A stretch of DNA of 44,735 bases from the NCBI GenBank assembly GCA_015233015.1, contig JADFYO010000026.1, positions 1-44,735 on the forward strand, read 5' to 3'. Below are positions 1 to 44,735 of this stretch, in pieces (positions within the stretch are counted from its first letter, which is position 1; each line of letters opens with the position of its first letter). The stretch is from Nitrospirota bacterium (lineage in GTDB: Bacteria; Nitrospirota; Thermodesulfovibrionia; Thermodesulfovibrionales; Magnetobacteriaceae). The notes below the pieces were generated by a model. That model made no database searches. It had not been told where the DNA came from and worked only from the letters and a program-made list of their open reading frames with translations. The translations under genes were made by a program, and so were the position numbers.

Positions 1-93
1 TTCTATAACCATCAGAGAACTCAGGCTCGGCTCGGATTCCTATCCCCAGCCACTTATGAAAAACAGTTCTATGAAAAAAGGGCTGCGGCATAA
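1..93 (+). CDS. IS3-family transposase OrfB, C-terminal end (partial at window edge)
   Basis: The frame opens at base 1 and encodes 30 residues ending KQFYEKRAAA before TAA. They include the FYNHQRTQARLGFLSP motif typical of the OrfB integrase C-terminus in IS3-family elements. The peptide differs from the 27561-28502 transposase at only a few positions (F for Y, T for A, F for L), so the two copies are close but not identical. Only the C-terminus is visible, so whether the gene is intact outside the window cannot be judged. Confidence 0.8.
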   Translation, partial: FYNHQRTQARLGFLSPATYEKQFYEKRAAA

Positions 94-120
94 ATGAATT
101 GGTGTCCACTATTGACATCA
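1..120 (+). mobile_element. Right end of an IS3-family insertion sequence (cut by window edge)
   Basis: The first 120 bases match the 3' end of the IS3-family copy at 27534-28560, in opposite orientation. The transposase C-terminus, the short spacer and the terminal repeat reading GTGTCCACTATTGACATCA are shared. Similarity to the second copy stops after base 120, which marks the likely element end. The rest of the element lies to the left of the window. Confidence 0.8.
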
Positions 121-214
121 CACCTCATACAGTCTATCATGCCTGAACTGCAAAGACAAACAGGATGATAAGTTCTTACTGGTTAAAAATCCTATAAAAA
201 TGGTATAACAATAC

Positions 215-1243
215 ATGGCCGGCATAGAGAAATCTTACGATATACTCGGCGTTAAACCTGGTGCCCCCTCTGAGGAAGTTAAACAGGCGTATCGGGATTC
301 TATAAAGGTATGGCACCCTGACAGATTCACCCACGAGGACGAACGCTTTAGAAAGAAGGCTGAGGGGAAAACAAAAGAAATCAACCTGGCATATAGTAAA
401 ATCCTTGAATACCTGAAAGACCAGCCTTTAATACACTCTGGCGGTGCGTCAGACAATTACTCAGAACGGGAAGAGGCAAAACCGAACCCCGATAAACACT
501 CGGAAACCCGTAACCCCGAATATAATAAAGCCGGCGAACAACAGGCACATCAAAAGAAAAACGAATTCGCACAACGTACTTTTACCTGGGCTGATGGAAC
601 TACATACACCGGCGAGTTTAAAAATGATATGCCAAACGGGCAAGGGAATTTGACATACACAGATGGAACGACATATGCGGGGGAAGTTAACAATGGCATT
701 CCAGACGGCCAGGGGATTTTAATTTACAATAGTGGATGGAAGTATGCAGGGGAATTTAACAATGGCATACCAGACGGGCAAGGAACTTTATATTACCCAA
801 ATGGGACGACATATGTTGGGCAGTGGAAAGATGGGAAAAAGAACGGGCAAGGGACTTTCACTCACCCTAATGGAATGACCTATGCCGGGCAATGGAAAGA
901 CAATACAAAGAACGGGCAGGGAACTCTGACCTACCCAAATGGAACGGCATACACCGGAAACTGGGAGTTTGATGCCAGAAACGGGCATGGAACATTGGCA
1001 TACCCTGACGGCACTAAGTATGTTGGACAGTGGAAGGATAACATGCAAGACGGGCAAGGGACTTTCTCTTACCCCGACGGGACAACATATGCCGGAGAGT
1101 GGAAAGACGATAAAAAGAACGGGCAAGGGACTTTGGCGTTTCCTAATGGAAGGAAGTTCACGGGGAATTGGAAAGATGATAAAATGTCTGAGAAACATAG
1201 GTCAGTCGTAATTCTGCATTCAGAGGCATTCAGCGGGAAGTAA
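215..1243 (+). CDS. J-domain protein with nine MORN repeats
   Basis: Encodes 342 residues. Residues 1-70 form a J domain with the HPD motif at 34-36 (KVWHPDRF), the element that stimulates DnaK ATPase. Residues 71-120 are a polar, charged linker. Residues 122 to about 328 are nine head-to-tail MORN repeats of 23 residues (pattern YPNGTTYxGQWKDGKKNGQG). There is no signal peptide or membrane segment, so a cytoplasmic protein is expected. By inference, the MORN array binds a membrane surface or partner and the J domain recruits Hsp70 there. J-MORN fusions have no well-defined bacterial role that I know of. The ribosome binding site is weak, but ATG 215 is the only start that keeps the whole J domain. 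It lies just after an IS3 remnant. Confidence 0.85.
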   Translation: MAGIEKSYDILGVKPGAPSEEVKQAYRDSIKVWHPDRFTHEDERFRKKAEGKTKEINLAYSKILEYLKDQPLIHSGGASDNYSEREEAKPNPDKHSETRNPEYNKAGEQQAHQKKNEFAQRTFTWADGTTYTGEFKNDMPNGQGNLTYTDGTTYAGEVNNGIPDGQGILIYNSGWKYAGEFNNGIPDGQGTLYYPNGTTYVGQWKDGKKNGQGTFTHPNGMTYAGQWKDNTKNGQGTLTYPNGTAYTGNWEFDARNGHGTLAYPDGTKYVGQWKDNMQDGQGTFSYPDGTTYAGEWKDDKKNGQGTLAFPNGRKFTGNWKDDKMSEKHRSVVILHSEAFSGK

Positions 1244-1573
1244 AACGGCACAACCGCCTTACCTCCTGCTTCAGTATTCTACCTTATTGGGTTGTCCACG
1301 AAATCGGGGCAAGCGCATTTTCAGCTTTGGGATAGGTAATTTCCCCATTATATATTAAATAACCTGTATAGAATACTGCCTTTCACCTATTGTTAATAAA
1401 ATTCATTCATGTGATAATTAATCACTAAGGATTGCATTAGTAAGGAGTTGTTACCTGCCAACAATACATGTTATAAGGCCATTTGGTGGAAAATCATCTC
1501 CTCTTACACATGTATTTCTTAGAGCATCATTCTTTGAGTGATGTACCGTAAATGCATAGTATGGGAGAGACCA

Positions 1574-3133
1574 ATGTCAAAAATAAATTTAAGTCGTAGA
1601 TTGCACTTGATTGCGAGGCATTTGAGAGAATTACTATTGTTCTCGATGATCCTTGTGATTGGCAGTATCGGGATCGCATCAGCAGGCGGTCAGGAAGCAG
1701 CCTCCACCAGCAAACCAGATTTAATTGGTATTCAGAGAACTGGAACCAGCTATACGGCAGTCCAGGTGGTATCAGGAACATCGGGTTATACTCAACAGTC
1801 GTTGAGCCAAACAACGCCTCTTATAAATTCAGGGAGCAGCAATCCAAGCCAATGGATCTTTTTCATGGGTGACTATGATAAAGATGGTATCCCTGATTTA
1901 ATTGGTGTACAGAGAGAAAATACTGGAACCGGTTATACGGAAGTCCACGTGTTATCAGGGGCATCGGGTTATACTCAATGGTTAGTGAACGTGGCTACGC
2001 CTATGGGAAAAACAGGCAGCAGCACCAATGGTCAATGGCTATATTTTCTGGCTGACTATAACAAAGATGGTGTGCCTGATTTAATTGCTATAAATAGAGA
2101 AAATACGGGATCCGGTTATACGGAAATCCACGTATTATCAGGGGCATCGGGTTATACTCAATGGTCATTGCATGCAGCTACACCTATTGCAAAATCAGGC
2201 AGCAGCAATGCAGGCGAATGGCTCTTTTTTATGGCTGACTACGATGGAGATGGTATCCCTGATTTAATTGGTGTCCAGAGAGAAAATACTTCATCCGGTA
2301 ATACGGAAGTATACGTGTTATCAGGAGCATCGGGTTATACTCAATGGTTATTGCATGCAACTACACCTATTGCAAAATCAGGCAGCAGCAATGCAGGCGA
2401 ATGGCTCTTTTATGTCGCTGACTATGATGGAGATGGTAAACCTGATTTAATTGGTGTCCAGAGAGAAAATACTGGAACCGGTTATACGGAAGTCCACGTG
2501 TTATCAGGGGCATCGGGTTACACTACATGGTTAGTGAATAACGCTACGCCTATTGCAAAATCAGGCAGCAGCAACGCAGGCCAATGGCTCTTTTATGTGG
2601 CTGACTACAATGGAGATGGTAAACCTGATTTAATTGGTGTCCAGAGAGAAAATACTGGAACCGGTTATACGGAAGTCCACGTGTTATCAGGGGCATCGGG
2701 TTACACTACATGGTTAGTGAATACGGCTACGCCTCTTGCAAAATCAGGCAGCAGCAATGCAGGCGAATTTGCATTCTGTGTGAACTATAAATGTATTCCT
2801 AATCAAGATGCATATAACAAGCTTACTGTAAACGCAAATAATACGACTACCGCTAATGGTACGGTAACAAGCAGTTCTGTTTTGGCAAACTACGCTAGTT
2901 CAATAAGATGTAGTGGTGCAACCTGTAGCGCAATGTTCCCTATCGATGACACTGTTACCCTGACAGAAACACCATCTGTATACAGTTCAACGTTTGGAGG
3001 TTGGTCAGGAGCTAACACGACAAACGGCAACACCTGTATGGTAAAAATGTCCACTGCAAAGAGCGTAACCGCTACTTTTAACTTAGGCTTTGAAAAGCCA
3101 TTGCTTGACAGTGCCATGGGAGTTGCAGAGTAA
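1574..3133 (+). CDS. Secreted FG-GAP/VCBS-like repeat protein with C-terminal InlB-like domain
   Basis: I prefer ATG 1574 (MSKINLSRR) because GGGAGAG sits just upstream; an earlier GTG at 1538 is less likely. A signal peptide follows, with a hydrophobic core (LLLFSMILVIGSIGIA) and an ASA-type cleavage region. The mature part has six near-identical 61-residue units (PDLIGVQRENTGTGYTEV...), and five of their junctions carry a DxDxDG-type calcium loop (DYDGDGKPD). This is the pattern of FG-GAP/VCBS beta-propeller blades. The C-terminus (TPSVYSSTFGGWSG, STAKSVTATF) resembles divergent InlB B-repeats. It is probably an exported surface or adhesive protein; the ligand is unknown. No sortase or other anchor motif is seen. 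Confidence 0.8.
   Translation: MSKINLSRRLHLIARHLRELLLFSMILVIGSIGIASAGGQEAASTSKPDLIGIQRTGTSYTAVQVVSGTSGYTQQSLSQTTPLINSGSSNPSQWIFFMGDYDKDGIPDLIGVQRENTGTGYTEVHVLSGASGYTQWLVNVATPMGKTGSSTNGQWLYFLADYNKDGVPDLIAINRENTGSGYTEIHVLSGASGYTQWSLHAATPIAKSGSSNAGEWLFFMADYDGDGIPDLIGVQRENTSSGNTEVYVLSGASGYTQWLLHATTPIAKSGSSNAGEWLFYVADYDGDGKPDLIGVQRENTGTGYTEVHVLSGASGYTTWLVNNATPIAKSGSSNAGQWLFYVADYNGDGKPDLIGVQRENTGTGYTEVHVLSGASGYTTWLVNTATPLAKSGSSNAGEFAFCVNYKCIPNQDAYNKLTVNANNTTTANGTVTSSSVLANYASSIRCSGATCSAMFPIDDTVTLTETPSVYSSTFGGWSGANTTNGNTCMVKMSTAKSVTATFNLGFEKPLLDSAMGVAE
1715..2770 (+). repeat. Tandem 183-bp in-frame repeats inside the FG-GAP-like gene
   Basis: Six units of 183 bp (61 codons) follow one another. The last two units are nearly identical at nucleotide level, while the first is diverged and lacks the calcium loop. 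The period was measured between the GATTTAATTGG words at 2444 and 2627. Confidence 0.85.
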
Positions 3134-3192
3134 ACTCTGAAGCAACCGTGCCTGACGCACCAGAGATAGTACAGTAAAGTTTCACGAACATT

Positions 3193-3238
3193 AATGAGAC
3201 TCCCAGCTGCTTCCGGCGGGGAGTCTCATTCAATTTTT
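3193..3238 (+). terminator. Rho-independent terminator after the FG-GAP-like gene
   Basis: AATGAGACTCCC (3193-3204) pairs perfectly with GGGAGTCTCATT (3219-3230), giving a 12-bp stem. It is followed by CAATTTTT. It sits 60 bases after the stop codon at 3133. Confidence 0.85.
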
Positions 3239-3276
3239 AAAGAACAGATGCCCATAAGATTGTCTGGTTAAAGCCA

Positions 3277-3372
3277 TTACATCGTCTCCACTTTTACGGC
3301 ACAGACTTTGTACTCCGGCGTACCGGCGATTGAATCGCGCTTTTCAGAAGTAAGTGCGTTGGTCAAGGCTCG
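3277..3372 (-). pseudogene. C-terminal remnant of a molybdopterin oxidoreductase (FdhA-like)
   Basis: Directly after the TGA of the upstream activator gene, and in the same frame, 31 codons read RALTNALTSEKRDSIAG followed by TPEYKVCAVKVETM and a stop. This is the hallmark tail of formate dehydrogenase/molybdopterin oxidoreductase large subunits; the intact fdhA in this window ends in a similar [25 protein letters not shown]-type sequence. No start codon or upstream domain exists, so it is a decayed gene end left by deletion or recombination. Assignment rests on motif similarity seen by eye. Confidence 0.65.
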
Positions 3373-4110
3373 TCAATAAAGCGCGGCTCCTAATGCGGCA
3401 AGCATATCGGGGGATTCATTTACGAATATTTCCTTCTGAAAAGAATCCTCGAGCATAGTAATCAGACATTGATTTTTTGCGCATCCTCCGGCAAAAACGA
3501 TGTCCTCATTTACTTCAATCCGCTTTGACAGGGCGATAACCTTTTGAGCAATCGATAAGTGGAGAGAGCGGGAAATCTGTTCCCGCCCTACACCCTTATT
3601 TATCAGGCTGACTACCTCTGATTCGGCAAACACCGTGCACATGCTGTTTATGGTGATATTGCTGTCATTATGTCCCGCGTAATCCAGCCCGAAATCGCTT
3701 ATGTCGTAATCGAGTGCCTTTGCCATTATTTCCATAAATCTTCCCGTACCGGCGGCGCATCTGTCGTTCATCTCAAATGCCCGGACGCCACCGCCGCCTC
3801 TTAAACTTATAACCTTTGAGTCCTGTCCTCCTATATCGATGACGGTGCGGCAGCGGGGGAAAATCTCTTTAGCCCCTCTGGCCACCGCCTTTATCTCAGT
3901 TATAGTTTTCGTGTCGTCCCACACTTCCATCAGGTGTCTGCCGTATCCGGTTGCCGTGAGCTTGTCGGGTTTATCAAAATTAATTAACTGCTTACACACT
4001 GATAGCGGGTTATGGCCGGTCTCCATTTTATAGAAAGACATCGTATCGTTATCGTTTAATACGACATACTTTACAAATCTGGAGCCGATATCGATGCCGC
4101 CTCTTTTCAA
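3373..4110 (-). CDS. ATP-dependent activator of double-cubane-cluster protein (BadF/BcrA/HgdC/YjiL family ATPase)
   Basis: Encodes 245 residues, full length for the acyl-CoA dehydratase activator family. The ASKHA-fold ATP motifs are present: GIDIGSRFVKYVV at the N-terminus and VIDIGGQDSKVISL in the middle. The two cysteines expected to hold a [4Fe-4S] cluster across the dimer lie in NDRCAAGTGRF and NSMCTVFAESE. FAGGCAKN follows near the C-terminus. Family members couple ATP hydrolysis to low-potential electron transfer into a partner iron-sulfur protein, here the gene just upstream. The start is TTG, placed immediately after the TAA of the partner gene, so the two are translationally coupled. 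No earlier in-frame start is possible, and the GIDIG strand is needed for the fold. Confidence 0.88.
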   Translation of the reverse strand: MKRGGIDIGSRFVKYVVLNDNDTMSFYKMETGHNPLSVCKQLINFDKPDKLTATGYGRHLMEVWDDTKTITEIKAVARGAKEIFPRCRTVIDIGGQDSKVISLRGGGGVRAFEMNDRCAAGTGRFMEIMAKALDYDISDFGLDYAGHNDSNITINSMCTVFAESEVVSLINKGVGREQISRSLHLSIAQKVIALSKRIEVNEDIVFAGGCAKNQCLITMLEDSFQKEIFVNESPDMLAALGAALY

Positions 4111-5394
4111 TTACACTCCCTTTATCATTTCAAGAAACGCCTCGACACGGGTCTTTAACTGTCCCATATCCTCTAACGAATAGTCGGTTTCAATACGCAA
4201 AAACGGTATGTCCTTTTCCTTCAGCGAGTTCTGCACCTTATATGATTCCATCATATAAACGGTACAAAACTGTAAAGCATAGTGGATAACGCCGTCAGCC
4301 TTCAATTTTCCCGCCATACTTGTGATATTGTCGAGACGCTCGTCGTTCGGTGTAAAACACGCGCAGTCTATCGTTAAATATCTTTCGGCTATCATTTCGA
4401 GGGCCTGCTCAACTGAATCAAATTTGTCATCGAGAAGCGTCCTGTAGTTTCTCTCACCGACACATGCCTCTTCGCCAACTACTACCGCTCCGGATGTCTC
4501 GATAACGGCATGTAATTTCCAGTTTGGAATAGCCATAGGAGACCCTGCTATCATTAACCTCGGCGCCCCTGCGGTGGCAACGCCCTTACCGTCTTTTACC
4601 CGCAGCTCAAGTTCGTCGCACAAATCGTTTAGTTGTGCGGTGAAGCGAATGGGGTCGTCAAAGAAGGAGATCTGGTTTATCAGGAGCGCGTCCAAGCCCG
4701 ATATAGGGGCAGGGTCGTTGCCCCTCAGTCTTGACAGTCTTTGCAGAGCGGCTCTTTTTTTGTTTACAACCCTGACGGCCTCTCTTAATTTCTCCAGTGT
4801 AATCTTTTTTGAGGCAACCTCCTGAAGTTTTTCGGCGAATTGCCTTATTTCCTGTTTCCACAGCCGCATGTCGCTGCCGGTCTTTTTATTTGGGACTTCC
4901 ATGACATAGACTTTGCCGGTTATTTTGTCAAAGGCCTCATACGCCTTCTTTTTGCCGTCACAGGTGGTCTCTCCCACTATGAGGTCAGTCGTCTCGACGT
5001 ACGGACAAATGCCGCTTAATTTAAACCCGATAAAAGACTTAATCAACGCGCATGTGTTTCGCGGTATAAGTGTCTCTGCGCTGTCACTTCCTACATCTGC
5101 GCCGGAACAAAGCCCGATACATACGCCGTCAACCGCGAGTATAAGCTCCTCGGGGACAAAGATACAGAATGTGCCTATTATCTTTTTGCCCTGTTCTTTG
5201 GCCTTAATCAATTCCTCGATTCTCAGGCCATGCACCTCGGATATGACAAAATCGAAATATGACATTCCCTTTGGGCGGTCTTTTTGTGACAGATATATGT
5301 TTTTATAGGCGTCGGTTAAAACTGAAAGTAATCCGTTGTGGGCGTTGATGTTTAGTCCGAGTTTCTTCCACATCTCAGTGTAGTCCTTTGACAT
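4111..5394 (-). CDS. Double-cubane-cluster protein, YjiM-like (2-hydroxyacyl-CoA dehydratase subunit D family)
   Basis: Encodes 427 residues. Sequence features match the YjiM/DCCP branch of the HgdB/FldB/BcrC superfamily: GTFCIFVPEEL, PRNTCALIK, ICPYVETTDLIVGETTCDGKKK in the first half, then GEEACVGER, DCACFTPNDERLD and LQFCTVYMMES. The conserved cysteines are present. Unlike true dehydratases it is paired with only an activator and no second subunit, as in characterised double-cubane-cluster proteins, which are homodimers with an [8Fe-9S] cluster that reduce small molecules such as acetylene in vitro. The physiological substrate is unknown. Start ATG 5394 has GGAGGA seven bases upstream. A long structured leader precedes it. 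The alternative is a genuine 2-hydroxyacyl-CoA dehydratase subunit, less likely without a partner. Confidence 0.85.
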   Translation of the reverse strand: MSKDYTEMWKKLGLNINAHNGLLSVLTDAYKNIYLSQKDRPKGMSYFDFVISEVHGLRIEELIKAKEQGKKIIGTFCIFVPEELILAVDGVCIGLCSGADVGSDSAETLIPRNTCALIKSFIGFKLSGICPYVETTDLIVGETTCDGKKKAYEAFDKITGKVYVMEVPNKKTGSDMRLWKQEIRQFAEKLQEVASKKITLEKLREAVRVVNKKRAALQRLSRLRGNDPAPISGLDALLINQISFFDDPIRFTAQLNDLCDELELRVKDGKGVATAGAPRLMIAGSPMAIPNWKLHAVIETSGAVVVGEEACVGERNYRTLLDDKFDSVEQALEMIAERYLTIDCACFTPNDERLDNITSMAGKLKADGVIHYALQFCTVYMMESYKVQNSLKEKDIPFLRIETDYSLEDMGQLKTRVEAFLEMIKGV

Positions 5395-5403
5395 AAATCC
5401 TCC

Positions 5404-5467
5404 GCGTTACTCATTTTTTTACGCACGGCAAGGCCGTACGAGAGAAACATCGGTCTTTGCTTAACGC
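5404..5467 (-). promoter_or_regulatory. Structured leader segment just before the double-cubane gene
   Basis: On the minus strand GCGTTA (5467-5462) pairs with TAACGC (5409-5404). It encloses an 8-bp hairpin CGTACGGC-CTT-GCCGTGCG (5440-5422) followed by a run of A. The outer stem ends a few bases before the GGAGGA ribosome binding site, so opening or closing it could affect translation. I recognise no riboswitch family. Confidence 0.4.
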
Positions 5468-5527
5468 TGAGGAATGACTTCAGGAAAGATTGTGTGAGCT
5501 TAAACAATCAACTAACGGTTGAGCATG

Positions 5528-5635
5528 AAAAAAAAGTCCCCTCAGCTGGTTAACCTCGACCAGGTTTTTTGGCGATGTTCAGCCAAAACCGCTTTTTATG
5601 ACGCCGCGCGTTAAGGCGGCTACAGAGACTTTTTT
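5528..5635 (-). ncRNA. Unassigned four-way-junction RNA candidate with U-tract, 5' leader of double-cubane operon
   Basis: A closing helix of nine pairs joins AAAAAAGTC and GACTTTTTT (5635-5627 with 5538-5530, minus strand). It encloses three hairpins: 5-bp stem at 5620-5603, 7-bp stem GGC/GCC plus A-U pairs at 5588-5567, and 5-bp stem CTGGT/ACCAG at 5563-5546. Each hairpin has an 8-base loop. On the minus strand the structure ends in GGGGAC followed by eight U. A TATAAT box lies about 30 bases upstream. It could be a terminator-controlled cis element or a free small RNA. The plus-strand reading also folds. I match it to no known family. Confidence 0.45.
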
Positions 5636-5664
5636 AATCACAATTTATACCCTCGCTTAACGCT

Positions 5665-5673
5665 ATTATAGCA
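5665..5673 (-). promoter_or_regulatory. Extended -10 promoter for the double-cubane leader
   Basis: The minus strand reads TGCTATAATAGCG, an exact TATAAT (5670-5665) with the TGn extension. No good -35 box is seen at 16-18 bases, as is common for extended -10 promoters. Transcription would start near 5658, about 23 bases before the structured leader and 264 bases before the gene. Confidence 0.55.
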
Positions 5674-5849
5674 AAATTTATTACATTAAGTGTATTGCAT
5701 CACAAAATGCAGAAAAAGGATTAAATGGACTAAAGACGAAGGGGGATAATCCCCCTTCACCCCTGTTCTCGCACACGCTTTATCTGATGAATTTAGGCTG
5801 CCGCCCGTTGGCGGCTTCGGCACTCCAGCTAAAGACTGCGTCACCGTCA

Positions 5850-6022
5850 TCACAGAATTTTCAGGAAATCGTCGACATTTAATCCGGCATTTCGTATCAA
5901 GGCTCTTAGTGTACCAATAGAGAGTTCCTTATGTTGCAGAATAGACAGGTTGACCCTCATACCCTCTTTAATCATTACAACATGACTGCCTATTTGCCCG
6001 ATATATTTGCCAATTTACTCAT
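5850..6022 (-). pseudogene. hicA: Broken hicA toxin gene
   Basis: An ATG at 6022, four bases after the hicB stop, starts MSKLANISGK and then hits a stop in the same frame. Two frames over, the rest of a HicA protein continues: GSHVVMIKEGMRVNLSI, then QHKELSIGTLRALIRNAGL and NVDDFLKIL to a stop at 5850. HicA toxins are normally about 60-80 residues, and the middle part, including the usual helix before the catalytic GSHV histidine, is missing. The total length of 173 bases is not a multiple of three. This is an internal deletion with frameshift, so no active toxin is expected. Confidence 0.8.
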
Positions 6023-6026
6023 GTGG

Positions 6027-6242
6027 CTATACGGCTACTATTATCTCTTTACATTCATTGTTCCATTGAGCGGCAGAATGGGTTTTTTGATTTTCAGCCC
6101 ATAACCATGCCGTGATCGCTTCCTTAATGTTCTCTATGGCCTCTTCCTCGGTTTTACCCTGAGAAACACAGCCAGGCAGCGCCGGTACCTCAGCGACGTA
6201 CCAGCCATCTTCGGAGTGTTCTATTTTGACATTAAAAAGCAT
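6027..6242 (-). CDS. hicB: HicB-family antitoxin (short, partial RNase H fold)
   Basis: Encodes 71 residues with the HicB_lk pattern: FNVKIEHSEDGWYVAEVPALPGC, VSQGKTEEEAIENIKEAI and a short tail. It lacks a C-terminal DNA-binding helix-turn-helix, as in the short class. It normally binds and neutralises HicA, an mRNA interferase. Here the adjacent hicA is frameshifted, so this antitoxin is orphaned. The order hicB-hicA is the reverse of the classical order but common. ATG 6242 has AGAGGA upstream, and a good promoter lies just before it. Confidence 0.85.
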   Translation of the reverse strand: MLFNVKIEHSEDGWYVAEVPALPGCVSQGKTEEEAIENIKEAITAWLWAENQKTHSAAQWNNECKEIIVAV

Positions 6243-6262
6243 TGAGCTATCCTCTGAGAGTT

Positions 6263-6292
6263 ATTATACATGAATTGCATGATTAATCTCAA
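6263..6292 (-). promoter_or_regulatory. Promoter of hicB
   Basis: The minus strand carries TTGAGA (6292-6287), an 18-base spacer and TATAAT (6268-6263), 20 bases before the hicB start. The spacer holds an imperfect palindrome around ATGCAATTCAT, a plausible site for autoregulation. Confidence 0.55.
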
Positions 6293-6369
6293 ATGAGGGA
6301 ATTCCGGTAACACAATATCGGCCTTCAATGACCTTATACGAAGCTGCTGACAAATTAGTAATTTGCCAG

Positions 6370-6402
6370 ACATTAGACAGAAGAATCCTATTTGTCTAAT
6401 GT
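6370..6402. repeat. 10-bp perfect inverted repeat
   Basis: ACATTAGACA (6370-6379) and TGTCTAATGT (6393-6402) are exact complements around a 13-base loop. No U-tract follows on either strand. It lies upstream of the hicB promoter. The function is unknown; it could be a protein-binding site or a weak transcript end. Confidence 0.5.
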
Positions 6403-6493
6403 TGAAATAATCTTATAGCCTTTTCTCTCCAAAATACTTTTGCACATTGAACATAATGTAAATAGGGAGCGAAACAATCTATGCAGCGATGGG

Positions 6494-6526
6494 ATACATA
6501 CCCCACATATGATGTAGGGTATGTAT
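6494..6526. repeat. 10-bp inverted repeat after the small membrane ORF
   Basis: ATACATACCC (6494-6503) pairs with GGGTATGTAT (6517-6526). It lies just beyond the stop of the minus-strand ORF at 6529. It may act as a transcript end but lacks a U-tract. Apart from this and the repeat at 6370, I see nothing in 6293-6528. Confidence 0.4.
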
Positions 6527-6528
6527 TA

Positions 6529-6744
6529 TTAGAAATTCTTCCTTCCAGAAGGTATTTTTGTCGGGGCCTCGGCCTCTTGGCAGCAGTTTAGCACGACCGA
6601 ACTTTGGGGGACCATATTTTGTTCAACCACCCCCTTTATCAAGGATGTGAGTCCATGCACTTCTATGCACATAAACCCCATCAGCAATACAATTAACCCC
6701 GCGTTAATTGCTGCTGATTTTACTGAATTCGTTTGTTCTTTCAT
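6529..6744 (-). CDS. Possible small single-span membrane protein
   Basis: From ATG 6744 (MKEQTNSVKS) the frame gives 71 residues with one hydrophobic segment (AINAGLIVLLMGFMCIEVHGL), then a polar tail with adjacent cysteines (LNCCQE). A longer version starts at 6834. I recognise no family, the ribosome binding site is poor, and composition gives little support. It may be a real small membrane protein or chance. The rest of 6745-7004 shows nothing I can support. Confidence 0.3.
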   Translation of the reverse strand: MKEQTNSVKSAAINAGLIVLLMGFMCIEVHGLTSLIKGVVEQNMVPQSSVVLNCCQEAEAPTKIPSGRKNF

Positions 6745-7004
6745 GCTGCCATGCACACCTGGGTGCCAAGAGACCGGTAAATGCCCACGGGTGTACGGCT
6801 TTATTGTAATAGCAAACATCAAGAAAGTCAACAAGAAAAAAGATATACGCCATCAAAAAACACACTACATTCGTTTTTGAAGGAGAAAATGGAGGTAACT
6901 ACCTTTCCTTCAGAGCATATCCTAATAAACCAAACAAAACGAAGATACTTACTTTCTTGACCGCATTTTGGTATTACATATGATAACACCCTGCCGGTTT
7001 ATAT

Positions 7005-7029
7005 AAGGGAAGGGGGCGGCCCTTCCCTT
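7005..7029 (-). terminator. Hairpin terminator after fhs
   Basis: AAGGGAAGGG (7005-7014) pairs perfectly with CCCTTCCCTT (7020-7029) around a 5-base loop, 10 bases after the fhs stop. On the minus strand the stem is followed by ATATAAA rather than a pure U-tract. On the plus strand it is followed by GTTTTTCTCTTT, so it may work in either direction. Confidence 0.6.
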
Positions 7030-7039
7030 GTTTTTCTCT

Positions 7040-8803
7040 TTAAAACAAACCTTTTACCTTACCGGTTTCTACGTCAACGTCAACCCTTCTGTACGCCGGG
7101 TCACTCGATGTGCCGGGCATTAGTTTTATATCTCCGGCTACGGGGACGACAAATCCCGCGCCCTTAAAGAGCAATATGTCTCTTATGAAGAGTCTCCAGT
7201 CCTTGGGCACTCCCTTCTTGTTTGGATTGTCGGAGACGCTCAGGTGGGTCTTGACCATACACGTGCCGAGCTTGCTCAATTCAGGGTCGGCCTCTATCGC
7301 CTTCGCCTTTTTGAGCGCGTCCGGGGAGTAGTCCACACCATCTGCCGCGTATATCTGTGTGGCAATCTTCTCTATCCTCTGCGTCAGCGGCATCTCAAGC
7401 GGATAGAGGAACTGGAAGTTGTTCGTCTCGTTACAAGCGTCAACTACCGCATCGGCCAGCTCAAGGGCACCTTCACCGCCCTTTTCCCAATGTCTGGAGA
7501 GCGCTACTCTTGCCCCTGCGGCCTCTGCGTTCTTTCTTACAATGGCAATTTCCGCATCGGTATCAGTGTAAAACGCGTTTATACATACGACGGGATTGAT
7601 GCCGGCGGATTTTATGTTTTTGATGTGATGTATAAGGTTTATGCAGCCCTTATCCACCCAGCCGACGTTTTCACCCTTATACTCATCGGGAATAGGCTTG
7701 CCTGGAACGGGAATCGGCGCCCCTCCGTGGCACTTCAATGCCCTTATCGTGGCAACGATAACGGCGGCGTTTGGTTTCAGACCGGAGTAACGGCATTTTA
7801 AATTCCAGAACTTCTCAAACCCTATGTCAGCACCGAAGCCAGACTCCGTTACGTGGTAATCGGCGAGCTTTAGTCCAACTCTGTCAGCTATTATCGAGGA
7901 CTGTCCTATTGCTATATTAGCAAACGGTCCGGCGTGAACCAGCACGGGCTGGCCTTCTATGGTCTGAAGCAGATTTGGATTTAATGCCTCTACCATCCAC
8001 GCGGTCATTGCGCCCGCAACATCGAGGTCACTCGTGGAAACGGGGTTTCCCTTCTTGTCATAGGCCACGACTATCTTACCCATTCTGTCTCTGAAATCCT
8101 TCAGGTCGGTAGCCACCGCCAGTATTGCCATTATCTCGGATGAGACGGCTATGTCAAAACGGGACTCCATCATAAAGCCGTCCATCTTGCCGCCTATTCC
8201 AATTATCATTTTTCTGAGTGACTGGGCACAAAAGTCCATTATCCAGCCCTGCTGTACCCTGCGCGGGTCTATGTCCAGCCTTCTTAACTTTCTCTTTGCA
8301 AGCTGGTCGTCCGTGTAGTTCTGCTCATGCTGCATTCTCGATGTCAGTGCCACCATCGAAAGGTTGTGGGAGTTTATTATGGCATTGATGTCGCCGGTTA
8401 ACCCCAGTGAAAATGGCGTCAATGGGACACACTGAGACAGGCCACCGCCCGCAGCCGAGCCTTTAATGTTCATCGTAGGGCCGCCGGAGGGCTGTCTTAT
8501 CGCCGCTATGACACTCTTTTTCCTCTTGCCAAGACCCTGAACCAGTCCGATGGTCGATGTTGACTTGCCTTCGCCAAGGGGTGTCGGGGTTATCGCCGTA
8601 ACGTCAATGTATTTGGCGTCGGGCTTGCCTGACATACGGCTTAACAGGCGCTTAAAGTCGATTTTTGCCACATAGTGTCCATGAGGAAGAAGCTCGTCCT
8701 TTGGCAGTCCTAACTCCTCGGCCAGCTGATATACTGTCTTCATGTTCTTTTCCGCTGCCTCGGCAATTTCCCAGTCAGCGTGGTTCTTTGGATCAAGCGG
8801 CAT
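7040..8803 (-). CDS. fhs: Formate--tetrahydrofolate ligase
   Basis: Encodes 587 residues, within the family range. It condenses formate, ATP and THF to 10-formyl-THF, the second step of the Wood-Ljungdahl methyl branch; the reverse reaction yields ATP. The P-loop [16 protein letters not shown] lies near residue 75. Family blocks [43 protein letters not shown]-like and HGGAP are all present, so the enzyme should be active. ATG 8803 overlaps the fdhA stop by 11 bases and has AGGAGGAC upstream, so translation is coupled to formate dehydrogenase. This order delivers formate from FdhA straight to Fhs. A hairpin follows the gene. Confidence 0.97.
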
Positions 8804-11486
8804 GATTGTTGTCCTCCTGTACTTTTTCTAATTTTACGGCACAGACCTTCAGCTCCGGTATCTTGCAAATTGGGTCATATACGGGATTTGTCAGCACGTT
8901 GGCGGCTGCCTCGCTGTAATGGAATGGGATAAAAACAACTCCCACATCCGGCACGTTTGTAACCTTTGCCTTCAGCTTTATCGAGCCTCTGCGCGACGTA
9001 ACCCGCACCATGGCGCCATTGTCTATGCTCATTCGACCTGCGTCTGCAGGGTTGATTTCTACGTATGCCTCGTGTGCGGTCTTATCTATCGCCTTTACGC
9101 GGCGCGTCATCGTGCCCGTGTGGTACTGAAGCAGCTGTCTGCCCGTTGACAGCGTAAAGGGATACTCCTCATCCGGCAGCTCCAGCGACGGGTTAAACTT
9201 TATTGCCGAAAACTTAGCCTTTCCTATAGGAAATGTGTCTTTGAACAAATAAGGCGTGCCGTGATGCTCAACGTTAGGACATGGCCACTGAATTCCATGC
9301 CTTTCTATGCGCCGGTAGTTTATGCCGGCTATATTCTGCCAAAGACGCCCCGCCTCGTCAAATACCTCAGACATATCGCTATAGTTCATATCATATCCCA
9401 TAGCGCGGGAAAGTTCCATGATTATCGCAGAATCATCCCTTGCATCCCCTGGGGGGTTGAGCGCCTTTCTAACTCTCTGAACGCGGCGGTCCGTATTGGT
9501 GAACGTGCCGTCTTTTTCGGCAAAACACGCCGCAGGAAGCACGACATCGGCCAGTTCGGTAGTCTGTGTCATGAATATATCCTGCACTACTAAAAACTCA
9601 AGGCTTTTAAGCGCGTGAATTGTGTGTTTCTGGTCGGCGTCGCTCATCACGGGGTTCTCTCCCATGATATACAGCCCCTTGAGTTTGCCAGCCTCGGCGG
9701 CATACATCATGTCGATTGCCGTCATCCCTGGCTTGTCCGGGAGTTTCACCTTCCACTCTGCCTCAAACTTCGCCCTTGCCGCCTCGTCAGTTACCTTTTG
9801 ATAACCTGGGAACACATTCGGGGCAGCGGCCATATCGCTTGCTCCCTGGACGTTATTCTGCCCGCGCAAAGGATTAAGCCCGACTGACGGACGCCCAAGG
9901 TTGCCTGCCATCAGTACAAGGTTGGCAAGACTATAGACGTTGTCAGTGCCGTGGCTGTGCTGGGTAATGCCCATTGTGTAATATATGGCGGCGTTTTTCC
10001 CTGCGGCATAAATCCTTGCTGCCTCGATTATCTTTTCTCTCGGCACGCCGGTTATCTTCTCACCAATGGCCGGTGTATATTCCTCTACGGCCTCGGCGAC
10101 TTTAGCAAAACCTTCTGTGCGCTCCTCTATGAACTTCTTATTTATCAGGTCTTCCTTTATCATCACGTGCATGATGCTGTTAATGAGCGCCACGTCCGTG
10201 CCGTGTCTCTGCTTGAGCCACAGATGGGCATGTTTAACCAACGGTATGCGCCGCGGGTCGGCGATTATCAGCTTCGCCCCATTTTTGACCGCCTTTAGCA
10301 TTCTCAACGCCACAATAGGGTGATTCTCCTTCGTGTTTGAGCCAATTACGAATAACACATCGTTATTCTCCGTCTCAGGGACGGAGTTTGTCATAGCGCC
10401 CGAACCAAATACTGTGACCAGACCGGCCACCGTGGGGCTGTGTCAGAGACGGGCGCAGTGGTCGACGTTATTCGTCCCTATCACCGCGCGCATAAATTTT
10501 TGAAACAAGAAGTTCTCCTCGTTCGTACATCTGGCCGAGGACAGTCCGGCAAGTGAGTCCGGGCCGTGATCTTCTACTATTTTCTTAAACCTGGCCGCAA
10601 TATACGCAATGGCCTCGTCCCATGTCGCCTCTGTGAATTTCCCGTCTTTCTTTATCAATGGGGTCTTAAGCCTGTCAGGGCTGGTTATGAATTCGTAACC
10701 AAACCTGCCCTTCACACATAGCCATCCCTCGTTATGAGTATCCGGCTTCGATGATACGCGGGCTATCTCGTTGCCCCGCACATGGAGATTAAGCTGACAA
10801 CCGCAGCCGCAGTATGAACAGGTCGTCTCGACTTCCTTTACATTAAGAGCGCGTCCCTTCTTTTCCCAAATGCGCCCCGAAAGCGCGCCTGTCGGGCACA
10901 CGCTGACACACTGCCCGCAAAATTCGCAATTTAAGTCTCTCTCAAACGATGGGCAGACCTTCGCGTCAAACCCCCTGTAGGCTATGTCAATAGCCCCAAC
11001 GCCCTGCACCTCGTTACACACTCGCACGCACTGGCCGCACAGGATGCACTTGTCCATGTTTCGCTCGATAAATGGATTGCCGTCCTGCTTCGTATACTGC
11101 CTTCTCTTGCCGTAGAACCTGTTGGCTCTAAGCCCATAGAAATAGGCAAACTCCTGGAGCTTGCAATCCCCCGCGCGCTCACATATCATGCAGTCGTTGG
11201 GATGGTCTGAAAGCAGCAGTTCAATGACCGTCTTTCTCAATCTCTCAACCGTTGGGGTGGCGGTCTTTACTTTCATCCCCTCTGTAACCGGCGTCGTACA
11301 AGAGGTAGTGGGTTTTGGCATCCCCTCTACTTCGACAAGGCAAAGACGGCAGCCGCCGTATGGCTCAAGGGCGGGATTGTCGCAAAGCGTGGGGATATAG
11401 ATCCCGTATTTTCTGGCCGTCTGAAGGATTGTGGCACCAAGATCAGCCTCCACCTCTTTGCCGTCTATCGTTAATTTAATACTCAT
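8793..11486 (-). CDS. fdhA: NAD-dependent formate dehydrogenase catalytic subunit, selenocysteine-containing
   Basis: Read through an in-frame TGA at 10445-10443, the gene encodes 897 residues with Sec at position 348. The context [15 protein letters not shown] is the canonical formate dehydrogenase active site. Domains in order: [2Fe-2S] ferredoxin (Cys 35, 46, 49, 63), His-Cys [4Fe-4S] motif (His 95, Cys 99, 102, 108), two [4Fe-4S] motifs ([22 protein letters not shown]), the molybdopterin-oxidoreductase [4Fe-4S] segment (CSYCGCGC), then the Mo/W-bis-MGD domains ending in [11 protein letters not shown]. It interconverts CO2 and formate. I chose ATG 11486, seven bases after GGAGGAGGA; a TTG at 11492 sits too close to it. 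It is cotranscribed with NuoE/NuoF-like subunits and fhs. Conventional ORF calling would split it in two at the UGA. Confidence 0.96.
10414..10445 (-). promoter_or_regulatory. Selenocysteine codon and SECIS hairpin of fdhA
   Basis: The UGA codon is at 10445-10443. Twelve bases later GTGGCC (10430-10425) pairs with GGTCAC (10419-10414) to form a six-pair stem with one G-U. The apical loop is GGTCT, the same loop core as the SelB-binding SECIS of E. coli fdhF. This supports decoding of UGA as Sec. Confidence 0.88.
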
Positions 11487-11505
11487 CGTCAATCCTCCTC
11501 CTTTA

Positions 11506-13314
11506 TCACTTCTTTAAAACCGACTTGAACTTGCAAGCGTCAAAGCATGAACCGCACTTGATACACAGCTCCGGCGTTATAAAGTGAGGCTTCTTTTTCT
11601 CGCCCGTTATGGCGTTTACGGGGCAGCTCCTCGCGCAAGCCATGCAGCCCGTGCAAGTCTTCTCTATTATAGTAAACGTTATCAGGGGCTTACATACTGC
11701 CGCAGGACAGCGTTTTTCATCGATATGGGCAGCGTACTCCTCTCTGAAATTTCTCAGCGTACTGAGGACTGGATTTGGGGCAGTCTGCCCAAGTCCACAG
11801 AGGCTCGCGGCACGAATGTCCTCGGAGAGTTCTTCGAGCAGCTCTAAGTCACCCTTTCTGCCCTTGCCGTTGGTAATCCTGTCAAGTATCTCATAAAGCC
11901 GCTTCGTTCCAATCCTGCACGGCGTACACTTCCCGCATGACTCGGACTGGGTAAACTCGAGGAAGAACTTAGCGATATTTACCATGCAGTTGTCCTCATC
12001 GAGGACGATCATACCACCGGAGCCTACAATAGAGCCGGCCTTTGCGATGCTCTCGTAGTCAACAGGGGTGTCAAGCATCGCCGTCGTAAGACAGCCGCCC
12101 GAAGGCCCACCTGTCTGAACCGCCTTAAATGCCTTGCCGTTTGGAATGCCGCCGCCTATGTCGTAGATTATCTCGCGCAGGGTTATCCCCATAGGGATTT
12201 CTATCAATCCGCCGCGGTTAATCTTCCCCGCCAGCGCAAAGACCTTCGTGCCTTTGCTTTTTTCGGTACCAAACGACGAGAACCAATCGGCGCCTCTTAC
12301 TATTATTCGCGGCACGTTGGCAAGTGTTTCCACGTTATTGATTACCGTGGGCTTGCCCCAGAGACCCTTATTGGCAGGAAACGGCGGTTTTGCCCGCGGC
12401 ATCCCCCTAAGACCCTCAATCGAGGCGATGAGCGCGGTTTCCTCTCCGCAGACAAACGCCCCGGCACCTTCCTTTATTTTAATGTTGAATTTGAATCCGG
12501 AATTTAACACGCTATCGCCAAGGAAACCCCTCTCATGCGCCGCCGCAATGGCCACTTTCAGATTGCTTATCGCCAGCGGGTACTCTGCACGGCAATACAC
12601 ATAGCCATAGCTGGCACCTATGCTGAAACCGGCAATGAGCATCCCCTCGATTATCGCGTGCGGGTCGCCCTCGAGGACGCTTCTGTCCATAAATGCCCCA
12701 GGGTCACCCTCGTCTGCGTTACAGATGATGTATTTTATATCGGATTGTGCCTTATTGCAAAACTCCCACTTAAGTCCGGTGGGGAACCCTGCACCGCCTC
12801 TTCCTCTCAGACCAGAGGCCTTAATTATCTCTATAGCCGCCTTGGGGTCGCCCGCACCAATCACCTTTTTCACAGCCTCATAACCGCCGTGGCTTATGTA
12901 ATCGTCTATCGATAGCGGGTCTATGAATCCACAGTTTGACAGCACCACCCGCTCCTGCTTATTCATGTACGGGAGTTGCTCAAATACCGGGATATCGTCA
13001 TATACCTTTCCATAAGACGGCATCTGCGCTATGGTATATTTTATTACCGGCACATTTATAGCTGCGTGTGAGTCGATTATTTCCTCTATGGCCGCAATCG
13101 TTACATTACCATATGTTACGCGCGCAAACCCGTCAACCACTACGTCAACAAGTACCTCGCTGTGGCACATACCTATGCACGAGGTCGAGGACAACTTAAC
13201 GTCCAGCCCTTTTGCTCTGGCATAGTCAGCGGCATGGGCATAGATTTCTGAGGCGCCGGCCGTTATGCCGCATGTCCCCATTCCTACGATTATCTCTGTC
13301 TTAGCCTTTTCCAT
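11506..13314 (-). CDS. Formate dehydrogenase NADH/FMN subunit, NuoF/HydB-like
   Basis: Encodes about 602 residues from ATG 13314; a GTG at 13326 is possible. Domains in order: a thioredoxin-like [2Fe-2S] domain (GTCGITAGA, STSCIGMCH), the FMN/NADH-binding Nqo1 core (GLRGRGGAGFPTGLKWEF, ICNADEGDPGAF, GAGAFVCGEETALIASIEG), the SLBB region, a [4Fe-4S] site (SESCGKCTPCRIGT) and a C-terminal two-cluster ferredoxin (CTGCMACARSCP, CIKCGSCFDAC). This architecture is the HydB type seen in electron-bifurcating hydrogenases and formate dehydrogenases. It moves electrons between FdhA and NAD(H), possibly also ferredoxin. The start overlaps the NuoE-like gene by 14 bases. Confidence 0.92.
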   Translation of the reverse strand: MEKAKTEIIVGMGTCGITAGASEIYAHAADYARAKGLDVKLSSTSCIGMCHSEVLVDVVVDGFARVTYGNVTIAAIEEIIDSHAAINVPVIKYTIAQMPSYGKVYDDIPVFEQLPYMNKQERVVLSNCGFIDPLSIDDYISHGGYEAVKKVIGAGDPKAAIEIIKASGLRGRGGAGFPTGLKWEFCNKAQSDIKYIICNADEGDPGAFMDRSVLEGDPHAIIEGMLIAGFSIGASYGYVYCRAEYPLAISNLKVAIAAAHERGFLGDSVLNSGFKFNIKIKEGAGAFVCGEETALIASIEGLRGMPRAKPPFPANKGLWGKPTVINNVETLANVPRIIVRGADWFSSFGTEKSKGTKVFALAGKINRGGLIEIPMGITLREIIYDIGGGIPNGKAFKAVQTGGPSGGCLTTAMLDTPVDYESIAKAGSIVGSGGMIVLDEDNCMVNIAKFFLEFTQSESCGKCTPCRIGTKRLYEILDRITNGKGRKGDLELLEELSEDIRAASLCGLGQTAPNPVLSTLRNFREEYAAHIDEKRCPAAVCKPLITFTIIEKTCTGCMACARSCPVNAITGEKKKPHFITPELCIKCGSCFDACKFKSVLKK

Positions 13315-13804
13315 TGCCTTCACCACCCATATATTTCTCTAACGTCTTTTTTGCCTTCTGCGGCGTCATCTTGCCATATACGTCTTTGCCGACTATGAAT
13401 ATCGGCGCCCTCGCGCACGCCCCGACACACGCCACATGCTCTACGGTAAAATTCCCGTCAGGGGTAGTTTCCCCAACGCCGCAATGCAGCATTGTCCGAA
13501 TATCGTCGCTTATCTTTTCCGAACCTTTGACGTGGCAGGCTGTGCCGCGGCAAATCTTCACTATATTCTTACCGGGCTTTACAAGATGGAATTGGCCGTA
13601 GAACGTAGCAACTCCGTAAAACCGCGAGGCAGATAATCCCGTCCGCTCAGAAACCCACGCTACGGCCTCCTCGGGGATATAGCCATACCTTACCTCCATA
13701 TCCTGCAATATCGAAACTATACTGCCCTCGCTTTGATAATATTTAGCGAGTATGTCGTCTAATCCTTCCAATTGGCCTTCCATTGAAACACCGCCTTGCA
13801 ACAT
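13301..13804 (-). CDS. Formate dehydrogenase [2Fe-2S] subunit, NuoE/HydC-like
   Basis: Encodes 167 residues of the NuoE family. The helical N-terminus (ILAKYYQSEGSIVSILQD, GYIPEEAVAWVSERTG) leads into a thioredoxin-like fold. The four cluster ligands are in CRGTAC and CVGAC, the standard Cx4C and Cx3C spacing. It is the first gene of the formate dehydrogenase operon and overlaps the NuoF-like gene. ATG 13804 has AGGAGGAGGG eight bases upstream. It should hold a [2Fe-2S] cluster beside the FMN subunit. Confidence 0.94.
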   Translation of the reverse strand: MLQGGVSMEGQLEGLDDILAKYYQSEGSIVSILQDMEVRYGYIPEEAVAWVSERTGLSASRFYGVATFYGQFHLVKPGKNIVKICRGTACHVKGSEKISDDIRTMLHCGVGETTPDGNFTVEHVACVGACARAPIFIVGKDVYGKMTPQKAKKTLEKYMGGEGNGKG

Positions 13805-13868
13805 CGGGATACCCTCCTCCTGCTTTGCATTTTGCCTTTATTGTAATGCCAGCTGCTCAAGGCTGTAA

Positions 13869-13897
13869 GGGTAACATGAATTTATTACAATGGTCAA
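13869..13897 (-). promoter_or_regulatory. Possible promoter of the formate dehydrogenase operon
   Basis: The minus strand has TTGACC (13897-13892), a 17-base spacer and TTACCC (13874-13869), about 65 bases before the first gene. The -35 box is good and the -10 box is poor, so an activator or another sigma factor may be needed. Confidence 0.35.
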
Positions 13898-14022
13898 TAG
13901 ATTCCGGAAAATTCCTCAAAAAATTGTTATGCCAAAGTAAAAATTGCCTTTTACCATGACTGCCTGCGCATAATCAACCAATTTTGACGCCAATTTTGAG
14001 TTGACGTAATTTTTGATATGTA

Positions 14023-14050
14023 TTGACAGCCGGCGATATTTAATGATACT
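14023..14050 (+). promoter_or_regulatory. Promoter of the tRNA-Sec gene
   Basis: An exact TTGACA (14023-14028), a 16-base spacer and GATACT (14045-14050) lie 28 bases before the tRNA 5' end. Confidence 0.65.
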
Positions 14051-14078
14051 CTGTTGGTAAATCAAATATTTACAAAAT

Positions 14079-14176
14079 GGGAGTGCATGGGGTTCTGGTG
14101 TCCCTCCCGGACTTCAAATCCGGTGTTTCCTGCCAAAAGCGGGAAGGGTGGGTTCGATTCCCACACGCTCCCGCCA
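14079..14176 (+). tRNA. selC: tRNA-Sec (anticodon TCA)
   Basis: The gene is 98 bases long with encoded CCA. The acceptor strands GGGAGTG and CGCTCCC pair with one G-U, and the eighth position is C opposite A. The anticodon arm CCGGA/TCCGG holds loop CTTCAAA with anticodon TCA at 14114-14116. A long variable arm (TTTCCTGC/GCGGGAAG) and a T arm GTGGG-TTCGATT-CCCAC follow. The long variable arm, extended acceptor/T stack and UCA anticodon identify it as the selenocysteine tRNA. It is divergent from the formate dehydrogenase operon, whose UGA it decodes. Confidence 0.96.
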
Positions 14177-14231
14177 TAGTATCACTGACAAGTCAGAATG
14201 TCTATGCAAGCGCTGCACGCTTTATTTTATA

Positions 14232-14259
14232 TTGACAATACCGGAATATTTGATATATT
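14232..14259 (+). promoter_or_regulatory. Promoter of the RCC1-repeat gene
   Basis: An exact TTGACA (14232-14237), 16 bases, then TATATT (14254-14259), 46 bases before the start codon. Confidence 0.65.
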
Positions 14260-14305
14260 CTAGCCGTGAAGCGCAGATTATATATTTATAACGAGGTGCT
14301 CAATT

Positions 14306-15985
14306 ATGAGTGGTGGACTGAGAAGGAAAGTCGTCTCATTTGCTGTAATATTAGTAGCTGTTTTTTGCATCGGCTCTTACGCCTCCGCGGCTGCTTCTGT
14401 ATCTGCGGGTGGTTATCACAGCATGGGCATAAAAAGTAATGGCACTCTCTGGGCTTGGGGTCATAATGGTTATGGCCAATTAGGAGATAATTTTACGTTG
14501 TACTATTCCCTGTTTCCAGAACAGATAGGGACTTCTGCATGGTCAACCATAGAGGCAGGTTTTTATCACACATTAGGGATTAAAAGTGACGGCACTCTTT
14601 GGGCCTGGGGTTATAATGGTTATGGCGAATTAGGAGATAATTTAACATCGTTATATGTTTACTCGCCAGAACAGATAGGGACTTCTAAATGGTCAGCCGT
14701 ATCCTGCGGCATGTATCACACCGTGGGCATAAAAAGCGACGGCACTCTCTGGGCCTGGGGTTATAATGGTTATGGCCAATTAGGAGACGGTACATATATC
14801 TCCCGCTATTGGCCGGTTCAGATAGGTAGTTCTACAAATTGGGTCTCAGTATCCGCAGGTTATTATCACAGCATGGGCATAAAAAGCGACGGCACTCTTT
14901 GGGCATGGGGTTATAATGGTTATGGCCAATTAGGAGACAATTATACTGCCTCCTATGTCTTGTCACCGGAACAGATAGGGAGTTCCTCATGGTCAAGCGT
15001 ATCTGCGGGCGGCGATCACACCGTAGGAATAAAAAGCGACGGCACTCTTTGGGCATGGGGTTATAATGGTTATGGCCAATTAGGAGACAATTTAACATCG
15101 TTATATGTTTACTCACCGGAACAGATAGGTAGTTTCACGTGGGTCACCGTATCTGCGGGCGACTATCACACATTAGGAATAAAAAGCGACGGCACTCTCT
15201 GGGCCTGGGGTTATAATGGCAACGGCCAATTAGGAGACAATTTAACATTCTACGAGGCCTTTTTACCAGAGCAGATAGGGACATCCAAATGGTCAAGCGT
15301 ATCTGCGGGCAGCTATCATTCACTAGGGATACAACAAGACGGCACTCTCTGGGCCTGGGGTTATAATGGTTATGGTCAATTAGGAAATGGTACATTTTAT
15401 GATCAGCACATACCTCTTCAGGTAGCAGTCTTTATAGCTGGGGGTACAACTGTTACATCGTCCCTGAATCCCTCAACCTACGGCGCTGCCGTAACCTTCA
15501 CCGCAACAGTTACCGGCGCTTCACCCACAGGCTCTGTTACCTTTATGGACGGCACTACGACTCTGTCCACCGTTACACTCACTTCAGGCAATTCAGGCGC
15601 GCAGGCCACCTATACAACCTCGACACTCTCTGCAGGTACACATTCAATAACTGCCGCATATAGCGGGGACGCGGTAAATCCGGCTTCTACATCGGCGCCG
15701 CTTGTGCAGACCGTAACAAATAACGGTACGCAGAAAGTCTCCGTTACAATCTCAGGCAGTGGTTCGGTACTGATTTATGACGACAGCTTTAATATTCAAA
15801 CAACTCTGGGGCAAACCGGCGCTGTTACCGTGCCATATGGTTCTACGAGATTGTTCTACTTCTCGCCGGGCACTGGCAGTGTGCTGACGCAGCTTTCGGT
15901 CAACGGAAGAGCAATGACGCCAGTCAGCGTTATCAGGGCAGTAACTACTCAGGATTACGCTATCAGCGCTGTTTATTCTCCATAA
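14306..15985 (+). CDS. Secreted RCC1-repeat protein with Ig-like domain
   Basis: Encodes 559 residues. A signal peptide (RRKVVSFAVILVAVFCIGSYASA) is followed by seven RCC1-type repeats of about 47-50 residues (core GIKSDGTLWAWGYNGYGQLGD), enough for a seven-bladed beta propeller. Residues from about 380 to 470 form a Big_3/Ig-like domain (TSSLNPSTYGAAVTFTATV, GSVTFMDGTTTL, SITAAYSGD). A further C-terminal beta-rich domain of about 85 residues ends in YAISAVYSP. The protein is probably exported and surface-exposed; its ligand is unknown. ATG 14306 has GAGGTG upstream and a clear promoter. Confidence 0.85.
   Translation: MSGGLRRKVVSFAVILVAVFCIGSYASAAASVSAGGYHSMGIKSNGTLWAWGHNGYGQLGDNFTLYYSLFPEQIGTSAWSTIEAGFYHTLGIKSDGTLWAWGYNGYGELGDNLTSLYVYSPEQIGTSKWSAVSCGMYHTVGIKSDGTLWAWGYNGYGQLGDGTYISRYWPVQIGSSTNWVSVSAGYYHSMGIKSDGTLWAWGYNGYGQLGDNYTASYVLSPEQIGSSSWSSVSAGGDHTVGIKSDGTLWAWGYNGYGQLGDNLTSLYVYSPEQIGSFTWVTVSAGDYHTLGIKSDGTLWAWGYNGNGQLGDNLTFYEAFLPEQIGTSKWSSVSAGSYHSLGIQQDGTLWAWGYNGYGQLGNGTFYDQHIPLQVAVFIAGGTTVTSSLNPSTYGAAVTFTATVTGASPTGSVTFMDGTTTLSTVTLTSGNSGAQATYTTSTLSAGTHSITAAYSGDAVNPASTSAPLVQTVTNNGTQKVSVTISGSGSVLIYDDSFNIQTTLGQTGAVTVPYGSTRLFYFSPGTGSVLTQLSVNGRAMTPVSVIRAVTTQDYAISAVYSP
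14390..15430 (+). repeat. Seven tandem RCC1 repeat units at DNA level
   Basis: The word GGTTATAATGGTTATGG recurs about every 150 bases, with long stretches nearly identical between units (for example around 14590, 15060 and 15360). Strong nucleotide identity implies recent duplication or gene conversion. Confidence 0.8.
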
Positions 15986-16109
15986 ATTATTACCGGCAGG
16001 GGGTTTAGGGCAATCTTGTGCTTTGACAAAGCAAGTACGCCTGTTTTTTAATAAGTTGAGTTGCGTCAGATTTTAAAAGTAAACCAAACATGGGCACTCT
16101 AAGGAGCAC

Positions 16110-18404
16110 TTGCATGAAATGGTTCATGAAATGACAATCAGATCGAAGCAAAAAAATATGCTTCTGCATAGTGAAATGTTGATGAACATGCCGGAAGGGG
16201 TAATACTTATAAAAGCCGATGACGACAGCATTATCTACACCAACCCGAGCTTTAACAGGATGTTCGGATATGAATCTGGTGAGCTGCAGGGCAAACACAT
16301 CTCCATCGTTAATGCACCAACCGATGTATCGCCCGAAGATATGGCTGAGCAAATACAATCGCAAATTAAACAATCCGGTACCTGGCGAGGAGAAATCTTA
16401 CATGTCAGAAAAGACGGCACTCAGTTTTGGTGTGAGGCCGTCGTATCCGCATTCTCACACAACACTGTGTGGATTTCAATTCATACTGACATTACCGAAC
16501 GTAAACAACTCCTCAGTGATTTGAGTCTTCACAGTGAAATTATGAGAAATATGTCCGAGGGAGTTGTCCTTGTAAGCATTCTCACTGGAAGCATCGTGTA
16601 CTGTAACCCAAAATTTGAACAAATATTTGGTTACTCCGACGGTGAGTTGCTTGGTAAGGATATAGTTATCGTTCATGCGCCTACGGAAAAAACACCAGAG
16701 GAAGAGGCAGATCAAATACGAGAGTCTTTAAAAAAATATAAATCATGGCAGGGTGAGTTTTATGCTATTAAAAAGAATGGTACATGTTTTTGGAGTTATG
16801 TAACCCTTTCGACTTTTAGTCATGCAAAGTATGGTAATGTGTGGTTAGGGGTACACACAGACGTAACCGAAAGTAAAAGGGCGGAGGAAAGATTTAGAGG
16901 ATTTTTCGACTTCTCGAAAGGTTTGTTAGGTATAGCCAGTCTGGACGGATATTTTATATTAACTAATCCATCGATGTGCCATACACTTGGATATACGGAT
17001 GAGGAGCTAAAGTCAAAACCGTTTTACGAATTTGCGCATCCCGATGACTTGGGAAAAACAATAACTGTATATGAAAAAGTTATACATGGGGCTACGGTCA
17101 TAGATTTTGAACACAGATTTAGATGTAAGAACGGTACATATAGAAATATTGTGTGGACTGTAGTACCGAATCTACGAGAAAATATAGTCTATACAACGGC
17201 TTATGATATTACAGAGTTAAAGAAAACAGGTCGGAAATTAAGAGAATCAAATATCTCATTAAATGAAACCATTGAAAAGATGGGAACCCTTTACAAACAA
17301 CAAGAATTTATATCCATGCTTGGGATTAGAGCGCTGAAAGGCGCAGAGTTACAAACTCTTATGGATCGCGCGGCACTTGAAGTTTCCGAGGCGCTCGATG
17401 TGGGATATTCCAGAGTGCTGCAGTTGCTCCCCGATAGTGATAAACTATTAATGGTTGCCGGCGTTGGCTGGAAAGAGGGACTTGTCGGCACATCGACAGT
17501 GAGCCGCGATATTAACTCTCAGTCATGGTTTCTTTTGAGAAGCAATGAACCGCTCATTATCACCGACCTGCCCTCTGAAACACGTTTCGACATTCAGCCC
17601 CTGCTTTTAGAGCATGGCATTATAAGCAGTATATGTGTTCTTATTTACTATCATAATAAGCCATGGGGAATTTTGGGCGCTTTTTGCGATAAACATCGGG
17701 ATTTTACAGAAAACGATATACACTTTTGTCAGTCTGTAGCAAATATCCTGTCTTATGCAATTACACGGAAAGAAGAGGAGCAAATAATAAGGCGTAATCT
17801 GGATGAAAAATCAATCCTTTTGAAGGAAATCCACCACAGAGTAAAAAATAACCTGCAAATAATCTCAGCCATGGTAATGATGCAATCCGAACAAATCAGT
17901 GATAAAGCAGCACGTGATGCTTTTGAAGATACTGTTAATCGTATAAAGGCAATGGCGTTAGTTCACGAGGAAATATACGGAACCGATGTCTTATCCCAAA
18001 TTGATTTCCATGACTACACAGAACATTTAATTGCCGGATTTATGACTTTTCATAACAATGGCTTCAAGCTGCATTATAAAATTAATATCGATAATGTGCA
18101 TCTTGCTATCGATACGGCATTGCCATGCGCTTTAATTCTGAATGAATTACTGTCCAATGCGTTTAAGTATGCGTTTATTGGAAAGACTGAGGGAGAGATT
18201 GTAGTTAGTTTATTTAAAGAAGACGATTCTTTCATACTTGAGGTGAAAGATAACGGAGCAGGATTTCCAGCGGATTTTGATACAAGACAGACAAAATCAC
18301 TAGGAATGGTGATAATACGCTCGCTCACAAAACAAATACTCGGAACTGTCAAGTTTAAAAACGAAGGTGGAGCCTGCTCAAGAGTGAAATTTAAAGGAAA
18401 ATAA
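16110..18404 (+). CDS. PAS-PAS-PAS-GAF sensor histidine kinase (HisKA_2 type)
   Basis: Encodes about 764 residues with no membrane segment, so it is likely a cytoplasmic sensor. Three PAS domains (about residues 20-130, 150-250 and 265-375) each end in an ITERKQ, VTESKR or ITELKK-type signature. A GAF domain spans about 400-555. The phosphoacceptor helix EIHHRVKNNLQIIS, with His near 574, is the HisKA_2/HWE type. HATPase_c follows (LILNELLSNAFKYAF, DNGAGFP, SLGMVIIRSL). Redox, oxygen or small-molecule sensing by the PAS domains is possible. The start is uncertain: AAGGAG precedes both TTG 16110 and ATG 16119. The next gene is a receiver protein, its likely phosphotransfer partner. Confidence 0.9.
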   Translation: MHEMVHEMTIRSKQKNMLLHSEMLMNMPEGVILIKADDDSIIYTNPSFNRMFGYESGELQGKHISIVNAPTDVSPEDMAEQIQSQIKQSGTWRGEILHVRKDGTQFWCEAVVSAFSHNTVWISIHTDITERKQLLSDLSLHSEIMRNMSEGVVLVSILTGSIVYCNPKFEQIFGYSDGELLGKDIVIVHAPTEKTPEEEADQIRESLKKYKSWQGEFYAIKKNGTCFWSYVTLSTFSHAKYGNVWLGVHTDVTESKRAEERFRGFFDFSKGLLGIASLDGYFILTNPSMCHTLGYTDEELKSKPFYEFAHPDDLGKTITVYEKVIHGATVIDFEHRFRCKNGTYRNIVWTVVPNLRENIVYTTAYDITELKKTGRKLRESNISLNETIEKMGTLYKQQEFISMLGIRALKGAELQTLMDRAALEVSEALDVGYSRVLQLLPDSDKLLMVAGVGWKEGLVGTSTVSRDINSQSWFLLRSNEPLIITDLPSETRFDIQPLLLEHGIISSICVLIYYHNKPWGILGAFCDKHRDFTENDIHFCQSVANILSYAITRKEEEQIIRRNLDEKSILLKEIHHRVKNNLQIISAMVMMQSEQISDKAARDAFEDTVNRIKAMALVHEEIYGTDVLSQIDFHDYTEHLIAGFMTFHNNGFKLHYKINIDNVHLAIDTALPCALILNELLSNAFKYAFIGKTEGEIVVSLFKEDDSFILEVKDNGAGFPADFDTRQTKSLGMVIIRSLTKQILGTVKFKNEGGACSRVKFKGK

Positions 18405-18423
18405 CTTACAAAAGGACTATATA

Positions 18424-19311
18424 ATGTCAAACGTTAAAGATGATTTGGTATTAAAGGTGCATGGTGGTCCAACCGTTCTGATTGTGGAGGACGAGGAAAT
18501 AATAGCAATAGAATTAGAGCATAAACTTGAAAAGCTGGGCTATACTGTGCTTTTGCATGTGGGTTCGGTAGAGGAGGCAAAGAAAGCGGCAGAAGAGTTA
18601 ATGCCGGATATCGTTCTTATGGATATATCACTGGCTGGTGAAGAAGATGGGACGGATGCAGCTCAATATATCTTTAAAACCTTTAACATTCCTGTGATAT
18701 TTACAACTGCGCATACCGATATACAAACGATGCAAAAGGCAAAATTAACAGAACCATTTGGATATATTATAAAACCCTATAGCCAGCGGGATTTAATTGT
18801 TTCTATTAGTCTGGCGCTCTACAGGCATAAGGTGGAAACAAAGCTGAGAACAATAATAGCTATTCAAAAGATCTGGTTTAAATCTATACCCATTGAGGAC
18901 AAGTTGGAGCAATCGCTCCAAGAGATACTGGCAACCCCGCGGCTTACCTTCACGACAAACGTAGGGCGCATATTCTTGCTCGATGACACTAAAAAAATTC
19001 TTATATGTTACGCCTCGTCAGGGTGTTCCGGCTGCGGCTGTGAGAAAGTGGAGACAGGTAAATGTTTTTGCGGCTTGGCAGCATCTACACAAGAGACGGT
19101 ATTTGCAAGTAGCAGGGACGAACGCCACGTGTTTGTGCGTGATAGTTTTCTACATGGGCACTATTGCATCCCAATACAAACAGCTAATCGGCTTTTTGGC
19201 GTACTTAGTTTAATTCTTCACGAAGAGGTCAGGAGGGACCCTGCCGATGAGAGGATTTTAACCGACTATGCCGATGTTATTGCATATATAATGGAGGAGA
19301 GCCGCTTATAG
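18424..19311 (+). CDS. Response regulator with C-terminal GAF-like domain
   Basis: Encodes 295 residues. Residues 15-135 are a receiver domain: acidic pocket VEDEE, phosphoacceptor Asp 67 (IVLMDISL), switch Thr/Ala in FTTAHTD and Lys in IIKPYS. The rest is GAF-like, with a cysteine cluster (CSGCGCEKVETGKCFCG) near residues 196-217 that could bind a metal or act as a redox switch. There is no DNA-binding domain, so output is by protein interaction or by GAF ligand binding. It starts 20 bases after the kinase and six bases before the methyltransferase start, so all three look cotranscribed. Confidence 0.87.
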   Translation: MSNVKDDLVLKVHGGPTVLIVEDEEIIAIELEHKLEKLGYTVLLHVGSVEEAKKAAEELMPDIVLMDISLAGEEDGTDAAQYIFKTFNIPVIFTTAHTDIQTMQKAKLTEPFGYIIKPYSQRDLIVSISLALYRHKVETKLRTIIAIQKIWFKSIPIEDKLEQSLQEILATPRLTFTTNVGRIFLLDDTKKILICYASSGCSGCGCEKVETGKCFCGLAASTQETVFASSRDERHVFVRDSFLHGHYCIPIQTANRLFGVLSLILHEEVRRDPADERILTDYADVIAYIMEESRL

Positions 19312-19316
19312 CAGCC

Positions 19317-20606
19317 ATGTTGAAAACAAATCATCAAATCATCAACGGCGACAGCAGGCAGATGACGCTTATTGCTGAGCAGTCAGTTCATCTGGTCATT
19401 ACGTCTCCGCCCTATTGGCAGCTGAAAGATTATGGCTCAACCGATCAAATCGGTTTCCATAGCAGCTATGAAAGTTATATCAACCACTTAAATCTTGTAT
19501 GGACTGAGTGTTTTAGGGTGCTTCATCGGGGCTGCCGGCTCTGCATTAATATCGGAGACCAGTTTGCCCGTTCGGTTTATTACGGACGCTATAAGGTTAT
19601 TCCTATCAGGACAGAGATAATCAAATTTTGCGAAACCATAGGCCTTGACTATATGGGCGCTGTGATTTGGCAGAAAGTTACCACTTGTAACACGACGGGC
19701 GGTGGTTCAGTCATGGGCAGCTTCCCATACCCCCGAAACGGGATTCTAAAACTCGATTATGAGTTTATCCTGATTTTTAAAAAACATGGAACTGCGCCTG
19801 CGCCGTCTGAACAATGTAAGGAACTTTCACAGATGACAAAAGACGAATGGAATACTTATTTCGCCGGGCACTGGCACTTTGCCGGTTCAAAGCAGAACGA
19901 ACATATTGCCGTGTTTCCAGAGGAACTGCCGGCGCGTCTCATTAAAATGTTCTCATTTGCTGGCGAGACGGTCTTAGATCCATTTTTAGGCAGCGGCACA
20001 ACCGCGCTGGCCGCCCGCAATGTTGACCGCAATTCAATAGGCTATGAAATCAATCCCGGCTATATTCAGGTAATTAGGGATAAGCTGAATGTTAATCAGT
20101 GTGACCTTTCAGGTACAGAGTATATTTTCAGGGAGGATATTGCTAGAACTGATTTTAATGAGAAAATTGAACGGCTGCCATATATATTTAAAGACCCTCA
20201 TAAACTTGACAACAAGGTTGACATAAAAAAACGCCGGTTTGGTTCGAAAATCGATAAAGATAGTAGTGAAAGAGAGGAATACTATACAGTTAAAGAAGTA
20301 ATCAGTCCTGAGCTGATAGGGCTGAACAACGGCATGGTTGTCCGCCTTATCGGAGTAAAGGCAAATGAGGCCGATAACGGGCGGGCGATAAAATATTTGA
20401 TTGAAAAAACAAAGGGTCAAAGGGTATTTATGAAATTCGACACTCAGAAATATGATGACGGCAATAATCTGCTTTGCTATCTTTATCTTAGTAATAAGAC
20501 TTTTATAAATGCCCACATACTCAAAGAAGGTTTGGCCGGGGCAGATCTGTCGTACAATTTTAAATACAGAGACAAATTTAAAAAAATAGGCGCACATAAT
20601 GCTTAA
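19317..20606 (+). CDS. DNA methyltransferase fused to a staphylococcal-nuclease-like domain
   Basis: Encodes 429 residues. Residues 1-265 are a beta-class DNA methyltransferase: catalytic motif TSPPYW (29-34) comes first and the SAM-binding motif DPFLGSGTT (from residue 221) comes last. SPPY favours N4-cytosine, though N6-adenine is possible. Residues about 318-425 resemble a thermonuclease/SNase fold (VVRLIGVKANE, then GQRVFMKFDTQKYDDG and LLCYLYLSNKTFINAHILKEG). Compared with staphylococcal nuclease, the equivalents of Arg35 and Glu43 are kept, but Asp40 is Lys and the Arg87 region reads DDGNNL, so nuclease activity is doubtful. No restriction endonuclease gene is adjacent. It follows the receiver-GAF gene by five bases, without its own strong ribosome binding site. 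Confidence 0.85.
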   Translation: MLKTNHQIINGDSRQMTLIAEQSVHLVITSPPYWQLKDYGSTDQIGFHSSYESYINHLNLVWTECFRVLHRGCRLCINIGDQFARSVYYGRYKVIPIRTEIIKFCETIGLDYMGAVIWQKVTTCNTTGGGSVMGSFPYPRNGILKLDYEFILIFKKHGTAPAPSEQCKELSQMTKDEWNTYFAGHWHFAGSKQNEHIAVFPEELPARLIKMFSFAGETVLDPFLGSGTTALAARNVDRNSIGYEINPGYIQVIRDKLNVNQCDLSGTEYIFREDIARTDFNEKIERLPYIFKDPHKLDNKVDIKKRRFGSKIDKDSSEREEYYTVKEVISPELIGLNNGMVVRLIGVKANEADNGRAIKYLIEKTKGQRVFMKFDTQKYDDGNNLLCYLYLSNKTFINAHILKEGLAGADLSYNFKYRDKFKKIGAHNA

Positions 20607-20638
20607 AGAGTGGTATTATTTGTGAGAAGGCATTAACG

Positions 20639-21622
20639 ATGACGAGTATAAGACAACTTTTAACGATAACTGCCCTGATTGTGCTGGCTGCTGCGCAGAC
20701 GGTGTATGGCGAGGGCGGGTTGAAGGAGGCGTCATTTGTCCCCCTGTGGCTTCCCCAGGCGCAGTTTGCCGGTTATTATGCGGCACTCGACAAGGGTATA
20801 TATAAAAAGCATGGCATAGATTTGAAGATTATTACAGGCGGCCCCGAAAATCCGCCAGCTGAGCTGCTTAAAAATGGCAATGTGAACTTTGCCTCGATGT
20901 GGCTTTCAACTGCTGTTAATTCACGTGCCCGTGGGCAAAAGCTGGTCAATATCGCCCAAATCGTAAGGCGCACCTCGCAGATGCTGATTGCCAGAAAAGA
21001 CAGCTGCATCGCCACTCCAAATGACCTGAACGGCAAAAAGGTGAGTGTGTGGGGTGGGGAATATTCTATTCAGGCCATGGCCTTCTTTAAAAAATATAAT
21101 CTGAAAGTACAACTAATAAATCAGGCCCAGACTGTAAACCTGTTCATGCGCGGAGCGGTTACCGCGACCTCCGCCATGTTGTATAACGAATATCATATGA
21201 TATTAAACTCAGGGCTTGACCCGGAGGAGCTTACGACGTTTTTTTTATATGATCACGGCGTGAATTTCCCCGAGGACGGCCTGTATGTATCTGAGGAGAA
21301 GTTCGCGGCTGACCCTGAACTCTGCTGCGCCTTCGCGCGGGCGTCTATCGAGGGTTGGCTCTATGCCTTTGCCCATCCCGATGAGGCCGTCGATATTGTG
21401 ATGAAATATATGAAGAAGGCACATGTCCCGTCAAATAAGGCCCATCAGAAGTGGATGCTCTCTAAAATGAGAGATTTGATAATCCCTGACAATGATACTG
21501 CCCAAATCGGCATATTGCGGCAAGATGACTATGAACGCACCGCGGCTGAACTCAAGGCGGGCGGACTGACAGAAACAATTCCGGAATTCGTTTCGTTCTA
21601 TAAGAACTGTGTTAAAAAATAG
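20639..21622 (+). CDS. Periplasmic solute-binding protein, NMT1/THI5-like
   Basis: Encodes 327 residues. An N-terminal signal peptide (LLTITALIVLAAAQTVYG) without a lipobox precedes the NMT1/SsuA-like fold: VPLWLPQAQFAGYYAALDKG, KHGIDLKIITGGP, ASMWLSTAV and LNGKKVSVWGG. Family members bind pyrimidine precursors, sulfonates, nitrate or related small molecules for ABC uptake. No permease or ATPase gene is adjacent. Instead the gene overlaps by 14 bases a membrane PP2C-type phosphatase with a periplasmic Cache domain. This suggests that it may feed a sensory pathway rather than transport. The ligand cannot be told from sequence. Confidence 0.85.
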   Translation: MTSIRQLLTITALIVLAAAQTVYGEGGLKEASFVPLWLPQAQFAGYYAALDKGIYKKHGIDLKIITGGPENPPAELLKNGNVNFASMWLSTAVNSRARGQKLVNIAQIVRRTSQMLIARKDSCIATPNDLNGKKVSVWGGEYSIQAMAFFKKYNLKVQLINQAQTVNLFMRGAVTATSAMLYNEYHMILNSGLDPEELTTFFLYDHGVNFPEDGLYVSEEKFAADPELCCAFARASIEGWLYAFAHPDEAVDIVMKYMKKAHVPSNKAHQKWMLSKMRDLIIPDNDTAQIGILRQDDYERTAAELKAGGLTETIPEFVSFYKNCVKK

Positions 21623-23573
21623 AGGCATAACCTTTAAGCTCATCTTTCTGCTCCTTACGGGCAGCACGTTGATATTTGCCCTAATCTTTAAATATGACTA
21701 CGAACTGACAAAGCAGATAATTTTAAGAAACGCCGAAGACAGTGCCGAACACATTGCCAAAATAGCCGTAAACAAAATAGAGGGCGTGCTGAATATTGTT
21801 GAGCGAATCAATCACAATACTGTCTATTTTATGGAAGGCGCACCACAAACAAAGGAAGGCATAAAGAGGAGACTGCATCAGGTAGTGGAAAATAATCGTG
21901 AGATATACGGCGCGACCATCGCCTTCGAGCCTCATACGTTTGATAAAGACCTGAAATATTTTGGCTCTTATTATTTCAGAAGTGACGGCGCATTGAAGTT
22001 TATGAATTTTGGCAGTGAAAAAGACAACTATTTTAACCAGGATTGGTATCAAGTCCCGATAGAACTCAGGCAGCCCGTTTGGAGTGAACCATATTTTGAC
22101 CCCGACGCCCAAATTATCGAGTCAACGTACAGCGCACCGTTCAGAGACAACGCCACTGGACAGAACTATATCGGCATCATGGCAACCGATGTGGACTTAA
22201 ACTGGCTTCACGAGACGGTTGCCTCCGTGAAGATGTACAAAACCGGATACGCCTTTCTCATCTCAAAAAATGGCACCATAGTCACGCACCCCGATAAAGA
22301 ATTAATAATGAACGAAAGTATATTCAGTATTGCCGAAACCAGGGCGGACAAGAAACTGCGCGAAATAGGCAAGGCCATGATAAGAGGCGAGATGGGGTTT
22401 AAGCCTATCGACGGGTTCGGTACCGGCAAAAAATCACAAAAGTTGTGGTTGTTTTATATGCCGCTGAAATCTGAGGGCTGGACGCTTGGACTAATCGTAC
22501 CGGACGAAGAGCTGCTTTCCGGCATCACGGTGCTTCATAATAAGATAATCGCGCTTGTCTTTGCCGGAATGCTTCTTCTTACCATTTTTATCGCATCTAT
22601 TTCGGTTTCGATAACCCGCCCGCTGAGAAGGCTTGCCGCCGCCACAAAGGACATCGCAAGGGGCAACCTTGACGATTGCAAGATGACAAAAGCAGAGACT
22701 AAAGACGAAATCGGAGACCTTACAAACTCGTTTATCTACATGAAGACGGCCCTCAGGGAATATATCAGGGATTTGACCGAGGCCACCAGGGCAAGGGAAC
22801 AGATAGAAAGCGAACTGAAAATTGCCCACGACATTCAGATGAGTTTCCTGCAAAAACTATTTCCGCCGTTTCCCGACAGACCGGAGATTGACTTATTCGC
22901 CACAATCACGCCCGCGAAAGAGGTAGGAGGGGATTTTTATGACTTCTTTCTTATAGACGACACACACCTGTGTTTTATCATAGCTGACGTCTCAGGCAAA
23001 GGAGTCCCCGCGTCACTGTTTATGGCGATGACCATGACTTTACTAAGGGCACAAACTACCGCCGGATTATCTCCCGACGAAATCCTCTTTAACGTTAATG
23101 CAAAGCTGGTAAAAGAAAACAATGTCAACATGTTTGTGACAATATTTTACGGCATCTTAGATATCGTCACCGGCAATGTCGAGTTTGCCAACGGTGGGCA
23201 TAATCCCCCGGTATTATACAAAAAAAACACGGCAGAGCTTATCCCTTTGCAGTGCGGCGGCATTGTCGTAGGGGTTGTCGAGGAAGATATCAAGTTTGAC
23301 AAAGATATGGTTACGATGCAAAGCGGCGACTTTATCCTCATGTACACGGATGGAGTTACTGAGGCCATTAACGAAAAGGAGGAGGAGTTCGGCGAGGAAA
23401 GGCTCAATCGCCTGATATCCGAAAACTGCGATAAATCAATAGAATCCATAATCCGGCTGATAAACGATGAAGTAAGGCAATTCTCCGCCGGGCAGCCGCA
23501 GTTTGACGACATTACGTTGATGGTATTAAAATATGAAGGGACTGACAATACTGGCAATAAGGAGGAACAATGA
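21609..23573 (+). CDS. Membrane Cache-HAMP-SpoIIE/RsbU-type serine phosphatase
   Basis: Encodes 654 residues from GTG 21609, overlapping the previous gene. A first membrane helix (LIFLLLTGSTLIFALIF) is followed by a periplasmic dCache-like sensor (to about residue 300; QDWYQVPIELRQPVWSEPYF is typical). A second helix (IIALVFAGMLLLTIFIASI), HAMP (TRPLRRLAAATKDIARGNL), a coiled linker and a PP2C/SpoIIE phosphatase follow. Metal-binding acidic motifs are intact: GGDFYDFF, ADVSGKG, YTDGVTEA and FDDITLMVL. Enzymes of this type dephosphorylate STAS anti-sigma antagonists. The STAS gene overlaps its 3' end by four bases, so the substrate is very likely that protein. Confidence 0.92.
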   Translation: MLKNRGITFKLIFLLLTGSTLIFALIFKYDYELTKQIILRNAEDSAEHIAKIAVNKIEGVLNIVERINHNTVYFMEGAPQTKEGIKRRLHQVVENNREIYGATIAFEPHTFDKDLKYFGSYYFRSDGALKFMNFGSEKDNYFNQDWYQVPIELRQPVWSEPYFDPDAQIIESTYSAPFRDNATGQNYIGIMATDVDLNWLHETVASVKMYKTGYAFLISKNGTIVTHPDKELIMNESIFSIAETRADKKLREIGKAMIRGEMGFKPIDGFGTGKKSQKLWLFYMPLKSEGWTLGLIVPDEELLSGITVLHNKIIALVFAGMLLLTIFIASISVSITRPLRRLAAATKDIARGNLDDCKMTKAETKDEIGDLTNSFIYMKTALREYIRDLTEATRAREQIESELKIAHDIQMSFLQKLFPPFPDRPEIDLFATITPAKEVGGDFYDFFLIDDTHLCFIIADVSGKGVPASLFMAMTMTLLRAQTTAGLSPDEILFNVNAKLVKENNVNMFVTIFYGILDIVTGNVEFANGGHNPPVLYKKNTAELIPLQCGGIVVGVVEEDIKFDKDMVTMQSGDFILMYTDGVTEAINEKEEEFGEERLNRLISENCDKSIESIIRLINDEVRQFSAGQPQFDDITLMVLKYEGTDNTGNKEEQ

Positions 23574-23908
23574 GCATATCCATAAGGCAGCAAAGCAGTG
23601 AAATCGCGGTAGTCATAATCAACGGGCGTGTCGATACGGCCATCGCCCCTGAAGTTGAGAAAGAGATAAATGGCGTTATCGCAGGTGGTAAGAATAAGAT
23701 AGTCGTTGATTTATCTGGCATGGAATACATAAGCAGCGGAGGGCTGAGGGTGTTTCTTGGGTCGGCGAAGGCTTTAAAGGCTAAGGGCGGCGATTTGTGC
23801 TTGTGCGGCCTGACGGCCAATGTGCTGAAGATATTTAAACTGGCCGGATTTACAAAGGTATTCAATATCTGCGAAACCGAAACCCAGGCATTGCAGAGCT
23901 TTTCGTAA
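23570..23908 (+). CDS. STAS-domain anti-sigma factor antagonist
   Basis: Encodes 112 residues of the SpoIIAA/RsbV type. The signature VDLSGMEYISSGGLRVFLGSA holds the conserved serine that a switch kinase phosphorylates and the upstream phosphatase dephosphorylates. GRVDTAIAPEVEKEI is the usual N-terminal STAS strand-helix. GGAGGAA precedes the ATG, and the start overlaps the phosphatase stop. No RsbW-like kinase is adjacent here, so the kinase partner must be elsewhere, possibly the one at 34112-34582. Confidence 0.92.
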   Translation: MSISIRQQSSEIAVVIINGRVDTAIAPEVEKEINGVIAGGKNKIVVDLSGMEYISSGGLRVFLGSAKALKAKGGDLCLCGLTANVLKIFKLAGFTKVFNICETETQALQSFS

Positions 23909-23945
23909 GACAGCCCGGCAGCTCATAATATTTTATACAGCCTGT

Positions 23946-25313
23946 ATGTTCTTAGATAAAATCAGAGACACTGTTGCGAAATACGCAATGCTCAGGGAAG
24001 GCGACACGGTTGTTGCCGGGCTTTCGGGAGGGGCGGACTCCGTTGCGCTGCTTCATGCCTTGAAGACACTTGGGCTTGGTCTGAACCTCCACGCAGTCTA
24101 TATTGACCATGGACTCAGGCCATTTGAGACGCCCGCCGAAATTGAGTTTTGTGCGAATTTATGTAAAGCCATCGGGGTTTCCTTTTGCTCTGAACAGATT
24201 TCCCTTCCCCCGAAAAAAATCGCAAACGCGCAGGATACTTTAAGAAAACTCAGATACGAAATTCTTGAAAAAATCGCATATGAATGTAAGGCTGCAAGGA
24301 TTGCCCTCGGCCACAATAAGGACGACCAGGCCGAGACCGTTGTCTTGAATTTCTTACGGGGAAGCGCCCTGTCGGGTCTTGGGGGAATCCCCCCGTGCAG
24401 GGGAAATATTATAAGGCCGCTTATTGAGACAACAAGAGAGGATATAGAAAAATACCTCGAGGAAATCGGCCAGGAATTCGTTACCGACCCATCTAATCTG
24501 ACACAGAAATATACACGCAACAAGGTACGCCTGTCGCTCCTGCCTGTTCTTAAAACGTACAATCCAAACATTGTCGATACCTTATCGAGAAACGCCGGTA
24601 TTATAAGGGATGAAAATCTTTATATGGAGAGGCTGACAATAAAAAAGACGATGACCATTATTAGCCGCAAGTCGCAGCAGCGAATAGAATTGTTCCTGAC
24701 GCCGCTTCAAACCATTGAAAAGGCCATCCTGAGAAGGGTATTAAAGACCGCCCTGAGTTCGGTTGAGACACTGAAAGGTATTGGGGCAGGGCATATCGAC
24801 GATATTATTACGTTGATAAATAATGCCTCAGCCGGTGCCTCGATAATTTTACCAAAGGGGATAAGGGCAATAAAGGGCTATTCCATTTTGACCATAACGA
24901 CAGAGGAAAAGCCTGAGCGAATTAGTAATACATATTCCCTAAGCATACCCGGCGAACTGATTATCAAAGAAGCAGGAGTTGTGATAAGGGCAGCGCTGAC
25001 TGACATTGCTCAGGATGCGGCAACTAAACTCAGTGTAGTAGTCGATGGCGATAGGCTGCCGCTAAATACACTTACCGTGAGGGCGCGTTTGAATGGGGAT
25101 TTCTTTTATCCTCTGGGATTTGGCAGGAGAAAGAAGGTTCAGGATTTCTTTGTCGATGAGAAGGTGCCAAAGGATAATCGGGACAGAGTGCCGCTGGTCT
25201 TTTCTGGCGATGATTTAGTATGGATAGCCGGCATGAGAGGCGACGAGAGGTTTAAACCAACTGCCGAAACGAAGCAATTCGTTAAACTTGAGTTATTACA
25301 GATGAAGATGTAG
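23946..25313 (+). CDS. tilS: tRNA(Ile)-lysidine synthetase
   Basis: Encodes 455 residues, normal for TilS with its C-terminal domains. The N-terminal PP-loop SGGADS is at residues 27-32. HAVYIDHGLRP, GHNKDDQAETVVLNFLRG and IIRPLIETTREDI follow, all family hallmarks. The C-terminal part (RARLNGDFFYPLGFGRRKKVQDFFVDEKVP) is the TilS C domain. It modifies C34 of the tRNA-Ile CAU anticodon to lysidine so that it reads AUA, and is normally essential. It lies 37 bases after the STAS gene on the same strand. The codons look standard and nothing is broken. Confidence 0.97.
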   Translation: MFLDKIRDTVAKYAMLREGDTVVAGLSGGADSVALLHALKTLGLGLNLHAVYIDHGLRPFETPAEIEFCANLCKAIGVSFCSEQISLPPKKIANAQDTLRKLRYEILEKIAYECKAARIALGHNKDDQAETVVLNFLRGSALSGLGGIPPCRGNIIRPLIETTREDIEKYLEEIGQEFVTDPSNLTQKYTRNKVRLSLLPVLKTYNPNIVDTLSRNAGIIRDENLYMERLTIKKTMTIISRKSQQRIELFLTPLQTIEKAILRRVLKTALSSVETLKGIGAGHIDDIITLINNASAGASIILPKGIRAIKGYSILTITTEEKPERISNTYSLSIPGELIIKEAGVVIRAALTDIAQDAATKLSVVVDGDRLPLNTLTVRARLNGDFFYPLGFGRRKKVQDFFVDEKVPKDNRDRVPLVFSGDDLVWIAGMRGDERFKPTAETKQFVKLELLQMKM

Positions 25314-25325
25314 GCTGCGATATTG

Positions 25326-25520
25326 TCATTGGCTGATAACCTGCTGCAGCGCCCAAATTACGCGTTCATGTGTCCAGCCAATCTCCTCCGCGCGTTTGAC
25401 TATATTTTCATAGACAAGCCGTTCGTGCGCGTTGAGGAACGCCCCCCCTCCGTTAATTATTTTACTTAGAATGGCATGGTCTGTCTGTTGCAGCATATCA
25501 AATATCTCATCGGAACTCAT
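25326..25520 (-). CDS. Small hypothetical protein after the ars operon
   Basis: Encodes 64 residues from ATG 25520, which has AGAAGGTG nine bases upstream; an ATG-like start at 25532 is also open. The sequence MSSDEIFDMLQQTDHAILSK continues into amphipathic helices (ERLVYENIVKRAEEIGWTHER). There is no signal, membrane or metal motif. I do not recognise a family. It is convergent with tilS, 84 bases after the acr3 stop, and could be the last gene of the arsenic operon. Confidence 0.5.
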   Translation of the reverse strand: MSSDEIFDMLQQTDHAILSKIINGGGAFLNAHERLVYENIVKRAEEIGWTHERVIWALQQVISQ

Positions 25521-25604
25521 ATATATAATCACCTTCTATCGTTAATATAGTTAAGTGATTATACATATTTTTGCAGATTGCGGCAACCGCAGCACCGGTG
25601 GCAA

Positions 25605-26633
25605 TCAAAAATATCTCTTTTTGAAATACAGCGCCACCGTAACCATGCCCACCATTACCGGAACCTCTACCAGAGGCCCGATGACCGCCGCAAATGCCTC
25701 CGATGAGTTTATCCCAAAGACTGCCACCGCCACAGCTATTGCCAGCTCAAAATTATTGCTTGCCGCCGTGAACGACAAAGACGCGGTTTTGTCGTACGGG
25801 ATCTTATATTTAATTCCCATGTAGAAAGATATGAAGAACATTACGAGGAAGTATATCAGAAGCGGCAGCGCTATGCGCATTACATCTGAGGGGAGCGTTA
25901 TTATCTTGTCCCCTTTTAGTGAGAACATCAGGCCGATTGTCAGAAGCAGGAAAATCAGCGTCAATGGGCTTATTGCCGGGATGAACTTCTCACTATACCA
26001 GGCCGCGCCTTTTAATCTGAGGAATATATATCTGGTAGCAAAACCGGCAAGGAAGGGTATTCCTAAATAAATCAATACGCTCTTAGCAATTTGCGCTATC
26101 GAGATGTCAACGACAGCGCCCTTCAACCCAAACCACTCTGGTAATACCGTAATAAATATCCATGCATAAAGCGAATAGAAAACTATCTGAAATATCGAAT
26201 TAAACGCCGTAAGCCCCGCGGCATACTCAGGGTCGCCCTCGGCTAAATCGTTCCAGACGATTACCATCGCGATACACCTGGCAAGTCCAATCATTATAAG
26301 GCCGACCATGTAATGAGGGAGGTCTCTTAATAAGACAATCGCGAGGAAAAACATCAGCGTTGGCCCAATCACCCAGTTTTGTACGAGTGATAAAACGAGC
26401 ACACGCCTGTTTTTAAACACAAGCCCCAGCTCCTCGTATTTGACCTTTGCCAGAGGCGGGTACATCATTAAAATCAATCCTACCGCAATAGGTATAGATG
26501 TTGTGCCGACCTGCATCCCTGCCGCCATCTCTTTAACCAACGGCAAGAAGTACCCCGTCCCAACCCCGGCGACCATTGCCAGGAATATCCACAGTGTTAA
26601 GTATCTGTCCAGTGCTGAAAGTTGTTTTCTCAT
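25605..26633 (-). CDS. acr3: Arsenite efflux permease, ACR3 family
   Basis: Encodes 342 residues with about ten membrane helices. ACR3 signatures are present: [26 protein letters not shown], the essential cysteine in [16 protein letters not shown], and [16 protein letters not shown] near the C-terminus. It exports arsenite by proton antiport. ATG 26633 follows CGAGGGCG; a GTG two codons earlier is possible. The start overlaps the arsR stop, and arsC lies further upstream, a classic detoxification operon. Confidence 0.95.
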
Positions 26634-26944
26634 GAACACGCCCTCGATTTACATGAATTTTTGAGACGACTGCTGTCATCGTCGTTTGAATATTTCTCAC
26701 AGATAGAAATAACAAGAAATCTGCTGAACAAATCACCCTCAGCAAGGCTGTAATGCACCCACTTACCGTCTTTTCTGTCGCTGATAAGCCCGGCCTCTTT
26801 CAGGATGGAGAGATGGAAGGAGACATTTGGCTGGCTCATATCGAGTGCTGCCGTAATATCGCAGACACAGCGCTCCCCAGCCCCAAGCAGCTTGATTATC
26901 CTTAGACGCGTTTCGTCAGAAAGTGCGCTGAATAGTTTTACCAT
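26630..26944 (-). CDS. arsR: ArsR-family arsenic-responsive repressor
   Basis: Encodes 104 residues with a winged helix ([51 protein letters not shown]). The metal-sensing pair is in RCVCDI, matching the CVCD motif of As(III) sensors. Further cysteines lie at the C-terminus (NSCKSRACS). It lies between arsC and acr3 and probably represses the operon promoter at a palindrome at 27438-27457. Confidence 0.94.
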
Positions 26945-26947
26945 CTG

Positions 26948-27370
26948 CTATGCCGGCCGCCGGAGCCACTGCTCTATCTTAGACTGTATATCATCTCTGA
27001 CCTCTCTAGTCTTACGAAGTTTCTCTTCAAATGTGCCGGTAAAACCTGACGGGTCGTCAAAGCTCCAGTGGAGCCTCTTGCCGCCGCCGGGGACAACCGG
27101 ACAGCGCTCGGCGCTTGCCCCGTCGCAGACCGTTATCACGTAATCGAATGTGGCGCCGGAGCTGATGAGGCTCTCAACGCTTTGGGTCTGTTTAGTTGAA
27201 ATATCGATGCCGAGTTCCCGCAGCGCCTCAACGGCAATGGGATTTAGAACGCCCGGCTCAAGCCCTGCGCTTTCGGCGATGAAGCGTCTCCCGCCAAGTT
27301 TATTTAACAACGCCTCCGCCATCTGGCTTCGCGCGCTGTTATGGATACAAACGAACAGAACTTTTTCCAT
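26948..27370 (-). CDS. arsC: Arsenate reductase, thioredoxin-coupled (low-Mr phosphatase fold)
   Basis: Encodes 140 residues. The P-loop CIHNSARSQ at residues 8-16 is the CX5R phosphatase-type active site of the Staphylococcus pI258 ArsC family. A further cysteine in [14 protein letters not shown] provides the redox relay. The C-terminus has [17 protein letters not shown]. It reduces arsenate to arsenite for export by Acr3. AGGAGG precedes ATG 27370. It is the first gene of arsC-arsR-acr3. Confidence 0.95.
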
Positions 27371-27437
27371 GCCAACCTCCTCTTATATAAGTATATATTG
27401 ATATGATACAGTATGCAGGGCGGTTATTGCAAGACTA

Positions 27438-27470
27438 CATATAAGATATTTTATATGTTAGGTGTGTCAA
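27438..27470 (-). promoter_or_regulatory. ars operon promoter with palindromic operator
   Basis: The minus strand has an exact TTGACA (27470-27465), 16 bases, and TATCTT (27448-27443). A perfect palindrome CATATAA-n6-TTATATG (27457-27438) covers the -10 box, well placed for ArsR to block RNA polymerase. It lies 68 bases before arsC. Confidence 0.55.
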
Positions 27471-27533
27471 CAGCATCATATAGTTGAGGTCAATTTAATA
27501 TGACTGCCGCTCTGTCTTGTTATCTCTGAGCTA

Positions 27534-28560
27534 TGATGTCAATAGTGGACACTAAATCATTCATGCCGCAGTTCTTTTTTCATAGAGTTGTTTTTCATAA
27601 GCGGCTGGAGATAGGTATCCGAGCCGTGCCTGAGTTCTCTGATGGTTATAGAAAACCTCTATGTATTCGGTGATGTCGTTGATAGCTTCTTGTCTGCTCC
27701 TGTAATGGCGATGATAAACGAGTTCATTCTTAAGCGTTCCCCAGAAACTTTCCATCGGCGCATTGTCATGGCAATTACCCTTTCTGCTCATAGACGCCAC
27801 TATGCCTGACTGCTCAAGCGACCTTCTGTATTCATGTGCGCAGTACTGACTTCCACGGTCAGAATGATGGATAAGCCCCTTACCAGGGCGTCTGGATGCC
27901 ACTGCCTTAAACAATGACCGGCTGACAAGCTCCTTTTTCATGCGATCCGACATGGCATATCCTACAATCCTTCCGCTGCATATATCCTTATGCCCCGCAA
28001 GGTACAACCACCCCTCATCTGTCGGTATATAGGTTATATCTGAGAGCCATACCTGATTTAGCGCAGTTGCCTCAAAACGCTGATTAAGAAGATTATCCGC
28101 TACGGGCAGTTTATGCTTGGAATCTGTCGTGGCTTTAAATCTCCTCTTCTGTTTACATTTTATGCCAAGTTTCTTACGAATACGCCTGATTCGGCAGACC
28201 CCAACGTTCACTCCATTATTCGACAGCTTCTCTTTAAGGCGCTCAGTTCCGTATGTCCCCCTTGTCTGCTTGTGCGCTGCCAGTATATATATCTCCAGTC
28301 GAGTCTCCTCTTTTTCGCGCATCGATGGTTCCCTCTCAAGCCGGGCGTAATATCCGCTGGCTGATACTTTCAATACCCGCCTAAGAAATGGCACTGATAA
28401 CCGCCTGCCAACCTCCGGTATTGATAATCCACCTTCTATCAATAACTTTACCGCCTCTTCTCTAAACTCCTTCGTGTACTTCCCGTTCGGGATCCTTTCC
28501 ATTGAACACCTCCATTGAGTTTCTTATTTTACTCTTTTTTGGTGTCCACTTTTTCCATCT
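27534..28560 (-). mobile_element. IS3-family insertion sequence, about 1.03 kb, deletion derivative
   Basis: Ends carry imperfect inverted repeats sharing GATGnnAAnAGTGGACAC: TGATGTCAATAGTGGACAC at 27534-27552 and, inverted, AGATGGAAAAAGTGGACAC at 28560-28542. Between them lies one transposase gene. The right end matches the element tail at 1-120. The element is about 200 bp shorter than usual IS3 members because part of orfA/orfB is missing. I see no target-site duplication at these boundaries. Confidence 0.85.
27561..28502 (-). CDS. IS3-family transposase, OrfA/OrfB fused by internal deletion
   Basis: Encodes 313 residues. Residues 1-38 are the start of OrfA (YTKEFREEAVKLLIEGG, a helix-turn-helix). 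From about residue 39 the sequence jumps to the OrfB start region (RRVLKVSASGYYARL), HTH_21 and the rve integrase core. The DDE residues are seen in WLSDITYI, HHSDRGSQY and NAPMESFWGTLKNE. The leucine-zipper half of OrfA and the normal frameshift window are absent, yet the reading frame stays open. It may be an inactive or regulatory derivative. GGAGGTGTTCA precedes the ATG. Confidence 0.88.
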   Translation of the reverse strand: MERIPNGKYTKEFREEAVKLLIEGGLSIPEVGRRLSVPFLRRVLKVSASGYYARLEREPSMREKEETRLEIYILAAHKQTRGTYGTERLKEKLSNNGVNVGVCRIRRIRKKLGIKCKQKRRFKATTDSKHKLPVADNLLNQRFEATALNQVWLSDITYIPTDEGWLYLAGHKDICSGRIVGYAMSDRMKKELVSRSLFKAVASRRPGKGLIHHSDRGSQYCAHEYRRSLEQSGIVASMSRKGNCHDNAPMESFWGTLKNELVYHRHYRSRQEAINDITEYIEVFYNHQRTQARLGYLSPAAYEKQLYEKRTAA

Positions 28561-28839
28561 TACCTCAACATTTGCCAACGGCACATTTGTAAGGCAAAAG
28601 ATTGTTAACGATAAAATTACAATAGAAGCTATCTTTTTTTAGTTTTCCACTATTCATAAGTGCCTTCCCCTATGTAGTTAGGGTTGCATTACAACGCAAC
28701 AAATATGAAAAAGAAAACTTTATATATGCAATTTTTGACAAAATTATGACACTTATACTAAGTTGCAACCATATGAGTAATAATTATCCTGTTAATAAAA
28801 TCATCCCGAGCCTGCCTAAGCTTGTCGAAACTAATATAA

Positions 28840-29589
28840 TTATTGCAATATCCTGTACTTGCTGAGCACCTCTGCTATCTGGCCACATGTCATAGCACCC
28901 TCGGCACACGTGCCGCTTACGCAGCTTGGGCCGGCTATAGAGAAGATCGTCGGAGATACTTTTTGCACAAGCGTGAGCATCTCGTCCGCCACGGCGTGGA
29001 TTTCCCACTGCGCGCGATTGCAGCAGCGCTGCCTGAAAAAATGCAGCAGTTCGCGGGCATTCATCGTTACGATTATCTTGGTCTCACAGGCGTTTGGAAG
29101 CACAAACCTTGCGTCCTGATTGCCGGCCTCACCTTCGTATCCAAGCTCGTTCAGTCTTTTCGATATGAGGGCATAGGCTGAGTGCGCCTCTTTCATAAAG
29201 TCATCGAAGATTTTTTTGAGCGCCTTGTCTGAGCTTATGGACGGAGGTATTATGTAGTCCAATGTGCCGTCTTTGCCAGTCTGCCCCGTAAGCCCCACGT
29301 AGCGCTGAGACTGCTGGCTGTATGAGGCCAGTCTGTGGCGCACAAGCTGGTGTGAACACGCCCGCGATATGCCCTCGATTGCAAACGTAAACGAGGAGTG
29401 CTCAATTGGGCTTAAGTGCCCCATGTCCATTAGTTTTTGAATAAAACCCTTCTGGTCCTTTTTTGTTATCTTATTTTTCAGCCCTTCTATATCCGAAGGG
29501 CTGTAGCAGAGCTTGGCGGCCATTGCGATTAATTCCTCAGGCTCCGGCGTATGCCTTAACAGCATTACCTTTAGTTTTGTCTCACCCAT
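28840..29589 (-). CDS. thyX: Flavin-dependent thymidylate synthase ThyX
   Basis: From ATG 29589 it encodes 249 residues (MGETKLKVMLL). The ThyX signature RHRLASYSQQSQR is present, with HLSPIEHSSFTFAIEG before it and FFRQRCCNRAQWEI after it. It methylates dUMP using methylene-THF and reduced flavin. The open frame extends to 29670, but that would overlap panB by 71 bases; ATG 29589 has TAGGAAG upstream, just after the panB stop. It is the last gene of metF-panB-thyX. Confidence 0.95.
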   Translation of the reverse strand: MGETKLKVMLLRHTPEPEELIAMAAKLCYSPSDIEGLKNKITKKDQKGFIQKLMDMGHLSPIEHSSFTFAIEGISRACSHQLVRHRLASYSQQSQRYVGLTGQTGKDGTLDYIIPPSISSDKALKKIFDDFMKEAHSAYALISKRLNELGYEGEAGNQDARFVLPNACETKIIVTMNARELLHFFRQRCCNRAQWEIHAVADEMLTLVQKVSPTIFSIAGPSCVSGTCAEGAMTCGQIAEVLSKYRILQ

Positions 29590-29599
29590 TTCATTCTTC

Positions 29600-30400
29600 C
29601 TATTGAAAACTTTCTTTTGCGGAAGGGAAAATCCCTTTTTCCACTTCTTCTTTGTATTGTTTAAGGGCATTCAGGGTCTCGCCTTTCAGATTGGCATATT
29701 TCTTTACGAATTTTGGTACAAACCGCTCGAAAAGTCCCAGCACATCATGAAGCACGAGGATTTGTCCATCGCAGCCGGGACCGGCCCCTATGCCGATTGT
29801 GGCAATGGACACGGAGGCTGTTATCTGATTAGCCAACGCGCAGGGCACCGCCTCGAGGACTATGCTGAAGGCGCCCGCGTCCTCAAGTCTTTTTGCATCC
29901 TCGATTAAAATCCTGCCCGCTTCCTCTGTCTTGCCTTGTACCTTATAGCCACCCATCCTGTATATCGCCTGCGGGGTAAGCCCTATGTGCGCCATTACGG
30001 GTATCTCGGCGCGCACAATCGCCCTGACCTGAGGGACAATCTCGCTGCCGCCTTCTATCTTCACCGCCTGTGCTCCGGCTTCCTTTACAAATCGGGCAGC
30101 GTTTCTTACCGCGTCCTCAACCGAAACCTGATACGACATAAAAGGCATATCCCCTATTACCATAGATTTCTCTACCGCGCGCGACACAAGCCTCGTGTGA
30201 TAGAGCATCTCATCCATTGTCACAGGCAGGGTGTTTTCAAGCCCCTGCACTACCATCGCAAGGGAATCCCCGACTAAAATGCCGTCAAGTCCGGCCTCAT
30301 CGGCAATACGCCCAAACGTGTAGTCGTAGGCCGTTATAAGCGTGAGCTTCTGGCCCGTTTGTTTCTTATCCCTGAAGTGCTGTATCGTCGCCCGCGGCAT
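29600..30400 (-). CDS. panB: 3-methyl-2-oxobutanoate hydroxymethyltransferase
   Basis: Encodes 266 residues. PanB signatures: LITAYDYTFGRIADEAGLDGILVGDSL, GDMPFMSYQ, VKIEGG, MAHIGLTPQ and IGIGAGPGCDGQILVLHD. It transfers a hydroxymethyl group from methylene-THF to ketoisovalerate, the first step to pantothenate and CoA. It starts eight bases after the metF stop and is followed by thyX. The neighbours share methylene-THF as a substrate. Confidence 0.97.
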   Translation of the reverse strand: MPRATIQHFRDKKQTGQKLTLITAYDYTFGRIADEAGLDGILVGDSLAMVVQGLENTLPVTMDEMLYHTRLVSRAVEKSMVIGDMPFMSYQVSVEDAVRNAARFVKEAGAQAVKIEGGSEIVPQVRAIVRAEIPVMAHIGLTPQAIYRMGGYKVQGKTEEAGRILIEDAKRLEDAGAFSIVLEAVPCALANQITASVSIATIGIGAGPGCDGQILVLHDVLGLFERFVPKFVKKYANLKGETLNALKQYKEEVEKGIFPSAKESFQ

Positions 30401-30408
30401 CTTAATAC

Positions 30409-31290
30409 CTATAACAGTCCCGCCCTGTGAAGTATTTCAGGGACCTTGTCCTCCATGCCGATGGCCATTATGTGAACGCCGTCGCAGATTTTCTCATCCT
30501 TGAGCTGCTTAATATGCCGCGCCGTAATGGTCATCCCCATGTCGAGGGCCTTTTCCTTGCCGGCTGCCTTGAGTTCGGCTATCAGCTCCGCCGGGACTTT
30601 TATACCGGGTACATTATTATTTAAAAAATTCGCCATGCCGACGCTCTTCAACACTACAAGACCGGCCATGACTTTAGTGTTTAACTTCTTGGCAAATGCC
30701 ATAAATTCTCTAAACTTCTCTATGTCGTAGATGGCCTGCGTCTGGAAGAAATTCGCACCCGCCCGGACCTTTTTCTCGAATTTCATCAGCTGCGGCTCGA
30801 GGGGATTTGACTCCGGCGTTACAACCGCACCCTGGAAGAAACTCGTCGCGCCCTTCATTTCGTTTCCAGACATGTCCTTACCCTTGTTCAAAGAATCAAC
30901 GACCTGAAGGAGCTGGACAGACTCGATGTCATAAACGGACTTCGCCCCCTTCTGGTCTCCGGCAGTCACATGGTCGCCGGTCATGCAGAGGACATTGTGA
31001 ATGCCAAGCACCGAGGCGCCAAGCAGGTCTGACTGAAGCCCTATGCGGTTTCTGTCACGGCAGGTCATCTGAAGAATAGGCTCAAGCCCCTGTTCCATTG
31101 CAATTTTACACACGGCAAGCGAGCATATCCTCATCACCGCGGACTGGTTGTCCGTAACGTTTACGGCGTCTATTTTGCCTTTAAGAATGTGCATATCGTG
31201 TATCATCGTTGTTATATCGGTACCCTTAGGGGGTCCAACCTCGGCTGTAACGACAAATTTACCTGATTGAATGGCTTCTTTAAAACTCAT
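30409..31290 (-). CDS. metF: Methylenetetrahydrofolate reductase, MetF
   Basis: Encodes 293 residues of the TIM-barrel MTHFR family: VVTAEVGPPKGTDI at the N-terminus, NVTDNQSA, QMTCRDRNRIGLQSDLLG, LCMTGDH and the ANFFQTQAIYD motif. It reduces methylene-THF to methyl-THF. The short form fits anaerobic Wood-Ljungdahl enzymes that work with a MetV partner; a metV gene lies at 35930-36604 in another operon. GGAGACATCGAT precedes ATG 31290. It is first in its operon, with a leader of about 110 bases. Confidence 0.94.
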   Translation of the reverse strand: MSFKEAIQSGKFVVTAEVGPPKGTDITTMIHDMHILKGKIDAVNVTDNQSAVMRICSLAVCKIAMEQGLEPILQMTCRDRNRIGLQSDLLGASVLGIHNVLCMTGDHVTAGDQKGAKSVYDIESVQLLQVVDSLNKGKDMSGNEMKGATSFFQGAVVTPESNPLEPQLMKFEKKVRAGANFFQTQAIYDIEKFREFMAFAKKLNTKVMAGLVVLKSVGMANFLNNNVPGIKVPAELIAELKAAGKEKALDMGMTITARHIKQLKDEKICDGVHIMAIGMEDKVPEILHRAGLL

Positions 31291-31348
31291 ATCGATGTCT
31301 CCTTTTTTTTGAATATTTCCTTATAGAAAGTATCCCGTATCCGGTTGT

Positions 31349-31421
31349 CGAGGCCTTTTTTAAGAAAATGCCTCGTGGTTGTCCTCCTATTTGCACTGGT
31401 TTCACTTTCAGCGCTATTATA
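31349..31421 (-). promoter_or_regulatory. Promoter and hairpin leader of metF-panB-thyX
   Basis: The minus strand has an exact TATAAT (31421-31416); the -35 box is poor. Downstream in the leader CGAGGC (31375-31370) pairs with GCCTCG (31354-31349) around an A/T-rich 15-base loop. There is no U-tract. The stem could act in regulation or simply stabilise the leader. I match no riboswitch. Confidence 0.4.
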
Positions 31422-31568
31422 TCATATCCATCCGGTATTTTAAAATGACGCCTTTCTTTCCAGAAACGCCGCAGCAGCGGCCTCAATGAGTGCCGGAAAA
31501 TCTGGCGCGATGTTCGGCGCTGGCCGTTCGTTGAGAGTTGATGGTTCGTTGGTATTGACACGGACATC

Positions 31569-32000
31569 ATGGAAAGCGTACAATTAAGAATGGGAACAGT
31601 GAGACCGTCTAAGGCACATACAGAAGGGGAAGCGCACCGGTACGTGGAAAACACCAAAGGTCTGTTAAAAGACGCTGCCATTGAAGACAACATCTACCTC
31701 GACAAAAAACCAGTGCGTGAAGCATTCGGCACGGCCTATCTTGCCATACTCGAAGCCATTAACGAAGCCTTGATAAAGAAGGGTCTCACCCGTAAAGAAT
31801 TGCCTAAGTCCGTTGACGGTTATATGGCGGCCATAAAAAAGTACCTGTCTGTAAACAATGGCAAACTCGTAAGGGAATTTGACAGCCTCTATGAAGCCCT
31901 GCATATAGCCGGATATTACAGGGGTTTGCTATATCAAGTGCCGTTAGTAAAAGAAGCCATGGGGGAAGCGGACACCTTTATCAAGAAGATTTTACCTTAA
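31569..32000 (+). CDS. DUF5618-like small helical protein
   Basis: Encodes up to 143 residues. The body (AHRYVENTKGLLKDAAIEDN, YLDKKPVREAFGTAYLAILEA, LYEALHIAGYYRGL) is all-helical and resembles DUF5618 proteins, which are often found near nucleotidyltransferase or toxin-like genes; the similarity is judged by eye. The function is unknown. The start is uncertain: ATG 31569 lacks a ribosome binding site and ATG 31590 is an alternative. It is divergent from metF and stands alone. Confidence 0.6.
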   Translation: MESVQLRMGTVRPSKAHTEGEAHRYVENTKGLLKDAAIEDNIYLDKKPVREAFGTAYLAILEAINEALIKKGLTRKELPKSVDGYMAAIKKYLSVNNGKLVREFDSLYEALHIAGYYRGLLYQVPLVKEAMGEADTFIKKILP

Positions 32001-32325
32001 CCAGCACTAGAAACCCTTGCAACATTAAACAGAAGAAGACTTTTTGTATATTGTTAAAAACATCTGATTGCCGTTTCTATATAAAAAACTTATGGACAAT
32101 AGACGCAACATCCGAATAAATCTGACCCCTTGTTTCATCGTACCGCTATGTCACATGTCCATGTGAAAACCTGACACCCATCTGTTATGCACGAAGTGCC
32201 GGTAAGCGTGCACTATCAGTAAGTTGAAGGCAAATGGTTAATCTATCCAAAATTAGACAAATGAATCCTTGTTGTCCAGTTTCATGTTTCGTAGAAGGTG
32301 ACTTTCAAAGTAAGAACCTGTTATA
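32001..32325. other. Intergenic stretch with degenerate REP-like words
   Basis: No open frame with coding character is seen. It holds AATCTGACCCC near 32108 and, on the minus strand, GGTGTCAGGTT (32178-32168). These resemble other REP-like words in the window at 34997, 35809 and 44326. Nothing else can be supported. Confidence 0.4.
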
Positions 32326-33171
32326 GTGAAACACACGATAATGAAAATAAGAAACCTTAACTTAAACTATGATCATCCGTTGCAAGTTGAAGAGGGTATT
32401 TTCTGGGTGGGCTACTATGATCAAACAACCGGTGTTCAATGCAATCCATATCTTTTAACCGATGGGGACGAGTCTGTATTAATAGATGGGGGAAGCAGGC
32501 TTGATTTCAGTATTGTAATGTCGAAGATATTTGAAACGGGGCTTGATCCTCGCCTGATTTCAACTCTTATCTACCACCACTATGACCCGGATCTTTGCGC
32601 TTCTTTGCCTCATCTTGAAGAGATTATTAACAACCCCAATCTTGTGGTTCTCTCACATAGCTACAACAACCAGTTTATACGATATTATTCGGGAAGGACT
32701 CCGTTAACGTGTGTGGAATCATTAGGTTTTTCATATACGCTCAAATCTGGCAGAAAATTAGTGTTTGCCAGAACGCCTTATTCTCATTCCGCTGGCAGTT
32801 TTGTCACATTAGATAAGAAAAGCGGGATTGTTTTTTCGAGCGATATATTTGGGAGTTATTCAAGAGACTGGCAGCTGTTTCATGAATTTGATGTCGAGTG
32901 CTCCACATGCAAAGATTCTATCGCTTGTGCCTATAATAAGCCAATTTGTCCTATGAGAGAAATAAAAAATTTCCATAGAACTCTCATGCCTTGCAGTAGT
33001 GCACTTACCTACGCTGTTGAGCTTATACACGGCCTTGAGCCTCAGATTATAGCTCCTCAGCACGGAAGTATTCTGTACAAAAAAGAGGATATACAGAGGG
33101 TTGTTAATGTTCTTTCTGGTCTGGATAATGTTGGTTTTGAAGGATATATAAAGAAGTCAAACAATGAATAA
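32326..33171 (+). CDS. Diiron ODP/FprA-like protein (metallo-beta-lactamase fold, oxygen-sensor type)
   Basis: Encodes about 281 residues from GTG 32326; ATG 32341 is an alternative. It matches the metallo-beta-lactamase domain of flavodiiron proteins without the flavodoxin domain. Diiron ligands appear in HHYDPD, TPYSHSAGSF, FSSDIFG and APQHGSIL. ODP proteins of this type sense oxygen or Fe(II) in Treponema chemotaxis. A cysteine-rich insert (CSTCKDSIACAYNKPICPM) follows the diiron Asp. It overlaps the next gene, a PP2C phosphatase, by eight bases, so it probably supplies the input to the partner-switching module behind it. It could instead reduce O2 or NO. Confidence 0.82.
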   Translation: MKHTIMKIRNLNLNYDHPLQVEEGIFWVGYYDQTTGVQCNPYLLTDGDESVLIDGGSRLDFSIVMSKIFETGLDPRLISTLIYHHYDPDLCASLPHLEEIINNPNLVVLSHSYNNQFIRYYSGRTPLTCVESLGFSYTLKSGRKLVFARTPYSHSAGSFVTLDKKSGIVFSSDIFGSYSRDWQLFHEFDVECSTCKDSIACAYNKPICPMREIKNFHRTLMPCSSALTYAVELIHGLEPQIIAPQHGSILYKKEDIQRVVNVLSGLDNVGFEGYIKKSNNE

Positions 33172-34108
33172 TATTAATGAGGAAATAAAAGAAACCTTAT
33201 CAACCAAAACCTTATCAACCAACCATTATGGGAAGTATAGTCATACCCTGCTTGAGGGGTTTGCAAGAGAATTTGACATTAGGCTCCACTCACGGGTTTT
33301 AAGTGACATGGTTGCCAAATATGTCACAATAAATGGAAAGCTCAATGAACTATTGAGAATAAATGATGAAATAGAAAAGGGAAGGATGGCCGACCTTCGA
33401 GCTGCTTCTAAGGTTCAAAATAGATTCTTAACCAATAGTGAAGAAACAGAAAAAGTTCTTATAAATGCTGGACTAAAAGCGGTGTTTTTCAATAGCCATG
33501 TTACTAACATTACAGGGGATTTCTTTTTTCCCAAAGCAATGACCAGTGGGGAAGCCGGACTTTTCGTAGCTGATACTTGTGGCCATGGGGTCTCGGCGGC
33601 GGTTGTGTCAATGCGGATTTTATCTATCATCGACCACTGTCCGGCGCCGAATCTTCATCCCTCTGAATTCCTATCGGTCATAAACAGGGACATTTATGGT
33701 TTGTTGACTCAAGAAATTAGTTTTGTGGCAGGAATATATTTTATTTTTCATCCAAATAAAATTATCTTCTCGAATGCCGGGCAGCCTACGCCGCTGTTGG
33801 TGCGAGGCGCAGAAGTACTAGAGCTGAAATCCTCCAGCTCTCCGATTGGCATGTACCCCAGGTTGGAAGCCAACGAGGTGACTTATGATTTTATAAGCGG
33901 CGATCGTTTGGTCATTCACTCGGACGGTCTGATTGAATCAATGAACGCCAAGGGCAACCCTTTCGGACCAGACAGGCTTATCGATTTTCTGAGAAATAAT
34001 TCCTCTTTATCACTCAATGAGATGAAAAGTTCTCTTGTCTCTGAAATACAAAGATTTACGAACAAGTTTGATGATGATGTTACAATCATCATTATCGAGA
34101 AAGAATAA
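33164..34108 (+). CDS. Cytoplasmic SpoIIE/RsbU-type serine phosphatase
   Basis: Encodes 314 residues. The first 80 are helical and resemble an input or dimerisation region. The SpoIIE PP2C domain follows: ITGDFFFPKA, VADTCGHGVSAAVVSMRI, NAGQPTPLLV, HSDGLIESM and FDDDVTIIII. The first metal-binding motif is GDFFFP instead of GGDFYD, but the aspartates at the known metal positions remain. No membrane segment is present, so its signal is cytoplasmic, consistent with the upstream diiron protein. It is expected to dephosphorylate a STAS antagonist, probably the divergent one at 34612. Confidence 0.88.
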   Translation: MNNINEEIKETLSTKTLSTNHYGKYSHTLLEGFAREFDIRLHSRVLSDMVAKYVTINGKLNELLRINDEIEKGRMADLRAASKVQNRFLTNSEETEKVLINAGLKAVFFNSHVTNITGDFFFPKAMTSGEAGLFVADTCGHGVSAAVVSMRILSIIDHCPAPNLHPSEFLSVINRDIYGLLTQEISFVAGIYFIFHPNKIIFSNAGQPTPLLVRGAEVLELKSSSSPIGMYPRLEANEVTYDFISGDRLVIHSDGLIESMNAKGNPFGPDRLIDFLRNNSSLSLNEMKSSLVSEIQRFTNKFDDDVTIIIIEKE

Positions 34109-34111
34109 CTT

Positions 34112-34582
34112 ATGAGTAAATGCACGATTTTTAGTACCAGCGAAGAAATCGAGAGATTTATGGGTGATGTCTGTCCGGTAATTATGGATTTTACTTATGG
34201 CGATGAAATAGAAATCCGTAATATAGAAACCGCCTTACTCGAACTCTTAGAAAATGCTCTGGAGCACGGCAATAAAAGGGAGGCTCATCGTAAAATCACC
34301 ATCGAATGGGAAATTAATCGAGAATCACTAACTTTTTCTATTGAAGATGAAGGAAGCAGTACACAACCTAAAATACAGGCAGAATGTCCCCCTCTTTCGT
34401 CTGCGCGTGGAAGAGGGCTTTGGTCAATTGTTGATATGGGATTTGCTCTGTCCTTTAGCGAACAAGTTAACAAAGTAACTATGGTTATCAAGAGTAAAAA
34501 TTCGAAAGATATACATTCTGACATCGATGATCATAAGGGAAAAACTAATAGCATTAGTATGTGTAAACACTGGCGTAGATAG
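34112..34582 (+). CDS. RsbW-like anti-sigma/switch serine kinase
   Basis: Encodes 156 residues with a GHKL ATPase core: N box LLELLENALEHGNK, G1 box IEDEGSS and G2 box ARGRGLWSIVDMGF. There is no receiver or histidine phosphoacceptor, so it is a SpoIIAB/RsbW-type serine kinase that binds either a target regulator or a STAS antagonist. The last 30 residues are a polar tail. It starts three bases after the phosphatase stop. Confidence 0.88.
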   Translation: MSKCTIFSTSEEIERFMGDVCPVIMDFTYGDEIEIRNIETALLELLENALEHGNKREAHRKITIEWEINRESLTFSIEDEGSSTQPKIQAECPPLSSARGRGLWSIVDMGFALSFSEQVNKVTMVIKSKNSKDIHSDIDDHKGKTNSISMCKHWRR

Positions 34583-34611
34583 AATTATTTGACAAAACTT
34601 AAGGAGGAGAG

Positions 34612-34950
34612 ATGAAAACAAAATTATCGTTTATTATTGTTTTTGAAGATGGCGGTATCGGTGAGCAAGATGAGGTGATTGATCTCATAAGTGAAATCGT
34701 TCAGGAATTCAAAACGATCAAAAAGCAGTTATATTTAGTCATCGACTTTAAAGCAGTTACTATCGCCTCATCAAGGCTATTGGGGGCGATAGGCAAAGCC
34801 TCGACGCAGGAAATAGTGAGCGGCGTCGATCTAACCAATGTTCAGCCGCAAATCAAAAATGCGGCGACACGTTTTAACTTTGAACAGACAGATAGTAAAA
34901 TCAGGGTTTATGATTTATTGAGGCGTGATAGCGTGGATGTAGTTGAGTAA
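34612..34950 (+). CDS. Divergent STAS-like antagonist
   Basis: Encodes 112 residues, the usual STAS length. The central LYLVIDFKAVTIASSRLLGAI aligns with the STAS strand-SSxGL-helix signature, with serines at the phosphorylation site but Arg-Leu in place of Gly-Leu. AAGGAGGAG precedes the ATG. Position after phosphatase and kinase genes completes a partner-switching set. The family call is by eye; the match is weaker than for 23570-23908. Confidence 0.65.
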   Translation: MKTKLSFIIVFEDGGIGEQDEVIDLISEIVQEFKTIKKQLYLVIDFKAVTIASSRLLGAIGKASTQEIVSGVDLTNVQPQIKNAATRFNFEQTDSKIRVYDLLRRDSVDVVE

Positions 34951-34996
34951 TACTTCGCAATCCCCTCAGGTAGATGTAAGACTGGGTAGAGTTAAC

Positions 34997-35142
34997 GGTG
35001 TCAGGTCTTGACGGGCTGTTGCCCAAATGGTATTTAATGAAAATTGGATTTTATGAAGTCCTTATTATCAATAAGTTACAATAAGCTAAGTGTATAATGT
35101 TTGCAAATATATGGTTTGGGCAACAGCCTGTTGACATGTGAC
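34997..35142. repeat. MITE-like palindromic element
   Basis: GGCTGTTGCCCAAA (35014-35027) is exactly complementary to TTTGGGCAACAGCC (35115-35128). Imperfect pairing extends outward, with GGTGTCAGGTCTTGAC on the left and TTGACATGTGACAT on the right. The interior of about 87 bases is A/T-rich and non-coding. Size and structure fit a miniature element or a REP pair. Confidence 0.6.
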
Positions 35143-35218
35143 ATAATGGGAATGGGAAAAATAGGACAGACTTTTCCGTCATGACAGGATGTGCGCGGTT
35201 CAATAACGCAGAAGGATT

Positions 35219-35740
35219 TCAGACCTCGAAAATGTCTTTGATATTGATTTGCAGTCCCTCGATGACCTTAGACGTAACCATGCCCTCAGCTTCGGCATAG
35301 GAATAGAGCTTATACTTGCCTTCTTCAATGGTAAAGCCTTCGACTATTTTAAGTTCCGGTATGATTATCCAATATTCCGGTACGCCATATTTCTCGTATA
35401 TATCTTTTTTTACATTGGTATCCCATCGGAATGACCCTTGAGAAACTATCTCACAAACCATATCCGGTACACCTCGTATCCAATCCTGAATGATCGCCGT
35501 GTTATTTCCCCTGATAAACAATATATCAGGCTGAAGCCTGTTTAAGCCTTCCTCGAGTATTACGTCAAGTGGAGAGAACAAAACACGGCCTAATCCCTTT
35601 TGTTCTACATGTCTGTCTATTTTTCTAAAAAGATTACCGATGATTATCTGATGTTTACTAAAAGGACTTGGCGACACAACTTCCTCCCCGTTAATTATCT
35701 CCGTTAAGTCTAAGTCCCGTTGAAGAGTATGCGTTTCCAT
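35219..35740 (-). CDS. Uma2-family (DUF820) putative restriction-endonuclease-fold protein
   Basis: Encodes 173 residues of the PD-(D/E)XK-like Uma2 family: VVSPSPFSKHQIIIGNL, RLQPDILFI, then VCEIVSQGSFRWDTNVKKD and YEKYGVPEYWIIIP. The conserved acidic and lysine residues of the fold are present. Biological roles of Uma2 proteins are largely unknown; they are common in cyanobacteria and other lineages with many paralogues. It stands between a palindromic element and the C1 operon, 190 bases after metV. Confidence 0.88.
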   Translation of the reverse strand: METHTLQRDLDLTEIINGEEVVSPSPFSKHQIIIGNLFRKIDRHVEQKGLGRVLFSPLDVILEEGLNRLQPDILFIRGNNTAIIQDWIRGVPDMVCEIVSQGSFRWDTNVKKDIYEKYGVPEYWIIIPELKIVEGFTIEEGKYKLYSYAEAEGMVTSKVIEGLQINIKDIFEV

Positions 35741-35875
35741 GAATATATTCTACCCTCAACATCACAGGTTTGTCTATGCCATTTGCCGGTTTTTTCAGAA
35801 AAACAAAAGGTGTCAAGGTCTTGACGGCGGAGGAGCTGGAGGCCGGCAACAGGCTGTGAGCGATAGCCACAGCCA

Positions 35876-35913
35876 CCAAAGGCAGCCGCAACTAATCCTG
35901 CCGCTGCCTTTGG
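35876..35913 (-). terminator. Hairpin after metV
   Basis: CCAAAGGCAGC (35876-35886) pairs with GCTGCCTTTGG (35903-35913), an 11-bp perfect stem 17 bases beyond the metV stop. No U-tract follows on the minus strand, so it may stabilise the 3' end rather than terminate by itself. Confidence 0.5.
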
Positions 35914-35929
35914 CCTGCTGCCTTATTTG

Positions 35930-36604
35930 TCAGGCCTTCTTTTCCTTTTTGTCTTTTTCCTGTCTGCCCAGTGTGTGCGGGTTTTGCTTCTTTGACCAGT
36001 CCTTGGGCGGCAGTATCTCGTTCATCTTGTCCAGTTCGTTTACCTTTTTCTGCCTCTCGTAAATCCTTACCCAAGCGCATTTTATCTCTGAGCTGACCTC
36101 GCAGTTGCCATCTTTCATGCCGCCGCATGGGCCGTTTAACAGTCCCTTAGGGCAGTTTGTAATCGGGCAGATGCCGCCGGTCTTGTCAATTATACACTCG
36201 CCGCAGAGGGAGCACCGCTCGTCAAACATCTGAAATCTGGTCATATTCCCAAGAAACATCGTGTCGTTTGACGGATATACCGGTTTATCAGGGAATATCT
36301 CAACGCCCGACTGTGTGCCCGCACCGCAGGACATCACAACAATTGCGTCTGCGGCATCAGATGCCTCTTTGTCTTTTTTCAGTTCTATCTTTGTACCCAG
36401 AGTCTGGCATCCGGTCTTTGGAATCAACATCCCCGTAACGGTCTTGCCCTCCTGCTCCAGTTCCTCTTTCATGGCCTTCATAGCGGCCTCGTCGCCCGTC
36501 CCGCAAAGCGACGCGCACTCCGAACAGCCGACCAGAAAGAAACTCTTATATTTGTTGAGGCTCTTCATAAGCTCCTCGTGGGGCTTCCTTTTTGAGATTA
36601 TCAT
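35930..36604 (-). CDS. metV: MetV, zinc/iron-sulfur partner subunit of methylene-THF reductase
   Basis: Encodes 224 residues of the MTHFR C-terminal family. Cysteine groups: VGCSECASLCGTGD at the N-terminus, MSCGAGTQSG in the middle, and CSLCGECIIDKTGGICP plus CPKGLLNGPCGG near the C-terminus, enough for more than one cluster. In acetogens MetV joins MetF to reduce methylene-THF. The C-terminus is a lysine-rich tail. It is the last gene of cooC-cyclo-ligase-folE-folD-metV, 18 bases after folD. Confidence 0.93.
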   Translation of the reverse strand: MIISKRKPHEELMKSLNKYKSFFLVGCSECASLCGTGDEAAMKAMKEELEQEGKTVTGMLIPKTGCQTLGTKIELKKDKEASDAADAIVVMSCGAGTQSGVEIFPDKPVYPSNDTMFLGNMTRFQMFDERCSLCGECIIDKTGGICPITNCPKGLLNGPCGGMKDGNCEVSSEIKCAWVRIYERQKKVNELDKMNEILPPKDWSKKQNPHTLGRQEKDKKEKKA

Positions 36605-36622
36605 GTTGTCCTCACTTAGTAT

Positions 36623-37474
36623 TTATTTTACAGACGCCTTAGCGGCTTCAACGGTATTGTACATGAGCATGGCTATGGTCATCGGCCCAACGCCGCCGGG
36701 AACCGGGGTAATAAAACCCGCCCTCTCCTTCGCCTTTTCAAACTCCACATCGCCAACCAGCTTGCCATCTTCCTTTACATTGATGCCTATGTCAATAACA
36801 GCGGCACCTTCTTTAATCCAGTCGCCTTTGATCATCTCGGCCTTGCCCACTGCGGCACAAAGAATATCGGCCTTCAGGCATGTCTCTTTCAAATCCGGCG
36901 TCCTGCTGTGGCAGATAGTTACGGTGGCGTGCTGCCTTAAAAGTAAGAGAGCTATGGGCTTCCCTACAATAACGCTCCTGCCTACTACTACGGCGTGTTT
37001 GCCCTTGGGGTCAACGCCGTAGGCCTCAAGCAGCTTAATGCAGCCGTGCGGTGTGCAGGGCAGAAAGCCCGGCTCATCGAGCACCAGCCTTCCGAGTGAG
37101 TCCGGCCCGAAACCGTCAACGTCTTTTGCTGACGAAATTGCGTGCATGACCTCCTTTTCATTGAGGTGTTTGGGGAGGGGCAGCTGCACAAGAATGCCGT
37201 GAACCTTGGGGTCGTTGTTTAGTTTGTTTATAAGCGCCATAAGCTCTTTCTGTGTTGAATCTTCAGGGATCTTGTTGCCCAGACTTTTTATTCCAAGCGA
37301 TTCGCACATCTTTTCCTTGCTCGAAACGTATTTCTTCGACGCAGGGTTCTCACCAACGAGCACTACTGCAAGGCCGGGCACTACCCCTTTTGCCTTTAGT
37401 GCCTCCACTTCATGTCTTAACGCCTCTGTTATGTCCTTTGCTACCTTTTTTCCATCGATAATAGTTGCCGACAC
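36623..37474 (-). CDS. folD: Bifunctional methylene-THF dehydrogenase/methenyl-THF cyclohydrolase
   Basis: Encodes 283 residues, standard for FolD. Motifs: YVSSKEKMCESLGI with the catalytic lysine, VHGILVQLPLPKH, DVDGFGPDSLGRL, PCTPHGCIKLLE, VVGRSVIVGKP and the C-terminal FITPVPGGVGPMTIAMLM. It links 10-formyl-THF made by Fhs to methylene-THF used by MetF/MetV, PanB and ThyX. GGAGGCTTATAAC precedes ATG 37474, 20 bases after folE. Confidence 0.97.
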   Translation of the reverse strand: MSATIIDGKKVAKDITEALRHEVEALKAKGVVPGLAVVLVGENPASKKYVSSKEKMCESLGIKSLGNKIPEDSTQKELMALINKLNNDPKVHGILVQLPLPKHLNEKEVMHAISSAKDVDGFGPDSLGRLVLDEPGFLPCTPHGCIKLLEAYGVDPKGKHAVVVGRSVIVGKPIALLLLRQHATVTICHSRTPDLKETCLKADILCAAVGKAEMIKGDWIKEGAAVIDIGINVKEDGKLVGDVEFEKAKERAGFITPVPGGVGPMTIAMLMYNTVEAAKASVK

Positions 37475-37494
37475 TGTTATAAGCCTCCTTGAGA

Positions 37495-38052
37495 TTATTT
37501 TTTAATGAGAGCAAGCATTTCCTCTCTTGTTGATTGTTTGCTTCTGAATATACCGCGAACTGCCGATGTTACTACCCTTGCGCCGTTTTTCTTTGTGCCG
37601 CGCATACTCATGCACAAATGCTCGGCGTCTATGATGACCATAGCGCCCTTTGGCCGGAGTTTTGCCATTATCAAATCGGCAAGCTCCGTAGTGAGCCTCT
37701 CCTGCACCTGAAGTCTCCTGGCCAGAATATCGAGCGCCCTCGCCAGCGACCCTATGCCCACTATCTTACCCGCATTGGGGATGTAGGCTATGTTTACTAC
37801 CCCAAAAAATGGCAGCAGGTGGTGTTCACACATCGAATAAAAACTAATGTCTTTGAGTATTACCATCTCCTCGTGAGATTCGCCCTTGATTGGGCGCAGG
37901 ATTTCCTCTATCGGGGTCTCACGTCCCGATAGTATCTCCTCGTACATCTCAGAAATGCGCTCCGGCGTACTTGAAAGCCCTGGCCTCGAGACATCCTCTC
38001 CAATCCCCTCAAGTATTAGGCGTATGCCTTCCTCTATCTTTTGTTTATCCAA
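37495..38052 (-). CDS. folE: GTP cyclohydrolase I
   Basis: Encodes 185 residues of the FolE type. Zinc and catalytic motifs: [14 protein letters not shown] and [27 protein letters not shown] and [12 protein letters not shown] are also typical. It makes dihydroneopterin triphosphate, the first step of folate synthesis, and so feeds the THF-dependent genes in the same operon. It starts six bases after the cyclo-ligase stop. Confidence 0.97.
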
Positions 38053-38058
38053 ACTTAT

Positions 38059-38670
38059 TCACCATGCGGCCACCCCTTTACAATTTATGACCCCCGATTC
38101 GGTCACAATCATATCCACCTTCACATCATAACTCATTACGGGCACACGCTCCACAATTTGTTCGTCATAGGCAATGGCGGCAAGTACTGGGAGTTGCCCT
38201 TTAATATCACTAAGAAGCCTGTCATAGTAGCCGCCGCCGTAGCCCACACGGCCGCCCGTCTTATCAAACGCAAGACCGGGCATAACTATGATGTCAATAT
38301 CCCCGGCGGACACCCCTGCCGACCTTTGCGGCTGCGGCTCCGGTATGTCCATATATCCCGGGACGAGTTCAGACAGGTCTGCAACCTTATATGGCTCAAG
38401 CGCGCGCGTCTTGCGATTGACACGGGGCAGGACGATGGTCTTATTCATAGATAACGCGGCATCAATCATCGCGAGCGTATTGGGTTCGCTCCTGATAGAC
38501 GCAAAGAACATGACCAACCTGGCCATGATGAATGCTGCGGTTTCAAATAAATTATTCTGTATTGCCTTGTCTCTGATTTTTTTGATTTCGGGGCTGATTG
38601 AATCCCTAAGCCGTATTGCCTCCATTCGAAGCGACGCCTTCGAGGCAGTTTCGTTTGCTGTGGTAATCAT
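38059..38670 (-). CDS. 5-formyltetrahydrofolate cyclo-ligase
   Basis: Encodes 203 residues. Family motifs: the ATP-binding VVLPRVNRK-like segment (IVLPRVN), IIVMPGLAFDKTGGRVGYGGGYYDRLL near the C-terminus (key residues G-Y-G-x-G-Y-Y-D) and IAYDEQIVERVP. It returns 5-formyl-THF to methenyl-THF and so keeps the folate pool usable. The start overlaps the cooC stop by four bases. Confidence 0.95.
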   Translation of the reverse strand: MITTANETASKASLRMEAIRLRDSISPEIKKIRDKAIQNNLFETAAFIMARLVMFFASIRSEPNTLAMIDAALSMNKTIVLPRVNRKTRALEPYKVADLSELVPGYMDIPEPQPQRSAGVSAGDIDIIVMPGLAFDKTGGRVGYGGGYYDRLLSDIKGQLPVLAAIAYDEQIVERVPVMSYDVKVDMIVTESGVINCKGVAAW

Positions 38671-39446
38671 CGCGCGACGGCCTCTTCTATGGATTTTTTA
38701 ATCATATCGGCCTCGATGACAGCACCGGGGGCGTGGAGAAACGGTGGGGCGGCGTTTATGTCAGCCCTGACTATGTCCTCGCTATAACTTATATAGCCTA
38801 TGAGTTTCATGTCATCGATATGGGTTTCGATAAAATCTATATCGGAGGTATCCCTTATCTTACTTGCCGCGACAAAGACATTCCTGACTCCAAGCGTGTT
38901 TGCCATACTTTTGATTGTGCGTGCCGTTTGAAGGCTTCTTGAGCCAGGCTCAACGACGATGATAAAGGCGTCAACCGCCCCGGCAGTACCGCGCGTGAGG
39001 TGCTCTATGCCTGCTTCCATATCCACTATGACCACCATATCGGGGTCAAGAATGATGTGCTTGAGCAGCCTCTTCAGAAATACATTCTCAGGGCAGTAAC
39101 ACCCCGACGCGGCCTCTTTGGATTTACCCATAACGAGCAGCTTTACGCCATCGATATCGATGCTGCACGCCTCCGGTATGTCGTCGACCCGCGGGTTTAG
39201 TTTAAACACGCCGCCCATTGAGCCGGGTTTTGAGCCGGTACGCTGTTCAATCAGCTCAGACATCTCCGCAATCGGCCTGATGTCATCAATTTGCGCCTGA
39301 GAAAGCCCCAGGGCAGAGGCCAGATTTGCGTCAGGGTCGGCATCGACGGCAATAACCCGTTTTCCGTCACGGGCATATAAATTACTTAACAGAGCCGCAA
39401 GTGTGGTCTTACCAACACCGCCCTTTCCTGTTATTGCGATTTTCAT
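38667..39446 (-). CDS. cooC: CooC-type ATPase for carbon monoxide dehydrogenase maturation
   Basis: Encodes 259 residues of the MinD/NifH-like P-loop family. The deviant Walker A GKGGVGKTT is at residues 7-15, AVDADPDANLASALG follows, and the CooC-specific metal-binding CxC is in SGCYCPENVFL. DMEAGIEHLTRGT is the switch segment. CooC dimers hold nickel for insertion into the CODH active site. No CODH/ACS gene is in the window, so its client must be elsewhere. It heads the C1/folate operon. There is no ribosome binding site; the promoter lies so close that the message may be leaderless. Confidence 0.93.
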   Translation of the reverse strand: MKIAITGKGGVGKTTLAALLSNLYARDGKRVIAVDADPDANLASALGLSQAQIDDIRPIAEMSELIEQRTGSKPGSMGGVFKLNPRVDDIPEACSIDIDGVKLLVMGKSKEAASGCYCPENVFLKRLLKHIILDPDMVVIVDMEAGIEHLTRGTAGAVDAFIIVVEPGSRSLQTARTIKSMANTLGVRNVFVAASKIRDTSDIDFIETHIDDMKLIGYISYSEDIVRADINAAPPFLHAPGAVIEADMIKKSIEEAVAR

Positions 39447-39454
39447 GAACTTCT

Positions 39455-39484
39455 ATTATATCAAACGCGATAATGTTCTGTCAA
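39455..39484 (-). promoter_or_regulatory. Near-consensus promoter of the cooC-metV operon
   Basis: The minus strand carries exact TTGACA (39484-39479), an 18-base spacer and exact TATAAT (39460-39455). Only eight bases separate the -10 box from the cooC ATG, so transcription should start at or within two bases of the start codon. Confidence 0.8.
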
Positions 39485-39527
39485 AGGCGCGGTCAACGGC
39501 TCAAGGGCCGGCCTTAATGCCACGGCT

Positions 39528-39557
39528 TTCAGTTATGACCCAAGCTTCAGTTATGAC
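39528..39557. promoter_or_regulatory. Paired direct repeats upstream of the cooC promoter
   Basis: TTCAGTTATGAC occurs twice, at 39528-39539 and 39546-39557, 18 bases apart. On the minus strand they lie about 80-110 bases upstream of the predicted start of transcription, a position usual for an activator. Confidence 0.4.
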
Positions 39558-39568
39558 ATGCCGGGCGG

Positions 39569-39892
39569 CTAACCGCCGATTACCACGGTGCACTGCCTCG
39601 AGTATGTGCCGAAAAAGCTCTGGTTATAGCTGTCGATAGTGAAAATGTCTTTGATGCCTCCGTTACGCAGGGCGGCTTCAATTCCGGCGTCTCCAATAGC
39701 AACCATGCCAAAAAAAGAATAAATACACGCCTGTCCTTCTTTGATGCCTGAGGATGCGGTTCCTTTTGCCACGGGCGTCCAGTGATTAGCCATCCCCCAT
39801 GCAAACGGCCCGTCTGAAACATAACCACATCCGGCCAAAGAAAAACCAACGGCTACAATCAAGATAGAAATCACGGCTTTTCTCATCGTCAT
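39569..39892 (-). CDS. TRL-like family lipoprotein
   Basis: Encodes 107 residues from ATG 39892, seven bases after GGGAGG. A lipoprotein signal peptide (KAVISILIVAVGFSLAGC) ends in the lipobox LAGC. The mature part (GIKEGQACIYSFFGMVAIGDAG, IEAALRNGGI, FTIDSYNQSFFGTYSRQCTVV) matches the TRL-like pattern of small proteins with a glycine/alanine-rich core and C-terminal TVV. The function is unknown; it is presumably attached to the outer or inner membrane. It stands alone, downstream of a gene on the same strand at 40057. Confidence 0.8.
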   Translation of the reverse strand: MTMRKAVISILIVAVGFSLAGCGYVSDGPFAWGMANHWTPVAKGTASSGIKEGQACIYSFFGMVAIGDAGIEAALRNGGIKDIFTIDSYNQSFFGTYSRQCTVVIGG

Positions 39893-40056
39893 ACAAAGAC
39901 CTCCCACTTAGCGGTGTCTGCCGGCTCTTGAAAAACACGACACGCCAGCTTACCGCCAAAGCAAATTTGGCACTCACGAAATCGGGCATTAATCAACAGG
40001 GCACATCCGAATATCAGATCAGCCCGCAATCACGTTTGGCAGGGCTATGTTATTAA

Positions 40057-40524
40057 TCAGGCTTCTTTTGACTTCTTTGCAAGCCCTTTGGACATCATCT
40101 TTGAAGCGAATGTGGGAAGATGATAGAGTTCCTTTGAAGTTTCGAGGACACTGCCGAGATATTTAACGGTCTCGTCTGAAAGCTCAGTGCCTTTTTTCTG
40201 CATAGTTTTAAGATATGTCTCCCAGCCTGAGTGGTCCCAGCTGCCCTTTGTCTTGTTGATGAAACTGACGGTGTTTTCGGCAATACCTTTCATTGCACTG
40301 GTTATCCCGTCGGTGGCCGAGGCGGCGCTGTAATAATTTTTCATAGACTCCAGAAGGGAACCGAGGTATTCCTTCATTTCTCCGTCAACATCGAAACCCA
40401 TTTTACCAATCCCCGACAAAAACTCTGTCCATGCCGAGTGGTCCCAGACGCCTTTCTGCTGTTCGACGAATTTTGCAGCAGCCTCGATAATGTCATCAAA
40501 CTGTCCCATAGTTTTCTTAGCCAT
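40057..40524 (-). CDS. Hypothetical protein with two WDHS repeats
   Basis: Encodes 155 residues from ATG 40524, with GGAGG five bases upstream; a longer frame starts at 40554. Two tandem units of about 70 residues share the pattern GxWDHSxWxxxLxxxxKxG followed by a YLGSxLExxKxxY helix (GVWDHSAWTEFL and GSWDHSGWETYL). All predicted secondary structure is helical and there is no signal peptide. I do not recognise a family. The C-terminus is lysine-rich (GLAKKSKEA). It stands alone, with its own clear start. Confidence 0.7.
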   Translation of the reverse strand: MAKKTMGQFDDIIEAAAKFVEQQKGVWDHSAWTEFLSGIGKMGFDVDGEMKEYLGSLLESMKNYYSAASATDGITSAMKGIAENTVSFINKTKGSWDHSGWETYLKTMQKKGTELSDETVKYLGSVLETSKELYHLPTFASKMMSKGLAKKSKEA

Positions 40525-40618
40525 GTTAGCCTCCAAAAAAGTTGAAATGTTCATCTCATTCTAAAGTGAGATAAAGCGTATATGCGCAACACGTATATAA
40601 TACAAAGCCACCGCTTTT

Positions 40619-40831
40619 TTGTCAAGAGGGCGGAGGCATGTCCATGTTGAATTTATTATGACAGAAAAAAACAGGGGCTGGCGGGCTGCTCATTTACATA
40701 CAAAGGCCGATGAGCTTGTCGTTATTCCTAACAGTGAGATGGCACGCATGAGAATCATCGACTTCAGCAAGCCGGAAAGACACTTCCGTGCTGATGAAGA
40801 AGGTCAACAAGGTCATGGCAGAAAGAAGTGA
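40619..40831 (+). pseudogene. MscS-like mechanosensitive channel remnant
   Basis: The open frame contains VEFIMTEKNRGWRAAHLHTK followed by ADELVVIPNSEMARMRIIDF and SKPERHF. This matches the beta domain of MscS channels, where WRxTxIRTxDxxxVVIPNSxxxxxxIxNYS is typical. The membrane helices before it and the cytoplasmic domain after it are missing. There is no plausible start codon with a ribosome binding site. It is a gene fragment of about 55 codons. Confidence 0.6.
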
Positions 40832-40966
40832 AATGCTTGCAAAAATATGCAAGGGGGAATGATGCGATGGAGAGCCATGGTGAAAAGGAACATCTATCGA
40901 AAAGAATCCCGAAACAAATGAGGTCTTTATTCTGCGTTGACGTGGATGAACAGCCCAAGTAGCCTT

Positions 40967-41053
40967 GAATCATCCTGAGCCTGTCGAAGGATGCTCCTTA
41001 TATTTCGTATGTCCCCATAAACCGATAATCCTTCGACAGGCTCAGGATGATTC
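40967..41053. repeat. 26-bp perfect inverted repeat (CCTGAGCCTGTCGAAGG type)
   Basis: The arms at 40967-40992 and 41028-41053 are exact complements of 26 bases around a 35-base spacer. The core CCTGAGCCTGTCGAAGG is a palindromic word dispersed in many bacterial genomes. A degenerate half (GAGCCTGCCTAAGCTTGTCGAA) lies near 28808. No coding gene is seen in 40832-40966 or 41054-41103. Confidence 0.85.
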
Positions 41054-41103
41054 TAAATAACAGGATAAATTAACAGTACAATTGTTACTCATATAACGGC
41101 AAC

Positions 41104-42477
41104 ATGGAACAAGCAGTATTGTACAGTTTGTCCATCCATAATCTGTCCTCACAATTTATATGGAATTCAAGCCCATTAAGTGGGTGCGAATTCCTATATT
41201 TCGGAATGTTTCAGGATAACCTCAAAACAATTATTGCGTATAAACAAGCACTTACGATTGTAACCAGTCTGGCACGAATATTGCGCTTACATACGGGTAG
41301 GCGCGTAGGGCTGCTTATGGAAAATTTAAGGATAGGTGAATACTACGAAACGGGCAGGATTATGAAGAAACTAATTTTACCGCCAAACCACCGCCGTAAG
41401 CAGGGCGTTTTGTTTGCGCCGGTAAAGATCATGTTTGCGCTGGTAAGGATCATTAAGTCAAAGTCTTTTATCAATGCTCTTTTCACCTTCGTTGCCACCG
41501 TTACCGCCCTTTCGTTTATAATCTCCATAGCTGTTTTACTTTTAACTGTTAAAAAAGGATTTCGACTCTATCCAGTGTTTTACGATATAGTCGGATTCAG
41601 AAATGACTCAGTAAATGCCATTCTTATAAGTTTGATAACCGTATTCTTTCTTCAGTTTGTCTATTCATTCATTACAAGAAGGCGCTCCAAGCTGATTCAA
41701 GCCGCGAACGTTAAACTTCAAACGCTTGACGAACAAAAAACTGAATTCTTATCTAATGTATCACACGAAATCAGGACGCCTCTAACTTCAGTGCTTGGTT
41801 TTGCAGAACTTATAAAGAAGTCCTTTGAAAAGACAGTGTTGCCTCACGTTGATATGGAGGGCAAAAATGTGAGGCGCTCCGTAGATCACATAAGAGAAAA
41901 CATTGATACCATAATATCGGAAGGCAAGCGGCTCACTGCTCTGCTAAACGATGTTCTGGACATCACAAAAATGGAGGCCGGCAAGATCGATTGGCATAAG
42001 GATAGAATTAATGTGCGGCAACTGCTAAACCACTCAGTCAAGGCAACATCCATGCCTGAACAGAGAAAAGACGACTTGAAAGTTGTGATTAAAAATGAAA
42101 GGAATATACCCGATACCATTGGCGATTTTAATAAAATTCATCAGGTTATACTAAACCTGATTTCAAATGCGCTGAAGTTCAGCACCGAGGGTTATATAAC
42201 TTTAAAGGCCGCCTGTAGCAATGATCGTCATCAACTAACAATATCTGTACAAGACCATGGCATAGGGATACCCGAGGAAAAGCAGGAACTGATTTTTGAG
42301 AAATTCAAACAGCTTGGAAATACCCTTACGAATAAGCCGATGGGTACCGGGCTTGGGCTTCACATCTGTAAAGAAATAGTAGCGTACCACGGGGGCAGGA
42401 TATGGGTTCAGAGCGTTGAAGGACAAGGAAGCACATTTTATTTCACGCTGCCTGTAATAAAGGCCGATGAGGATTAA
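41104..42477 (+). CDS. Membrane sensor histidine kinase
   Basis: The frame encodes up to 457 residues. The first 86 residues have no recognisable domain and the start is uncertain; ATG 41362 (MKKLILPPNHRR) would give 371 residues. Two membrane helices follow (NALFTFVATVTALSFIISIA and NAILISLITVFFLQFVYSF) with a short loop between them. HisKA has FLSNVSHEIRTPLTSVLG. HATPase_c has NLISNALKFS, DHGIGIPEEKQELIFEKF and GTGLGLHICKEIV. Its neighbours are a GAF/HD-GYP protein and a receiver protein, its likely phosphorelay partners. Confidence 0.9.
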   Translation: MEQAVLYSLSIHNLSSQFIWNSSPLSGCEFLYFGMFQDNLKTIIAYKQALTIVTSLARILRLHTGRRVGLLMENLRIGEYYETGRIMKKLILPPNHRRKQGVLFAPVKIMFALVRIIKSKSFINALFTFVATVTALSFIISIAVLLLTVKKGFRLYPVFYDIVGFRNDSVNAILISLITVFFLQFVYSFITRRRSKLIQAANVKLQTLDEQKTEFLSNVSHEIRTPLTSVLGFAELIKKSFEKTVLPHVDMEGKNVRRSVDHIRENIDTIISEGKRLTALLNDVLDITKMEAGKIDWHKDRINVRQLLNHSVKATSMPEQRKDDLKVVIKNERNIPDTIGDFNKIHQVILNLISNALKFSTEGYITLKAACSNDRHQLTISVQDHGIGIPEEKQELIFEKFKQLGNTLTNKPMGTGLGLHICKEIVAYHGGRIWVQSVEGQGSTFYFTLPVIKADED

Positions 42478-42519
42478 CTTATGATGATTACAAACATTAA
42501 GATGGAGGTATAAGTAAAA

Positions 42520-43878
42520 ATGACCGCTTTCAATTTAAAGAAATTCATCAAGGATAAAGAGGTGAAAGATCTGTTAGCCGGACTTGCCACTTCTATGGAT
42601 GAGGACTTCTGTGTAAAGGACAATGACAACGAGATTCTCTATGGAACTGACGGCGGTGATATGACCAACCGCCTGCCCGTAACTGCCAACGGTGAAACTG
42701 TGGGGCTGGTTTATGGTCGAAACGACAAAGAGATTGCCGTAATGGCTACTTGCCTTAATCACCTTACGGGGGCTGAGACATTAATAAGGGCGCAGACCGC
42801 AGCGAGACAAGCTGCATGGAATGAATTGACAACGATTTATGATTTTGTGGAACAAGTAAACGCCTTCGATATTCAGCAAATCGCAGACCTTCTTATAAGA
42901 AAGGTGTCGGGTAAGATTGAAGCTGACAATGTGTCTGTCATTCTAATAAACGAAAAAACTGGCAAACTGGAATTTATACCTGACGGCAACGGGGCGGCCA
43001 TGTCAATAACAGCGATTGCCGAAAGTCTGAGGTCATTCGGTAATGCCGAGATAATAAACGATTGCCGCTCTGACTCCAGACTTGCAACAGACAGTATAAG
43101 CTCCCTAATCTACGCTCCGATAAAAGCAAAGGGAAATAACAATGCAAAGCCTATTGGCTTTGCATTCGCAAGCACCACCGACACACACCCCTTCAGCGCG
43201 GCTGATCTTGATTTTTTCCGTACGTTAGTGTCTCAGGCAGCCTCCATTATAGACAACGCTATACTTCACAAGAATACTGTTCGTAAGAAGGCTGTTATTG
43301 ATATGGCTAAGACACTTGTGGCAACATTAGAAAAAAGAGACCTCTACACAGCAGGCCACTCAAGGCGGGTGAAGAAGTATAGCCTTGCAATCGCAGACTA
43401 CCTTAAAGATATAAACACGGAGGATAAAGATAGGCTTGCTCTAGCCGCAGAGCTTCATGACATCGGGAAGGTTGGCGTTAGAGACAAAGTGCTGCTTAAG
43501 CCATTCAAACCAACAGAGGATGAGTGGAATGAGATCAAACTTCACCCAATTTATGGAGAGGAGATACTCACACACATAGATGAATTTGAAGACGTCATTA
43601 AAGGCGTTAAATATCACCACGAACATTTTGACGGCAGCGGTTATCCTGATAAGCTCAAAGGATCGAATATTGATCTATTTGCCAGAATAATAGCCTTTGC
43701 CGACGCCTTCGACGCAATTACTACGGAAAGGCCATATGAAAGGCCATTTGACGGGAAAAAGGTTTTGTCTCCCGATGACGCCTTTGAACGATTGAAAAAA
43801 GACGCTGGTACTCATTTTGACCCAGAGGTAGTGGCGGCATTCACCAAAGCTTTTACAGATGGCAAGATTACCGCATAG
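42520..43878 (+). CDS. GAF domain HD-GYP protein (c-di-GMP phosphodiesterase type)
   Basis: Encodes 452 residues. Residues about 105-255 form a GAF domain (DNVSVILINEKTGKLEF, APIKAKGNN, ADLDFFRTLVSQAA). Residues about 260-440 are HD-GYP: TLVATLEKRDLYTAGHSRRV, AAELHDIGKVGV with the HD pair, KYHHEHFDGSGYPDKLKG with the GYP motif, and ADAFDAITTERPY. The catalytic residues look complete. It likely hydrolyses c-di-GMP in response to a ligand of the GAF domain. GGAGG lies about 11 bases before the ATG. It is between a kinase and a receiver gene. Confidence 0.92.
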   Translation: MTAFNLKKFIKDKEVKDLLAGLATSMDEDFCVKDNDNEILYGTDGGDMTNRLPVTANGETVGLVYGRNDKEIAVMATCLNHLTGAETLIRAQTAARQAAWNELTTIYDFVEQVNAFDIQQIADLLIRKVSGKIEADNVSVILINEKTGKLEFIPDGNGAAMSITAIAESLRSFGNAEIINDCRSDSRLATDSISSLIYAPIKAKGNNNAKPIGFAFASTTDTHPFSAADLDFFRTLVSQAASIIDNAILHKNTVRKKAVIDMAKTLVATLEKRDLYTAGHSRRVKKYSLAIADYLKDINTEDKDRLALAAELHDIGKVGVRDKVLLKPFKPTEDEWNEIKLHPIYGEEILTHIDEFEDVIKGVKYHHEHFDGSGYPDKLKGSNIDLFARIIAFADAFDAITTERPYERPFDGKKVLSPDDAFERLKKDAGTHFDPEVVAAFTKAFTDGKITA

Positions 43879-43912
43879 AATCAGGAATAATAAATTAAAG
43901 GAGATAACGACA

Positions 43913-44296
43913 ATGCCGACAATTCTGATAGCAGATGATCAGCCTGACATGAGAAGGCTTATCAAACAAACACTTGAAGACCTTGAGGATGAGGGTGTGG
44001 AAATTATAACTGCCGAAAACGGCAAAGAGGCGCTTGACCTAATAAAAGAAAAGAGACCTGAACTTGTGCTCCTTGATATTATGATGCCTTTAATGGATGG
44101 ATTTGAAGTATGCGAAGAAGTAAAGAACAGACTTTTCATGAAAGAAGTATATATAGTAATGGTTACTGCCAAGGGACAGGAGATTGACAGGAATAAGGGC
44201 AAAGAATGCGGCTGCGATGATTACATCACAAAACCGTTCAGCACCGCGGAGATAGAAGATAAGGCAAGGGAAATCCTCTTCCCGGCCAAAAAATAG
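43913..44296 (+). CDS. Single-domain response regulator
   Basis: Encodes 127 residues, a stand-alone CheY-like receiver. ADDQPDMRR provides the acidic pocket, LVLLDIMMPLMDGFEV the phosphoacceptor Asp, MVTAKGQ the switch Thr and DDYITKPF the Lys. I start it at ATG 43913, which has AAAGGAGATAACGACA upstream; the open frame begins earlier inside the HD-GYP gene. It has no output domain and is probably phosphorylated by the kinase at 41104. Confidence 0.93.
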   Translation: MPTILIADDQPDMRRLIKQTLEDLEDEGVEIITAENGKEALDLIKEKRPELVLLDIMMPLMDGFEVCEEVKNRLFMKEVYIVMVTAKGQEIDRNKGKECGCDDYITKPFSTAEIEDKAREILFPAKK

Positions 44297-44366
44297 CGGC
44301 GGCTTACGCCGTTGGTGATATGGAAGGTATCAGGTCTTAACGGGCTGGATGTCCCTGAGTTCATTA

Positions 44367-44663
44367 TTAGTTAATAGATAACTCCCTGCCCTTAGCCGTG
44401 CCGTTTGGGTGGAATGTGTCACGGTTGAATACGCGGTTGAAATTGAGCGTCATTTTGCCTGTCGTTACGTCGTATATGCAATACCACGGTTCAAGTCTCA
44501 CCGGAATTTCGTCATGGTGGCCGTAGATTTCAATCAATACCGATTTAGAGTCGCTTGACCAGCGTACAGCCTCCGCATAACTATGGTCAGTAAAGGGTAT
44601 TAATTTTCGTAACCGTTCACCCGCTATTATAATGCTTGTGGAATCATTGGTATAGCAATGCCT
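44367..44663 (-). pseudogene. 5'-truncated gene, family unknown
   Basis: A frame without an early start codon encodes a protein-like C-terminus: GERLRKLIPFTDHSYAEAVR, WSSDSKSVLIEIYGHHDEIP, then VRLEPWYCIYDVTTGKMTLN and FNRVFNRDTFHPNGTAKG to the stop. Composition and domain-like pattern (SSDSKSVLIEIYG) argue that it was a real gene end, possibly a beta-propeller-like or secreted protein. Its 5' part is replaced by transposase-like sequence at 44627. I cannot name a family. Confidence 0.5.
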
Positions 44664-44735
44664 TTACGATATGCTTCAACAACCGCAGCAAGGTAGTTCC
44701 ACGTACTAATTTTTCTAATTTTGCATGTTCCGGCA
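44627..44735 (-). CDS. Possible transposase C-terminus (partial at window edge)
   Basis: The minus-strand frame open from the window edge reads KIRKISTWNYLAAVVEAYRK then GIAIPMIPQAL and a stop. A WxYLxxVIxAxRxGxxxPxLP-type ending is known from transposase C-termini (IS66-like and related), so this is probably the end of an insertion sequence that broke the gene at 44367. Only 36 residues are visible, so the call is tentative. Confidence 0.4.
   Translation of the reverse strand, partial: AGTCKIRKISTWNYLAAVVEAYRKGIAIPMIPQAL

What the first reader, a model, noticed from the sequence alone, without database searches (positions are those of the whole stretch)
5404..5670. Unassigned structured leader RNA in front of a double-cubane-cluster operon
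From a TGCTATAAT promoter, a leader of about 264 bases runs to the double-cubane gene. It contains a four-way junction (9-bp closing helix, three hairpins with 8-base loops) that ends in eight U, then a second closed hairpin just before the ribosome binding site. I match it to no riboswitch family. It may be a new cis-regulatory RNA, with a terminator decision followed by a translation decision, or a small RNA. A leader on this enzyme class could also reveal its unknown physiological signal.
Basis: partly seen in the sequence, partly recalled or inferred. Interest (0 to 1): 0.62.

Follow-up and report, generated by a model that had tools for sequence, protein, structure and literature searches.

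The report
Selenocysteine-sensing leader before double-cubane operon
The RNA in front of this enzyme operon appears to encode a tiny leader peptide that ends in a UGA codon followed by a selenocysteine-insertion hairpin, and relatives carry the same leader in front of other selenium-linked genes, so it probably lets the cell sense its selenocysteine supply.

Summary
The leader is real and conserved, but it does not look like a ligand riboswitch with a four-way junction. It holds a short ORF (GTG 5641 to UGA 5579, 20 codons, own SD) ending ...K-x-[GA]-F-G-UGA. After 17 nt comes a hairpin, AACCU-GGUCG-AGGUU, that meets the published bacterial SECIS constraints tested. It shares the GGUC loop, at nearly the same spacing, with the Sec site of fdhA in this window.

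Covariance searches find the leader in 36 places in 230 genomes of the class, and none in sampled genomes of other classes of the phylum. Downstream lie dcc, selC*-like tRNAs, yedF and a transglutaminase-like gene, mostly selenium-linked in the literature. UGA is invariant (34/34) while the next in-frame stop varies. The read-through frame is open at least 21 codons in 31/34. The SECIS 3' half is complementary to a strand about 100 nt downstream (mean z -2.5; controls about 0), which in the window can instead pair with the dcc ribosome-binding site.

Best reading: a selenocysteine attenuator, probably ON when Sec-tRNA is scarce. The architecture is well supported; Sec insertion, switching and its direction are inferred. 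I found no precedent in the library searched.

The parts
5664..5672 (-). promoter-like extended -10 element TGCTATAAT
   Evidence: sequence; kept in G003 and G005, altered in G002 and G004
5650..5654 (-). Shine-Dalgarno GAGGG of the leader ORF
   Evidence: GAGG kept before the start codon in most relatives; AGGAGG in other clades
5579..5641 (-). leader ORF MIKKVSVAALTRGVIKSGFG followed by UGA (5579-5581)
   Evidence: starts GTG/TTG/ATG, in-frame indels, codon position 3 most variable
5552..5566 (-). SECIS-like hairpin AACCU-GGUCG-AGGUU, loop 17 nt after the UGA (strands 1:2)
   Evidence: conserved in 34 leaders with some both-side changes; one of only two such sites in the window, the other being the fdhA Sec site
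5480..5578 (-). read-through frame of 32 codons to a second stop UGA at 5480-5482
   Evidence: read-through frame open at least 21 codons in 31 of 34 leaders, other frames 16 of 34
5624..5631 (-). P1 5' arm AAGUCUCU, lies in leader codons
   Evidence: pairs with 5534-5541 in five same-genus genomes
5534..5541 (-). P1 3' arm GGGGACUU, followed by U8 in the window
   Evidence: U tract not conserved
5532..5556 (-). strand 2: SECIS 3' arm and following sequence
   Evidence: complementary to strand 3, z -2.5 in the window, mean -2.54 over 24 leaders
5458..5482 (-). strand 3: UGAAGUCAUUCCUCAGCGUUAAGCA, pairs with strand 2 or with strand 4
   Evidence: very strongly conserved in the genus
5399..5409 (-). 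strand 4: UAACGCGGAGG, contains the dcc Shine-Dalgarno sequence; can pair with CCUCAGCGUUA of strand 3
   Evidence: 3:4 z -2.5 in the window, -2.3 in G002, -3.3 in G004
4111..5394 (-). dcc, double-cubane-cluster anaerobic reductase (regulated gene)
   Evidence: NF040772, 477.9 bits, cut-off 350
3373..4110 (-). activator ATPase of the dcc operon
   Evidence: TIGR00241, 214.3 bits, cut-off 125.4

Best explanation
The leader is a selenocysteine attenuator. A leader peptide (14-35 codons) ends in ...K-x-[GA]-F-G-UGA and is followed by a SECIS hairpin (strands 1:2). Inferred working: with enough Sec-tRNA, SelB decodes the UGA and the ribosome reads on, melting strand 2; strand 3 is then free to pair with strand 4 (here the dcc ribosome-binding site, in a few relatives a U-rich terminator) and the gene is OFF. 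When Sec-tRNA is scarce the ribosome stops at the UGA, strand 2 captures strand 3 and the gene is ON. Shown here: the conserved translated-looking ORF, the invariant UGA, the SECIS-like hairpin, the 2:3 complementarity and the selenium-linked downstream genes. Inferred: actual Sec insertion, the switch, and its direction.
For: Coding signature of the leader ORF. UGA in 34/34 leaders while the second stop is TAA 17, TGA 14, TAG 3. Hairpin meets the bSECIS constraints tested (PMC13188914) and shares loop and near spacing with the fdhA Sec site; only these two sites in the window against 0.2 expected. Both-side changes in three hairpin pairs. Read-through frame open in 31/34 against 16/34. Downstream genes dcc, selC*-like tRNA, YedF, transglutaminase-like, linked to selenium in PMC10418091, PMC5322559 and PMC7609411. 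SelB and tRNA-Sec present. Strand 2:3 complementarity, mean z -2.54, controls 0.50 and -0.08; 3:4 at the dcc ribosome-binding site in the window's genus.
Against: No direct evidence of Sec insertion or of regulation. Predicted accessibility of the SD changes little between ribosome states. Strand 3:4 pairing is not general (mean z -0.9) and simple terminators occur in only three leaders. L143, L145 and L146 do not show the 2:3 pairing. Hairpin covariation is moderate. SelB is nearly universal in the class, so its presence is not a discriminating test. The models were built from UGA-bearing sequences, so UGA invariance has some ascertainment.
Confidence: 0.6

Rival explanations
1. Same Sec-UGA leader, opposite sign: Sec insertion switches the gene ON, because a ribosome that has read through stops beside strand 3 and keeps it from the ribosome-binding site.
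For: In the window and G002 the second stop abuts strand 3, and a ribosome parked there raises predicted SD accessibility from about 0.20 to 0.42 and 0.55.
Against: In other leaders the second stop lies up to 34 nt or more before strand 3, and no such rise is predicted in G003 and G005.
Confidence: 0.2
2. A very small functional selenoprotein (…GFGU plus tail) encoded in the operon; the conserved RNA is simply its SECIS and coding sequence.
For: Conserved peptide end before the UGA and a SECIS-like hairpin.
Against: UGA-to-loop spacing takes all values 16-21, so the sequence after the UGA is read in three different frames and the tail is not conserved; the N-terminal part differs completely between clades. 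No Cys or other redox partner next to the UGA. The 2:3 pairing would be unexplained.
Confidence: 0.07
3. An ordinary leader peptide whose UGA is a plain stop, with slow termination after GFG; the hairpin is only part of the attenuator and selenium is not involved.
For: Conserved residues directly before the stop resemble those of termination-arrest leader peptides (own knowledge).
Against: UGA is invariant while second stops vary; the hairpin has the fdhA Sec-site loop and spacing; the read-through frame is kept open; the target genes are selenium-linked.
Confidence: 0.08
4. Metabolite riboswitch or small RNA.
For: Long structured leader; P1 and the U tract are kept in the window's nearest relatives.
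Against: No Rfam match; what is conserved is a codon-structured ORF plus a SECIS-like hairpin; the U tract is not conserved.
Confidence: 0.05

Closest known systems
Amino-acid attenuators with leader peptides (trpL, hisL and similar; own knowledge)
   Same: Short leader ORF with strong SD, a codon for the sensed amino acid, and competing RNA pairings downstream.
   Different: The sensed residue would be selenocysteine, decoded at UGA through a SECIS that is itself one of the competing helices; the output in the window is pairing at the ribosome-binding site, and terminators are seen in few relatives.
SECIS-like element in the E. coli selAB leader (Thanbichler and Boeck; own knowledge, paper not read here)
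   Same: A SECIS-like hairpin in a leader before selenium genes, expected to bind SelB.
   Different: As I recall, that element is not preceded by a leader ORF with an in-frame UGA; here the UGA, the ORF and alternative pairing are conserved.
Bacterial SECIS of formate dehydrogenase (fdhA of this window)
   Same: UGA, 17 or 18 nt, stem, loop GGUC plus one base.
   Different: The fdhA element lies inside a long conserved coding sequence; the leader's read-through product is short and not conserved.
selC* tRNA-Cys (PMC7609411)
   Same: tRNA-Sec-like tRNAs with GCA anticodon lie directly downstream of several leaders, in the phylum where selC* has been described.
   Different: That review does not describe any leader in front of selC* (no occurrence of 'leader' or 'operon' in its text). 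The 8/4 fold was not checked here.

Membership tests
Bacterial SECIS element (constraints as in PMC13188914) | UGA 16-37 nt before the apical loop | tested here: met
   17 nt in the window; 16-21 nt in 34 leaders
[quoted passage not shown]
   loop GGUCG (5 nt), stem of 5 bp in the window and 5-10 in relatives
Bacterial SECIS element (constraints as in PMC13188914) | minimum-free-energy criterion of the model | not tested
   threshold not computed
Bacterial SECIS element (constraints as in PMC13188914) | directs SelB-dependent Sec insertion | not testable with these tools
   needs an experiment; SelB and tRNA-Sec are encoded
Leader-peptide attenuator | translated short ORF upstream of the regulated gene | tested here: met
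   SD, start codons, in-frame indels, codon-position signature; translation itself not measured
Leader-peptide attenuator | mutually exclusive RNA structures downstream of the control codon | tested here: met
   strand 2:3 complementarity overlapping the SECIS 3' arm, mean z -2.54 over 24 leaders; three leaders do not show it
Leader-peptide attenuator | terminator or ribosome-binding-site sequestration as output | tested here: inconclusive
   3:4 pairing in the window's genus, terminators in three leaders, little predicted change of SD accessibility
Known Rfam riboswitch or RNA family | match at or above the gathering score | tested here: not met
   no match at the site
Selenoprotein gene | conserved product across the UGA | tested here: not met
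   the frame after the UGA shifts between clades
Double-cubane-cluster protein | NF040772 above its cut-off with an activator gene next to it | tested here: met
   477.9 bits against 350; TIGR00241 adjacent

The most novel reading that the evidence does not exclude
A previously undescribed class of selenium-sensing leaders: a leader-peptide UGA plus SECIS works as a selenocysteine attenuator for a selenium regulon (dcc, selC*-like tRNA-Cys, yedF, a transglutaminase-like gene), which would give the double-cubane enzyme and selC* a physiological signal.
Probability: 0.65. Interest if true: 0.9.

Novelty: new variant of a known kind. Interest (0 to 1): 0.82.

Why it matters
The physiological roles of double-cubane-cluster reductases and of selC* tRNA-Cys are open. 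A shared leader that reads selenocysteine supply would place both in the selenium response and make that directly testable. It would also be the first Sec-UGA/SECIS attenuator I know of: a recoded stop codon used as a nutrient sensor.

Tried and rejected
Rfam at gathering and permissive thresholds: nothing at the site. Single-sequence folding: z only -1.5 to -1.65. Dispersed repeat: one copy in the genome, no match in plasmids. Conserved selenoprotein product: rejected because the frame after the UGA shifts between clades. U8 terminator: not conserved. SD accessibility under masked ribosome positions: not discriminating. Simple terminators: only three leaders. SelB co-occurrence: uninformative, since 206 of 230 genomes of the class have it. 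The paper of Haft and Gwadz on selenoproteins is not held; I rely on how PMC10418091 cites it.

Full report
WHAT IS THERE. On the minus strand, upstream of the double-cubane gene (dcc, NF040772, 477.9 bits; activator TIGR00241 next to it), lies a leader of about 260 nt. No Rfam family matches it, and the single sequence folds only slightly better than shuffles (z -1.5 and -1.65). It occurs once in the genome. A DNA search of 7 genomes of the genus found it in 5, this one included. A covariance model (R1) found it in 8 of 19 family genomes; reading the dcc upstream region of a ninth (G008) by eye showed it too. Family genomes without an orthologous dcc lack it, as does G013, whose dcc-like gene scores below the curated cut-off.

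A correctly oriented alignment shows that the stretch called 'first hairpin' varies by in-frame insertions. A short ORF runs from GTG 5641 to UGA 5579-5581, with GAGGG 8 nt upstream: MIKKVSVAALTRGVIKSGFG-UGA. Relatives use GTG, TTG or ATG. Across 34 leaders the last eight codons vary mostly at position 3 (mean entropy 1.27 bits, against 0.74 and 0.52 at positions 1 and 2; for 15 representatives 1.28, 0.79 and 0.64). The consensus end is K-x-[GA]-F-G-UGA.

THE UGA AND THE SECIS-LIKE HAIRPIN. Seventeen nt after the UGA comes the loop of AACCU-GGUCG-AGGUU. The bacterial SECIS constraints given in PMC13188914 (loop 3-9 nt, stem 4-16 bp, G in the first two loop positions, 16-37 nt from the UGA) are met; the energy criterion was not tested. 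The Sec codon of fdhA in this window has UGA, 18 nt, GGUCU. Scanning the window on both strands for UGA, 16-21 nt, a stem of at least 5 bp and a GGUC-plus-one loop gives exactly these two sites, against 0.2 expected from Markov sequences. On 34 leaders (A7) three hairpin pairs show changes on both sides (for example U-A to C-G, and A-U to G-C, in L144 and L150); 6 cells changed on both sides were reached by 5 of 500 shuffles. Other control measures are moderate, so covariation supports the hairpin without proving it. UGA is invariant (34/34) while the next in-frame stop is TAA 17, TGA 14, TAG 3; the models were built on UGA sequences, so some ascertainment remains. The read-through frame is open at least 21 codons in 31 of 34, against 16 of 34 in each other frame; the three exceptions stand before tRNA genes. 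The UGA-to-loop spacing takes all values from 16 to 21, so the following sequence is read in three different frames and the product is not conserved. SelB is encoded by this genome (G000:C87) and tRNA-Sec lies at 14079.

DISTRIBUTION AND TARGETS. The core model R2 finds 36 places at E below 1e-5 in 230 genomes of the class. A wider draw of 396 genomes over the phylum finds none outside the class at E up to 0.001. Named relatives are Nitrospirota MAGs, one labelled Candidatus Magnetobacteriaceae. Downstream genes: dcc in roughly half; YedF (TIGR03527) in L127 and L131; a transglutaminase-like protein in L121, L123, L125, L133, L139, L143, L145 and L146; tRNA-Sec-like tRNAs, most with GCA anticodon (GTA in L131), in L127, L131, L136, L137, L138, L140, L141, L142, L144 and L150. 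The name transglutaminase-like is my own reading of the sequence; NCBIfam gave no match. The tRNAs resemble selC* tRNA-Cys, reported from Nitrospirae (PMC7609411); the 8/4 fold and the A51a bulge were not checked. PMC10418091 calls the dicubane cluster protein 'provisionally linked to selenium metabolism'. PMC5322559 lists YedF, 2-hydroxyglutaryl-CoA dehydratase subunits and a transglutaminase-like enzyme among selenium-associated genes of Slackia.

ALTERNATIVE PAIRING. The SECIS 3' half plus the next 25 nt (strand 2) is complementary to a strand about 80-125 nt after the UGA (strand 3): mean z -2.54 over 24 leaders (t -8.6), while leader-ORF and upstream control segments give 0.50 and -0.08. 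The leaders are related, so t overstates independence; L143, L145 and L146 do not show it. In the window strand 3 (5458-5482) can also pair with the dcc ribosome-binding site (UAACGCGGAGG, 5399-5409): z -2.5, with -2.3 and -3.3 in G002 and G004. Over all leaders the 3:4 signal is weak (mean z -0.9). In L042, L043 and L059 a terminator-like AACCUCA...UGAGGUUUUUUU follows, and its 5' strand matches the SECIS 3' arm (sequence). In the window's genus P1 additionally pairs leader codons with strand 2.

HOW IT PROBABLY WORKS. By analogy with trpL: with Sec-tRNA present the UGA is decoded, the ribosome melts strand 2, strand 3 is free for strand 4, and the gene is OFF; with Sec-tRNA scarce the ribosome stops at the UGA, 2:3 forms, and the gene is ON. 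In nearly all leaders the second stop lies past strand 2, so a read-through ribosome would traverse it. Folding with masked ribosome positions shows no clean SD switch, so the direction is an inference.

NOVELTY. Five searches of the open library on Sec leaders, SECIS in leaders and selenium attenuation found no such system; subscription papers are mostly not covered. I class it as a new variant of leader-peptide attenuation, with the E. coli selAB SECIS-like element (own knowledge) as the nearest selenium example.

Noticed in passing
window 8793-11492, minus strand: fdhA (formate dehydrogenase alpha) is split in ORF lists by an in-frame UGA at 10443-10445 (...DHCARL-UGA) followed after 18 nt by a GGUCU hairpin: a Sec codon with its SECIS.
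   Followed up: yes
window 14079-14172, plus strand: tRNA-Sec gene (anticodon UCA) close to the formate dehydrogenase and dcc genes; SelB lies on another contig (G000:C87).
   Followed up: partly
L065, about 121 nt upstream of the dcc match (position 4001): In a deltaproteobacterial MAG a short ORF with SD (MRRDFRISQLMT) ends in UGA, followed after 17 nt by a 9-bp stem with a GGUCC loop, before dcc. It may be an independent Sec leader; single case, about 0.1 expected by chance.
   Followed up: no
L121, L123 and L125, between leader and transglutaminase-like gene: tRNA-like stretches with a CTGCAAA anticodon-loop motif that ARAGORN does not call; possibly degenerate or unusual selC* genes.
   Followed up: no
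L116 and L127, downstream of the leader: The start of dcc (MSGKDYTKMWEG...) is fused to a rhodanese-like protein (L116) or ends early before a tRNA-Cys and yedF (L127), as if dcc had been lost behind a retained leader.
   Followed up: partly
L033 6023-6114 and L148 706-803 (minus): tRNA-Sec-like or tRNA-Cys gene downstream of dcc in the same direction, in L148 after the activator gene, suggesting that selC* can lie at the end of the dcc operon.
   Followed up: partly
window 27561-28502, minus strand: Open frame that looks like an IS3-type transposase.
   Followed up: no
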